DNA from: Romanomermis culicivorax
Lineage: Eukaryota > Nematoda > Enoplea > Mermithida > Mermithidae
DNA length: 64,000 nucleotides
Assembly (NCBI GenBank): GCA_963922205.1
Contig: CAWUHX010000228.1
Span: 62,001-126,000, forward strand
Reading direction: 5' to 3'
Each line of letters starts with the position of its first letter. The first letter of the stretch is position 1. Position numbers and translations under genes: made by a program. Below, in pieces: positions 1-64,000 of the stretch. The notes below the pieces were generated by a model. It was given only the letters and a program-made list of their open reading frames with translations, was not told the origin of the DNA and made no database searches.

Positions 1-94
1 GAAACGACCGAAGCAGGGACACCGTGCGAAGAATTCAACGACACAGCCACGGAATCGAATCTCGTTTCATCGTCCCAGCCAATAATATCAAACG
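1..94 (+). CDS. EGF-repeat gene, exon a (5' part outside window)
   Basis: Open in frame 1 from the first base and ending at AACG|GTAAAA, phase 1. It reads as a Thr/Ser/Glu-rich stretch with a single Cys. It joins in phase to the next exon. The start of this exon and everything before it lies outside the window. Confidence 0.7.
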
Positions 95-3000
95 GTAAAA
101 GATATTCGGTATTACTGCGTCTAGTTCACACCCATCTTATAACGTTATACGCACTTGAGCATAGTGGGTTATTGGAATGGCATTAACGGGGAAGGTCTTA
201 GACTTAGGCTTATTCTTAGGCTCAGGCGTAGGCTTAGGCTTAGCCATGTGCATAGGCTTAAAGTCAGGCTTAGCCTTGGGCCTAGGCTTAGCCTTAGACC
301 TAGGCTTAGGCTAAGGCTTAGGCTAAGGCTTAGCATTGGTCCAGGCTAGGCTCAGGCTTAGGCTTAGGTCGCAAAGCTAAATAATGTCAGAGCCTAAGAA
401 TAAGTTTAAGCCTGAGGCTAAGCCTAAGCCCCGCCCTGTTAATCCCCTTCCAATAACCCACTATGCTCAAGTGTGGATAAGGTTATAAGATGGGTGTGAA
501 CCAGACGCAGTAATACAGTTGTATAATAATTCATGGAATTATTTGATGAAAACTTTAGTTTCCTCGACTTCAAAAGAAGGCATTATCGTCGGCATTTTCA
601 ACGAATCGAGTTCACAGCCGTCGGTTACCAGTTCATTGATAACTAAAGCGCAAGAATCAGGTGAGTTACTGAAAAGCATGGTCGAAAGAGGCGTGCTATA
701 GAAATTTCGTTATGAAAAACAGTGAGCCGAAATGTAGCAGGCTCCAATGCCTTAACTTATTTTTTATCGTTGTTTTTTGATACTATCGAGGCAAATACGA
801 TGGTGATAATGCGGAAGTTCTTATCAAATGCAATAATAATCCTTTTTTGGAGAACTTGCCTGAAATCATATGACTCAGAAAATAATCCGGATCCGACCTC
901 TACAATTGTCTAGATCTGAATCTGGCTCCAATGATGTCAAATATTGGGATCCGATCATAATGAGAACTATATTTACTGGGATTTGCATCAATTTTTTCAA
1001 AATTTTCAAACCAAGAAATTATACTTGACGAACAGAATATCTGTATTGCCCTTTACGCGATATCTGGCAGGGCTGTAAAGTTAAACTTCGCGCAATTTGA
1101 TTTCGAATAATATGGATCCAGAATAGCGAATCTGGATACGGACGGATCTGCTGTTCTGCATCCTGGTCCAAATCCGAGGATTACAGTTTTCTGGATCCAA
1201 TTCGGTCAAAAAAGTATATTTGTCCAATCTCTATTTTTTCTACATCTTGACTTCTGCATAGCTGGATGAAAGCAGCCCGGTTACGGTTTGGTTCCGGCTC
1301 TCGGTATCTGAAGCTCGGTCACCATCTGAACCCATCTTTTCTAAGAGTTCGAAATGACCTTTTTTTTAGGCAATTGACTAAAAAAAGACGACTAGAAAGT
1401 GGTCTCATCCCAAAATGTTCTTCTAGTCATCTTTGACTATCACAATCTCTACTCATCACCTTAGAACACTCGTGAGAGACTGTCTTACGTATAAACTACA
1501 CCCAGGCCAATCGGTACACCTACCGATTTTCTTGCAGGTCATTTGTGTAGTCCCTCTTATAGAACGAAAAGCATGGTCTTGACCACATTATTACTGAACA
1601 CCCTTAGCGGTCTGGATATGAAGATTTTTTTCAGCACAAAAATAGGTCTTTCCGACAGTGTCTTCTCCAGACGGTCTTAAGACATGCATCGGATTTTAGA
1701 CATGGAGACCCGACCGAAACCGTCACCATGGAAGTTTTTTGCTGAGCACTCTTTTACATTTGTGGAAAATGGGGTCATAATAAGCGACAATTGCAGAGTT
1801 TCAGCAAAACTCGTTCCATTTTGAGTGGAATGAGGACGAAAATTTTGCAATATTCTATTTGTGGTGGAAGAATGGATAAATATCAATGTAAAGCATCGCA
1901 GAATTTCCGGATGCTTTTTCACGATTGGAGAAAAGATTTGAAATTAATTCAAGCTGTCCAGCAGTGATGTTTTTTTCGTGGCAATTTTCAATCGAAGTCC
2001 TTGACATTTGCATAGTCATCTCGGGTCAGTAGTTTGCTTCGGTCCGTTCAATTGTCCAGTATTAATTCGAGACAAATTCTGAGCTTGTTTTCGATAATGA
2101 ACAAAAAATTTGATAGAAGAAAAAATTTAAAACTATTGAAAAAAACGAAATTATACAGAGATATTCCACATTTTGAGTAAAAGCTTCGCTGAGAAACGTA
2201 TCATTTCTAATGGATGCTATTTTTTGTTTTTGTTTTCTTCCGATTTCTAATCAGTTCTTGTGTCTTTAATAGCGGCATTCTCATTAGTCGCACGAAGCTT
2301 TTGAAATTAATGTGCATAGATTGATGTGTCATCTATTCCAGGTTTATCTACTTGGAGCAAAGCATCCATATCAACAGGCGCATCAGCGTCGACAACCTCA
2401 GAAGTGGAAACAAGTAATTTCACCGTATATATCCAATTCAAAGAATCCTGGCTAATTTATGGACTTCTACTTCAAAAAAGTTTTAAAATAGCATATGTTT
2501 GCATATTTTTGTTAAAAACAGAAATTCCCTAGTTGATGCATCCTATTTCGTGGACCCCATAATTTTTCCTGTTGTTGAGCATCATAAATGTTAGCCAATT
2601 GATCTAGATAGACTTTTTTGTCACTGGCTTCAAAGAGCTATCTTTGCTAAAAAATTTTTCTTGAGATTTATGATATGATTGTGAAACTTAGTCCATGTTT
2701 TAGCTACTGAGACCACGACGTCAGCTGCTACAAGCACATTTTCTACTCCACAGTCGACGTCAAACTCTGCAGCGCTCGTTGTTAGTTCAACGACCGTAGA
2801 AACATCAACCAATGCAGCCACATCAGCTGCAAGCGTCGAATTGACGTCTGCAAGTTCATCCGGAAGCAGTTCGCAAATCTTTGAATCGTCAACCAGCGGT
2901 GGATTGAGCAGTAATATCGCCATTTCGACCGAACCCGCGACGTCCCCAACCCGGACGACGCCGGTAATCGTAGTTGTGCCAGTCGGACCGTCGAAAAATA

Positions 3001-6000
3001 CTAGCACGATAATCGCCAAAGATACGACGCCTTTGAGTAAGGAACTGGATTGTTTGACTTTAGAAATTATGACCAGGTGTCCAATCAGAATTTTGTGAAA
3101 AAAATTACAGTAGCAGAATGACATGATCCTCTAAGTATATTCTCGTTGAACACGTTCTTTCCTTTTCAGATTTCACTGCATTGTCATCCCTGCCCTTGCT
3201 CACAGAAACGTCTTCGGGACCGGTGACTGCAGGTTCATCGTCGTCATCGTCAACGAATGTGGAGTCCACTGCACCGAGTGAGACCTTTTGCTACACACTG
3301 ATTTATGTGTTCATAGTAGATTATTTTACTTATAATTTATCAGTATTCCAAAAGCAGCATATGATTCTTCAACTCTCACCGTGTGCTTCTTTATAAAATG
3401 CTTGTAAATCTTTAACTGACAAAAAATAAACATCGTCGTGAGAGCCGTTTACACAAAGCTTTTACTGTAGTATTTTTTACCCAAAAATAGAAGCAGTTAG
3501 TTGAGTAGCATACATGTAACCAGGCCTCTAGGCAGTAAGGTTTGGGGGGCCATGAACCCCCGAAATGTTTCGAGTGTTAAAAAAAGGCAAAAACTTCTAG
3601 AAAAAGTCAAGTCAGAAATGCCAATTTTATAGTAAATTAAGTGAAAAAGAATGTGTGGCCCCCCTGAAAAAATTCCTGCCCACAGGCCTGCATGTAACGG
3701 TTCCCTGCGGTCTGGGTTGAGACAATTTTTTCGAGACTCGGGTTCACTGATTCCTACAATTTTAGGCGGAGGGGTCTCTCAAGGGAAAAAATTTAATTTT
3801 TTCACTGAAAACGTCCGTAAAACGGTTCAAAACATAGTAATTTTTGACTTAAAAACCCGTTAAAATGTATTTATAGCGCAACGTGTCGAGAAGATAGATG
3901 TTTTAGAACATTTTATGTTCAAAAATCGACATTTTTCGCCAAAAAATAACATTTTTGAGTATTTTCCGACCAAAAGTATGGGGTTCCCTATGACTACCTT
4001 ATAGCTAGCCATAGGATTTGAAAATCCGGGGGGTCGCCAAGTGGCTATCGCTTGGCCGACGATTTCTGGGGAGGGGTTCCTATAGCATTTCCCTCCAATT
4101 ACATGTATGTTGACTAGGCATGCATATTTTCAATCTTTGTTTAGCAGAAAATAATAAAAATATGCAATAGTCTGCTTCCCAATCGTCATGATGGCAACAT
4201 TCCAAGAAAAACAGACTATAGAACGTGATCGAAAAGGTGTTCGAAAAAGTTGCAGCATACTCAGCTTCTAGAAATTCAAAATATCTTGGCCATATTTGAA
4301 ATCACATACTCCATACATGTATCGGAGCCCCGAGATCAAGCAGGGATCCAGTGTCTTTTTTATGCTGGGGATTACCGATTCCCCAAAATTTTAGGGGAGC
4401 GGTCAATTAACTTAGAAATCGCTTTTTTCGCATAAAAATCTGAAAAATGATTCAAAAATAGTAATTTTTGTCTAAAAAACGTAACAAATGTATTCATGGC
4501 ACGAAGCGCCAAGAAAACTGGCATTTTTGTTTTAAAATTGGCATTTTTCAGTATTTTTCTGACCAAAAGTATGGTGATCTTCATGGCTACCAAATGGCTA
4601 CAGATCGCCTAAAATGGCCGACGATTTTGGGGGGACGCGTTCCTATGTCGCATTCCCCCCAATTACATGTATGGTATACTCCATTCATCACATCGATGGA
4701 GCGACTCCTTGAAAATAAGGTCGAGATAGAAAAATCTAGTAAGCTTATTTCTCTAATCAGTGAAAAAAGTTTTTTCGCCAGTGAACAAACAGAGCATCTG
4801 TGAATTTCCTTCAGTAACCTGGTTAAACGGTTAAAATTTTCCGTATCAACCGTCCAAATCAGCATTAGATGAGCTAAAATTCAAGGTTTTTTATCGAGGA
4901 TTTTGGCCTTGCCGTTTCTTATGAAGAAATTTAGCGTTTTTCTACAGTAACAAACCAGATGCATGCATTTTACTATGTATATATATATTAACTTGCGCTA
5001 AAATCATTATTATACATAATTTCGGACTTTTCTGTCCCTGCATATTAACTAGTTTACTAAATGCGTGCGAACTTGATGCATGTTTTCGGACTCTTGGTGA
5101 AAATTAATCTAACTACTTCGACACATCCACTCAGTTTTGGGCTAGAAACACATATCTGTGTTGGGAGGGTACGCAAATTTTCGGACCCTTCCCGGCTTTC
5201 CACCAACTCCTCCCAAACCCTCAACTCGAAAAAATGAGGCAAAAGAGAGCATTTTTGGCTTGGTAAAGTTGGGCATCCCAACTATGCATGCATATGAGGG
5301 TTTTATGGGGTATCGTCTTCCGGCATAGTTTGATTGCTGTTGACCCCCATCAGATTCAACCCCTTAGAATCGATTAAAGGGATAATGAAGTGAAATGAGA
5401 AAAAATTAAGAGAATGATGTAATAAGAATGAAAAGGACGCTGCAGTTTGACGATTTTTCTGAACAAAGCATACATAATTCTAAAGGAAAACAAAAACACA
5501 CTAAAAAGTTCTGACCAAGCGACTAGTTCCACATATGTAACTACGTAATATTGGTGGAAAATATGCTGCTAGAACGTTAAAAGACCTTTTATTTTGTTAT
5601 AAAAAAATTCTATCCCAGTATCTGCCTTGACTGACCCCCGGCAGAATTTCCATGCTGTGCATATATGACCCGAACCCACAAATGGAGGTTTAGCCCCCAC
5701 CATCCCCAACCGACCTGAGGTCATATATGTATGGAAATACTATCATCGTATATACATACATTGAGTCTCAAACCGTACATCTTTTTCTCAATTTAGCAAC
5801 AACGACCAGCGCCAGTCTCACTTCCCCGTCCACGACTACCGACGAATGTGAATCCGGCGAAAAAAGTACTTCGTCATCGATCGACACGTTTACGCCGGTG
5901 AACGATCTGTCGAGTACTGCGTCGTCGTCGCCATGGACGGCTACGACGCGCCGCGCTTGTTCCTTGGAGAGGACGAAATTTTGCCAACTACGCCGCAAAA

Positions 6001-9000
6001 ATTGCGTCGTTCGGAGCGGCGAAACAAGGTGTACGGGGTGCATAGACGGTTATTTCGAAAACGAAAGCGGCGTTTGCGTAGAATGTAAGCGTTCGATTTT
6101 TTCCTAATATTCGTTCAAAAAATGCAGATTTCGATTGACCCTCAGCAGATTCTTGCTGACTTTCAGGGGACCCAACTGCAAATGATTCAGAAGACGATAA
6201 ACGAAAATGAGTAATAGATAAGAATAAAGAGTTGTCACAATAATGAAGATGACTTATTTTTCTAAACAAGAATTTGCTTCCAAATAATTGACTGATGTAG
6301 ATTAAACAATATGGCCCTAGAAAATCTTTCTTTTTGTTATCAAAAAAAATTCTATCCCAACCCTTGTGCTGGCTGGCATCCAGCAGAATTATAATTGCTA
6401 TCAGTGAACAAAGACTGACTGAATCTTGGATCATTTCTAACAGTTTAAGTCAAATTCGACAGATGTTCAAAAAGTTCTGAGATAGACTCCACATTGTTGT
6501 AGGGGCATTTGCTGCGTTTGGATCACTGGCAGGCTGTACAAGGACCCCATATAGGATTCTGGCTGACATCCAAAAACTTTTTGAATATCCTTACCTCAGC
6601 AACCCATCTGTTTTTACACATGAATGGAATTATAAATATTTTTCAGAAATGTTACTTGATTCTGTAAACTTTTGGTCCTTTAGGAACTGCGCACAAATTG
6701 ATAAAACCGGTGGAATAAATTAACGACAGCAGATTAGTGATTTCTGCTGTATATGGTTGAGCCCGGAGTAAACAGTGCACGTCTTTCATTCGTTTTTTAA
6801 GGCCAATCAAATTTTTAACAACTGGATTAATTATGAAAAATATTTTGGAAAATTGCACACAAATGGAAAATTTTCATTCAGCTGATGCCAACCCCAAACG
6901 ATTTTTGTTGCTGTATGAGATATGACCGTTTCAACAATGGTTTTTGGACCATAAAGATTTTGATCGCATTGTTTTTATTACTTATGTTTGAAAAAATTTA
7001 GTTTTTGTGTGTATATGCCCGATTGAAGTGCATCTCAAAAGAAATTGTTTCAGCTAAGTACTATTCTGAATATTTCTTATGAACGGATCATGAAGTTCCA
7101 TTCGTCAAAAAATTAAGCCTCACTAATTTTCGAATATTGACTTATTCATTTTTTGATTTCTGGAGTAATCTGGAAGCTTGACTCTGAGAACGCTATCGGA
7201 ACGAAGAAGCTGATCTAAATTGTTCTCACCAAAAATAATGATGTTTGAGATTTCAGTTCATTCTTAGTTGTCTTGACTTACTGAAAATTGAGCTGAACAG
7301 ATTCAGGATGCACATAATAATTGCCTCCAGTGGACTACTGTTATAATGCATTCGTTGTTACCAGTAATCTTTATTTTTTACAGTAAAATTTGCAGATGTG
7401 TACTTTAAAATAAATTTTTATTCGTTTCATCCCTGATCTCAAGTACTGCTTTATTTGGTTAAAAGATTTATAGCAATAAATACTTTAATTCTTTTTCAGA
7501 GATAAAAAGAGCTTAATCCGGATATAAATAAGCTGAGTTGAAGTTTGTACAAAAAGTGCAAAAAAAAGTTTATATCCTTAATCGCTTCGCGTAGTCGGCT
7601 TATATAGTCTAGGGGATCGTAGGCTGGCGGTAGGCTTTTCTGACCTAAGAAAACCGAGTTCTGGTGACAATTTGAGTGCCTTTCAAAATTAGCTGTGAAA
7701 ATCTTAAAATGAATATGCTGCCCTAAAGTGATAATCAGAATCGTCCGAAATTTGATAGAACAGAAGCAAAAACATTGTCTTTTTTACGTCGCTTATGCCA
7801 GTTTATTATGTTGAGAAAACTGTTCGTCTAAAAATTTTTGTTTTTCGGAGTTTCGATCTATTCCTACTGGCACAACATCTAAAAGTATGAATTTCTTGCA
7901 TTTTATTCACGTTCTTTCCAATATGTTCATGTGAATATTCCGGAAGTAGTTGACCCACTTCGAACAAACTAAAATTTACGACTTGTAAGGATGCTAGCTT
8001 GGAAAAATGAAAAAAATTAGTGCCATAGTTAGTCTCTTTTAGACAATTCTTTTCCAGTAAGATTTTGTACTCGAAATTTGTTTAAAGTTAACAAGTATGC
8101 TCACAAGTTTCCAATACAACTTGATTAGTACTTGCATTTCACATCCATAATTTAAAATTATTTCAAGGAAAACAGACAAAAAATCCATGAGACCCCTGCG
8201 AGTCACCATTTCTAGAGTTCAATTTGATTTTGCTTTATGAAATAAGCTTTTTTCGCAGGATAATGTATAAAAGCAAAATAATGGAAAGTCTTGCGAAAAG
8301 CGTCTCAGATTTTTCACATTGACATGCGACGTTAAATCATTATATCACCTCTGATCAAGCTTACAGAGCTATGAAATGAATGAGAAACATCATGTTCATA
8401 AGTCGACTGATTTATTAGAGAAACAAGGACTGATTAAATTGATTGAGTAAAGAATTCGATTTAGCAAGAGAAAGTTAAAATGCACTGCTAATTAAGCAAC
8501 TAACGTTATTCTCATTTTTTCAGCCTACTAAAGTTCATCATGCTGAATAGTTTAACAAGGCTATAAAGGAACCTTTGCATAAGTTAATGGGCACAACTGT
8601 AAAAAATCAAATCCAAAGTTTGAAATTCTGTAATTGTAAAAATCAATATTCAAGCTTGGTACTTTGCAGACTCATTGATCCCTTCATTTTCCGACTTCAA
8701 TTACCTAACTATGGTTTCATCGATCATTGAAATTCACCTTAAACCAATCTATTTTCCGTTCGAATTCTTTCACTACCTATTGATACTTTTGAATACCCCC
8801 TTTTTTAAGCCATACCGTGCGCCAACGCTACCGACTGCGACCCGAATGCCAAATGCTTGGACTTATCGCCCTACGGCCACTCCTGCACTTGTAAGCCCGG
8901 CTACATCGGCGACGGCCACAAATGCGACGGTGAGTCATTCTTAATTTTTGTCCCATACTTACACGTTATCCCTTTTTTTACTGTAGTGACTAATTGTCGT

Positions 9001-12000
9001 TTCAGATGTGGACGAATGTTATATACCAAATATCTGTTCGCCTGACGCCACCTGTAGAAATACGGTCGGCAGTTTCATTTGCACATGTAACCCTGGCTTT
9101 ATTGGTGACGGGCAAAGATGCTCAGGTAATACATGGTGTCTATCCGTTGCGTGTAACAAAAGAATTACCCCCTCCATCTTAACCCATACCCTAAAAATTT
9201 CAGTGGATCCGAACGACTGCTCGCTAAAAGAGGATCTATGCCACCGACACGCCCACTGTATCGAAAGCCGGTGTTGTTGCAAGCACGGTTACGTCGGCAA
9301 TGGCCTGCAATGTTCCCCTTTGTTTGGTAACTTTTTTCCACAGCTTCAAGTGTACCGTTCCCGTTTACAAAAAGCGCAAAATGAAAATTTTGACAGAGTA
9401 AAACGTAGACGAGGTTTCGTAGAAGAGTTGATTATGTATCGCTAGAGCCACCGTCCCACAATAGCCACCATACTACTATAGCTGCTGTCTGACTATAGCC
9501 ACCGAAGCATGTATAGACATCCCACTACAGCCACCAATCAAACAACATCAGAATGTCCCCCTATAGCCACTGTCTCGCTACAGCCAGGAAGATTATTTAG
9601 AAAATTAAAAACTAATATTTATTTTTCAATATTTTCATCAATGCTAATTTGCTAATGGTACTACTTTATTGGTAAAACTAATTGTACGAATATGTAATGA
9701 CTTTTTCTTGCTTGTCGTTGTTAGTAATCAAATGAGTTTCACATAATTACACGTTTCTCACCCTCTCGTTGAAATCCCCGACTTTTGCGTAACAAATACA
9801 GGCATCCAAACACATACAAGTATTCCAGAATTCCCACATAAGTCCTCTAGGCTTTTACCTAATGCGTTTTTTTAACAATAAAACGAACTTAAAATAGCAC
9901 AGAAAGAAAGAAAGAAAGAAATTTATTAAATGCAAAGAAACGAGTAGATACGAATAATACAGAAAAGCTCATGGACGTGACAAAAGCACGTGCGAATGGA
10001 GCTTTTAAAAATGACTCAATTTAGATCGAAATCAGGGCATATTGTTCGAACGAATGATATCGTCGGGTAAGGAATTCTAAACATCAATATTTTGCAAGCA
10101 AAAGTCATGTTTTAAAGCATTAGTGTTATACTCCGATTTATACAATTTAAATAAGTTGGATGCGCGATAATTGAACGGACTCAAGGTGAAAAATAAATCG
10201 GGTGTTTCATTCCAATTTCAAAATTAAGAAAAAGTACGATAAGTCGATACACGTACGTCTAAATGCAAGGTCATCAAGGCCAGATTTGTCGAGGCGCTCC
10301 TTATAGCTTAAATCTTTATAACCAAAAAGTCTTTTTGTAAACCTTCGTTGAACTTTTTCTACCAATTTAGTATCCCCAACCAGACAAGGATTCCAGAGTG
10401 GTGAACCATATTCCAGAATAGGGAGAACATAGGATTTAAAAGCCCTGATTTTTAATTCATTGAAGTTAGAATGAAAACATTTTAAAATCAAATTTGCCAC
10501 CCTAGGTGCTTTCTTAACCACATAATTACAGTTGGCAGTTGCTGACATTTTTTCATTGAACATAACACCAAGATCCTTCAACTCTAAAACAGTAGGAATC
10601 AGAAAATCGTTCATATAATACTCAACTTTGGGGTTATTACCCCCAAGATGCAAAACAGAGCATTTTTCCAGAGAAATAGATAATTGCCATTTCAATGACC
10701 ATTCATAAACTTTGACAAGATCGCCTTGTAGTACTTCAGCATTTTCTGTAAGAAGGACATTGTTCGTTAATTTCTACTGTGCTTTTTTCTGTTAGTGGTA
10801 CAGAGGCTCACAATGAACAGTTGTCCACCACAGGTATAGGCAACTTCAGAAATCTGGATGTATCAGGAAGGAGGGCTGTAAAAGCTCGGCTCTGCAGTCA
10901 TGAAACGTACAGTTCGAGGCAAACGGAGACTTCCTTCAAAAGTTGTCTAATATGTCTACAGGATCTCTGGTTCAATCTACTGGTGGTCTATTCATACCAC
11001 GATACATCCAACGACACGTGAACACCCGTAAAATCGTTGGTGGCTGGTGTAAGATAGCGGCTGTAGCGAGACAGTCACCAAGTGACAGTTGGCTATAGCG
11101 GGACACCTGTTGATAGTTTGATCGCTGTAGTGAAACGGTGGCTGTGACGAGACAGTGGCTGTAGTGAGATGGACCCAGAAGTATAAGTTGATTTACTGAT
11201 AAAATTGACACATGCTCAAAGGTACTTTGTGAACGGAAAAGTTGAAAGTACGTAGAATAGCACCCATGAATCACCGTTTGAATTGAACGACACAATTGGC
11301 ACATTTTGTGACTGTTGTTCGAAAATATTGTGTCAGTAACTAAAATCGGTTGCTCGTTTCATATTTCTTGTAGGGATCTAACCAGACTGGAGAAGTGCTG
11401 TCCCGTACGTTCTGGGCCCGGTTTCACCACAAAACTCTGTATTAAGAGTAAAATGTCACGAGTTACGAGTCCCGTGTTAAGAGAGATACGAAGGCTGTCC
11501 CACCAAAAATCAGAGCTTACGAGCATGGAACTACGAGTCTAGGGGTGGTATGAGTGGCCGTTTCACCAAAAAAAAGAGTTTATGAGTACGGGCCCACGAG
11601 TTATGAGTGTTTCGAGCGACGGTTTTTTATAATTTACGACTGTTCAGTTTCACCAAATGAGTTACCCATCATTATGATAATGAAAGGACTCATAAATTTG
11701 ATGAGATTTTCACGGACCAAAATTGGGTCCGTAGGACTCGTAGCTTAGTGGTATTTGAGCATTTTTGTCATTTGTTTTTTGTCAACCCGACAAAGAAACA
11801 ATAATTTGGATTCTTTTCCGAAATTATCACATTTTAAGTGAAAAACAAGCATTTTTGACATTTGCCTGAAAAACCTCAAAAAATAACTTTTTAAGAAAAA
11901 CCAATATGTCCATCGGACTGTCCGTGTAAAATAACCAGAAATAATTATAAAAAATAAATTTCAAAAAAATTCGATGCACTTGTAAAAAAAGTCGAACATC

Positions 12001-15000
12001 AGAAAACTCTCACATCTTGATTTTTTTGCCATGCATCTTGAAAAAATGTTGTGTATCATGTTCGAAGGTAACGATTTTTTCAATGGTAACAAATTTTTTC
12101 AAGTGGTAACACATTTTTTCAAGCATTAACGAGTTTTTTTCAAGTGGTCCTTCTTGTATTCCGTACGAATAAATAACAAAAATGAGTAATCTGCAAAGAT
12201 CTAAAAAATTTTTGCAATTTTTTTTTTGATGTTTTCAATAAAATTAACTTATCTTCACAACCAGTTTAGAAAATTTCTGTAAAATTGGCGAATTTTCAAA
12301 AATGTGAGGAAAATGATTTTCCGTAGAGACTGAAAAATTTTTCGAAATTTTTATATGTTTCAACAAAATCTAACAAACTTTTACAAGAATTGAGAAAATT
12401 TCTTCAAGGTTTGATGAAATTTCAGAATAACTTAGAAGTTAATAATTTTCAGAACAAATTTCCCAATCCAATTGCACCATCCGATTATAAACACATTACG
12501 AATTCCTGTATAACGAGTACCAAAAAACACCCATAAAATGCTCATTTTACGAGTCCTACGAAAAACATGGTGAAACACTCTTATTACGGACTCGTAACTC
12601 ATAGCACATCACTCGTAGCTTGCAGTCAGTCACCCGTAGGTTGTAGCTCGTCACCCGTAGCACGAGTGAAGCTGGTGAAACTCATTTACTCCTAGAATTC
12701 GACACTCGTAGTACTCGTAAGACTCGTGTCCGGCCCAACTCGTAAAAGCCTATCTCCCAATGCTTAAATCACTACATGATTCAGAGTCCCAAAAATGAAA
12801 AGAAAACAGATCATACAGGTTGTCCAGAAACTTTAGTACAGGAGTTGCAGCAATAGTGTAGAGTCATGGTCTAAATTGGTTTGCATCTTTAGATAGAGCA
12901 TCCATTTTTGAAGAAGTTAAGTTTTTGTTGACTTTCGTCATGTCCTTTAATCGGGTTTCTGACTGAGAAGAGAAACTGATAGAATTATAGCGGTTTCTTG
13001 GCACATTGCAATAGAAGCTGATGCAACGTTCATAAATTGATCATGGATTTCCAAACGTTTAAAAAGATCATCCCACATGGTCACAATGAACTATAAGAAG
13101 TCAGCTGACCGATATCTGATTGATAAGTCGGCTGGTTTTGAGCTTTCTCAAGAATCCAAAGATATCGTTTCCAATTTTTTCGAAAATTTTCTCCCTTCAA
13201 TGCCGTTTTGTCATTGTTCACGAAGCTATTGGCAGCCAGATTGTTTCTTTATTGAACTTTTACATACAGAACTAAATGTTCCTCCAAGTGATGTATTATA
13301 TGTTATCGAACATTATTATACCGGTTTCTCTTTATCGAAGTTATTTGACACCCTGTAGAATCATAGCATGTCAATGTCTCTAATTAAAAATGTAAGATAA
13401 TTGAGTTTTCCACAATTGTTTCTTTGGAATGAATCTGTGACATCATGCTCAGCTGTGCTTTCGCTAGCAGTACTTGAAGAATTTAAGGAGAATCACTTGA
13501 AGAACCCATAGAATTCTTCATTTAACAATCACCAATTTAGGAAAATAATCCTCTCCTGCCAATTTAACGTATCATCAATTGAATATTCTTTCAATTCACT
13601 AGTACGAGCAATGCATTTTTATCAGTTGAGGACTTTTTGAACATATGAATTTTCAAAAGCTGTTCTTCTAATATCTCGAACAAACAGTTAAATCTTATGC
13701 TCTAGAATAAGTAACATCAATATTTTTTACATTTGGGCTACAATAACTACGCTGCTTTATGAAAATTTGTTAATTTTGAATTTTGAACACAGAAAATTAA
13801 GAATACTTTTTTTGAAACAGAATCTCCACAATAATTGTCGATCATTGCATGGAAACATACTAGTCAAAACAAAGTCATTCAATTGAGTTATTCAATTACA
13901 AAACAAAAACTGTTGTGCTTAAAATAGACATTGAAATAGATTTGAAATATTAAAATAGACATTGTAATAGATTTGAAATAAATAATACATTGAAATAGAA
14001 ATACATTAAAATAGACACACCAGATTTTAATTTGGGAAACATTGATGATAATGTCTAAATATTTTCAAATCTAGCTTGAAAGTCTGCCAAATCGATAAAT
14101 ACAGTCTTGTGAAAAAATCAGAAAAAGATTGCACCAAAATAGAAAATTAAGATTTAGCTCATCTGTTGACTACCTTAAGAACTAATGAGAAAATTGATCA
14201 TCATGATGATGATTGCTAAACTATTTTAAATGAAATTGACATCGGTATAATGGGGATGGTGTAGAGCAGATCAACAAAACGAATAAAAATTTAATAAAAT
14301 ATAGTGACGTACAGTACATATGTATGTAACCGGAAGTTAGATGTATTTACTAACTTATCTTTGATAGGCTTTTATGAGCTTGGACACATTGACCCGGTCG
14401 GGTCCATCAATCCTTTTTTTCGGCCCAAGCTTGACCCTGTCCACTCATGGCTGGGGCAGCTGTAGGCAACTCATGCAGAATCCTAACTCATCGTCCCTGA
14501 GTTATATCCCATTTAACAAAACCACCTTTAATCGTGATGAACTGAACTGAAATCTTTGCAATTTAGGTTTTGTTCAACAGAGCATATAGTCAAAACCTTG
14601 CCCACTTGGAAAATTTGTTTCGCTGCACATCCTATCATCGCCTTTCCTTGATCAACTGTTGAAAAATTGAGCTATAATTTTAGAGTCGTCCGGTACGCGA
14701 CAGCCCAATCCAGTCGATTCGGGCGCCAATTTCACAGCCGTCGTCGGTTGCACGTTCAACCCTTTCTTGTGCGACCCGAATGCAGACTGCGTGCAAAATC
14801 GTTGCATTTGCCGGTCAAGTTTCTACGGCGACGGTCTTTTATGCTTCCCCTATCGACAAAGTTGCAGTTTGGATAGCAGCATTTGCCTTCTCGGGCAGAG
14901 GTAAGATCCATTCCATAGAAATCTCTTGTTTGTGTCAATTGTCATGTTCTAAATTCCATTCGTTTTGAATTGACCGATGCAACAATCTCATGGAAGTAAG

Positions 15001-18000
15001 TTTAATACGTTGAGAACTAGTAGGCTTATTACTGTAATCAATGAAAAATATTTTCGTCAGTAAGCTGCAAATAGAACAACTAAAATTTTCCGTCAAAAAC
15101 CCGGTTAAGTTGTAAATTTTTTCAAGTAGCATAGGCTATAGTAGATGATCTGTCCAAGATATTTAGTCTTGGAAAAACTAGTGGAAAATTCGTAAAATAT
15201 TTATATAATCAGAAGCTTCAAGAAGCCTTTTACAAACTGTAAACGAGTCTTATGAACTCTAGAGATTCACATTTTTCATGCAAGACATCCCGACAAATCT
15301 ACAACTGTCGCATTTTTTCTAACGTTAAATATTTGTTCATGATTGAAAGATTTGGACTTTGAACCATATTTTCTCCAATAATCAGATGCATCGACGGTCG
15401 CTGTCAACCATACGACTGTTTGGCAAGTGGTCTGGACGACTGTCCGGCCAATGCCCGTTGCATAGAAAGACGTTGTCAGTGCATCGAAGGGTTCAGGAGC
15501 CATGGTCCGATTTGCTTACCAATATTGCAAGGCACAACGTTGGGCGGAAATGACGTCAAAAACGACGGGGCTACTCAAAGTCCAGATAGTGGTTTATGTT
15601 TTGGTCAGTTGAGATTTTATCGATTCCTGTAAAGTTTCTGCGAAGGACATGCTTCAATGATCTGAATGAACATCTTGCGATGAACTGGTGTACTGGAGAT
15701 CATACATTTTCTTAGGTGAAGATGGTTTGCTAAGTCCTACTTGGTTTCCAGCAAAATCCTGGTTGATCCCCCAGAATTTTAAAGTTTTGCCAACAAATAT
15801 ATTAAGCATAAAATAAATATGATTTTAACATAGTTCAGTGCTCTGTGAAGACTTGATCATTTAAAGATTTGGAAATTTCGTGTAGAAATGCTGAAAATTA
15901 TCAGGAAGGTTGTTTGTTGTAACTGAAAGATCAAACTGGGAAACCGAAGTTTTAAAGCATTCTGTTCAATTTTGACCGAGTTCAAGGCACTTTTGAAAAT
16001 AAAAATTAGGGTCGGTGCCCCCAAAATTTCTATGCTGTACTGCCTGCTAGTTATTAGTCATTATTTGATGCTCTTGTACATACGTGCAAAACTTGAAATT
16101 TCGAAAATTAGAGTTCTTATTTTTATAAAAAAATCATCAATCAATTCCTCTACATTCGAAGCAGAAAGCGGAAAAAATGCAGAAAGTCGCGAAAGATCTT
16201 GGGCCCTTGCCAAAATTTTGAAGAAAAGTCTTGGTCGTCAATTATGAAAATTCTATTCGAATCAGCCTTAGAAAGCAAAAAAGTTCGGAAAAATCTGCGA
16301 GCAGATAACCAGTCATTATCAGCCAGCATTTGTTTTCGAAGTTGTAACTAAAACTTACTTGTTTATTATTTGCATGAACATATTTTTTCTTCGCGTAACT
16401 CATTTGCAAAAGATGAACCATAGTGTCAGGTTGGCGGACACTAATCCTTTAGTACATTATCCCAATTCCTTCAAACTTTCGTCCCATCACGGCTCTTTTT
16501 TTATGATTATTTATGATTTTTTCTTTTCTGTTGATTTTTCTTTTTTCTTGATGATTGTTACTCGTATTAAGAGACATTAAATTTCATTGTTAATGACGTA
16601 AAGATAAGTAACTTCAGAAATCAAGTTAGCCCAGCCTATTTTTTCTCAATTTCAACTGAAATTTTGATTTTTTTAACCTTCACATGCAAGGTTTTTGCTT
16701 GAGAAAACCATTCAACACGAATTCTTTGGAGACTTGATCATACAAAACATACATCTGCATAGGGAGGTACCATCATACAAGGAAAATTTATTATGATCCT
16801 ACAGCAAAGTGCACTGTACTAAAGATGTAAGGTACCCTGAAATAAGCAATATAATTATACAAACTCGGGTCTTGAAGTCAACAGGGTTTCTGCAAATTTG
16901 AAGAAAAACATGTAAAAAAAGGCGACAACACCACTCTTGGATTAAAAAACTTTTTGGCCGAGTTTGCAGAGTAACCTGAATCAAATTTCCACATAAATTT
17001 GCTAATGAAGCTCCACCCCATGCACACCTACAAAATATTAAAATTTCGTGCTCAACAGTTTTCGAGATTTCAGGGGGATGTTTTGCCTACTTTGCATAGC
17101 TTTTTTAATTTGCAGAAGCCCTATTGATTTCAAGGCTCCGGTGAGTAAGGTGAGCCAAAAAAGGCGACTATTAAACGTTGATTTTTAGAAAAAAGTAAAA
17201 TAGATTCAATCATAAGAACCATATAACACCTGAAAACTACAAGAGAGCCATTTTAATGTGTCTTCCTTTCTGTTTCATCACTAATTTTAATCAATGGCAG
17301 AATTAATTTTGCTTCGATTTTGCTTTTTTTAACGGGTGTCCAGTAAAAATCTGGACTACCATAAAATGTCGTTCTTTACAATGCCAATTTCAATTATGGG
17401 ACAATCAATACATAAAGTTAAAGAGCAAGAAAAACTCTAGAAGATAGGGTTAATTATAAGCTTCAATAATTATATTTCGTCATACAGTATCAATTGTTTT
17501 GCGAGTACTCACAGCCAACTTCTGTACAATATTGTTATCAACTTCCTTTAAACAGTACTTCATGTGAGTTATCAGTTATTATAAAGTTTTTGCTTGCCAA
17601 CCTTGGGCATAGGCCAAACACTTCTCAGATAAAATCAAAAATCCTTGATGGCTCGAACTTCAAGAACACAGACAGGGTTTAAAGACTTTTCCACAAATTC
17701 CTCATTTTCAACATGAAAGTGATCCAAAACGATTTTGGCATAATGTGCACTTACTTGATCTGGCCAAAAGACATATTCATCTTGAGTGTAGTTGGCGAGG
17801 ATGTATGGGATCAACATATGCTTAATGCATTCCTTCAAATAACATTGAGCATTGATGGCATAGGCAGATTTGCAAATGAAACCTTGTGAGAAGCCATTCA
17901 GCCTGGTGTCCACCCAAACCAAAACTTTCTGTTTGAACTTTGTTTTTTTAACAAATTTAACATCTGAAGGTGTGCCTGATATGTTCTGAGTGTAAAACCC

Positions 18001-21000
18001 GCCATTGCTATTTATGAAGGAGTGCGAAAAATTAAAATATGACTCATCATCTATGATAAAATATTTTTCACCAAAACTTCAAAGAAGCCAGCCACACTTC
18101 GTCTTTGCCAGGTGAATTTGCCGATCAGATCTAGAGGAAATTCGAATTTTTTTCCTATACTGTAATTTTAAATTTTTCTGAACAATTTTGTGTATGCACG
18201 ACTTTGAAGCTCCAAATTTTATGGCAGCCAGGCGAATAGACACAGAGCAACTGTCTTTGAATGCCGTAGTGAGCCGCTTCAGTTTGGTTTTTGTAATAAT
18301 TTTTTGCTTTCTGCCAGATCCAGGACAATGATAAGATGGTTGGTTATCGGCATACCTTTGTAGAATACAATAGATCGTACTTTTTGGAATGCCTTCGTTT
18401 TTTAAATGAGAAAACGTAAATTATTTTCCTTCTCCTAAGTGGTTAGAATAGAACTTGTACACACCAGAACATAGAGCTTCCTCTTTGGAGGACATTTTAG
18501 AAGCAAAAAAGTGAGCACAAGAAAAAAAAATTACACTGATAAGATATAAATTTCATGTTCTTTCTTTACAATGAAGTAACTCACTTGACACTATTTCGAA
18601 AATTTGGTGTCACAGTGCAGTATTGAAAAAAGTCCAGATTTTTACCGGACACCCGTTATAATTTCAAAAAAGACCTCTTGATTTTGAGAAAACTTTGCCC
18701 ATGTTGTAACAATAAACTGATGAATTTAAATGACCTGCTAATTGCAAATCTGAGTTATTTTTAAAGGTATTTATCTATCTGAACAATATTACAGAATTCT
18801 TTCCACAATAGGACAACTTTTACTGTGATTTTTACTTTTTAGTTTTATTTCAAACTTTTACAAACCTTTTCTTTTTGAAAAATGACCACTTTTACAAGAA
18901 AAATTTTATGCAAAAACCATCGAAGCTAGAAGCATTAAATTTAGCCCTTACAGCAAGGACAAATAGAGGATTCTGATGCAGCAGTTTTCATTAAAAAAGT
19001 TTCATCCAATCGAAAGTTGTTAAGGTCAGCATTGACCGCTTTTTTTGGCTCACGCTGTATTTGGTACAATGCACTTCGCTGCAGGATCAAACAAATTTCT
19101 TTATATCATGAAATCTATGATACAGAGACTTGGAAATCTCACTTCAAATTTTTGAAAACCCTAATATCTTATTGGCACTGTGAGAAAACGAAGTTTAAAT
19201 TGAATCAGAATCAAAATTGATTCTGACTAATTTTGACTGAGTTGTGAGCACCTTTGAACAAAGTAATTTTGGATTTAACTGACACCCCGCCAAACTTTCT
19301 ATAGCCGTAGGCATACTTAGCCGCAACGGGCGAAAAAGTTTGCGGCTCGCACACTTTTTTGCGGTTTTCAAAAATTGCGACCCGCAAGTCACCCGCAAAA
19401 CCGCAATGCGGTTGCGGGTGGCAACCCGCAACCGCATTGCGGTTTAGTGCGGTTTATAGACCCGCAAAAAGTTCTCGGGTGGAGTACTTTTTGCGGTTCT
19501 GGCAGCCGCACTTGATACAGTATATGCCGTTTCGCGCTGAATAACACTGAATACCTGATCTTTATCAACTAGAAAACTTAATTATTTCCAGAATTTGCTT
19601 TGTCCAGTGTTTTTTTTCTGCAAAGGAATCTTTTGAGAAGAAAAATTCGGGAATAAAGAAAAAAATTTATGCAAGGTTCTCATTGTCGAAAAAATTTTCG
19701 GGAATCGGAAACTGAAAAGATGTATTTTGGTGAACACTGTTTTTCCCGCCGGCTTTTTCGTCAAATGGCGATAGGGGTAAAAAATTTTTCCCCAATTTTC
19801 TAAAGTCTTTTTTCGCTTAAAAATGCTCATAGACGGTTTATTGTAGTGTTTTTAAGCTTTTGAAACATGATGTTTTTAGAGCGGTTGATTTTTTCCACAT
19901 GAGAACCGGACCCAAAATTTTTTTCCTCATTTCCCAAAAATTTTCGCCATTTTTAAAAACGTTTATAATGTGCCTACGGATGCTTTTCCATGCAATTACG
20001 AGCATACCCAAGCATTTTGACGCTTTTGGATTCGGAAACCTACAACCTTGCATCTCTTAAGTAATTTTCGGTTCGAAATTGCGGTTAACTATGCTTACAA
20101 TTGCGGTTTTCCGGTTCCGCATTTTTGCGGAACCGCAGAAAAGTATGATATTGTGAGAGCCGCAACCGACCCGCAATTGCGGGCCGCAAAATTTGCGACC
20201 GCAAAAAAACCGGTCAAGGATGCCTACGGCTTATACAGTACATGTACGCTAGAGACTTGGGTTTCATCGTTCCAGATACAAATGCTCTGTATCTTGAATG
20301 TTTTCCTTTATCGTGATAATCACGTGCGAATCCTCTCGAAAACAAACTTCCTTCGTTGCAGCCAAATGTCATTCCAACGCCGCCTGCATCCAAAATCGCT
20401 GCCAATGTCTGGACGGCTACGTGGGTAACGGCGAAACTTGCGTCGAAGATCCGAACGATTGTATCGCAGTCCCGACGCTTTGTCACCCCAAGGCCATTTG
20501 CTTGGGGCGCCGCAATTGCTCTTGTTTGGCCGGCTATGAGGGTGACGGTCGCGACCATTGCTACCGGGTGGCGGTTTCGGAAACAGCTGCGTCGACGACG
20601 CCGATATCTCGGACATCGGGCAGCGGCAGCGTTGGACGATCCACAGAGTAAAAAATTGTAAATTGTGTGTGCAGCACGAATTGACCACATTTCTTGTAAA
20701 GTTACAGTAATCTGCAGGCTATGTTGTCACTTTAACTTGATTTCTTGATTTAGAGCGATTACTTCCATCCGGTTATCGAAAGTTACGCCTTCGTCCCCAT
20801 CCGTGGATTGCCGCCACGAACCATTCCACTGCCATTCGATGGCCGATTGTACGCAGGACGGCGAGTGCGTTTGCCAAAAAGGTTTCATCGGCGACGGGAC
20901 CTGGTGCGCTATCAATACGACCGACTGCAACATAGTGCCCATGTTGTGCAATGCAAATGCTAGTTGCATCGAGACAAGGTGAGTATTTCAACACAGCTGT

Positions 21001-24000
21001 CGGAGATGAAAATTTTCACCTATGTATACATAAATGCATACTGCGAAGTCTGGGTCCGATTCGTATGTACTTGGAATTCCAAGTTCCAAGTCCCTAGTCT
21101 TGGAAAATCAGTGATTTTTCCCAATTTCGGTTCGTATGTTGAGAGTGGCCAAAGCAGCCACCTCAACTGCGAATTGTTGCAAAAACGAGAGCGTCTTTCC
21201 CGCTGCTCGGTTGGCTCAGTTGGTTAGAGCGTGCGGACGGTAGCCGCAAGGTCCTGGGTTCAAGTCCGGGCCTCAACACTGGTGGCCCCTAACAGGAGTT
21301 AGGGGCCACCAGTGTTGAGGCAACCTGTTCCCGCTACTCGGGGCTTCAGTAAAAGTTAGGCTCGGTCCGGGACTTGAACCCGGGACCGTGCGGCTACCGT
21401 CCACACGCTCTAACCAACTGAGCCGACCGAGCAGCGGGAAAGGAGCTCTCTTTCTGCAACAATTCGTAGTTGAGGTGGCTGCTTTGGCCACTCTCAACAC
21501 GTATGATTTTTTACTTTCCAAGTCTTCCAATTTCCAACTTCCAAGTCCCATGTCTCGGAAGATCGGCAACTTTCCAAGTTTCAGTTCGTATGCTCAAAAA
21601 AATTCCAAGTTCCGAGACTTGGAATTTCCAATGATTCTACCCAGTAAAACTGCATATTTCCATGTATCAGTTCGTATGCTCTGAAAATTTTCGACTGGGA
21701 TTCCAAGACTTGGAGAATTTACTTGGAAAATATGGAAACTTTCTCCCGGTCAAATTTCAGTTGGAAATTTGTTTCCAAGTGTGGCAGTTGCATCATTGAC
21801 AGTTTATGTCCTTGTTTTATTATCATGGATTACATGTTTGATGAAGCGCTTCATCAACAAACAAGGCAATTTTCATCTCCAATTAATTTTTACTTTACCC
21901 TCCAACCTTTAATGGAATGGTATTGATTAAGTCCAGTTAACATTCGTTTACTGGTTGATAGGATTTCCCCTTATTTCCACCTATGTGGCAAACGAAATGT
22001 TGATTTGTCTATCGATCAAAGAATCTTGATTGGACTGCAATGTTTGATGTCGAGTTCATTTTATTATGTCATTGGTGATGCTCATGTTAAACATTTAACA
22101 TTGCTCGGAACTTCTTTACAAAATAGTTTCCCAGAAAATCTCGAAACTTAATGTCCCTTCGTTCCTCACGCTTTCAAAAACTATTTTTTTGCGCATTTTG
22201 TCATTTGCTTTGGCAAATTTTTGACAAGGCATTTTGCCGAAAAAACAAGGTCCATTGATTTTGATACAATTAATAACAACAACTCATTCTAAGCCCGAAT
22301 AAACAGGAAATGAAATAACCTGTTACCTACACACTTTATAAATTTCAATATTTGGTGCACTAAAAAAAAGCCATATGCAAATTGGACTTGAAAATTCCAA
22401 GTCCTTGGAAAGAGCATACGAACCGGTACTTGGAAACTTGGAAAAAAAACTTGGGGACTTGTGAAATTTTAGTCATTTTCCAAGTCGGAAAAAGAAAATG
22501 ACTAGGAATTTTTAACCGAGGCTACGAACCGAAACTTGAAGACCAGGAATTCCAAGTCCTTAAGAACTTGAAACTTGGAACTTGAAATTCTAAGTACATA
22601 CGAATCGGCCCCTGGGGTGTCAAACGACTTTTGGGGCTGGAGGATCGTGAATCGACCAAACTCTAAGGCGGAGCTAATGAAGAGAAAAAATTTTATTTTT
22701 CAGCCAAAAAGTGGTTCCGAAATAGTAATTTTTGTCTTGAAAACCGTTAAAAAATATACTGGGTGAGTCAAAAAAAGCGACCGGTGCTGACCTCCATAAG
22801 TTTCGGACGGATGAAGCTTTTTTAATGCGGATGGCTGCATTAGAATCCCCTATTTGCCTTTGTTGTGAGTGTTTATAGTATGTTTTTCTTGAAATGCTTC
22901 TAAATAACGAAAGTGGAAAGCAAGTAGTATCTCAGATTTTCATGATTTGCTGATGAACAGTATATGATATAGGACTGGAAATTTGAGAGCATACTGACCT
23001 AACGTTTGATTTTTCTAATTTTTCGAGCAACAAATTTTACAGTAAGAGATCTATGTAAACGCTTTTGACGACAGTACTGATTTGTGTCACTTTTCTATTT
23101 GGAAGCATTTTGTAAAAAAATAGACTATAGTTTTATGCTCCTAGCCTTTTTGGTCTTCACATGAAAAGAAATTTCGTAAAAGTAGTCATTTTTTAGAAAG
23201 TAAAAGTTGTGAAATCAAACTAAAAGTTGTCCTATTGTGAAAAGGGTTTTATAAGGTTATTTACACACGAGAATACTTTAAAACACGCTCAGATTTTTAT
23301 TTGATACGTAACAAAGTCATCAGTTTCTTGCTTCAATATGAGCAAAATTTCGTCACGAGCTTTTGTTTTGAAATTGGAAAAAAGCAAAGTCAAAGCAAAA
23401 TCAATTCTGCCATTGACCAGTTCGGAAAACGATTAAAATTGGTGACGAAACAGAAAGGAGAACTCATTAAAACGGCTCTGTTGTAGTTTTCAGCTGTTAT
23501 ATGGTTGATTGAATCTATTTTGCTTTTATTCTGTTGTAAAATATGTTGATTTTTGTCAATTATTTTTCTTACTTACCAAAAAATCGATGTTTAGTATTTT
23601 TGATTCTAGTCAGTCAATATTTGGGAAATCTGACTGAAACTTTGCGTTTTACACGCCAGATGTTTCATCTATCGACGGCAGCAAACCGCATTGAATAAGC
23701 TCCATCGATTCGAAAGCTATAAAAATCAGCGCCGGTCACTTTTTCTTGATCGTTCTGTATTTGTGGTGCTAAGCGACTATAAAATTGACATTTTTGACCG
23801 TTTTTGCTTAAAAACGACCATTGTTCATCAAAAAATTAACATGTTTGTTCATTTCCTACTTGTATTTATGTAATAGATCGGATTCAGCATTTTATGTGAT
23901 GGATCAGGTGCAGCGTGGATACAGTTCACCTAAGTGGTTACTCTAGAACTTCTATTATCATAATAAGATTCGTATTATTTACAGAAATTAAGCTTTTCTT

Positions 24001-27000
24001 CGTTGGAAAACTCACATCCATACTTTTATGGGAGCATGGTTAGGTGCTTATAGTGCTGAAAAGCTTTCTCAAGCACTCAACTAGATGGAGAAATTCCTTG
24101 TACGCTCAAGTAGGTCTGTTTGGAATACTTCTCAAAATCACGACGGTTTTAGGGAAATCAGGCCTACGAGAGATATTTATTCTCAACCTCTGAGATGATA
24201 TTTCACAGAATATATATAACTACTTGTTTTTCTAATTAGTTGCTTGAAATCTGTATTAACAAATTACTTCTGCCTCATCGATAGATCTCTAAACTTATGA
24301 TGTTAAGTTTGTTGTTTCAATGACCCTCGAAATGCACGCATCTTTTTGGTCATCAATTCGAACTTTGTATGTCTTTTTGCGTTATTCAATAATTGTTTGT
24401 TATTCACAAATATGTGAATAATACATGAATTTTGGAGAATTGTAGGTCACTTTTACTGAAAGCATTACCGGAAAATGTGCAGCTCTTCGACGTGTTGTTA
24501 GCAGAAAACGATCAAGATATAAAATAGTCTATTTACTCCAGTTTCATTTTCAAGCAGCATTATAAGAAAACTGAGTATAAGAAAACCAGACTATCGTTGT
24601 AAAAATATATCTATACAATCGTTTTTATTACAAAATTGACTCTAAAAATCCGCCTCATAAATTGTTGACTTCTTGAAAATCTGCTAGAAAAAGATATTCA
24701 AATGCATGATTCGTTCAAATTATTTCTAATTTTTTTCATGTCATTATTCCATTATTTACATTTCTTCCATTCTAAACAACAAATTTTATTTCGTAATTTC
24801 TCAATTAATCTTAATTTTTACTTCTTATTCTAATTTATCCCAACTTTTTTCATTTTTTCGCCAATTCCTTCAATTTTTCCGCAAAACATGGTGCATCCAT
24901 CACATTAAACGGCCCCGGGTGTGCATTTGACCCGTCCTTCACGATATTCATTCGATCAAAGTTCTCACTATCATTGTGCAAATCAATTGGGGTTTTCGTT
25001 TGGCATTGCTTCCTGATTAAATGATCAACTATGTTTCAAGCATGAAAATACCTCTGCGTGAATTTCTACTGCTTGTTGCTTATTGCTTATTGATTGAATC
25101 GAAGTATTTCAAATTTTTGTACCAACTTCATCGTTGAGATGGCCGCAATTCATCGTGCCGTAGGATTTAACTATAATAATTCAGCTATAGATTCCCTAGA
25201 GAATACTCTATATTTGGATTGAAAAGTCAATAAAATGAAAATTTGAGCATTGAAATACAGGCATTTATGCTCTTGTACAAAAATTGAAAATCATCGTTTC
25301 TGGATGTTGCTCTTGACATATTTCGTGTACCGTCATGCTGATTTTTTCCATCTCTTTTGCGAACTGCTGGTGGGGAGATGGCATTATGTTGTACGGCAGG
25401 CTATTACTTTCCGTATGAAACTGGCTCGAGGAATGCAAAGATTTCTGACTGAAAATTGTGATTTTTATGTTTGCATGAGTCACATATTGTCTGTATCTCA
25501 ATCGGCAGATAACGCATTCAATTAATTCCACAACAGTGTATAGGTTTCTGCATGACGAAATTGTAACCCAAGGATGAGGGTATGCAAACCTACAACTAAA
25601 AAAATATGAAATTTAGCATAAAAATTTGCAATCTTTTTATTTGATCCATTACTCAACACGTCAATAGCAATAATCACTTGACTAATATCATTTGATGTAA
25701 AATGCAACAAGTCTACTTGTCTCGATCAAAAAATTCTGGGAAACCGTCAAATATTTGTCAATCTAATAGCGAAAGTAAGAAATAAAATTAGAAGCATACA
25801 TGCACATAAGGAGTAAGAGGTAACGCCGCCTACCGGAAACCCTGGACACCTCCATGATCCGAAAAATCAGCAAACACCCCCTGTTGAACTTTTTCGAAGA
25901 CAGTTTTTTATGCTTTTATGCATATTTTGAATGGAAAACATGCACGTGGATTTTTTTTTTGTTTTTTTGCTCATCCACCCTTACCCCCTAAACGAAAATT
26001 CCGAGGGCTTTCCTCTGGATAATTCTTGCCGTGCAAATCTGGCTAGAAGCCATCATTTTCTTGGAGTGCATCGCTGCAGCAAAGTGACAAACAAGTTTCA
26101 TGCAAAGTTTCGACAAAGCTATCTGCAGCGAAGAAACTGGATGCTATTTTTTCTTTCTGGTGTCTTTTGTGCTGTCGTCTAGAGACACCCTGTTGTAAGG
26201 TAGTTCATTCTGTGTTCTCCATAGTTTATGTAATCATCGTTGCTTTCTTGTAGTTTACTTCAGTACGCCGACGAAGCTTCTGGTTGCACGATTTGAATTG
26301 AAATGTCAAAAATAATACGATTTTGTGATGATAAATCCTGCAATAACTACAGTTTTTTTTAATTTTTCAATACAGCATGGTATGAATTTTTTGTGATTTT
26401 TTGTGCCACCTTAATAAGAGTACATACTGTAGAAATCTTTTGTAATGTTTCACAGAATTTTTGCGTTGGCATACTTCTTTTCTAAGAAAATAATCATTTT
26501 TTCCTCTGAAAAAATTACCTATACTTTGGCCGCCCTCGCCTCCCTTTGGAGCACGTCTCTCTTTGGCGCCCAATGTTAAAGTCGTCAAAAGCAGACTGCT
26601 GTCTTAATTTGGCGTCATTATAATCATTTATTTAAATAAACGCATATGATTAGGCTTAGGCTTAGGTTTGAGCTTAGGTTTAGGTTCAAGCTTAGGCAAA
26701 AATGCCCCGGAAGTGACAAGTTTACTGTAGTACAAGAAATTCACACTTCGATACCAAATCTGCGTAATTTTTTGAGCTGCGCTATCGATTCACGAAAAAA
26801 GACAAAAAAACGAAAAAAATTCACCTTGTGCTTTTTTTCTCAAAACCTAGCCGAACGAAGGTCTGAAAATTTTATTCAATTTGAAAACTCAATTTAACGA
26901 AAATTGCCTTCGGTAAACCCAAAAGAATATCATACCTAGTTAAGACTGTCGCCAAACAGAGTTTGGCGATAAAACCTTTTCCAGAAACTGGCCCATGAGA

Positions 27001-30000
27001 GTTAGCATCGTTAAAAATGTCACGCATCTCATAATTCAGGTGCCAATGTTTGCCCGGCTTCGTTGGCGACGGATTTTCGTGCTATCGAGCTCGAGAAACC
27101 GATTGCCGCTTCAGCGCGGCCGTCTGCCACAAAAACGCCCTGTGCCTCGACGGTGCGTGCCAATGCGCGCCCGGATTCGTCGGTGACGGACTCAAATGCG
27201 AAGCGGCGTCCAACATCGCTTCTTTGGTGCCCATCGTCGTGCCGATCGGTCCGGGCTGGGGTCCAACGACCGTGGCGCCCGAAAAATTCAATCAGCTGCT
27301 AATTTCGTCGTTGACCCCTGCCGGGACGTTGTCTGTTACAAATTCGATCAATGAATCTTCTACGGATTTGAAAAAGGTCACGGACGGTGAACCACCGGCT
27401 AGATCATTAGATACGAAATCGGTATCGTTGACATCGCAAACGGCGGAGAAGCAAGAATCAACAACCGTAAGCCTACTATTTACAGTCATACATGTAATAT
27501 AGGGGAGTGCCATAGGACCCCCAGAGATTGTCGGCCATATGGCTAGCCATTGGGCCACCCCCAAAGATTTTCCAATCCTATAGCTAGCCCCTCATACTTT
27601 TGAACGGTAAAATACTGGAAAATGTCAATTTTTGATAAAAAATGTCAATTTCTAGCAAGAAATTATCAAAAACATCCATTTTCTCGGCTCTTCGCGTCAT
27701 GAATGCAATTTTTACGGTTTTTTTATACAAGAATTACTATTCTTTGAACCGTTTTTTCTTACTTTTTTTGTTGAAAAAATCGAATTTTTTATCTTTACAG
27801 ACACATCACCTAAAATTTTGGGCAATCAGTGACAACCGGGCCCAAAAAAATCGATTGGATAGCAGATCTGCTACTTACTGCACATCCGCTACCTAGTGCA
27901 CATCCGCTACCTAGTGCACATCCGCTACCATAGTCACATCCGCTACTAGACAGCAAAAAATGTGAAAAAGGTTTTGCTATTATTTTCATGAGGGTTTTCC
28001 AAAGACAAAAGAATAAAAGAAAATGGGATGCGGTAGGCGTTCTGCGAGGTAGAAAATATTTTGTTTGCCATCTTTATTGAACCGCAAGAATGGCTAAAAA
28101 CCGTAATATTGCAAATAGTCGACCTAAAAATAAGTCACTAATGAGTGAAGGTATGTAATAAAATCCTAAAAATGACCACGCAACCACATTCTAATGAGTG
28201 AAAAATTTTTATTTACATAACAAAGTGACCACACAAGCGCTTCGAGTGACAGAATAATCGGCCTAGACGGACGTTTTTCATTTTTTATCTATACCAATCG
28301 GGATGATGGAAATATCGCTTTTGTTTTGTTTTAAATTTTTTTTTAGACTTTTTTGACTTTTTCAAGACTTTTTTAAAGACGTTTTAAAATTATTTTCAAT
28401 TATTTTATAATTTTGAGTTCAAAATTAAAAAAAAAACATTGTTGAATATACCTCCCGAGTAGACCAAGGACTGGTTATTTTCAGCAAACGTGGATCCATG
28501 GCAATTGTCCCATTTCTATCTAAAATTATTGGGATAACCCTGGGCCAAGAACAACAAATCACTGCATCGTACTGGGGTTTGTGACACACATTTGGTAGAA
28601 CACAATTTCTTGCATTTATTTCTGAAAATACGAGGAAAATTGAAAATTTTGATGCGCATCGGTTGCAACCGCATATTTCCCAACTTTTAACGAATGCAAT
28701 TTTTAATTTTCACGATACATGCGCCGTCTAATTGGTAAAAAAAATTAATGAGCCTAATAATTTGTAAATGCATTCTGTATATTCTTCCATAATGAAATCC
28801 TGCCTAGGTTATTCAACGCAAAAAGTAAATGTAACGTGTTACTTATATACCTCAGCAAAATGTAGCGGATGTGCACTAGGTAGCGGATCTGACTACGGTA
28901 GCGGATGTGCACTAGGCAGCGGTTGTGCACTAGGTAGCGAATCTGGCACCAACCCAAAAAATCGCCCGACCCCCCCGGACCTCTGGGGCCCCGTTACATG
29001 TATGGTTACAGTATGCCATACACATGCAGTGAAATGTTCTGTTTGATCACCATACTATTGTAGCAAGGGAAATCTAGAAGAGGTCAACCAAATTTTTATC
29101 AAACTTTAGCCTACCATAACTCTTTCAAAATTAAGCACGATACTCTAAGTTATGTTCTTGGATAGATTCTATTGATAATTGTCAAATTGTTCCCCAAAAA
29201 AATAATGAAGAACATTGATTGTGATTGAAGCCAAACCGTTACAGTAATAAATTTTGGGGAAGATCGGACACATACGCTAATATTAATGTTGGTCAATGAT
29301 TAAGACCGACTAGTTGTGAATTTTTTCACAAAAAGGCAATGACCGATAGTTTTTTCATAGTTCATTGCTGTCATTTAGAATAAATGTGTTTGTGTTCTCA
29401 CCCGAAATGAATCTTTCGAAAAAGTTTTCCTCTTCAGCATGTCTTTCGATTAAACTGTGCAGTGTGTATAATTTCACTCAAAGGTTTTAGAAAACTTACG
29501 AATTTTTTTCCCAAAAGAAGTTTTCGGTTAGCAGAATGTGACTAATCAATACTTATGCTGTTTGATATTCTTTGCAATATTTTGGTTTGATTGTAATAAA
29601 ACAAGGTCAAATTTTTTCCACAAACAAAAATAGGATGACATTTTGTATCTCCTTGCGTCATAGATAGAATTTGATGAACAACGACCACTCGTATTTGGAA
29701 ATAGACTCAAAGGACAGCCTTGATCTTCAGGTGATGGGGCATCCCTCTGATAAATTTAGTTTTTTGAACATGGCTCATGTATGACTTTTTCGGTGAATGA
29801 CTTTTGTGATTGATCATCTGGCATTGAAACCAAAACAATATAAATTATTAGAAGTATAAGGAGATTTGTCAAGGTTTGCTAAAAACAAAAAAACAGCTTA
29901 TCTGCCCGCGGTTTACACTTCGAAAAATCGCTAGTGTACTAGAATGCTAAAACACCATTTTACAAAGTGCGGCCGGACATTTCAGCAGCACTGTGGAGGG

Positions 30001-33000
30001 TAGTCTATACACATTACATTGTAAAGTTGTTTTTTGGGAAACTTAATATTCTTATGAAGATGCCTGCTGTTTAAGATTACTTCGAAAATTAGTGAAACTT
30101 TAAGAAACACTAAACTTGTAGATAGTGTTCAACTCCTCCGGGGCCCTTACATTATGTAGAAAGGAGAAAAGCAATGAAAAAAGAAGAGAAACGGAAAGGA
30201 AGAAAAAAAAGAAAGAAAAAAGATAGCGTAACCATCTCCAATATTCTCTGGTTGGTTGTCAACCCCGTATCTGGACTATAGACCCGGGTGCTAAACGACC
30301 GCAGAAGATTTTCGGGGTTCCAGCACCAGATTATGTTTCGTGAGAAAAATTTTAAGATGATCAACCAAAGGAAGAAGTAAAAAATATAATAGAAAGGATA
30401 GTATATTATTACGGAATAAACCGACACGAGAAACGATTAACCAGGGAAACCAACTAATCGGACGGTGAACCATATAACAACACAAGACTAGTCGGTACCA
30501 AATGACCTAACGAAGTTTATTCAGATGATGGTGGAGCCTTAATTGGTTTTCTGACCTTCGGTCGATTCCAAGTTTTGTTATCCTGTCGCTTCATTGGTAG
30601 GCTACAACCATACATGCACGTGTGGGGGGGGGGTTTGTGGGGTTTGATTCCCAGCAGACTTTGATTGACCCCCAAGCAGATTCTTGCTGACCCCCAACAG
30701 ATTTGACTACCCTAGCAATGATTGAGAAGATGATGAAGGAAAATGAGCTAGAGAGAAGAAAAAGTGGCCATAAAAATAGGTATAATGCTGTAGTTCAACA
30801 ATTTTTGAAGAAAGCATACTTGATTCCAAAAAAGTAAAATTAAAACTTGAAAAGTGCAGTCTAAGCAAATAATTTCACATATCTGACTAATATAGATGAA
30901 TATGTTGCTTGTATGTTAGAAAACCTTTCTAAGATCTTTCTTTTCGTTATCAAGAATGAAAAAACCCCTGCCCTGGCTGACCCCCAGCAGAATTTATATG
31001 CTGTGCATGTATGGCTACAACTTACATGAAGAAAACATGCTAGGTGTCCTGTCGCTAGTAGGTTTGTCGGATGTTTGATAATGTCTGTTTCTATTTTGAA
31101 AATAAATTTTGTTGAAAACGTTTTTCTATTTTTAATAAACTTTTTTTAATTTTGTACATGTCTTGGCCGATGCACAGACATCAGCCGACAAAAGCATCCA
31201 TTTTTTCGGCATCCCGCATCCGAACAAACCGATCATGATCGGAATTTTCCAGCACTGTTTTATGACGGAGCTGCTCCTTTTCAACATTTGTAAATGATCT
31301 CTCGAACATCCTAATATGAAATGGCTGATTATATATTTGTGATGAACTGATGATGCGCTAACTGTATTTGATTATTTATTTAATGAGGTAACTTCAGACT
31401 TGAACAGTATGCTGATGTGCTCGGGCCCGGTTTCACCACAAAACTCCGTATTCAGAGTAAAATGTCACGAGTTACGAGTCCCGTGTTAAGAGAGCTACGA
31501 ATGGCCGTCTCACCAAAAATCAGAGTTTACAAGCAAGGAATTACGAATTTAGGAGTGCTACGAGTGGCCGTTTCACCAAAAAATAAAGTTTATGAGTACG
31601 GGCCCACGAGTTATGAGTGTTACAAGCGACGGTTTTTTATAATTTACGACTGTTCAGTTTCACCAAACGAGTTACCCATCATTACGATAATGAAATGACT
31701 CATTAATTTGATGAGATTTTCACGGACCAAAATTGGGTCCGTTGGACTCGTAGCTTAGTGGTATTTGAGCATTTTTGTCATTTGTTTTTTGTCAACCCGA
31801 CAAAGAAACAATAATTTGGATCCTTTTCCGAAATTATCACATTTTGAGTGAAAAACAAGCATTTTTGACATTTGCCTGAAAAACCTCAAAAAATAAATTT
31901 TTTTAAGAAAAACCAATATGTCCGTGCAAAATAACCAGAAATCACCATAACAAATAAATTTCGAAAAAATTCGATGCACTTGAAAAAAAAGTCGAACATC
32001 TGAAAACTCTCACATCTTGATTTTTTTGCTATGCATCTTGAAATTTTAGCCGTGCATTTTGAAAAAATGTTGTGTATCATGTTCGAAGGTAACGATTTTT
32101 TTCAATGGCAACAAAGTTTTTCAAGTGCTAACACATTTTTTCAAGCATTAACGAGTTTTTTCAAGTGGTCCTTCTTGTATTCCGTACGAACAACTAACAG
32201 TAATAAGAGTAATCTGCAATGATTTAAAAATTTTTTGCAATTTTTTTTTGATGTTTTTGATAAAATTAACTTATCTTCACAATAAATTTAGAAAATTTCT
32301 GTAAAATTGGCGAATTTTCAAAAATGTGAGGAAAATGATTTTCCATAGAGATTGAAAAATTTTTCGAAATTTTTATGTTTCAACAAAATCTAACAAATTT
32401 TTACAAGAATTGAGAAAATGTCTTCAAGGTTTGATTTCAGAATAACTTAGAAATCAATAATTTTCAGAACAAATTTCCCAATCCGATTGCACCATCCGAT
32501 TATAAACACATTACGAATTCCCGTATAACGAGTGCCAAAAAACACCCATAAAATGATCATTTTACGAGTCCTACGAAAAACATGGTGAAACACTCTTATT
32601 ACGGACTCGTAACTCATAGCACATCACTCGTAGCTTGCAGTTAGTCACCCGTAGGTTGTAGCTCATCACCCGTAGCACGAGTGAAGCTGGTGAAACTCAT
32701 TTACTCCTAGAATTCGACACTCCTAGTACTCGTAAGACTCGTAACGTTGTGGTGAAACCGGGCCCAGGTTATTAACCGGCTACAGTAAGGTGGAAAACCA
32801 AAAAATAACTATAAATTAATCATTTTTCATGAATTGTGGCAAAACAACAAAAATCATATAAATTTTGGACTGAAAACAAATAACCGAAGTTACCAGACGT
32901 TTGGATTCTTTATCGAGCCCAGCAAGAACTTCTGTTAAATATACTAAAAAATTTTCTGATTTTGTCTAAGTAGTAGATGTTAAGAGTGTAGATGATCGGT

Positions 33001-36000
33001 GGATATGAAAGCATGACAAAACCTAGTTTGTGCTCTAGTAATATCTACCTAGCAGTGCTGTCTTTTAACGTATGGCACAGGAGTCGGGTCGAAAAAAATC
33101 GACAATAACACAAATTTTGTCTTTGACTAAAACCCTGAACCTTACTGTCATTTGTTTTTCTTCTTGACCAATGAGACTATCCAGCTTACACTAGCGAAAA
33201 ATCTGGAGCGGGTTTCATCAAAGAGACTTAAGCTCCAGCTGAGTTGCAGCTCAGCTTTCAGACACACAGACATATCAGCTTTTCATTCAGACACACAAAA
33301 CATATCGGGAAAGTTAAGCTGAAGCTGAGATGCAACTTAACAACAATGTTATAACATACAGAGTTAAGTCACAGCTCAGCTGCAGCTTAACAGCAATAGT
33401 ATAACATACAGTGTAAAGCTACAGCTTAAGCTGCAGCTCAGCTGGAGCTTAAGTCTCTTTGATGGAACCGGCCCTGCTGCATAGAACATCCGGAACAACA
33501 ATGATTAGTTTCAATTATGAAATCGGACTTGAGGTTATGGAAGGAGTCGGACCTGTAAATTTTGAGTGACTCTTTTGCTTTATATCAAATTTTGTCACCA
33601 ATCCCAATCCCGATCGCGAGAAAACCTGATTTCGGCCGACCCCTACCCATCGGTCGATCACTAGTTAAAGAGTTTCTCTATTAATCTATAACGCACTATT
33701 ATAGCAAGACATTAGTGTTTTATTGAAAAATCTAAATGTGGCCTGAATATAAGAAATTTCAATGTACCACAATCGTTAGGTCGATTTTTTTTCATGCCCG
33801 CAGATTCCCGCCTCCGTCACCTTGGCGGTTCAAACGCCAGCCGTCTGGACGAGCACGGGACGGCGCCGATGCTACGGCAATGGTGCCGGCGTCTGCCACC
33901 CGCAAGCCCGTTGCGTCGACGGTTATTGCGTCTGCAAATTGGGCTACAAAGGCGACGGTTGCGCGTCGTGCCAACGTTTGACCGACCACGACGGCGATTG
34001 TTTCGTCAATCCGGACTTGTGCCACGAGCACGCTTCGTGTTTCAGACGCCGGTGTCAATGCAATTTCGATTATATCGGCGACGGAATAACGTGCAGACCG
34101 TTGAGGAGTAAGGAGCTAACAAGAAATAATTAAAAAGTAACAATTTAATTTTAAAAGTATAAATTTTTGGATTAGAGATAATAGATTCCGATAGTCTATT
34201 TCATACATCAATACATCGAATAGAAAATTTAAGAAAATTTGAATTAAACACAGTTTAGCTTTATAGAATTATTTGAGAAACAGAAAAGGCAGTTGAATGC
34301 AAATATTTCAAGCGAATAATGAGCAGAAATCTGTCCAAAGGCGCCGAAATTCAAGGGATTAATGGTTAGAGTTTCAGGATATTGCTTTATAATCTACAGC
34401 TTGATAGACTAATAGCCTTCTTTTTAAAAGTCTACAAACTTTTCCTAACCTTTATCCCCTTCTGAATATGAAATCCAAACAGGGTAGTAGCCATATTCCA
34501 AAATGGGTCTAATATATGTTTTAAATACCCCAATTTTAAAATCATTCAAGTTAGAATAAAAGCATTTCCATATTAAAGACAGTGGAATGTCGATGGTAAT
34601 TTTCCATCAATGTTGACACCCAAGTCCTCAATTTCAGAAACCTTGAAAATCAAAAGTTCATTCAGGGAATAATTATTATTGGGGTTATTTTTACCTATAT
34701 GTAAAACTGAACATTTGTTGCTAGTTTGCTGACCATATATTTAAAAAATTCCAATCCGATTGTAAAATTTCAGAGGCAATTATTAAATATTCTAATAAAA
34801 TGGACCCTTGAGGAATTCGACCTATGACAGGGCTACAGTATTCAATAAACTTTTGCAAATTTCTAATTTACATTTAACCATGATCTTGATAATTTGTATT
34901 TTTCGAACAAGAGTTCGGGAGGCGACCGTCCCCTGCCCCTCCTGCGTCCGCCACTGATTATAACCTGCGTATTCTATGGCCATATTGCATTCTATCTTCT
35001 GTGTGTTTGGTTTTTTCCGTCCTCAGTAAATTATAAACCTCAAATCAGTCTAATCATCGTTTTGGTTCTTGAGAAATGTATAAATGTGTACTTCAACTGA
35101 TATTATATTTAAAATCTTTCATTCTCATTGTTTATCCATAATATATTATCCTGTTGACTACAGTAAACAACCAAAGTCGACGACCCGGTTTTGTCAAAGA
35201 GACTTAGGCTGTAGCTGAGCTGTAACTTAACTCTGTATGTTATACTATTGCAGTTAAGGTGCAGCTCCGGTGCAGCATAACTTCCTCGACGCTGCGGCTG
35301 AGCTTCACCTAAGCAGTAATTAAGGATGGGACGGATCCACTTTTTTGATGATGATTCGGATTCGGATCCGAAAAACGTGGTTCAGCAAAACCGGATCAAA
35401 AAAATTTTCTTCAGTGGCTCCGGATCCTGAATGACAGATCCGACTGGATGCAAATCAGATTTCGATCCTGTATCATAGAATATATGTGTAGTCTGTTTTT
35501 TATAAAATGTTTCCAAATAGAAAAGTGACAAAAATCAGTACTGTCATTAAAATCGTTTAGATAGAGCTGTTACTGTAAAATTTTTCAGTAGGAAAATTGT
35601 TAAAGGTTAGTTCAGTATTCTCACAAATTTCCAGTCCTATATGACATATTGTTCATCAGCAAATCGTGAAAAAATGAAATAGTACTTGCTTTCCACTTTT
35701 ATTATTTAGAAGCATTTGAAGAAAAACGGACTATAAATACTCATGAATAAATATGTATTACGTTTAATTATTCTAAAATTACTTTATAGGAATTAATGTT
35801 TTTTCGGTGTTAAATAATTATTGATTATACATATATGATCAAAAATATGCTCAAAAATTTGGACAATAGGGGAATCGGTTAATTTGCTGAAGCTTTACAG
35901 GTGAACATCGATCTCAGATTTGGAAATCCCGAAACCGTACGATAATTGATAAATGGAAAAATATTATATAATCTGGGAACACATCCTCAATTTTGATAGA

Positions 36001-39000
36001 GAATTTATGATCACTACTTTTTTGATCTCAGATACAAAGACAATTTTTTCGAAAAACCTGGAACGATGTCAAATATAGCTTAAGACACAATTTCTGTAAG
36101 AATCGACCAAGGCCTGTAGTTAAGTGTGATGAGTAAAAAATTAATCATACCCCAAAAAACATATTTTGCACAGTTTTTTGCACAGAACAACATGCCAGTA
36201 TTTGTTTGATCTAAAAATCAAAATTCGTTTTGCAAGATCAATCCAAAGGTTCAAATTTTTTGCAATTTTCCAAATTTTAGGTCACAATCATTGGAGGCCT
36301 ATAAGTAAACAGGTATGCAATGTCGGTCAATAAAACTTTGTCACTGATGGTAATCATGTTTAGTGTATATGCCTGACACATATAGATATATGTAGCATCA
36401 AAATTATGGGTTACACTATACTTTAAATTCAAATTTTCAGCAGTTATCAATAACTCAAATTCACACATTTTTGTACCCCATAAAGTCAAATAATGAGTGT
36501 CATTGATTAAACTGCACTATGTTATGGCTGAACCCCTTAGCCACATACCCACAAAGTTTTATCAAAATAAAAAAAACCATTGAGTGTGCTACAGTGAAAC
36601 AAGTGAAAGCCATTTTCGAATCGAATTATAAAATTTTTTGTTTAAAAATATAGTCATTCACCCAAAATTCTGATTATTCAACTAAAACTTTTACACATTG
36701 CAGGCTGACATCTTGGCTATATACAATAAGGTTTGGTCATAATATCGTTATCCTTTACATGGGAAATTACACAAAGTAAAACGCATTCTTGATATTGTTG
36801 AAAAAACTTCAGGTGAAAATTGGTGTTCCATTTAGTTGGAATTTTATTAATTCTAGTCAAAATCGACTACAGTGCAGCCACAGTATGTGGCCACATACCC
36901 ACTAAGTTGCATCATATTAAAAATTAGAAAAGCTACATTGTTTTGGTTAACAATAAGATGAAAGATTGTTCAAATTTTTAACGAAAACTGACAAAGTAGT
37001 GGAACAACATAAGATTTTCGGATCTTTCTCTGATAAATGGGACCCACATGGACACAAGAAACTAAATCAAAGCTTAAAGAAGCAAAATTGTATTTAAAAA
37101 ATGATTAGTGACTCCACATAAAGCCAAAATCACATATTTCTGATCAATGTTCATGGTATGGTCTTAGTGATCCAATCCATCCAAAGTTACAGGAGAAATT
37201 CACAAATCACATTTATGACAGGAAAGGTAGCAATTATGAGCAGTTGAAGAAGACACTGAAGGACATCAAAGAGACAGTGACTCAATTCCAATTTGCAAAT
37301 TCAATTGATAAAGTTGAAGCTAAATATTTAGCAGATTGTGTCTTAAACGTTGAAAGATATTAGTTAGTAATCTCAATGATCAAAGCCAGATCATAATTCC
37401 AAGGTCAGTTAAAAACAAAAAAACTGAAAATAAGCGGGACATTGGTTCATTTAATGACTTAATTGCCAGCAGAAGATCAAATCGCACCAGAGAGCAAATA
37501 TTTTTTGTATTGTCTGCTTGTAAATATATTCTTATTTGTAGAATTGACAGGAAATCGAAATATAGATGAAAAGAATTTTACCACCTAAACAAAACTTCAC
37601 TGCCGAACCTGCCATTCATTGCCAAAATATTTTTGGCGATATCAGCAGTGTTCCCTCTGAACAATTATTCCATGTGCTAGTCAAATTTATGATCGCACTG
37701 GAAATCGTTTGAAGGGTGATACTGTTGAAAAATTTTTGTTTGTCAAGTATAATTTAGCTACCATTGACTTGAAATTATTGTGAAACTTAATGCAAAATGA
37801 AATGAATAGATCTGATTATGGTAGGAGCTTAATTTTTGACAACAGTGGATCTGGATCTGGATACAAAAAAGTTTAATTCATCATATCCGGATCACACGCA
37901 AAATTAGGCGTCATCAACCAGGTCGTTAAATTTCCGATAAAAAATACAGTATCCATGAAAGCCCATCCCAAATGTTTTTCTTTGTAAAAAACGCGAGAAA
38001 ACTAGCCGAGGACGAAAGACTTACAATGTAAATCTCTTTTTTGGAAGTTTTTAGAATGAATGATGTTTTTGATTACACAATAATTGATAATCGAAATCTA
38101 GATTAGCCCATAAGGTAATAGATTTTGCATTTGTCACTAATGCAAAAATATAGAGTTTTAGAAAATTTCACCTTTTACATGAAGGAATGTGTAGAGGACA
38201 GAATTTTCTTGTGTTAACTTTTATTTTTATGATGTCGAATAGCAGGATAATTAGTGTTATAGTACCGAAGTTTCAACCACGACAAGATTTTCAGCTGGAC
38301 AACCTACGTTATTTTTGACTGTTTCTAAAAGTTAAGGCGGGTGTATTTTATTGCCGCTAATATTATTTTCAGTTACCCGGGTATGGTATCAGACTTCACG
38401 TCTGTAGAATTTCATCTGTAAGCTTAGCTGCTGATGCTGACTGTACGATAGTTCGTTATGACTACATTATCAATTTTTACAGGTAACGAGACTTTGTTGG
38501 GCGCTTTGATCGACACGACAAAATCTATAGCTTCGCCATCTTCACCGAGTAAGTTAAGTCTTAGCATTCAGCTCGCTGTTTTTCTTTTCATCGATAAGCA
38601 AAGAACAGGCAGATCGGAAGAATGCCTGTTCTTTGCTTATCGATGAATGCTTGAAAGAAGTGCCCAGGCATATTAGGTTCATTGTCAGGCTGCTAAATAG
38701 ATTTTCAAGCAGAATACGAGGAGCGCCACTTGATTCTTTTGTCTTAACTTGAAGTTTCAAGTTTGAAGTTTCTCACAACTTATCAAAAAATTGCACGCGA
38801 TAAATCAAGTTTTTACGTCGCAATATTCAAGATTGTGACGAAAAAATCGAGTTGAATTGTACACTCGACTTCAAAATTTTTACGCACGATAAATTCTCTC
38901 GATACAAAAAAGTAACTATCGTTTTTGCAAAAAAGTAATCATCGTACGTCTTGATTACAAAATCAGTAATCACTTGGATGATTTTTATCTTGATTACTCT

Positions 39001-40431
39001 TTCCGAAGTCAAGGAATAAAAAGATGAAAAAACCGAGCCCGTTTGACAATGGATATTGCCCATACCTGCCAATGAAATTTTTTAGAATTAATCAAAGATC
39101 TTGCACCGCCCCTTATTTTTCTATATACCGAAAGTCTTCAAAGCGAATTTCTGAGGTCAGGGCTTGCTAGAGGAGGCTTCCACAATTTATACACGTGCTA
39201 GAAAAATGAGAGGTTGGTTGATCCGATGGATATATTGGATTTTCATTTAAAAAAATATTTTTTGAGATTTTTCAGGAAAACGTCAAAACTAATTGTTTTT
39301 CACTTAAAACACAGTAATTTCATTAAATAATAAAGATTTTGGACTTCGTCAGCTGTTCTACACACTACCTGCCACGTAACCGACAAAAAACGAAAATTTG
39401 GAGATATGGGGAGTCAGTAGAATCTGCGTCAAATTCAAATCGTCCATAACTTTACCAAGAATGTATCGCCTGTTCTTTTTATGTTATACATGTAATATAC
39501 ATTAATACCGGTCTATGGTCGGACATATAGTTCAGCAGAAAATCTTGAAATCATAAATTATAAATTCTCTCCAACTGTTAGCATTTCTAGAAATATAGAA
39601 TATAGTATAGTGTTCTTCGAATCGCTATAGAATATCATGAGATACATTTTGATTTGCAGGCAGAGTCAACGCCGGATTTTCGAGCGTCAAAATAGAAACG
39701 GAACCTACGACCAAAGCTGTCGTTACAGAAGCCAATATCCCTATAGGTAACTGATAGTTCACTTATAGCAACTTCGCTTGTATTTGATGGAACTTAAAAC
39801 TTATTTCTGAATACTATCTCAGAATTTTCTGTTTAACATCTCACGACATGTATGTGTGTCGCGAGAAAACAGACTACTGTAGAACGCTAGAATTTTTGAT
39901 CAAAATTCACCAAGAAACGGTGGCAAATTGTAATGGTATCATGGTATCATGGTATGTTATCATGGTATAAATGGTATCAAATCAAAAGATGGTATCAAAT
40001 GCTATCAAATGGTACCAAATTGCTAGCGATTCGAATTGTTATATTCTTGCCGTATCCACAGTTCATTATTTTTATTGGAATTTTTTCAGCTACAGTATGC
40101 TCCTCGAGATTCGCGAGTACGTGCAGCAAAAACGCCGAATGCCTGATTAACAATGTGGGCAAAGAAGAGTGCCAATGTTACAGCGGTTTTATCGGCAATG
40201 GAACCATTTGCGATGGTGAGCTGCAACCTTTTTCCACGGCATATACTTCATTGCAAAAAGACTACTTTTCAGACATCAACGAATGCACCATGCGTATGTC
40301 CAAATGTCTGGAAAACGCCACGTGCGTCAACACCCAAGGCTCGTTCATGTGCTTGTGCCCCAAGGGTCAAACGGGCGACGGCATTAATTATTGCGGAACC
40401 GCAGCGTCGGCAGAAACGGAACCGATCAACG
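1..40431 (+). CDS. Multi-exon gene for an EGF-repeat, Ser/Thr-rich extracellular protein (both ends missing)
   Basis: Nineteen exons can be joined with uninterrupted reading frame: 1-94, 559-660, 2342-2413, 2704-3036, 3170-3277, 5797-6084, 8810-8929, 9006-9125, 9204-9326, 14684-14900, 15386-15603, 20362-20647, 20754-20978, 27040-27466, 33804-34107, 38483-38548, 39660-39746, 40090-40215, 40273-40431. The donor and acceptor phases agree at every junction, and three EGF domains are completed only by splicing. The exons are GC-richer than their introns. The product is a secreted or membrane-anchored matrix-type protein: about 265 Ser/Thr-rich, probably O-glycosylated residues, then 15 six-cysteine EGF domains with two further Ser/Thr-rich spacers. 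No signal peptide, NIDO, laminin or transmembrane segment is visible, so the family (fibrillin-, nidogen- or MUA-3/MUP-4-like) cannot be decided. No start or stop codon was found; the gene extends beyond base 1 and probably past the assembly gap. Confidence 0.85.
111..514. repeat. Palindromic MITE with degenerate TTAGGC (telomere-like) core
   Basis: It fills most of the first intron. Inverted ends of about 75 bp start with ATTACTGCGTCT and end with the complement AGACGCAGTAAT. Between them (about 195-430) is a degenerate array of TTAGGC/CTTAGG units that turns into the complementary GCCTAA form near 400. The arms are imperfect, so the insertion is old. No coding sequence is present. Confidence 0.75.
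559..660 (+). CDS. EGF-repeat gene, exon b (Ser/Thr-rich)
   Basis: Acceptor AACTTTAG|TT and donor TCAG|GTGAGT; 102 bases, phase 1 at both ends. It encodes 34 residues rich in Ser, Thr and Glu, including a short hydrophobic GIIVGIF run and an N-E-S glycosylation motif. There are no cysteines. Confidence 0.7.
661..2341. other. Intron, no gene recognised
   Basis: About 1.7 kb of AT-rich intron. From about 886 to 1230 it has several GGATCC/GGATCCG-type motifs in both orientations, as near 35335-35460 and 59020-59075, which suggests a decayed hAT-type terminal region. I see nothing else. Confidence 0.5.
2342..2413 (+). CDS. EGF-repeat gene, exon c (Ser/Thr-rich)
   Basis: Acceptor CTATTCCAG and donor ACAA|GTAATT; 72 bases, phase 1-1. 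It encodes 24 residues, mostly Ser, Thr, Ala and Gly. Confidence 0.65.
2704..3036 (+). CDS. EGF-repeat gene, exon d (long Ser/Thr-rich segment)
   Basis: Acceptor CATGTTTTAG and donor TTTGA|GTAAGG; 333 bases, phase 1-1, fully open over 111 codons. It is strongly Ser/Thr-rich (mucin-like) with a hydrophobic [10 protein letters not shown] stretch near the middle. A similar [10 protein letters not shown] stretch occurs at 27231-27253, suggesting an internally repeated motif. The antisense open frame over the same bases is a shadow. Confidence 0.8.
3170..3277 (+). CDS. EGF-repeat gene, exon e (Ser/Thr-rich)
   Basis: Acceptor CCTTTTCAG and donor CACCGA|GTGAGA; 108 bases, phase 1-1. It encodes 36 residues dominated by Ser and Thr, including a run of five Ser. 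Confidence 0.75.
3509..4109. repeat. MITE with CATACATGTAA ends, copy 1 (interrupted)
   Basis: It starts CATACATGTAAC and ends with the complement TTACATGTATG. Without the 170 bp insertion at 3521-3690 it is about 420 bp. The interior resembles 4312-4673 (same strand) and 27487-29002 (opposite strand), sharing the CCAAAAGTATGG and GGCCGACGATTT blocks. It is non-coding. Confidence 0.75.
3521..3690. mobile_element. 170 bp hAT-type MITE with 8 bp target duplication
   Basis: It begins CAGGCCTC and ends CAGGCCTG, with inverted ends of roughly 40 bp (imperfect), and a central TTGGGGGGCC / GGCCCCCC pair. It is flanked by an exact 8 bp direct repeat CATGTAAC at 3513-3520 and 3691-3698. CAG ends and 8 bp duplications are typical of hAT transposons. 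It sits inside another MITE. Confidence 0.85.
4312..4673. repeat. MITE with CATACATGTAA ends, copy 2
   Basis: It shares the CATACATGTA...ACATGTATG ends and the interior with 3509-4109 in the same orientation, but is uninterrupted (about 360 bp). ATACT occurs on both sides and may be a short target duplication. The open frames here have no recognisable content. Confidence 0.7.
5282..5670. repeat. MITE of the TGACCCCCAGCAGA family, copy 1
   Basis: It starts near CTATGCATGCATATG and ends near CATGCTGTGCATATATG. It carries TTGACCCCCATCAGATTC near the left end and TGACCCCCGGCAGAATT near the right end. The interior matches 6110-6400 and 30602-31013. It is non-coding. Confidence 0.65.
5797..6084 (+). 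CDS. EGF-repeat gene, exon f (Ser/Thr segment plus EGF 1)
   Basis: Acceptor TCAATTTAG and donor TAGAAT|GTAAGC; 288 bases, phase 1-1. The first half is Ser/Thr/Asp-rich; the second half has six cysteines forming one complete EGF-like domain ending [16 protein letters not shown]. This is the first EGF of the protein and the only one without the G-D-G/G-N-G loop. Confidence 0.8.
6110..6400. repeat. MITE of the TGACCCCCAGCAGA family, copy 2 (partial)
   Basis: It begins just after the donor of exon f. Left-end sequence TTGACCCTCAGCAGATTCTT and right-end sequence GGCATCCAGCAGAATT match the copies at 5282 and 30602. The outermost ends are lost. Confidence 0.55.
6401..8809. other. Long intron, nothing recognised
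   Basis: About 2.4 kb of AT-rich DNA with no coding exon, RNA gene or clear inverted repeat. Exon f and exon g agree in phase (1 to 1), so no exon is required here. Confidence 0.5.
8810..8929 (+). CDS. EGF-repeat gene, exon g (EGF 2)
   Basis: Acceptor CTTTTTTAAG and donor GACG|GTGAGT; 120 bases, phase 1-1. It is one complete six-cysteine EGF with the loop [12 protein letters not shown]. One exon encodes one EGF module with symmetric phase, the classic arrangement for duplicated EGF units. Confidence 0.88.
9006..9125 (+). CDS. EGF-repeat gene, exon h (calcium-binding EGF 3)
   Basis: Acceptor GTTTCAG and donor CTCAG|GTAATA; 120 bases, phase 1-1. It starts D-V-D-E-C, contains C-R-N-T-V-G-S-F and ends with a G-F-I-G-D-G-Q-R-C loop, the pattern of calcium-binding EGF modules. 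The introns on either side are very short (76 and 78 bases). Confidence 0.9.
9204..9326 (+). CDS. EGF-repeat gene, exon i (EGF 4)
   Basis: Acceptor AAATTTCAG and donor TTTG|GTAACT; 123 bases, phase 1-1. One EGF with the loop [12 protein letters not shown]. It has an extra adjacent cysteine (R-C-C-C-K), making seven in the module. Confidence 0.88.
9446..11172. repeat. Inverted-repeat element with minisatellite ends (TATAGCCACC type), holding a LINE
   Basis: The left end (9446-9590) is an irregular array of (A)CTATAGCCACCGTC-like units. The right end (about 11035-11172) is the complementary array with CAGTGGCTGTAGTGAGA units. The two arrays face each other, as in a DNA transposon with array-like terminal repeats. 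The LINE fragment at 9900-10780 lies inside, so it probably inserted later. Confidence 0.6.
9900..10780 (-). mobile_element. LINE (CR1/Jockey-type non-LTR retrotransposon) 3' fragment
   Basis: On the minus strand a 162-codon frame (10695-10207) has the conserved end of a LINE reverse transcriptase: KCSVLHLG, then [20 protein letters not shown] and a [13 protein letters not shown] block. The fragment is 5'-truncated: no palm YxDD motif or endonuclease is seen. At its 3' end (plus-strand left, 9902-9922) is a short GAAA/TTTC microsatellite, the type of tail left by some LINEs. A more decayed relative lies at 34140-34830, same strand. Confidence 0.75.
11414..12736. repeat. 1.3 kb ACGAGT-rich inverted-repeat element, copy 1
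   Basis: It starts GGGCCCGGTTTCACCACAAA and ends with a damaged complement (GTCCGGCCC). Both flanks are packed with ACGAGT/TACGAGT motifs on the left and ACTCGT on the right, i.e. long subterminal inverted repeats. It is nearly identical along its length to 31423-32765. The 3' terminus has lost about 20 bases relative to copy 2. It has no transposase frame. Confidence 0.8.
12816..13355. repeat. Tc1/mariner-like MITE with TA flanks
   Basis: The ends CAGGTTGTCCAGAAACTTTA and the complement of GAAGTTATTTGACACCCTG are inverted repeats, each bordered by TA, the Tc1/mariner target duplication. The 540 bp interior contains a 93-codon frame (13077-13358) with no recognisable domain. It is probably a deletion derivative. 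Confidence 0.5.
13356..14683. other. Intron remainder, nothing recognised
   Basis: AT-rich. A short imperfect local duplication (TAAAATAGACATTGAAATAGATTTGAAATA) lies at about 13921-13985. No exon is needed between exons i and j, whose phases agree. Confidence 0.45.
14684..14900 (+). CDS. EGF-repeat gene, exon j (EGF 5 and start of a Cys segment)
   Basis: Acceptor ATAATTTTAG and donor GCAGAG|GTAAGA; 217 bases, phase 1 in and phase 2 out. It has a non-EGF linker, one EGF (C-T-F-N-P-F-L-C through the loop [12 protein letters not shown]), then CSLDSSIC, which continues into the next exon as a four-cysteine spacer. Confidence 0.85.
15386..15603 (+). CDS. EGF-repeat gene, exon k (EGF 6 and first Cys of EGF 7)
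   Basis: Acceptor CAATAATCAG and donor TTTTG|GTCAGT; 218 bases, phase 2 in and phase 1 out. It starts C-I-D-G-R-C, finishing the spacer, then encodes EGF 6 (CLASGLDDC through [14 protein letters not shown], with the usual GDG replaced by R-S-H-G). It ends with GLCF, whose Cys is cysteine 1 of EGF 7, completed after a 4.8 kb intron. Confidence 0.85.
15604..17149. other. Intron part, nothing recognised
   Basis: AT-rich sequence before the nested transposons of this intron. Open frames at 15972-16247 and 16359-16580 have no recognisable features and no splice or Cys context with the gene. Confidence 0.45.
17150..19053. repeat. MITE with GTGAGCCAAAAAA ends, split by a Tc1-like transposon
   Basis: It begins GTGAGCCAAAAAAGGCGAC and ends GACCGCTTTTTTTGGCTCAC, a clear inverted pair. 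Removing the Tc1-like insertion (17332-18656) leaves about 580 bp. The same element lies in opposite orientation from 22765, where the sequences flanking the insertion point are contiguous around 23390. Confidence 0.8.
17332..18656 (-). mobile_element. Tc1/mariner-type transposon with decayed transposase
   Basis: Inverted ends ACGGGTGTCC(A/G)GTAAAAATCTGG of about 28 bp, each bordered by TA (17330-17331 and 18657-18658). The minus strand encodes transposase remnants. The clearest piece (17922-17635) has a V-W-V-D start, [11 protein letters not shown] and the [13 protein letters not shown] block that carries the second catalytic Asp in Tc1-like enzymes. Upstream parts (18500-18050) are frameshifted. 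A helix-turn-helix cannot be read continuously. The copy is inactive. Confidence 0.85.
19304..20230. repeat. 927 bp inverted-repeat element rich in GCGGTTGCGGG motifs
   Basis: The ends GCCGTAGGCATAC and ATGCCTACGGC are inverted repeats. Subterminal zones on both sides contain many CCGCAA / TTGCGG motifs, including a local palindrome around 19401-19442. The interior is AT-rich and non-coding. It lies in the same intron as the Tc1 nest. Confidence 0.75.
20362..20647 (+). CDS. EGF-repeat gene, exon l (EGF 7 body and EGF 8)
   Basis: Acceptor CTTCGTTGCAG and donor CACAGA|GTAAAA; 286 bases, phase 1 in and phase 2 out. It completes EGF 7 (K-C-H-S-N-A-A-C through [14 protein letters not shown]), then EGF 8 (DCIAVPTLC through [15 protein letters not shown]), then a Ser/Thr-rich tail. 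The in-frame TAA four bases past the exon end lies in the intron. Confidence 0.88.
20754..20978 (+). CDS. EGF-repeat gene, exon m (EGF 9 and first half of EGF 10)
   Basis: Acceptor CTTGATTTAG and donor ACAAG|GTGAGT; 225 bases, phase 2-2. A short Ser/Pro linker, then EGF 9 (D-C-R-H-E-P-F-H-C through [12 protein letters not shown]), then the first three cysteines of EGF 10 ending [11 protein letters not shown] 10 is finished by exon n after a 6.1 kb intron. Confidence 0.88.
21205..21277 (+). tRNA. tRNA-like sequence, degenerate (left arm of foldback)
   Basis: Matches the other arm through the D, anticodon and T parts, with a perfect A box (TGGCTCAGTTGG) and B box (GGTTCAAGTCC). The 3' half of the acceptor stem is replaced by CCTCAAC and cannot pair with GCTCGGT, so this is not a functional tRNA. 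Confidence 0.3.
21360..21432 (-). tRNA. tRNA-like sequence with intact cloverleaf (right arm of foldback)
   Basis: On the minus strand 73 bases fold as a tRNA: acceptor GCTCGGT/ACCGAGC, D stem GCTC/GAGC, anticodon stem TGTGG/CCGCA with loop ACGGTAG, T stem CCGGG/CCCGG with loop TTCAAGT. The nominal anticodon is GGT (Thr), but position 33 is C instead of the near-universal T, and position 8 is C. It sits in a mobile foldback element, so a tRNA-derived repeat is more likely than a working gene. Confidence 0.4.
22765..23560. repeat. MITE with GTGAGCCAAAAAA-type end, second copy (reverse orientation, partial)
   Basis: It begins GGTGAGTCAAAAAAAGCGACC and corresponds, reverse-complemented, to 17150-19053 without the Tc1 insert. 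For example, GCAAAATCAATTCTGCCATTG at about 23393 matches the sequence next to the Tc1 insertion site. The far end has decayed. A smaller MITE (22874-23129) is inserted in it. Confidence 0.65.
22874..23129. repeat. About 256 bp MITE with TATAGTCTGTTTTTC-type ends, copy 1
   Basis: The left end TATAGTATGTTTTTCTTGAA and the right end's complement TATAGTCTATTTTTTTAC are inverted repeats containing ATGCTTC(T/C)AAATA. The interior matches 35486-35734 in opposite orientation (cut-points GTCCTATATGACATA / TATGATATAGGAC). A third, partial match lies near 61230-61370. Confidence 0.65.
23561..27039. other. Long intron section, nothing coding recognised
   Basis: About 3.5 kb, AT-rich. Contains a short degenerate TTAGG(C/T)TTAGG stretch at 26648-26697. 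The overlapping open frames at 25250-25531 on both strands, and that at 25931-26182, have no recognisable motif. No RNA gene was seen. Confidence 0.45.
26648..26697 (+). repeat. Short degenerate TTAGGC-like array
   Basis: About eight units of TTAGGC/TTAGGT/TTGAGC in a row. It resembles a short interstitial telomere-like stretch; no clear inverted flanks were seen, unlike 111-514 and 42555-42722. Confidence 0.55.
27040..27466 (+). CDS. EGF-repeat gene, exon n (end of EGF 10, EGF 11, Ser/Thr spacer)
   Basis: Acceptor ATAATTCAG and donor ACAACC|GTAAGC; 427 bases, phase 2 in and phase 0 out. It completes EGF 10 ([14 protein letters not shown]), encodes EGF 11 (DCRFSAAVC through [14 protein letters not shown]) and then about 95 residues rich in Ser, Thr and Pro, with a [10 protein letters not shown] stretch like the one in exon d. 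It is the only exon ending in phase 0, matching exon o. Confidence 0.88.
27487..29002. repeat. MITE with CATACATGTAA ends, copy 3, split by a larger insertion
   Basis: Left part 27487-27853 and right part about 28965-29002 (ending GTTACATGTATG) together match 3509-4109 in reverse orientation. The element at 27855-28952 separates them. Confidence 0.75.
27855..28952. mobile_element. 1.1 kb element with minisatellite terminal repeats and 12-13 bp flanking duplication
   Basis: It starts TTGGATAGCAGATCTGCTAC and ends with the complement of TTGGTGCCAGATTCGCTACC. Each end consists of several 18 bp units of the form TGCACATCCGCTACCTAG, inverted between the ends. CCCAAAAAAATCG (27841-27853) and CCCAAAAAATCG (28953-28964) look like the target duplication. 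The interior is AT-rich with no transposase, so it is non-autonomous; long terminal repeats and a duplication of about 9-12 bp recall Mutator-like elements (inference). Confidence 0.8.
29003..30601. other. Intron section, nothing coding recognised
   Basis: AT-rich with one purine-rich low-complexity run (GAAAAAAGAAGAG type) at about 30160-30222. The minus-strand frames over it are low-complexity artefacts. Confidence 0.5.
30602..31013. repeat. MITE of the TGACCCCCAGCAGA family, copy 3
   Basis: The ends CATACATGCACGTG and CATGCACAGCAT (complement) are inverted. Internally it has TTGACCCCCAAGCAGATTCT near the left and CTGACCCCCAGCAGAATTT near the right. It matches 5282-5670 over the whole length and includes a run of ten G at about 30625. 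Confidence 0.7.
31423..32765. repeat. 1.34 kb ACGAGT-rich inverted-repeat element, copy 2 (intact ends)
   Basis: It starts GGGCCCGGTTTCACCACAA and ends with the exact complement TTGTGGTGAAACCGGGCCC. Subterminal ACGAGT / ACTCGT motifs are inverted between the halves. It is highly similar to 11414-12736, so the family moved recently enough to keep long identity. There is no coding sequence. Confidence 0.85.
33211..33469. repeat. 259 bp palindromic MITE, AGCTGCAGCTTAAG family
   Basis: The ends GGTTTCATCAAAGAGACTTA and the complement of TAAGTCTCTTTGATGGAACC are inverted. Almost the whole element is made of CAGCTCAGCTGCAGCTTAA-type motifs and a directly repeated AGACACACA(A)ACATATC block. A partial relative lies at 35188-35322. 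Confidence 0.8.
33804..34107 (+). CDS. EGF-repeat gene, exon o (EGF 12 and EGF 13)
   Basis: Acceptor CATGCCCGCAG and donor TTGAGGA|GTAAGG; 304 bases, phase 0 in and phase 1 out. A Thr/Ala/Val-rich lead-in, EGF 12 (CYGNGAGVC through [10 protein letters not shown]) and EGF 13 (D-C-F-V-N-P-D-L-C through [12 protein letters not shown]). A C-A-S-C between the modules adds an extra cysteine. Three frames are open here; only this one has the Cys spacing and splice phase. Confidence 0.88.
34140..34830 (-). mobile_element. Decayed LINE 3' fragment
   Basis: The sequence follows the same order as 9940-10700, for example the segments equivalent to KDLGVMF and [10 protein letters not shown], but with frameshifts and stops throughout. 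It starts about 30 bases after the donor of exon o. No open frame remains. Confidence 0.6.
35188..35322. repeat. Partial AGCTGCAGCTTAAG-family MITE
   Basis: Left end GGTTTTGTCAAAGAGACTTA and interior GTAGCTGAGCTG...TGTATGTTATACTATTGCAG match 33211-33469. The right half is diverged. Confidence 0.6.
35326..37895 (+). mobile_element. hAT-like transposon remnant
   Basis: The left end is GGATGGGACGGATCCACTTTT followed by several GGATCCG motifs; the right side near 37845-37895 has GGATCTGGATCTGGATAC and ATCCGGATC motifs. At 37640-37766 the plus strand encodes, across a frameshift, S-S-V-P-S-E-Q-L-F and then [20 protein letters not shown], the order of conserved blocks in the hAT C-terminal dimerisation region. 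The N-terminal domain and catalytic residues could not be identified. A MITE (35486-35734) is inserted. It is dead. Confidence 0.5.
35486..35734. repeat. MITE with TATAGTCTGTTTTTC-type ends, copy 2
   Basis: Left TAGTCTGTTTTTTATAAAAT and right GAAGAAAAACGGACTATA are inverted. The interior matches the reverse complement of 22874-23129. Confidence 0.65.
37896..38482. other. Intron section, nothing recognised
   Basis: AT-rich. No exon, RNA gene or inverted repeat was recognised. Confidence 0.4.
38483..38548 (+). CDS. EGF-repeat gene, exon p (short Ser/Thr-rich)
   Basis: Acceptor TTTTTACAG and donor TCACCGA|GTAAGT; 66 bases, phase 1-1, 22 residues ([14 protein letters not shown] and a Ser/Pro tail). 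It fits the chain in phase and resembles the donors of exons d and e (CCGA|GT). It is short, so some doubt remains. Confidence 0.6.
38587..38647. repeat. Perfect 25 bp hairpin with adapter-like loop
   Basis: Arms 38587-38611 and 38623-38647 are exact complements (the left arm starts TTCATCGATAAGC). The loop region reads AGATCGGAAGAA when the last base of the left arm is included. Its first 11 bases equal the start of a common Illumina adapter. It lies 38 bases after the donor of exon p. Confidence 0.85.
39660..39746 (+). CDS. EGF-repeat gene, exon q (short Thr/Glu-rich)
   Basis: Acceptor GATTTGCAG and donor CTATAG|GTAACT; 87 bases, phase 1-1, 29 residues with K-I-E-T-E-P-T-T-K. An alternative acceptor four bases downstream would break the frame. 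Confidence 0.6.
40090..40215 (+). CDS. EGF-repeat gene, exon r (EGF 14)
   Basis: Acceptor ATTTTTTCAG and donor GATG|GTGAGC; 126 bases, phase 1-1. One EGF with six cysteines ([10 protein letters not shown] through [12 protein letters not shown]). It is followed by a 57-base intron. Confidence 0.88.
40273..40431 (+). CDS. EGF-repeat gene, exon s (calcium-binding EGF 15)
   Basis: Acceptor ACTTTTCAG and donor CAACG|GTAAAT; 159 bases, phase 1-1. It starts D-I-N-E-C and contains C-V-N-T-Q-G-S-F, the calcium-binding EGF signature, and ends with [10 protein letters not shown] plus a short Ala/Glu/Thr tail. It is the last certain exon; the frame stays open in phase 1, so the gene continues downstream. 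Confidence 0.88.
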
Positions 40432-40534
40432 GTAAATGATGGATTTTCTGAATGCAGACCCCATAGAAAAACTAATGAATTTTGTAGGCCTGCAGGTGAA
40501 CTTCCGTGTTAAATAATCGTAGGTTAAAGCGGGT

Positions 40535-41092
40535 CTACTCCCAAATGAGCGAATCCCCGGTAGGGCGATTCTCAAACGAGCGATCGAGAATTTAATAACA
40601 CGTCTTTACGTCATATTTTTCTTTGTATGTATTTCTTCCTTCTTTCGTTATGTGTGTGTGTTGCTTATGTTTTCGTTCATGTATTCATCTTTTTCGTTTT
40701 CATCTCTTGTCTCTACTTTTCTCATGTTTTCTTTTTGTCAGCTTTTTTTTGCTTCTGATACAATACATTATACGTTGTCATTTTGAATAACCATATTCTC
40801 CTATATAATTCTTATACAGTTCAGTTCATCGTTGTAGGTGTGGAAACATTTATTAAAAACATAAAAAAAGAACGATCGAAGAAACAAAAGATCAAGAGAA
40901 AAAACCAATAAAAATGAAGGCATTAAGAATAAGGGAAAATAGGTATAGACGCACTAGACAAACAAAGGACACATGAAGAAAAGTGGTAAGAAAGAAAAAG
41001 CAACATAGAGAAAGCCGCAAGAAAACAACGAAGAAAACATGATGTGAAAAAGATGAACGGAGGAGGAGAACAGAAAAAACTAATATGAAAAG
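40535..41092. repeat. Minisatellite-ended palindromic element, left copy, cut by the gap
   Basis: It starts with three GCGATTCCC / GAGCGA-type units (40545-40590), followed by a T-rich arm similar to 43290-43480. After a centre at about 40745-40850 comes the complementary A-rich arm (40860-41092), which runs into the Ns. It is the same family as 43034-44490. Confidence 0.65.
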
Positions 41093-41192
41093 NNNNNNNN
41101 NNNNNNNNNNNNNNNNNNNNNNNNNNNNNNNNNNNNNNNNNNNNNNNNNNNNNNNNNNNNNNNNNNNNNNNNNNNNNNNNNNNNNNNNNNNN
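41093..41192. other. Assembly gap (100 N)
   Basis: Exactly 100 unknown bases, probably a placeholder of arbitrary size. It falls where the right arm and minisatellite end of the palindromic element would be expected. Confidence 0.98.
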
Positions 41193-41638
41193 TCCACAAG
41201 AGAAGTCTAGGAAACTACCTCCTTACCAAGTAACCCTAATATTCTTGTTCCATGATAAAGTAGAGTGGAGTTTGATTAGCATGCATATTACACATTAGAT
41301 AAACTCCCCTCAGCTACTTTAGATTTGTGGTTTATAAAATTGGAGAACCCAGAATTGAAAAAAGATAGACTAATCCAGAGAACCAAAGTCAAAATTTTTA
41401 GTGATTGCTAGTTTTTAGTGTGTTTCTAGTCCTACATATGTATTCCCTACCATGCTTTTTGACAGTTAAATGTATTCTTCTGTGCACTCACTCATATATT
41501 TTGCTGTGGTGTAGGTGTCATGACTGTATTTACAATAAATGTTACTAATCTACATATTTTCTGTTGATATTTTATGAAACGACCTGTTGTTATTGTCTAT
41601 AATGCAATTTTAGCGATAGATTTTGGTGTCCTTGGCAG

Positions 41639-41773
41639 GGAGCGAATGCAAGACCTTTGTACTGGAACTATTCAAATTTTTTGGTCATCATGTGCCAACA
41701 CATCAATCTTGTGACAGGGCCTGTCCAGTCCAGACTTCAGACTATGAAGAAATACGACCCAAAGCTTGGTTAG
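41639..41773 (+). CDS. Possible further exon of the EGF-repeat gene or another Cys-containing protein
   Basis: Acceptor CCTTGGCAG (weak pyrimidine tract) and donor GGTTAG|GTAATT would give 135 bases, phase 1-1 like most exons upstream, encoding 45 residues with three Cys. If the donor is not used, the frame runs 15 more codons through N-C-C-K-S-C-D to a TAA at 41818. The Cys spacing is not EGF. Placement after the gap and matching phase are the only support. Confidence 0.3.
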   Translation, partial: GANARPLYWNYSNFLVIMCQHINLVTGPVQSRLQTMKKYDPKLG

Positions 41774-42554
41774 GTAATTGCTGTAAAAGCTGTGATATAT
41801 ATGCAACTACAGACACATAAAATTTTTGTTAAACGCCCATGTATCATACGTTTCTTTCCACATACAAATCAACAATGTTGATTTAAGGAATTAATCACCT
41901 TTTATTTGAGTGTCTCACGGTTATGGTCTTCGTTTCTGGTTTTGCAAAAGCATGGGCAGAATAGTGCATCAATGAACTATAATCATAAGGTAAATATTTT
42001 CGCCAATTGTTCTTAATTTCCAATAGGTTTGAAACTTGACTCTTCTCTAAAAAAGGTAGTAGTGACTTTATAGAAGATTGAGTGAATCAAAACGACGAAT
42101 AGTTGAACCGGGCTAATGTTGGAGTTCATTAACCAACTAGCCGACTCAAAACGATGATGGACGTCTTTTTCGTGAGAATTAAAATTTTTTCCAGTCACAC
42201 TATTAGTTCCAGCCTATTCAAAAGTATTCCATGTCACTAAATACAACACACTTATCCAGTGAAAGCATTTTTTGTAACAACTTTTTCCCACTGCTAATTA
42301 CCATAAGCAAAATGTAAGCTTGATTGTATGCGCAACTGCTGGACCTGATGTTTACATGCTTGAATCATCAATTCGAAGCATGCTGTGGCTATTCCGGCTT
42401 AACCGCAAGCAGGTTAAAGTGTGGTCATGCACAAAGGGTGACGTCTTGAGGTTCCTCTGAAGCCCATTGACTTGATGTTACATGTCCATGTCAGGCAACC
42501 AGATGCTAAATATTGGTGGGAACTATTATTAATTTGATTGGCCAAGAAAATTTA

Positions 42555-42722
42555 TGTCGTCAATTTGATTGGTCAAAAAAATTTATCGACTTTTTAAGTC
42601 TACTGTTCCCTAAGCTAAACCTAACCTAACCCTAACCCTAACCTAAGCCTGAACCTAAGCCGTAAAAGCTGTCAGAGTGCAACTCAAAAAATCGATAAAA
42701 TTCTTCAATCAATCAAATTGAT
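42555..42722. repeat. Small palindromic element with (CCTAAC/CCTAAG)n telomere-like core
   Basis: Left arm GTCAATTTGATTGGTCAAAA...TTTATCGACTTTTT and right arm AAAAATCGATAAAATTC...AATCAAATTGATGG are inverted. The core 42612-42662 is a run of CCTAAC, CCCTAA and CCTAAG units. Part of the left arm is also directly duplicated just upstream (42525-42560). It is non-coding. Confidence 0.7.
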
Positions 42723-43033
42723 GGTAGTTGTCACTGTGTAATGATTTCTGGCCCGATCTTGATTTTTAGTCATGGGCGTCACTGCAGTTGCAGGGATGCA
42801 ACACTCTTCAGCCTACCATAAAGCAGCTATCACCGACTGGGCAAGAAGCATCACAAAACTACAAAATTTCAGTATGGTGTGCATTATGGGCTAGCAGGAT
42901 ATTAAATGTTGACATACTGCTGCAATTTAACAGTTCCGGCACATAGTCTAACAGTCAATGCTTCACGACACCTGATGGTAAACTAAACTTGATAATGTAA
43001 TTGGATATCGCAAGTAGTGAAGCATGACCTTCT

Positions 43034-44490
43034 GAAGAAAGTGAGTGATTCCCAAGTGAGCGGATTCCCAATTGAGCGATTCCCATGTGCGCGATTCCTA
43101 ATTGAGCGAATTCCAAAGTGAGCGAATTCCCAAGTGGGCGATTCCCATGTGAGCGATTCCCAATTGAGCGAATTCCCAAGTGAGCGAATTCCTAAGTGAG
43201 CGATTCCCATATGGCCAATTCCCAACTGAGCGAATTCCCAAGTGAGCGAATTCGCAATCGGGCGATTCCAAATGAGCGATCGAGAATGTAGTAACACTTT
43301 CTTCATATTTTCCTTCTTAACCTTATATATTTCTTTCTATGTATTTTCTTCTTTGTCTTTTGTGTGTATTGTTAATGTTTTCTTTTATGCATGTTTTTGC
43401 GTTTTCATCTTTTGTCTCTGCTTTCTTTTACTTTCGTTTTTCTTTTCATCTACTTTTTTCTTTTTTGCTTATGAAACAACAAATTACGAGTTCTTATTTT
43501 TAATAAGCATAGTCTCCCGTATATTTCTTATGCTATTCGGCACGCTCTATTTTCTACATAATTTTATCCTTTGTGATTTTTCTTCGTTATTTTTTATCTT
43601 AGTTTTTTGCTTTCAATCACTCCTGATTTTTGCTTTTTTGTTCTTTTTTCACATTTTTTTCTTTCTTCCTTGCCGCTTTCTCTATGTTGCTCCTTCTTTC
43701 TTGTCACTGTTTTCATGTTTTCTCTCTTTTTTTAATGCTTTCCGACCTATTTTCACTTATTCTTAATGTCTTCATTTTTGTTTACGTTTCTTTTCTCTTG
43801 ATGTTTTTTTTTGTTTCAGCATTCTTTTGTTTATGTTTTTTATGACGATTTTCACACTTACAACGATGAAAGATTCAAGCATGTCGAACTGTACCAAAAT
43901 TATACAGGAGACTACGGTTGTTTAAAATGACAACTTGTAATGTGTTGTTTCATTAGCAAAAAGGAAAAAAGTAGATGACAAGAAAAACGAAAAGGAAAGA
44001 AAGCAGAGGCATAAAATGAAAACGTTAAAGCATACATAAACGAAAACATTAACAATACACCCAGTAAACGAAAAAAAGAAATACATGCAAAGAAAAATGT
44101 TAGGTAAAGAAGGAAAATATGAAGAAATTGTTATTACATTCTCGATCACTCTATTAGGATCGCCCAATTGGGAATTCGCTCAATTGGGAATCGCTCACAT
44201 GAGAATCGGTGAAATGGGAATTCGCTCAATTGGGAATCGCTCACATGAGAATCGGTCAAATGGGAATTCGCTCAACTGGAAATCGATCACATGGGAATAG
44301 CTCTATTGGGAATTCGCTTACTTGGGAATTCGCTCACTTGAGAATTTCTCACATGGGAATCGCTCAATTGGGAAATCGCTCATTTGGGAATTCGCTCACT
44401 TGGAATTTCGCTCACTTGGGAATCGCTCAGATTGGAATCGCTCACTTGAGAATCGCTCACTTGGGAATCGCTCACTTTGGAATAGACCAG
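43034..44490. repeat. 1.45 kb palindromic element with opposed minisatellite ends (GCGATTCCCAATTGA units)
   Basis: Left end 43034-43285 holds about 14 units of GAGCGATTCCCAA(G/T)TGA or GAGCGAATTCCCAAGTGA. Right end 44155-44485 holds about 18 complementary units (TTGGGAATTCGCTCACTTGG type). Inside, a T-rich arm (43290-43860) faces an A-rich arm (43930-44150) with matching sequence, e.g. the CGATCGAGAATGTA and TACATTCTCGATC blocks. The apparent open frames are translations of these repeats. Confidence 0.85.
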
Positions 44491-44904
44491 ATGTACAACC
44501 AGAACTGGATGGTGCCCCTATGAGTACATTTTATTCCTTCTTATTATTCCACACAATTTTTACATGGATGCGCGCATTTTGATTATTTTTCGCATAATTA
44601 CTACTGAACGGGCATAATCATGACCTACATAAAATTAGGATGTTTCTGTTTTGAAGTTTGGTATTGAAGCAAAAAACATAAAGTTCTCAATCCTATTATA
44701 CACTAACCATCATCAAGTGTTATTATAATTACCAATTATATGATTATCATTATCAATAAATTATCAGTAAAATATAAAAAATTGTCACTAGAGTTCCATG
44801 TAGTAAATGCTAAAATTTTTTATTTTTTGTATTTATACATGCTACGCAGCACCAACTGATGAACAAAATGTCACACAATTCCTGACTACTGTATAACCTA
44901 TCCA

Positions 44905-45600
44905 GAAGGCGACAATTTTGTGTACATATTTGTAGATCCTACAGTATACCCCATAACACTTAATAGCACAATACTCACAGTAACCCACATCCCCGCCAAG
45001 CAGGCTAAAGTCCAATCAAGAAGTGCAGTCGCCGAGTGTCCCCGATTGTCGAAAACAAAAGTCGTATGATTTTTTCACTTCTGGATTGAGCTATCTGCAA
45101 ACCGATGTTCCATTTCATAGAGTCACCGACCGATGCCTACCGACATCGACTGTCGCTGATTGCGGAAAACAAAAGCCCTACGATTTTTCACTTTTGAATA
45201 GGGCTTAAGACAAAGTGTCAATTTTGAAAAAATTGTGCTTGTAGATCCTACAGTGATTTGTATTCCTGCCAAAATACAAAGTTACTGTAATCAGCAATCG
45301 TGTCAAATTACTACAAGTATACTGCGTCAACTTTATATGTACTTGCAAATCCTATAGTATACCTGACATGCATGATTATACAATGATTAGAGTAATCTAC
45401 ATTCCCGCCAAATTGCAATAAGCAGGCTAACAGAAAGTGTCAATTTTGAAAACGTTGTACTCGCATAACACAACAGTATACCCAATTACATATTAATTGA
45501 CGATTACCCAATACCTACAGTAACCCGCATTCCGGCTGAATTTTTATAAGCAGGCTAATGGAAAATGTCAATTTTGAAAATGTTGTACTTGTGGATCACG
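44905..45600. repeat. Diverged tandem repeat, unit about 110-125 bp, with an inserted element
   Basis: Units share GTGTCAATTTTGAAAA(C/T)GTTGTACTTG(T/C), then A(T)CCTACAGTATACC, then CAGTAACCCGCATTCC(C/G)GCC and AAGCAGGCTAA. Units can be seen near 44905, 45215, 45330, 45432 and 45555. A separate CGACTGTCGC-type element lies at about 45010-45208 within it. Confidence 0.65.
45010..45208. repeat. CGACTGTCGCTGATTG-type MITE, copy 1
   Basis: It contains GCAGTCGCCGAGTGTCCCC near the left and CGACTGTCGCTGATTGCGG near the right, both followed by AAAACAAAAG(T/C)C(G/C)TA(T/C)GATTTTT, and ends GAATAGGGCTTAA. It resembles 48027-48296. Confidence 0.5.
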
Positions 45601-45788
45601 TGTCTCAGAGTTCCACGGGTTACTGTGGTCTTCAGAAGCTCATGTTTTACTATTAGCGCACATAATAAACTTACGCGATTCATGTTGAAGGTTTTGTGTA
45701 TGAAAATTTAGGTATTTTCCACTGTCAGCTCTGAAATTACATCAACAAAAATCTGCATTAGCACAAATATCATTGTAACTGCAATCAC

Positions 45789-45905
45789 CTTTGATGTTCG
45801 TGCATGAACCCGAGTGTATGCATCATTTCGTGCATAGCACCCGAAAGTCCGCAGCCCTCGGCTAATGTCAACGTCTGTACCTTCGTTCTGTTGCCCAGGG
45901 GCGAC
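45789..45905 (-). CDS. Astacin-family zinc metalloprotease, zinc-binding exon
   Basis: On the minus strand, acceptor GTGGATGTAG and donor CATCAAAG|GTGATT give 117 bases, phase 2-2. The frame ends G-C-G-L-S-G-A-M-HEMMHTLGFMHEHQR, matching the astacin signature HExxHxxGFxHE with the three zinc-binding His and the catalytic Glu all present. The preceding Q-T-L-T-L-A-E-G-C resembles the strand and conserved Cys just before the helix in astacins. The Met-turn (MHY) exon was not found downstream (plus-strand left). Confidence 0.9.
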
Positions 45906-46114
45906 CTACATCCACTTAAAAATAAAAACTGTAAAAACACGCATTGAATACAGTGAAGGAAATTTTGGAATATTGGGTGTACAGGAGATGGATTAGAACT
46001 GCTGTGGAAAAAATGTTACTTGGTTAACTCCACTGCCTTTTTGACGAGAATCCTACATCGACTCCTGAAGGAAACACGATGCTCAAAGTGACTGAAGTCC
46101 AAGTATAAGGTTAA

Positions 46115-46417
46115 AGACCCTGTCATACTTCACCGCGCGGTACCGTGGGGTACCGCGCGGCGTCGCGCGGTACCGCCTTTGAAGTATGAATAGGTTTTTG
46201 TAATTTTTGTGGCGCCGCGCGGCGCCCCATCAGGTTTCAAATAAACCAATACACATTTTTTGAGAAGAGCAAAATTCAAAAGTAAAAAAGCGGCGAAGTA
46301 TGACAGGCCACCGCGCGGCGCCGCGCGGCGCCGCCTGTTAGTATGAATAGGACAACCGGCACCGCGCGGAGGCGCGCGGTGCCGCGCGGTACCGCGCGGC
46401 GAAGTGTGACAGGGCCT
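46115..46417. repeat. GC-rich palindromic MITE (CCGCGCGG units), AGRCCCTGTCAYACTTC ends
   Basis: It starts AGACCCTGTCATACTTCACC and ends GGCGAAGTGTGACAGGGCCT. CCGCGCGG, GGTACCGCGCGG and GGCGCCGCGCGG motifs recur at both ends and at 46300-46335. The central AT-rich part contains GTATGAATAGGTTTTTGTAA. A second copy lies at 60011-60696. It lies in an intron of the astacin gene. CG-dense DNA is unusual in this AT-rich window. Confidence 0.85.
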
Positions 46418-46901
46418 CAACTTTCGAATCAGCATATAAAGCAGGCGTTCTACCAACACACTGAGCTACTCACTGGTTATGTGACATGGTAGCCATAACA
46501 AATCAAATTTCAGCCCATGTGGCATGCAACAAATCACATTTGATATCACATTTTCGGGGTACAATTTGATTAGCCATGACTGTCATGGCTATTAGGTGTA
46601 GCTAAATCCCAAGCCCTGTTAATCGAGCATCACCGAAAAAAAGCCCAGTGAGTACAATCGAAAATAGTGATGCATGTGCATTGTGCACGTGAATAGTGGT
46701 TCAATATCTCACCTCCCTGATTTTACATGCACGTAATTTGTATCTTCGGGTCTCTTTTTGATAAAATGTACGCATTTGAGATGCTTGTTGAACTGGAGAA
46801 CAGCTAGTGCGAATAAACGTTGTCGACGTTTGGGCATACCTGCATTTAAATTTTTGGATTCTGGGTTCCACACATATATTTACGACAATCACAAGGCATA
46901 C

Positions 46902-46960
46902 TTGGATCGATAAAGTAAGGGACAACTTTATCCCAGAGGACCGTTCCTTCACTAATGCTC
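46902..46960 (-). CDS. Astacin gene, exon with start of the catalytic domain
   Basis: On the minus strand after acceptor CGCTCTAG the frame reads G-T-V-L-W-D-K-V-V-P-Y-F-I-D-P, matching the W-x(n)-VPY-x-I-D start of mature astacins. The donor is either CCAA|GTATGC (46902 boundary) or TTGTC|GTAAAT (46884 boundary); the frame meets a stop soon after. The phase does not fit the zinc exon directly, so at least one exon is missing between them, as expected from the usual length of the domain (about 50 more residues). Confidence 0.65.
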
Positions 46961-47026
46961 CTAGAGCGTCCACCATCAGGCGTCAGAATAATATATAGAA
47001 AAAAAACATGTTTTTGAATTAATCAC

Positions 47027-47107
47027 TGATCAAATCGGAAACAGCAAATGGATGCATACCGGAATCTTCGACATCATCGTCAGTAACGTTCAGAGCAATA
47101 GCGGGTA
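47027..47107 (-). CDS. Astacin gene, pro-region exon (putative)
   Basis: Acceptor TTCTTTTTAG, then P-A-I-A-L-N-V-T-D-D-D-V-E-D-S-G. The exon ends at GATCA|GTGATT (81 bases) or at TTCCG|GTATGC (47060 boundary, 48 bases); both keep phase 1-1. It is acidic, as expected for a propeptide. It joins exon 1 in phase. Confidence 0.6.
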
Positions 47108-47158
47108 CTAAAAAGAATATACACGAAAAATTGACGTAAATGTAAGATGCATTCTTAC

Positions 47159-47222
47159 GGGCAATGGTGCAGCAGAAATTAGTGGCATTGATGAAAAGTA
47201 TCGCAATAGCCAAACGGCTCAT
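47159..47222 (-). CDS. Astacin gene, first exon with signal peptide (putative)
   Basis: ATG at 47222-47220 starts M-S-R-L-A-I-A-I-L-F-I-N-A-T, a basic residue followed by a hydrophobic stretch, typical of a signal peptide. Donor TTGCCC|GTAAGA; 64 bases, phase 1. It is followed by a 51-base intron with a good TTCTTTTTAG acceptor. The secreted start fits a zymogen protease on the same strand just downstream. Confidence 0.65.
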
Positions 47223-48026
47223 TGTTAATGTATAATGGTCACAAAAGCAGGCTATAGAAAGAACTTAAATGCACAAAAGTAATAGTGACAGGGGTACCTA
47301 GAACTAGACTATCAGAAAATGAAAATTCGTTCTAAATGATAGAATTTGGGCAATCAGGCTAATATTCCTAATGCGTAGATTTGTGGTTAGCATAGGAAAG
47401 CATAATAACATGTGCTTTCTCAATGTTATATATCATTTTTGGTGCTCAATCAGAATAATAAACAAAAAGCACGCTTTGACCAGTATAGTAGCGTCCATTG
47501 CGAATGAAGCAGAAACCTAAGTTGCAGTGAATATGTATGGGCTTTTGTCCTCGACCGAAATTTAATATTCATCATGGTGATTAGTGTTCATAAACGTTGG
47601 AATATGTAAATTATTGGAGGTCGCAATTTAGTACGGTTGGAAAAATGCAGGATACGATTTACAAATTTGAAGCTGATTTTGATCCACTCAAAATGTTAGT
47701 TGGTGAATGCGAAAAATCCTATTTTAAAATATTCTTGTGCTCAGGCCCACAAAAGTCCCCAAATATAAGCAATGCAAATGAGCCATTGGGAAACGTCTGT
47801 ATACTATATGGTTCCTGATTTGAAATGACGACCAATAACGTTTTTTAAAAACTGTTTTTTTGTGTTTTGTAATTTTTTCATATTTTGTGGTGTTTTTTAT
47901 TTTTTAAACCTTTTAAGCCATCTTGAATTTTCTGTAAGACAAGGATTTAGCCGCTTCACAAGTTTTTTGTAAGCATTGAGATCAATGCACGTCAACCTTT
48001 ACCCTGAATTTCAGCCTAAAAGTATA
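47223..48026. other. Upstream of astacin start, nothing firm recognised
   Basis: AT-rich; it would contain the promoter of the minus-strand protease gene. The 73-codon plus frame at 47597-47818 is not recognisable. Confidence 0.4.
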
Positions 48027-48296
48027 AAGCCCTATTCAGCAGCAAAATTGCCAACTGTCGCCGATTTCTAGGATTTATTCAGTGACAATCAGCAATTTTT
48101 AGTTTGGAACTGGCCACATCAGCAACGGTCGCTGACGATTGCTGACAATCGGCGACTGTCGGTGACAAAAAAAATCGGGAACAATCGCCAATAAAATTCC
48201 CACAGAATGATTGACACTTGGCAACGGTCAGTGACAATCAGTCACAATCGGCAACTGTCAGCGACAAAAATCCTCAGATTTTTCCAATGGGGGCTT
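48027..48296. repeat. CGACTGTCGC-type MITE, copy 2
   Basis: It begins AAAGCCCTATTCAGCAGC and ends GGGGGCTTAAAC, roughly inverted ends. It is filled with CAATCGGCGACTGTCGGTGACAA-like motifs in both orientations (48055-48265). It is non-coding. Confidence 0.6.
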
Positions 48297-49762
48297 AAAC
48301 CCATTAGTTCGATTTTTCGTATTTTCTATGGTGATGTGAAACACGTTGAAGCCACAATCATACCTCCAACACACCCTATATTGCCCCAAAAGCTATAACG
48401 AATTTTTTATAGAACTTCATGCTCGCCCAAACTTTCTACACCTCTTGTTTGCCTCACACAGCATGATAGAATTGGTTGATTCTGTTTTTCAACTCAGCTA
48501 TCCATGTCAGAAGAATAGCTTATTAAAATAGTCATTTTTTAGGTTACGATTATTTTTCGATCCATTTTTTGGACTTCTTAGACAAAAATTTAAATTTTTT
48601 TCCTCCAATGACTACACCAGCTGTAAATTTTTGGAAACTGACAATCGCACTCATGAAACCCTGCTGACCACTCCCTAATGATCTTCGAATACATTGAAAA
48701 GTAGCCGTTTTCCGATATCGGTGCTTGCAACCGATCCTGTCGGATTCAAATCAAAATACACAAATTCGATGATAAATAAATTTCGGCAGAGCCGATTCTC
48801 ATTTGGCATCGTTGGCAACATGAATGACCATCTTAGTCGGTCGGTGGAGTGAGACTGGAGACCACTTGCCGATTAGACTATTCTTTAAGAGAAAGCATTA
48901 TGATGGCCATTCGAGGAAGTGATCCGATTGACCGCTGGTCACTTCTGGCAGACTTTGGTTTCATTTTCATCACTAGATTTAGACGATAGAGTCGGACATT
49001 TCTGGACCGATAATTATTTAGAAACCGAGTGATTCCCAACTCAGATAATCTGCAGCTGTGCAAACGGGTGTATGCCAATTACCAGAATGTCTCTTTTCTC
49101 CGCTTGTCCCGATTTCCCGAAAATGTCTAATTCTCTGAAAATAGACGAATGGTATTTATTTTTCCTAAAAACAACGTAAATTGTAAGTTCTCTCGGTTCA
49201 AAAAAAAATTTCGCGAAACTTCGAATAAAGTTCGCACCGTAACAGTAATTATACTCCATTCATTTTGAAATGGTCGATGCAGCGGTCGGAATTTCGTCAA
49301 TCGCAGCCTTACTAGAAATCAGGAAATCAATTTCGATAATCTTAGAATGATTGAAAAGAGTGATCATCAAGAACTCTGTATCATAAAGGAAAAATTTATC
49401 AAATAGAGTCAAAGAGCCTTCCATAATTTTGTATAGAAGTTTGACTGCGACCCCGCCGCATCGATCATTTCCGAATAAATAGAGTGTAGTGTATATGTCG
49501 TTGAAATTTAAATGACGGTCAAAAAATAAATTACTAAGATCGTGTTAACTTTGTTACTCAATGGAAGACTATTGTCAAACGATATTTATTCTCATGAAGC
49601 ATTGGAAATCTCAATTAACTGACATATCAAGGTGTGGCTAATTCCACTCATTTTTATTTTAATGAAATTTTCTTAGTGCAGTGAACATAAAATTATTGAT
49701 TTTCCTCATACTCTTCCTTCACTTATTTAACACAATTATTTCCGGACTGAAAATCCTAACAG
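48297..49762. other. Intergenic stretch, nothing recognised
   Basis: AT-rich with short open frames lacking known motifs. No RNA gene was seen. It ends at the LTR element. Confidence 0.4.
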
Positions 49763-50664
49763 TGTAACGTACCTGCTAAAGCAGTACTGTAAAGATGTAG
49801 CATACTGTATGTGATAGACATTTATAAGATATTATTTTATTTTCGCATTTTATCATCTCAAGGGTGTCTGGGATTCACACCCAAACATTCCTATAAAATT
49901 ACATGAAATACTTTATTTTGATCCATTCACACCCCGGTAGCCCAATTAAGATGCCCCAATTAATTTGCACAAACGGCATCTGGTCCCCTAGAACCTACAC
50001 TAAACTACACATTCCACGGCTACCGTAATCCTCCGTAAAAATCGTAAACAACACCTGCACACAGTAAAATACGTAAAAGCCCCGCCAGACACTAGTCTCA
50101 AGTGTAACGGTAGCGACGGCCCCACAAAACATGTGTATTCAGAAAAACAGATACAGGAAGCATGCACAGAAGCAGAGAGGTGTGGCTAAGCTCACCGTAG
50201 GAAGCAAGCAATACACAAAAAGCATACCCTACTAGAAAAGCATTAAAGGGCCTGACTAAGTAAGCATGGAAAGTGAAGCAGGAAGCGAGGATTGGGGGAA
50301 GAAGATGGACAGAAGCACGACCTCCCGCGATGTCCAGGGAGTGGCCAAAAACGTCGTATAAAAAGAGAAGCAAAGCGTGATTTTATTGGTTATTGGATTA
50401 TTGAATTCATCGTTTTTTTTAAACCGCGCTCACCCCCATCTTTATATTTGCAAGCGGCAATTTTTACGAAAGCATTTAAACCGAGGCCGGTTCGTGTATT
50501 TTAAACCCAAACCGCGTTTTTGTATTGTTGTCGACGTCTCCACGCAGCCGTCGATTAGTATCGTATCGCCCCGTATGTGACTCACCTGTCTCCCCCACGC
50601 TGTTTCATTGCCGTAACGTCCATTGGTTAGGGTAAAATGCTTCACACAAAATCTGGACGTTACA
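49763..50664 (+). repeat. 5' long terminal repeat
   Basis: 902 bp, TGTAAC...GTTACA, the short inverted ends typical of LTRs. TATAAAAAG at 50357-50365 is a likely TATA box. The long antisense open frame (50373-50098) is also present in the other LTR because the repeats are similar; it is not evidence of a gene. Confidence 0.95.
50357..50365 (+). promoter_or_regulatory. TATA box candidate in the 5' LTR
   Basis: TATAAAAAG, conserved in the 3' LTR at 58648-58656. It probably sets the start of the genomic RNA about 25-30 bases downstream. Confidence 0.55.
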
Positions 50665-50669
50665 TATTT

Positions 50670-50685
50670 TGGTGACCATACCATA
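50670..50685 (+). other. Primer-binding-site candidate
   Basis: Five bases after the 5' LTR the sequence reads TGGTGACCATACC. TGG would pair with the CCA end of a host tRNA, as in other LTR elements; the tRNA is not identified. Confidence 0.55.
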
Positions 50686-50999
50686 CCATTAACCACTGGA
50701 ACTCCCTGCCCCCAAATAGGTGTACTCTTATCTGGGCATTTAGAAGCATTAGATAATACAGTAGTAATCATTTCCTACAGTGAGACAGTATTCGTAGAAA
50801 GCAAACTGGAAATCCCCTCCAATGGAACATTAAGCGATACATTTAAACGAATAGAGTGTGAAGCAAAAATTGAAGCATTTAAGCAGAAATCCCAGCGTAA
50901 ACCAAGAATGACCCACCAAATGCAAGATCATTTAGGAGAAATCGTTAGAGAGCAGATAACAATTTATTTTCTGAACATTTTCGTACTCTACGCACACAA

Positions 51000-52160
51000 T
51001 TGAATCAGAATACAGTAAACCCTACCCTCACTGACAATCTAAGAACAGCAAACATTCGTAATAACATGGCAAACAATTCTTATGCAAAACCTACAGTATT
51101 CACGGGTGGCGTGAATCAACATTTTGGTGAATGGAATAAAAAATTAGAACAATTCATGGCATTCCAAGGCATGAAAAATACAGACGTACAGTTAAAGTTG
51201 GCATGTTTAGAGATTAATTTAGGAGGAGCCGCGTTAGCAAAATTCAAAAGTCTAGCCAATTCCGAAAACCCTCCCCACACATACGAACAGTATAAAATAG
51301 CATTACATGCCTTTTTCTCAAACAATCGAGATAATGAGCTACACCAACAATTTTTACGCGAGAGAAAACAAAAGCGATCAGAAACAGTAACTGAATTCTT
51401 GTTTGATCTAGAACACCTCCCAACCCTTGCCTACCCTAACTTTAACACAGACGCACGAGAAATGATCATAAAACCCCTCTTTGTAGAAGGCATGCAAAAC
51501 GAAATCAGGGAAGCAATTAAGTATAGACGGTTCGCAACTCTAAAAGAAATGTCAGATGAAGCAGCTTACATTGAACAGCAAATCCTTAGAAATGAGTTAA
51601 AATCTAACGCCCTTCCCTTTATACCCCCAAAACCAGAACCCATCTTTTTCCTAACCAAAAACACAGACCAACAGGATCTTTTGCATCAGTTAGAACAACA
51701 AGTAAAAGATTTACAGTTGCAGATCAAACAAAAACCCCAACCCCCACAACAGAGTAGCTACAACAATTTCAGTAACAACACTTTCAGCAGGAATAATGCT
51801 TACAGGAACAATACCACCCCTAGGCAACCCACATGCTTCCAGTGTGGACAAATTGGACACGTAGCTCGTAATTGTAAATCAGTAGGCACCCAAAAATCAT
51901 GTGAAGTCTGTTTTCGTAATAATCACAGTATGCGTGATTGTAAAAGCCGATGCATCCACTGTTCCCAAACAGGACATAGATCTGATAACTGCCTTTCCAA
52001 ACCCTACTCAAATTTTCAATGTTTTATATGCAAGCAGAGAGGTCATACAAGTAGGTACTGTCCAAATCAACAGAGTCGTAATATTCAAAATTTCATTGAG
52101 TACAGGCAACCCCAACCCCTCATGGACATTGATGATTATGCCCACTACCCACTGCCGTAG
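51000..52160 (+). CDS. gag: gag-like polyprotein with four CCHC zinc knuckles
   Basis: A 386-codon open frame; the first ATG is at 51066, and the frame opens at 51000. Residues about 40-200 resemble a retrotransposon capsid (F-x-G-G-V-N-Q-H-F-G-E-W start, a Y-E-Q-Y-K-I-A-L-H-A-F-F motif, then a helix-rich region). This is followed by a Gln/Asn-rich linker. Four knuckles of the form C-x2-C-x4-H-x4-C begin at residues 279, 301, about 319 and about 341; most Gypsy gags have one to three. The protein binds genomic RNA and forms the particle. It appears intact. A separate frame at 50623-51003 overlaps its start and could be a frameshifted N-terminal extension. Confidence 0.9.
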   Translation: MNQNTVNPTLTDNLRTANIRNNMANNSYAKPTVFTGGVNQHFGEWNKKLEQFMAFQGMKNTDVQLKLACLEINLGGAALAKFKSLANSENPPHTYEQYKIALHAFFSNNRDNELHQQFLRERKQKRSETVTEFLFDLEHLPTLAYPNFNTDAREMIIKPLFVEGMQNEIREAIKYRRFATLKEMSDEAAYIEQQILRNELKSNALPFIPPKPEPIFFLTKNTDQQDLLHQLEQQVKDLQLQIKQKPQPPQQSSYNNFSNNTFSRNNAYRNNTTPRQPTCFQCGQIGHVARNCKSVGTQKSCEVCFRNNHSMRDCKSRCIHCSQTGHRSDNCLSKPYSNFQCFICKQRGHTSRYCPNQQSRNIQNFIEYRQPQPLMDIDDYAHYPLP

Positions 52161-52580
52161 TGACAAATACGTCCTCGACCTGGACGTACCCGATTGGTGC
52201 GCCATGTCACCATCCCCCATGCCCAAAGCCGCCAAAACCGAAAAATCGCCGCCCACCATACCCGCAGACTACAAGATCCCCTGAAAACAAGACACCAAGT
52301 CGCCCACCGCCCCGGAAACACCCTCCAAACCTGGCCGCAACTTATTGTCCCTTTTACATGGCCTCACCCCCGAACCCTACCAATTCCGCCCCCGCCAAAC
52401 ACTGCTACCGACCCCCACAAGTAAGCAAATCCAAACCCCATCCCATGACTCAACTTCTAAAATTTTACAGACCCTTCAGATTGCAAACCGGCCACCCCCT
52501 CAGCCCAAAAACGAAACACACCAAAAGCCGCCACGCCAAACCGGCAAGAACGAAAGTATACACTGCCCTGCCGGCTCCAC
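52161..52580 (+). other. Proline/Lys-rich coding-like linker between gag and env-like region
   Basis: Open in more than one frame and very rich in Pro, Lys, Thr and His codons with few Gs. It may be the N-terminal leader of the env-like protein or a gag-env connecting segment. No motif was recognised. Confidence 0.4.
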
Positions 52581-53337
52581 TAAAACACTATATTGGCCGT
52601 TGTATTGTATATTTTTATGCATAATAATCCCCACATGGTGTAGTGCCCAATTTCAGATGTGTGGAACTTCATTGAGCGGTCATTCAATCAGCATACCAAA
52701 ACTTGTATCATGCATGCCCCCTTCTACAGTAGACAAACCAGTACAGACATTCGGAAAAATCTATATCCCCTCCACTAAACCTCACATTACAGATGCCTAC
52801 AAATGCAGTGTTCGCAAACGCAAAATTTGTACTAATACAGGATTTTTTGGCTCAAAAGGTATTGTCTTCGACCAAACGGAAATGCAAAATCTAACCCCGC
52901 ATGTTTGTAAGGCAATCGTTATAAACAAAGAACACAACGGTCAAAAATTATACGAAACTCAACCAGGATTTTGGTCAACAAACAACTCCCTAAGCGTAGA
53001 ATACACATGGTGTTGTACAGACCACTGTACTTCGGTCACTAACGTCATCATAGAAATAGGACAAATAGCATCTTGGAATGGAAAATCTATGACAGGTACA
53101 TTAGGTGACCTAGGGTCATGCAAACCAACATCAGGCCATTGTGTAACAACTGATGGGTCCAATATCTGGAATGAAACAGTATTCGAAAACCAATGCCCTT
53201 TTGAATACAAAAATACACATCCCATAAAACTGACGCAAACCCACATGATAAGAAGAGCTACAAGGTGCATTCTCCGTCAAAAACACACTCTTTTCGAACC
53301 CCAACTGCTCAGAGATCCAAGACAGTGTCCTAACTGA
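52345..53337 (+). CDS. Envelope-like glycoprotein, ectodomain portion (interrupted)
   Basis: A 330-codon frame without an ATG at its start. Residues about 82-98 are strongly hydrophobic and end in W-C-S-A, like a signal peptide. The following 230 residues are Cys-rich (at least 14 Cys), with T-S-V-T-N-V, N-x-S/T sites and a C-T-N-T-G-F-F-G-S-K block, as expected for a folded secreted ectodomain. I believe it is a viral-type fusion glycoprotein; resemblance to mononegavirus-like (chuvirus or rhabdovirus) class III proteins is an impression only. The frame breaks at 53337, and coding-like sequence goes on in other frames to the anchor at about 54230-54298. Its position before pol is abnormal. 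Confidence 0.7.
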   Translation: MSLLHGLTPEPYQFRPRQTLLPTPTSKQIQTPSHDSTSKILQTLQIANRPPPQPKNETHQKPPRQTGKNESIHCPAGSTKTLYWPLYCIFLCIIIPTWCSAQFQMCGTSLSGHSISIPKLVSCMPPSTVDKPVQTFGKIYIPSTKPHITDAYKCSVRKRKICTNTGFFGSKGIVFDQTEMQNLTPHVCKAIVINKEHNGQKLYETQPGFWSTNNSLSVEYTWCCTDHCTSVTNVIIEIGQIASWNGKSMTGTLGDLGSCKPTSGHCVTTDGSNIWNETVFENQCPFEYKNTHPIKLTQTHMIRRATRCILRQKHTLFEPQLLRDPRQCPN

Positions 53338-53996
53338 ACAGGGCATTGTTGTACAGTTAGATAAAAGCATACTGACTTCATAATGCCTTTTTAACCCCAA
53401 AAACCAACGAAACTCATACCACACTATACGATTTTGATGATTTTGAACCCATTAACGCAAAACTAAACTATCTAGCAGATAAAATCCAGGAATTCGAAAT
53501 CCAAAATTTCAAAAACGTCTGGAGTGAATTATGCAGACAGGCACAGGTTCACCTTGATCTAGTATGGCAAAATTTGCACCTTGATGCAACCCTTGGGGCG
53601 CATGCATTCCTACAGCCAACTGACATAATAGCAGAACTCTCAGGAGAAGCCCTCACAGTCTGATCCTGTAAGCAAGTAAATGCATCTGAAGTCTTTTACA
53701 ATCATAAAATCAACCAAACATGCTACAAACATTTACCCATTCTCGTAGGAAGCGAACTCATGTTTTCAAATCCAGGAGGCAACGATTTAACCCCTTTCTC
53801 ACAAACCGTCGACTGCAATCACATGCATGTAGCCCTTTACAAACAGAATAATACATGAGTCAGTGAAACAGGATCCCCCCATGTCACAAATCTAACCTTA
53901 GAAATCGTCTGGAACCAAAATTTCTCCCTTTTCCATTTTAACACACCTGCACTTTTTCATGATCAACTTGCAACAATTTGGACGAACTTACTCTTT
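53338..53996 (+). pseudogene. Decayed continuation of the env-like region
   Basis: Coding-like composition continues in shifting frames (e.g. 53440-53640) but with frameshifts and at least one in-frame stop near 53661. It links the Cys-rich ectodomain to the anchor segment in the next frame. It is described only; not reconstructed. Confidence 0.55.
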
Positions 53997-55625
53997 TTGA
54001 AGCAATACATTTACAAAACCCACACACTTGAAAACATTGTTAAAAAACTCGTCAATTACACCGCCCAAATGTCTCTTAATTCAGATACAGTTTACAACAT
54101 GATCTCAGGCAGTGGCCAAGCAATGGGAAATACCCTCTCTGGCGCTGGTCAAGGCATAGAACATGTAATAACCGGCACCACCCAAAGCCTCACAGATGGA
54201 TTAAGTAATTTACTCAAGGGACCCTTGCATATCATCATAAACCTTTCTGTTATTACTGTAGTCATTGCAGGCGTCTTTTATTCTTTTGTCATTCTTCAAA
54301 GATATTTCCCTTCTCCAAAGCATCATGCCATGAATGAACATGCATACGAAGTACCATCACACAACAGACATTTACATGAGACCATTCCCCCATCATTCGG
54401 TCATGCTCTCTTAGAATTAGCTAATCGTCGTGGGGCACAAACGCAGCAGAAATACGTCCTTGTCCATATTGATACCCCCAGAACTCCTGCATTCGAACGC
54501 ATTAATCAAATTCACCAATCTGGATCAAACAAATCACCCCAGAATGTAGCTGAGAAACATACCCCTCACATTCCAATCACACTTAACGGCAAGCTAATTA
54601 CAAAAAGCATGATTGACACTGGAGCAGTCTACCCACTCATTGATTCGCGAATCGCTCAAATTCTACAGTTAGACATGAAACCCCCGCTAGTCCAAGCAAA
54701 AGCAGCAAATAACCTCCCGATTCACTTTGTAGGAACCACTTTTGTCGCAGTAACAGCCCAAACTATACAGGAAACAATAATGGTCCATGTGCAAAAAGAT
54801 TGCACAGCAGATGTCCTTCTAGGCAAAAACTTTCTCAGTCGATTTTCAGAGTACACTATCAACAATCAGATGTCCCAGGTCAAATTTGGCAATGTTATAC
54901 TACCTTGTGATGGCCTGGAATATAGTCCCCTTTCGAGCCATGGTGGAACTTATTTAGATGAGAAATTAGAATTACCACCCCGTACAGTCACCGAGTTCAC
55001 TGTCCCCTTGCCCGAATCGTATCTACAAGTTAAACAGCTGGAGTTTACTCCGAAACCCAAACAGAATCCCAAAGTTCATTTCGCAGCTTGTGTCTCTGAG
55101 AACCAAAACAGTCGCATACGTATATCGGTCCTAAACACACAAGAAACAGCCCAAACTGTTTACCCTGGAACATGCATCGGTACAGTCTCCTGTTACATCC
55201 CAAAACAAAATGCTCCTGCTAACGTAACCTTCTCGACGCAAAACCAGCCAAACCGTCTTGATGCATTCACATGGTTAAAAGAAAATTTTAATTTAACCTC
55301 CAGTGACCTCACAGAAACTGAAAAAACTCAACTTCTACGCGCCCTATCCAAGTACCCTACGTTATATGCTAAATCTAAAATGGACGTAGGAAGAACCACC
55401 CTTGTTTCACATACAATTGACACAAATGGCTCCCAACCCATATGCAGACACCTTTTTCGTACCTACCCAAAAGAAAAGCCAATTATACAAGCAGAAGTTG
55501 AGCAACGCGCAGCAGCAGGTGTCATAAGCCCGAGCAATTCTCCATGGTGTACCAACACAGTTTTAGTCCCCAAAAAAAAGGAGGCCATCGCTTATGTATT
55601 GATTTTAGAGGCCTCAATAAAGTAA
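53997..55625 (+). CDS. pol: Env anchor joined to aspartic protease and N-terminal RT (gag-env-pol frame)
   Basis: A 542-codon frame. Residues 30-75 are Gly/Ser/Gln-rich and amphipathic; residues about 78-100 form one transmembrane helix followed by basic and His-rich residues. Then an aspartic protease: catalytic D-T-G-A at 207-210 and the later A-D-V-L-L-G-K-N-F block. From about residue 420 comes the RT N-terminus, including the G-V-I-S-P-S-N-S-P-W segment. A shift of frame at the run of A at about 55571-55579 separates it from the rest of RT. Having an env-like anchor directly in frame with the protease suggests expression as one polyprotein (inference). Confidence 0.8.
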   Translation: MKQYIYKTHTLENIVKKLVNYTAQMSLNSDTVYNMISGSGQAMGNTLSGAGQGIEHVITGTTQSLTDGLSNLLKGPLHIIINLSVITVVIAGVFYSFVILQRYFPSPKHHAMNEHAYEVPSHNRHLHETIPPSFGHALLELANRRGAQTQQKYVLVHIDTPRTPAFERINQIHQSGSNKSPQNVAEKHTPHIPITLNGKLITKSMIDTGAVYPLIDSRIAQILQLDMKPPLVQAKAANNLPIHFVGTTFVAVTAQTIQETIMVHVQKDCTADVLLGKNFLSRFSEYTINNQMSQVKFGNVILPCDGLEYSPLSSHGGTYLDEKLELPPRTVTEFTVPLPESYLQVKQLEFTPKPKQNPKVHFAACVSENQNSRIRISVLNTQETAQTVYPGTCIGTVSCYIPKQNAPANVTFSTQNQPNRLDAFTWLKENFNLTSSDLTETEKTQLLRALSKYPTLYAKSKMDVGRTTLVSHTIDTNGSQPICRHLFRTYPKEKPIIQAEVEQRAAAGVISPSNSPWCTNTVLVPKKKEAIAYVLILEASIK

Positions 55626-56628
55626 CCAAAAAAATACCTACCCCTTGCCCCACATAGACAAAATTCTAGACACCCTGCGTGGAATGAAATATTTTACATC
55701 CCTCGATCAATCCAATGCATATTATTCCATTCCCATAGCACAAGCAGACAGAGAAAAAACTGCCTTTAATTGCTCAGCCGGACTATATCAGTTCAACTAT
55801 CTCCCCTTCAGCCTCACCAATGCTCCAGCCACATTCCAAAGGTTAATGGATGTTATTCTTTCTGGATTGCAATGGAACACATGCCTTGTCTACCTTGATG
55901 ATGTTTTAGTCTTCGCAGACTCCCATGCTCAAATGCTGGAACGTTTAGACACTATTCTTGCCTGGTTCTCCCAAGCAGGCCTTAAACTAAATATACAAAA
56001 ATGCAAATTCTGCCAGCCCCAAGTCCAATACTTAGGCCACATCATTTCTCAACAAGGCATTTCACCAGACCCCAATAAGGTACAGTCCAATTATGACATA
56101 CCCACGCCCAAAAGTTCAAAAGAAATTAAGTCCTTCCTTGGTCTACCCTCTTATTATCGTAGATTCATCCCGAATTGCTCCCAAATTTCCAGCCCCCTCA
56201 CAGCCCTACTCAAAAAGAATTCTGAATTTTCCTGGGGGCCCGAACAGCAAAACGCATTCACTAAGCTAAAAGAATTGCTCATTCATGCCCCAATACTGCA
56301 GCATCCTGATTTCACCACACCATTTATTCTGCAAACTGACGCCTCAAAACTCAGCATCCGCGCCATTCTCAGCCAATTAGACAGTAAAGGTCAGGATCGC
56401 CCCATTGCTTTTGGGAGCCGCACATTAAAACCCGCAGAACGCAACTACCCAATAACTGAGTTGGAAACCCTTGCAGTAGTTGAGTTTGTCAAGTATTTTC
56501 GCCCCTATCTTTTCCAGCAACATGTTATTGTACACACTGACCATACCCCAGTTCAGGCTGTCTTGCAGAAAGAAAACCTCTGCCCTTGCATTGCCCGTTG
56601 GGGATTAGCCCTTTCCGGTATTAGCTAG
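55580..56628 (+). CDS. pol: Reverse transcriptase and RNase H (frameshifted from upstream part)
   Basis: The recorded open frame starts with an ATG-less codon at 55645; the RT reading is already visible in this frame from about 55580. It contains the first catalytic Asp in T-S-L-D-Q-S-N-A-Y-Y, the F-x(2)-L-P-F-S-L-T-N-A-P-A-T-F block, YLDD at residues 83-86, the L-G-H-I-I-S and I-K-S-F-L-G-L-P-S-Y-Y-R-R-F-I blocks, then RNase H with L-Q-T-D-A-S, E-L-E-T-L-A-V-V and H-T-D-H. The frame ends at TAG 56626-56628; coding-like sequence (R-N-A-D-A-I-S) continues in another frame. Catalytic residues of RT are intact. Confidence 0.92.
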
Positions 56629-56879
56629 ACATTCGACTTAAGAAAGGCACTGCTAACCGCAACGCAGATGCTATTTCTGGATTTCCCTCAGAGACAGCGA
56701 AGCAATCCTTTGACATTGAGCAACTCAAAACCCGCCCCAAAATATCTACCATCAATTCTGTTCTTGAAGCTGAAGCAACTGAAAAAGAAGAGCTACAGAA
56801 AAATTTTGCTGAACTCCAACGCACAGATGCAACTGTCAAAAATGTTTTAGCAAAAATCGCCACAAAACATCCCCTTACT

Positions 56880-57233
56880 ATGATAAAATTCGCGGTGCAT
56901 CAAAACATCCTCTTCCGTATAGTTGACAAACAAGCAAAACTTGACATCCCCAAGTCCCAAGTACAGCATCTCATTGCCTCTCACCATGACAGCAAATTCA
57001 CAGGCCATTTTGCTGCCAGGAAAACTTTACACTTGCTCAGGCAAAAATATTTTTGGCCCCAAATGAGCCGTGATATCAAACCTTACTGCAAAACTTGCCA
57101 CCCATTCCAGACACAGAAAGCCCTCCGACACAGAATACATGCGAATCTCGTACCAATTCAGCCGACTGGCCCATTTGATAGAGTCGGTGTTTATTGCATG
57201 GGGCCATTACCCCTCACTGAAGACAGCAACTGA
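56880..57233 (+). CDS. int: Integrase, HHCC zinc domain and start of catalytic core (stop at 57231)
   Basis: H-H and C-x2-C residues of the N-terminal zinc domain are present (G-H-F-A-A-R-K-T, Y-F-W-P, C-K-T-C). The core begins D-R-V-G-V-Y-C-M-G-P-L. The position that is normally the first catalytic Asp (D-x-x-G-P) is Tyr at 57192-57194. TGA at 57231-57233 interrupts the frame, which then continues in the same phase. Confidence 0.88.
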   Translation: MIKFAVHQNILFRIVDKQAKLDIPKSQVQHLIASHHDSKFTGHFAARKTLHLLRQKYFWPQMSRDIKPYCKTCHPFQTQKALRHRIHANLVPIQPTGPFDRVGVYCMGPLPLTEDSN

Positions 57234-58022
57234 TTCATTGTCGTTTTCATCAATTATTTCACCAAATATGTGGAGGCATTCCCGACCCCTGACATTACTG
57301 CAGCCACTATTGCCAAGTTATTCATAACAAAAATTGTTTGCCCTCATGGGTCCCCAAAAATCATCCATTGTGATCGTGGCTCCGATTTTGTATCCAATCT
57401 CTTTTTACGAATCACTAGCTTATGCAATACTCAGAAAATTCATACCACCCCATACCATCCCATTGCCAATGCAGAAGTTGAGCATTGCAACCAAACTCTA
57501 GCCACCCGTATCCGCATGTACATCAATTCAAATCACACTGATTCGGATACTTATCTGCCCTATGCCGTTTTTTCGATCAACATTCATAAGAATGATAGCA
57601 CCTCGTATCCCCCATTTGAATTAATCCATAGAAGGCAAGCTAATCTGCCATCAGACGCAGCCTTAAATTTTTTCCCCACGTCCTACATGGTTGATTTAGA
57701 CGATTACACCCTTCGTGTAAAATCGCATTTTACAGAAGCACTCTCAACCGTGCAGAAAAGCTTACGAAAAGCCCAAGATCACTACACCCATCAGTATAAC
57801 AAGCATGCTCAAAACATACATTACAAGTCAGGCGATCTTATTCTTTACAAAAATCATTCGTGTAAACAAGGGCTGATTCCCAAATTCCTCCCTCGCCAAA
57901 ATGGGCCCTATACAGTTACAAATTTCATGTACCCCAATGTTACACTCAAACACCCCACTAAGAGTATCACATTTACCGTACATGTAAATGAGACAACCCC
58001 ATTCTACCCTCGAAAGCCTTGA
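57234..58022 (+). CDS. int: Integrase, catalytic core and C-terminal domain (after in-frame stop)
   Basis: Same reading frame as 56880-57233. Contains H-C-D-R-G-S-D-F with the second catalytic Asp, the V-E-H-C-N-Q-T-L block with the catalytic Glu, and a C-terminal G-P-Y-T-V-T-N-F segment like the GPY/F module. It ends with TGA at 58020, 31 bases before the 3' LTR, so there is no room for an env gene after pol. Confidence 0.88.
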   Translation, partial: FIVVFINYFTKYVEAFPTPDITAATIAKLFITKIVCPHGSPKIIHCDRGSDFVSNLFLRITSLCNTQKIHTTPYHPIANAEVEHCNQTLATRIRMYINSNHTDSDTYLPYAVFSINIHKNDSTSYPPFELIHRRQANLPSDAALNFFPTSYMVDLDDYTLRVKSHFTEALSTVQKSLRKAQDHYTHQYNKHAQNIHYKSGDLILYKNHSCKQGLIPKFLPRQNGPYTVTNFMYPNVTLKHPTKSITFTVHVNETTPFYPRKP

Positions 58023-58040
58023 AGGAGGACGTTCAACTCC

Positions 58041-58053
58041 AGAAGGAGGGAAA
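58041..58053 (+). other. Polypurine tract
   Basis: AGAAGGAGGGAAA immediately before the 3' LTR, the expected primer for plus-strand synthesis. Confidence 0.85.
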
Positions 58054-58955
58054 TGTAACATGCCTGCTAAAGCAGTACTGTAAAGATGTAGCATACTGTA
58101 TGTGATAGACATTTATTAGATATTATTTTATTTTCGCATTTTATCGTCTCAAGGGTGTCTGGGATTCACACCCAAACATTCCTATAAAATTACGTGAAGT
58201 ACTTTATTTTGATCCGTTCACAGCCAGGTAGCCCAATTAAGATGCCCCAATTAATTTGCACAAACGGCATCTGGTCCCCTACAACCTACACTAAACTACA
58301 CATTCCACGGCTACCGTAATCCTCCGTAAAAATCGTAAACAACACCTGTACACAGTAAAATGTGTAAAAGCCCCGCCAGACAGTAGTCTCAAGTGTAACG
58401 GTAGCGAGGGCCCCACAAAACATGTGTATTCAGAGAAACAGATACAGGAAGCATGCACAGAAGCACAGAGGTGTGGCTAAGCCCACCGTAGGAAGCAAGC
58501 AATACACCAAAAGCATACCGTACTAGAAAAGCATTAAAGGGCGTGACTAAGTAAGCATGGAAAGTGAAGCAGGAAGCGACGATTGGCGGAAGAAGATTGA
58601 CAGAAGCACAACCTCCCGTGACGTCCAGGGAGTGGCCAAAAACGTCGTATAAAAAGAGAAGCAAAGCGTGATTTTATTAGTTATTGGATTATTGAATTCG
58701 TCGTTTTTTTAAACCGCGCTCACCCCCATTTTTATATTTGCTAGCGGCCATTTTTACGAAAGCATTTAAACCGAGGCCTGTTCATGTATTTTAAACCCAA
58801 ACCGCGTTTTCGTATTGTTGTCGACGTCTCCACCCAGCCGTCGTTTAGTATGGTATCGCCCCGTATTGTGACTCACCCGTCTCCCCTGCGCCGTTCCATT
58901 GCCATAACGTCCATTGGTTAAAGTAAAGTGCTTCACACAAAATCTGGTCGTTACA
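58054..58955 (+). repeat. 3' long terminal repeat
   Basis: 902 bp, same length as the 5' LTR and differing by scattered substitutions. TATAAAAAG at 58648-58656. The antisense open frame 58664-58389 mirrors that in the 5' LTR. Confidence 0.95.
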
Positions 58956-59073
58956 ACTGAAAGCATTAAAAATTTATATTTATTTGGAACAGGAAACAGG
59001 ATGAAAATCCATTCCGACAATTGCAGTTTCCTGGATCCTGATCCGTATCCGAAGTGGATCCGTCCCATCCCTA
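58956..59073. repeat. Fragment with GGATCC motifs (hAT-like end)
   Basis: Contains CTGGATCCTGATCCGTATCC and ends AGTGGATCCGTCCCATCCCTA, the complement of the left end near 35326. It is probably a leftover end of the same family. Confidence 0.45.
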
Positions 59074-60523
59074 GTATTCGGGGAATCGAGACGTTTGGGG
59101 AATGGGGATCAATGTATTGTCTTTGGAGAAGGGAAGTTTATTCATTATCGGGGGAATAAGGACCTTCGGGGAGTAGGGACTTTCGGAGGATCAGGATATT
59201 TGGGGAAAAGGGACGTTCGGGGAATAAGGACACAATCGTGCAAACCTGAATGAATTTTCGTGCAGTAATTCCCGGACTTAATTAGGATTAGCTGTGTGGA
59301 TTCCTAATCCATTGATCTAAAAAAATTGAAAATGCACTGTCTAATGAGCTTAGTTCGTTTAGTACTTGCTTTCACGTTTTTTGAGCTTAAAATGTTGACG
59401 TTTTGAAATAGTTTTTCACGCCGATCCCTCTACCAAGTTTTGTTCAAGATGTCTGTAAGTCTCGCGAGCTTTGTACCAGAGTTTCAACCCTTTGAATACA
59501 CAGCACTATTCTCACGCACAAGATTGGCTGGCCTGCAGTCGGATCACCCATCACTCAAGAAACCTGCACCCGTCCAGTCTAGTAATAACTGCAGCAACCT
59601 TGAGCCGTTGCTGATGTCAAACGTCGGTGTGTAAATATACGTTATTCTAACGCAATGCAAGAATAACAGAAGCTCAAGATCAGTTGAAACGCAATGGTAC
59701 GAATGAGAGCTGGTGCTCCACAGGCAGGAGTAGAATACCACAATTTAGCTAAACCGATATTATACTCTATTTTTCAATTACTGTGAAAACCGCCCATTAA
59801 TTGTCATATACCAACCACTATGTACCTATTTTTCATTCACCATTTTTGTCTATATTATTTTTGCATAAATTTCCTTGCTGTGTATGTTCTCGCCATAAAT
59901 GCAACTGGTAAAAGTTTTTTGGCGTATGTTTTTTCTAAGGAGTAAATAATAAAGTCCTTTTCGGTTGCGGGTTTCACCTGACGGACTCTCAGGAAATACT
60001 TGCCCTCTAAAGGCCCTGTCATACTTCCCGTACTGTGCGGCGCCGGTTGTTCTATCCATATTAAAAATCGGCACTGCACAGTACCACCTTTGTAGTATGA
60101 ATAGGTTTTTGTAATTGTTGTAACATATTGTTGCATACTGTGACATCTATACATGTAGTTGAATCATATTTTTCACTTGAATGGTGAATTCAGACACTTG
60201 TCAAATTATTTTACTAAATTGGTTACTTAATTTTCAATGAAGATTTACTAAGAAGTTGATCATTTAATTTGCAATGAAGACATTAACGTGTAAAAATTAT
60301 GAATATTCAAAGTAGGTGTAAACATGTTCCTACAGCAAGTGTACTCGAACCTTTTGATTGTTTCTTTATTCCCCTAACGTCCCTTTTCCGCAAATATCCT
60401 GATTGTCCGAAAGTCCATATTCCCCATAGGTCCCAATTCCCTGAACAATAAATAATCTTCCTGTTTCCCTGGAAACTGCATTAATCCCTATTCCCTGAAC
60501 GTCCTGGTTTCCCGAATACCAGG
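59074..60523. repeat. Element with GTATTCGGGGAAT-type array ends
   Basis: Left end 59074-59232 is made of units such as GTATTCGGGGAATCGAGACGTT and GGGGAATAAGGAC; right end 60368-60523 is the complementary array (CCCTGAACGTCC, CCCGAATAC). The ends face each other. It overlaps the start of the GC MITE copy at 60011, so the region is rearranged rather than cleanly nested. Confidence 0.55.
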
Positions 60524-60696
60524 GAAAGGATAGATTCACTTTGAATATGGGTCCTAAACAGCAGGTCGGACCAGACCCAGATAACTGCGCAATGCAGCGC
60601 CATGCCGTGCCACGTGTTAGTATAAATAAGACAACCGGCGCGGTGAAGCACTGTGCAGTACTGTGCAGTACCTTGTGGGGAAGTATGACAGGACCT
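60011..60696. repeat. AGGCCCTGTCATACTTC MITE, copy 2 (interrupted)
   Basis: The left part (60011-60125) and right part (about 60590-60696, ending GAAGTATGACAGGACCT) match the two ends of 46115-46417, including GTATGAATAGGTTTTTGTAA and ATAAGACAACCGGCGC. The CCGCGCGG motifs are replaced by CTGTGCAG-like sequence. About 460 bases between them are foreign. Confidence 0.65.
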
Positions 60697-61513
60697 TAGG
60701 TGCTTACGTCAATCACAAACACACCAGACTGGGATACCCCATCTTCTTCCATTGGACGTCCACCTACCATCCTGCACTAGTGACAGTACCAGAGGCCATC
60801 TTGTTGCTCCAAATGATGGCATCTAAACCTATCTTTTTTGTTGAGCCCTGGTCGGGATGATCACACCTACTATAAATTAGCCAGTGGTGTAACAGCTCCA
60901 GGGCCACCCAGGAAGCCCTTCAACACTGGTGATCATCCCCTAGACATCAAACTCCTGAACACACCCCTACTCCCTTCCTCTCATCACTCCCTTCTCCTTC
61001 TGTACATTACACAACCTTTGCCCTTTATTTTTCGAGCATGAGACCCTAAACATGAAGCACTGTGATAAAGACATAAAACTGGTCAAATAGTAACTACCGA
61101 CAGTATAACACCACAATACATATCTATTCATTATATAGTTTAGTTGATCAGCAACTAACTTTCAATACCAAAAAACAAGTTTTGTTGTGTTTTTCTTTCA
61201 TAAAATCTTTGAAAATTTTAAAATGGCAAAAAATAGGTGTTGTCTGCTGCTCCATACAACCTGCAGTTCATCAGAAAATAATGTAAATATGAAATAGTAA
61301 TTGATTTCCAGTTTATTTTTTACAAGCACTTAAAGGATAACAGATTACAGAATAATCTACTCAGGAGAGCAGATTTTGTCTCAACGCAATCCTATTGCTG
61401 ATTTCGAAACACAGGAACTCGTCTTGCCATCCATCCAAGTCTAAACGTTATGTTAAAGTTTGGCCTGATCTTTAGTTATGTCAGCACTTTACCCTCTATT
61501 GCATTTCTATATA
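60697..61513. other. No gene recognised
   Basis: Short open frames (60663-60860, 60838-61041) have no known motif. A partial match to the TATAGTCTG MITE lies near 61230-61370. Confidence 0.4.
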
Positions 61514-62791
61514 TTGGGTGGGCAAGAAAATAATGTCGATTTTTGGTCATGTGTTATCAATAAACCTTCTTCTTAAAATTCAGCCAAATAAATTGGGTTG
61601 TTGTTAGTTTGTTTAGAATAGCAGATATTATTGTTTTGAAAAAAGAGGTCGGTTTTCAGTTGGATCATACTGTCCATTTTATTGATACCTAAGACAAAGT
61701 GTTACTTCCCTGACCATGTACATCATTGCATTTTGTATGAGTATGATTTGGGCAGAACTGCAGCTGAGGCAACAAGAAATATATGGTTAGCACACAGTGA
61801 ACCTGCTGTATCCGAACACACAGTCAAATGGTGGTTTGCAAAGTTCAGGACTCAGTATTAAAGGTGAACTTCTTAGTGGATGACCAGGAGAGGTATCAGA
61901 AGCAGACATTCAAGAAGAGCTGGACCTTGATCCAATAGCAATCACTAGGGAAATGGCAGAAGTCACTGCTGTTACCCGCATTACTATTGAAAATTGAATG
62001 AAGCAGATGAACAAAGTTAGCAAGCTCCAAACATGGGGGCTTCACATGTTGAGCAATAATGCTATGCAACAGAGTGTTATCATTTTCATTGCATTACTTC
62101 CATGGTACAAAATCAAGCTTTTTTCGATTGAATCATCATGGGAGATAAAGAGTGGGTTGTGTATCTTAACATCATCCGGGGGTGACAATGGGTCAGCAAA
62201 GGCTTTAAACTAGCACAAGTGCCAAGGTCCGATCTACAACCACACAAGGTTATGTTATGCATATGGTAGTCAACCCAGGGGATTGTCCATTTCAAGTTGC
62301 TTTTACCTGGTTTGACCATCACTGCTAAAGTCTATGAAGAACAGCTTGATTATGTACAAAATGCCTTAATTCAAAACCATCCTGTATTGGTAAACCGCAG
62401 AAGAGTACTTCTGGTGCATGACAATGCCCATTCACATACTGCTGCCATTGTCCAAGCAAAAATCCAGGAATTAAATTGGGAGTTGTTATTCCATCCACCA
62501 TATTCCTCAGACATTGCGCCATCAGATTATTATTTGTTCACGTCATTGCAGAATGGCATTGTAGATATAGAATTTGAAAATGATAACCAAGTAAAAATTT
62601 TCGTCCAAAACTTTTCTGATTCAAAGCTCTAAGCCTTTTATTATGCAGGCATTTCAAAGCTACCTGATAAGTGGCAAAAGTTTGATTGATAGTAATGAGG
62701 CCTATTTTAACGATTAATCGTACTTCACGCACACGTAATAAAACTTTGAAAATGTAGTCAAATTTTCGACATTACTTTCTTTGCCATCTGA
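61514..62791 (+). mobile_element. mariner transposon with broken transposase
   Basis: Inverted ends TTGGGTGGGCAAGAAAATAA and the complement of TTACTTTCTTTGCCATCTGA, each next to TA. The plus strand first encodes L-Y-E-Y-D-L-G-R-T-A-A-E-A-T-R-N-I and T-V-K-W-W-F-A-K-F-R (N-terminal DNA-binding domain, about 61730-61855). After a damaged middle comes an open frame at 62297-62632 with V-H-D-N-A-H-S-H-T-A and H-P-P-Y-S-S-D-I-A-P-S-D-Y-Y-L-F, the second and third Asp of the mariner DD34D triad. Frameshifts and stops between 61860 and 62300 make it inactive. Confidence 0.88.
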
Positions 62792-64000
62792 GCTTATTTA
62801 AACCTTGACTAAGCACTGTGATGATAATCAGTTTAGTCTCACAATGAATTATAATATCTTAATATATCTTATTTCCCAGAAACGTTTTAGATTACTCTGC
62901 AAACTATCATTGTCCATATTGTAAGAAAAAGTTTCTGCTCGATAAGAAATTCAAACCAGTTCATTTGTCAACAGACGTTACTAGAAAATTCCGAAATTTT
63001 TCCGCCACGATCTTATTATTAAAAAATTTAAATTACGTGACTTAGCATACAAACTAAAATAAACATTTCATAGATAAATTAGCGTTTCTGTAAAAGAATT
63101 AATTTGATGTTAAAGTTAATCGTTTTCGTCATACTCTTTCGTTTTATATGTATATTAGTATTTAGCGTGATAAAAACCGTTTTGTATTTATTAGTTCAAC
63201 ATTTTCTCGGTTTTTTTAGTGAGCCACATTGACAGTCCCTGATCTTTTTTTCTACAAATAAAAAAAAATTACAAACAACAATGAAAATTGTTGTCAAAAG
63301 CGTTTCCAATTATGTTCATTAATTGTGCTTTTTACTTCGAAAATCTTAAAAGTTAATCGAATATGCCCAAAAATCTTCGTTTTCTTTGAGGATTGACCAG
63401 AAAATCGTGAAAATATTTATTTTCGAAAAGTTTTCTTTACTAAGCGCGTTTTTAAAGATTAAGAGTGTGTTTTTGCTCGTGTAAATGTCCATTATGCAGA
63501 GTAATATGTACATGTACTAACTTCGTAGCACAGTATTCATTGCTGGCTCAGTTCGACTGTCAACAATTAAAAGACTGGATTCTATGAACTCAGAGTTTTT
63601 TGTTTTGAACTAGATTGTGAAAAAAATCTCATGTCAATTCAGTTATGAATTATTTTTTTTAGTAAATAAATGAAAAGATGAAGGATCTTCTGGATGAAAG
63701 ATAACGTTTAAGAATCAGGCGTTGAGCTAATTTGGCGGTGGAGGAGTCAAATCTAGATTTGCAAACTTTCTACATAATAGTATTCGCTTTGTGACAGTAA
63801 GTCTGCTATTTCCCTCTATGATTTTGGATGGTTGAAAAATTCATATCAGATATTTTTCAATTCTCTTTAACGATTGTTGAAAATGAATTGTTATGAAAAA
63901 ATATCAATTTTATTTAATTTTTTTACTGTCATAATCTTAATTTTTTGCATCATGAGGTCAATGATTGGCTCATTCCTTGTTAAATAATGATTGTTTTTCT
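62792..64000. other. AT-rich stretch, nothing recognised
   Basis: No open frame with known content, RNA gene or inverted repeat. It may be intergenic or intronic. Confidence 0.5.

What the first reader, a model, noticed from the sequence alone, without database searches (positions are those of the whole stretch)
49763..58955. LTR retrotransposon with the envelope-like gene between gag and pol
Seen: gag zinc knuckles end at 52160; then a Cys-rich ectodomain-like frame with a signal-like hydrophobic stretch (52345-53337), a decayed bridge, and a single membrane helix (about 54230-54298) directly in frame with the aspartic protease; integrase ends 31 bases before the 3' LTR. Known: in Gypsy/errantiviruses and retroviruses env follows pol. 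So this element either acquired a glycoprotein in a new place or belongs to a lineage with a gag-env-pol polyprotein. This would be a distinct architecture for an enveloped retroelement.
Basis: partly seen in the sequence, partly recalled or inferred. Interest (0 to 1): 0.88.

Follow-up and report, generated by a model that had tools for sequence, protein, structure and literature searches.

The report
Nematode retrovirus-like element, envelope in middle
A roundworm genome carries many copies of a retrovirus-like mobile element that encodes its membrane-fusion protein inside one long polyprotein, between the capsid and the enzymes, instead of at the end; this order had been noted before in a giant flatworm element, and here it is compact, repeated in several families and apparently maintained by selection.

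Summary
The element (49763-58955) is a decayed Ty3/Gypsy-type provirus with 902-bp LTRs, in a genome whose COX1 is 97% identical to that of the mermithid nematode Romanomermis culicivorax. The region between gag and protease is an envelope: env of an open copy matches Pfam PF24664 (Monjiviricetes fusion glycoprotein, E=1.7e-18), and a profile of seven homologues matches herpesvirus gB structures (E=6e-6), i.e. a class III-type fusogen. It is no one-off. In 30 env loci (one is the window's) gag lies upstream in 30 and protease downstream in 28; 8 of 30 carry one open frame through gag-env-protease, and in 7 of those 8 the frame runs on to the end of integrase (about 2,407 aa). Three further families, with env 38-56% identical, share the order. 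Among seven open copies env has dN/dS 0.09, like gag (0.11) and protease (0.08); the gag-env linker has 0.40. LTR divergence is 0-0.5% in seven copies, 5.5% in the window copy. Database relatives show Gag-Env and Env-Pol fusions. In-frame gag-env-pol is in print for planarian Burro elements, so this is a new variant. Best model: a membrane-threaded Gag-(signal)-Env-(TM)-Pol polyprotein; expression, topology and infectivity were not tested.

The parts
49763..50664 (+). 5' LTR, TGTAAC...GTTACA
50665..50690 (+). probable primer-binding site region (TATTT then TGGTGACC); the same TATTTTGGTGACC follows the 5' LTR in the seven copies where the LTR end was found; no tRNA was matched to it
50845..52160 (+). 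gag: capsid domain (Pfam just under or below cut-offs) and CCHC knuckles (four by pattern in open copies); broken here by frame changes. 50845 is the window equivalent of the first ATG of the long frame in 7 of 8 open copies
52161..52585 (+). proline-rich linker between gag and env; in open copies in frame with both, dN/dS 0.40
52588..52647 (+). internal signal-peptide-like stretch directly before the mature ectodomain (placed from P0001)
52648..54221 (+). env ectodomain, PF24664 type; split here by a frame change and two stops
54222..54297 (+). transmembrane helix after an LLKGP-type motif
54573..54842 (+). aspartic protease
   Evidence: PF13975, E 1.6e-7
55639..56046 (+). reverse transcriptase (part in this frame)
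   Evidence: PF00078, E 1.7e-31
56233..56532 (+). RNase H domain
   Evidence: PF17919, PF17917
56946..58022 (+). integrase: H2C2 zinc domain, catalytic core (PF00665 a little under its cut-off), GPY-type C-terminal motif (by eye)
58041..58053 (+). polypurine tract (by eye)
58054..58955 (+). 3' LTR

Best explanation
An old, decayed copy of an envelope-bearing Ty3/Gypsy-type (Metaviridae) element of a Romanomermis nematode. Open relatives encode one Gag-Env-Protease-RT-RNaseH-Integrase reading frame of about 2,407 aa. Proposed working (inferred): translation starts at gag; an internal signal sequence threads the class III-type ectodomain into the ER lumen; the single TM helix stops transfer, so that Pol returns to the cytosol; signal peptidase and the viral protease cut the chain; Gag, Env and Pol are delivered to the same membrane in about equal amounts, and Env serves fusion between cells or worms. 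Shown here: domain order, single frame, homology of Env, its recurrence in several families, recent insertions, purifying selection on env. Inferred: translation of the whole frame, membrane topology, cleavage, budding, entry.
For: Env identity: PF24664 E=1.7e-18, 66 bits against a cut-off of 27; a profile of 7 homologues hits 5cxf (gB, E 5.7e-6), 8y48 (gB, 2e-5), 9cu4 (named ORF8, a gammaherpesvirus gB by recall, 7e-5) and 9jli (gB, 0.003), the four best of 17 hits. Order: gag upstream in 30 of 30 and protease downstream in 28 of 30 env loci. Single frame: 8 of 30 loci open through gag-env-PR, 1,506-1,522 codons; in 7 of those 8 the pol piece is open in the same frame for 960 codons to a common stop (frame checked by coordinates); 13 of 68 scored PF24664 places lie in open frames of 2,085-2,578 aa. 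With the database Gag-Env protein P0002 as query, 37 of 39 scored env places have a gag match upstream with the same open-frame length. Recurrence: four families, env 56/42/38%, RT 74/65/55% and gag 37/32/25% identical to the main one. Function: dN/dS env 0.09 (95% 0.06-0.14), gag 0.11, TM+tail+PR 0.08, linker 0.39 (0.22-0.71). Recency: LTR K2P 0-0.0053 in 7 copies; exact 4-bp target duplications in 5 of 7. Topology elements (signal-like stretch, one TM, 523-537 aa between them where both passed the threshold) occur in all four families and in P0002. Elsewhere: P0002 is a Gag-Env fusion; P0005 is Env-PR-RT-RH-IN in one protein, starting inside env.
Against: No transcript, protein or particle was examined. 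A splice-acceptor-like TTTTACAG lies about 120 nt before the signal stretch in all seven open copies examined, so a spliced Env mRNA cannot be excluded. In two families a Met lies close before or at the signal stretch (L079, and 36 aa before in L080), so separate initiation is possible there. In 7 of 8 main-family copies the signal stretch fell below the hydropathy threshold that I used (it passed only in L018); it is called signal-like by eye and by position. Private changes of broken copies, meant as a neutral control, did not differ from those of open copies (pN/pS 0.26 and 0.26 in env), so that control gives no support. The AlphaFold model was poor (pLDDT 41), so no fold comparison was made. 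3 of 12 pol-selected copies lack env at the expected place: one keeps the env tail beside protease, one joins gag to the protease end, one is unresolved.
Confidence: 0.72

Rival explanations
1. Env is made from a spliced mRNA (leader or short gag exon joined just before the signal stretch), giving Env-Pol or Env, as Cer1 makes CERV by splicing; the single frame only reflects compactness.
For: Acceptor-like motif about 120 nt before the signal stretch in 7 of 7 open copies. Cer1 has no stop between gag and pol and still splices (PMC10309623, passages).
Against: No GTRAGT donor in the first 2,400 nt of the seven copies, though weaker GT sites exist. In the main family no in-frame Met for about 128 codons before the signal stretch. 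Copies about 97% alike cannot show that such motifs are selected. No stop lies between env and pol, so a spliced product would still carry Pol.
Confidence: 0.2
2. The envelope is a one-off insertion into this copy or a chance frame.
For: None found; the window copy alone would allow it.
Against: Gag-env in 30 of 30 and gag-env-protease in 28 of 30 loci, four diverged families, purifying selection, Gag-Env and Env-Pol proteins in databases.
Confidence: 0.01
3. Env works only within the worm (soma-to-germline or germ-cell spread), as errantiviruses do in fly ovaries, and not between individuals.
For: Env is retained in young copies under constraint; precedent in Drosophila (PMC10541861, start of abstract in a search listing only).
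Against: Nothing here distinguishes spread within a worm from spread between worms.
Confidence: 0.5
4. These elements and planarian Burro descend from one ancient gag-env-pol lineage.
For: Same in-frame order; Burro env hits mononegavirus fusion glycoproteins (PMC6431247, passages), and PF24664 is named for the class Monjiviricetes, which holds those viruses (recalled); P0002 and P0005 show parts of the order in other records.
Against: No Burro sequence was available for comparison. Burro also matched gypsy Env in HHpred (same passages), which is recalled as a class I protein.
Confidence: 0.35

Closest known systems
Burro (GYPSM1) giant Gypsy elements of planarians (PMC6431247, passages seen)
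   Same: Gypsy-like; Gag with CCHC knuckles, env in frame between gag and pol in one polyprotein; env with hits to mononegavirus fusion glycoproteins
   Different: Burro exceeds 30 kb, with a polyprotein of 4,873-5,140 aa carrying BCL2-like and other extra domains; here about 9.2 kb and about 2,407 aa, and no such domain in the Pfam scan of the window pieces
Atlas virus, hookworm belpaovirus (PMC9094657, passages seen)
   Same: Nematode element of about 9.2 kb; all genes in one uninterrupted polyprotein; env from a negative-strand RNA virus
   Different: Order Gag-Pol-Env; class II phlebovirus-like GC; Belpaoviridae
Anakin, mosquito BEL/Pao element with chuvirus glycoprotein (PMC7642597, passages seen)
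   Same: LTR element with a glycoprotein of the chuvirus kind
   Different: BEL/Pao; that paper puts the env of three other BEL elements downstream of the polyprotein (the order in Anakin itself was not seen in the passages)
Errantivirus (Gypsy, ZAM) and metazoan envelope-carrying gypsy elements
   Same: Metaviridae with env; type III glycoproteins are mentioned for mosquito gypsy elements (PMC13172572, passages seen)
   Different: Env downstream of integrase in the ICTV text (PMC7879559, passages seen)
Herpesvirus gB / Monjiviricetes fusion glycoproteins
   Same: Profile match over the central region
   Different: Stand-alone proteins of DNA or negative-strand RNA viruses (recalled)

Membership tests
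Metaviridae (Ty3/Gypsy) | LTRs, PBS, PPT and order PR-RT-RH-IN | tested here: met
   PBS and PPT by eye, no tRNA matched
Metaviridae (Ty3/Gypsy) | env, where present, downstream of integrase (ICTV text) | tested here: not met
   env lies between gag and PR; integrase ends 31 bases before the LTR
Metaviridae (Ty3/Gypsy) | RT tree position among named Gypsy clades | not tested
   no reference RT set at hand; small trees of own families and P0005 only
Errantivirus | env as its own gene after pol | tested here: not met
Troyka | CG...CG termini and 3-bp target duplications (PMC12440569) | tested here: not met
   TG...CA termini, exact 4-bp duplications in 5 of 7 copies
Class III fusion proteins (PF24664 / gB type) | significant profile match | tested here: met
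   the label class III for gB is recalled
Class III fusion proteins (PF24664 / gB type) | three-dimensional class III fold | tested here: inconclusive
   model pLDDT 41
Chuviridae-derived glycoprotein | nests among chuvirus glycoproteins in a tree | not testable with these tools
   no chuvirus rows retrieved; the viral-contig scan confirmed none
Burro-type gag-env-pol elements | env in frame between gag and pol | tested here: met
Burro-type gag-env-pol elements | sequence relationship to Burro | not tested
Belpaoviridae (Atlas, Anakin) | BEL/Pao-type RT | tested here: inconclusive
   the Pfam RT and RNase H hits do not by themselves separate the families; a GPY motif and YLDD (by eye) point to Gypsy

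The most novel reading that the evidence does not exclude
An ancient animal-wide lineage of enveloped retroelements that builds its particle from one membrane-threaded polyprotein (Gag inside, Env through the membrane, Pol inside), closer in expression logic to a flavivirus than to a retrovirus, with Env fixed at one per Gag-Pol; Burro, these mermithid families, P0002 and P0005 would be its branches.
Probability: 0.33. Interest if true: 0.8.

Novelty: new variant of a known kind. Interest (0 to 1): 0.56.

Why it matters
Simple retroviruses make Env from a separate spliced mRNA (as the Cer1 paper states), since Env must enter the secretory pathway. A young, multi-copy element family with Env inside the polyprotein and under constraint suggests that this separation is not obligatory. 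It makes a testable case of how one chain is sorted to both sides of a membrane. It extends a one-line remark on a giant planarian element to a compact element in another phylum, departs from the ICTV wording on where Metaviridae env lies, and offers a possible source for class III-type glycoprotein 'fossils' found beside Gypsy fragments.

Tried and rejected
One-off insertion: rejected. Programmed gag stop in the L079 family: rejected, since the stop is private to one copy and that codon is no stop in the other 5 of 6. Class II (phlebovirus) or class I env: no such Pfam hit in the three main-family env pieces or in one piece from each of the three other families. The weak 8t5c Glycoprotein G1 hit of the broken window piece (E 0.38) did not recur with the open protein. 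Viral-contig scan for relatives: 98 pattern matches, none confirmed. NCBIfam: nothing. AlphaFold on P0003 with 7 rows: pLDDT 41, not used. Neutral control from broken copies: uninformative; 8 of 20 loci of equal length (4,567 nt) were dropped as misaligned, leaving 7 open and 5 broken. The 18S search failed and was not repeated; COX1 gave the host. Small trees of env (6 rows) and RT (5 rows) agree on main+L080 and resolve little else. The promoter scan of the LTR is made for bacteria and says nothing. Chary and Hayashi 2025 (eLife 108449), cited in PMC13172572, is not held; it may already describe such elements.
Full report
What is there. The window holds a provirus at 49763-58955 with 902-base LTRs, TGTAAC/GTTACA ends and the order gag, env, protease, RT, RNase H, integrase, 3' LTR. 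This copy is old: its LTRs differ by K2P 0.055, and gag, env and pol are broken by frame changes and stops. The genome has 359 Mb in 595 contigs. Its COX1 is 97% identical to that of Romanomermis culicivorax; the next hit, R. nielseni, is at 84%. R. culicivorax is a mermithid nematode (that it parasitises mosquitoes is recalled).

The envelope. The first 350-aa env frame of the window copy has no Pfam hit, and a later 95-aa piece hits PF24664 weakly (E 0.0074). Env from an open copy (P0001) matches PF24664 with E=1.7e-18, well over its cut-off, and herpesvirus gB below cut-off. Single pieces of three other families give E of 6e-20 to 1e-19. A profile of seven homologues finds gB structures first; a search with P0001 alone finds nothing in the PDB. 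So the protein is of the class III kind by sequence. Whether it came from a chuvirus, a mononegavirus or another source was not resolved.

One frame. Of 1,097 candidate places for env DNA, 40 were scored and 30 fetched with 1,500 bases on each side; one of the 30 is the window's own. Gag lies upstream in 30 of 30 and protease downstream in 28 of 30; in the other two the match stops after the TM and tail. In 8 of 30 a single frame runs through gag-env-PR. In 7 of those 8 the pol piece is open for 960 codons in the same frame, to a common stop (frame checked by coordinates); in the eighth pol is broken. The first ATG of the frame is at the same place in 7 of 8, giving about 2,407 aa by my arithmetic. 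Other scans agree: 13 of 68 scored PF24664 places (2,320 candidates) lie in open frames of at least 2,000 aa. With the database Gag-Env protein P0002, 37 of 39 scored env places have gag upstream with the same open-frame length. With P0005 as query, 29 of 29 scored places have both env and pol, 27 of them as one continuous match. These queries select for env, so they give no unbiased count.

Copies chosen by pol. Of 41 pol places I took 12 that had no env place listed beside them; 9 of the 12 have env at the expected place. Of the other three, one keeps the env C-terminus next to protease, one joins gag to the end of the protease region, and one shows no similarity. I found no env-less gag-pol ancestor, but I did not search for one exhaustively: the RT search (122 scored of 8,207 candidates) was not checked for env place by place.

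Several families. L080, L078 and L079 have env 56, 42 and 38% identical to the main family, RT 74, 65 and 55%, and gag 37, 32 and 25%; protease identities (38, 39 and 38%) show no order. All three have gag upstream and protease and RT downstream in the same frame. One stop in the gag of the L078 copy and one between gag and env of the L079 copy interrupt that frame; the L079 stop is private to that copy, and the L078 stop was not tested in other copies. The equal order for gag, env and RT suggests that env has travelled with the element for long. The trees are too small for more.

Selection and age. Among seven open copies, dN/dS (Nei-Gojobori, 21 pairs) is 0.11 for gag, 0.09 for env, 0.08 for TM+tail and for PR, 0.05 for pol and 0.40 for the linker; the bootstrap ranges of env (0.06-0.14) and linker (0.22-0.71) do not overlap. 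Choosing open copies removes stops but not amino-acid changes. A control from broken copies gave no contrast. LTR pairs of seven open copies differ by K2P 0-0.0053 over the aligned part of 622-790 positions; the eighth had no 5' LTR in the fetched piece. Exact 4-base target duplications were found in 5 of 7.

How it most likely works. The anatomy is Gag - linker - signal-like stretch - ectodomain (523-537 aa, 16-17 Cys where both ends passed the threshold) - one TM - protease and the rest. In 7 of 8 main-family copies the signal stretch lies below the hydropathy threshold used. If the whole frame is translated, Gag and Pol stay in the cytosol while Env crosses the membrane, which is topologically consistent. 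Such logic is known from flaviviruses (recalled). The steps after the open frame are inference. The main rival is a spliced Env mRNA: an acceptor-like site exists, but in the main family no Met lies in the 128 codons before the signal stretch.

Comparison with what is known. ICTV places Metaviridae env downstream of integrase (PMC7879559, passages). Burro of planarians has env in frame between gag and pol, described as the first case (PMC6431247, passages). Atlas virus is a single Gag-Pol-Env polyprotein with class II GC (PMC9094657, passages). Anakin is BEL/Pao with a chuvirus glycoprotein (PMC7642597, passages). Dezordi 2023 found Jingchuvirales glycoproteins near Gypsy fragments but 'no clear evidence' of capture by Gypsy (PMC10084718, passages and abstract). 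Drosophila MDG1 elements use a short fusogen-like sORF2 upstream of gag instead of an envelope (PMC11952523, passages). A 2026 paper mentions type III glycoproteins in mosquito gypsy elements and cites Chary and Hayashi 2025 on envelope-carrying gypsy across animals (PMC13172572, passages), which I could not read. In the listings of ten paper searches I saw no description of these Romanomermis elements.

Verdict. Real, well supported, not a one-off; a new variant of a known kind. The order is not new; its compact, recurrent, recently inserted and constrained form in a nematode is new as far as these searches show.

Noticed in passing
G000:C180:404-17640; C17:1929792-1955137; C81:875211-900969: Env or RT matches recur at equal spacing (8,365 bases, three copies on C180; about 12,180 bases, three copies on C17), as expected of tandem proviruses sharing LTRs. 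C81 also has three env copies close together.
   Followed up: no
G000 contigs C82, C6, C124 and others: A family about 58% identical to L079 in RT lies in open frames of 3,018 aa, roughly 450-550 codons longer than the long frames of the window family (2,480-2,583); extra domain or longer gag unknown.
   Followed up: partly
window 43039-43280 and 44159-44485: Two arrays of a 15-16-base unit (AAGTGAGCGATTCCC) in opposite orientation about 900 bases apart, like a foldback element.
   Followed up: no
window 21205-21278 (+) and 21359-21432 (-): Two tRNA matches (29.1 and 44.4 bits) facing each other with their 3' ends, 80 bases apart.
   Followed up: no
window 59093-59237 and 60356-60500: Inverted repeat of 145 bases, 79% complementary, beyond the 3' LTR.
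   Followed up: no
L039 (G000:C117:992573-993922): Full-length COX1, open under table 5, in a nuclear-sized contig: a recent nuclear copy of mitochondrial DNA or an assembly join.
   Followed up: partly
P0004: An env relative is filed under a 'Gammaproteobacteria' metagenome genome on a 1,383-base contig; probably eukaryotic or viral DNA binned wrongly.
   Followed up: no
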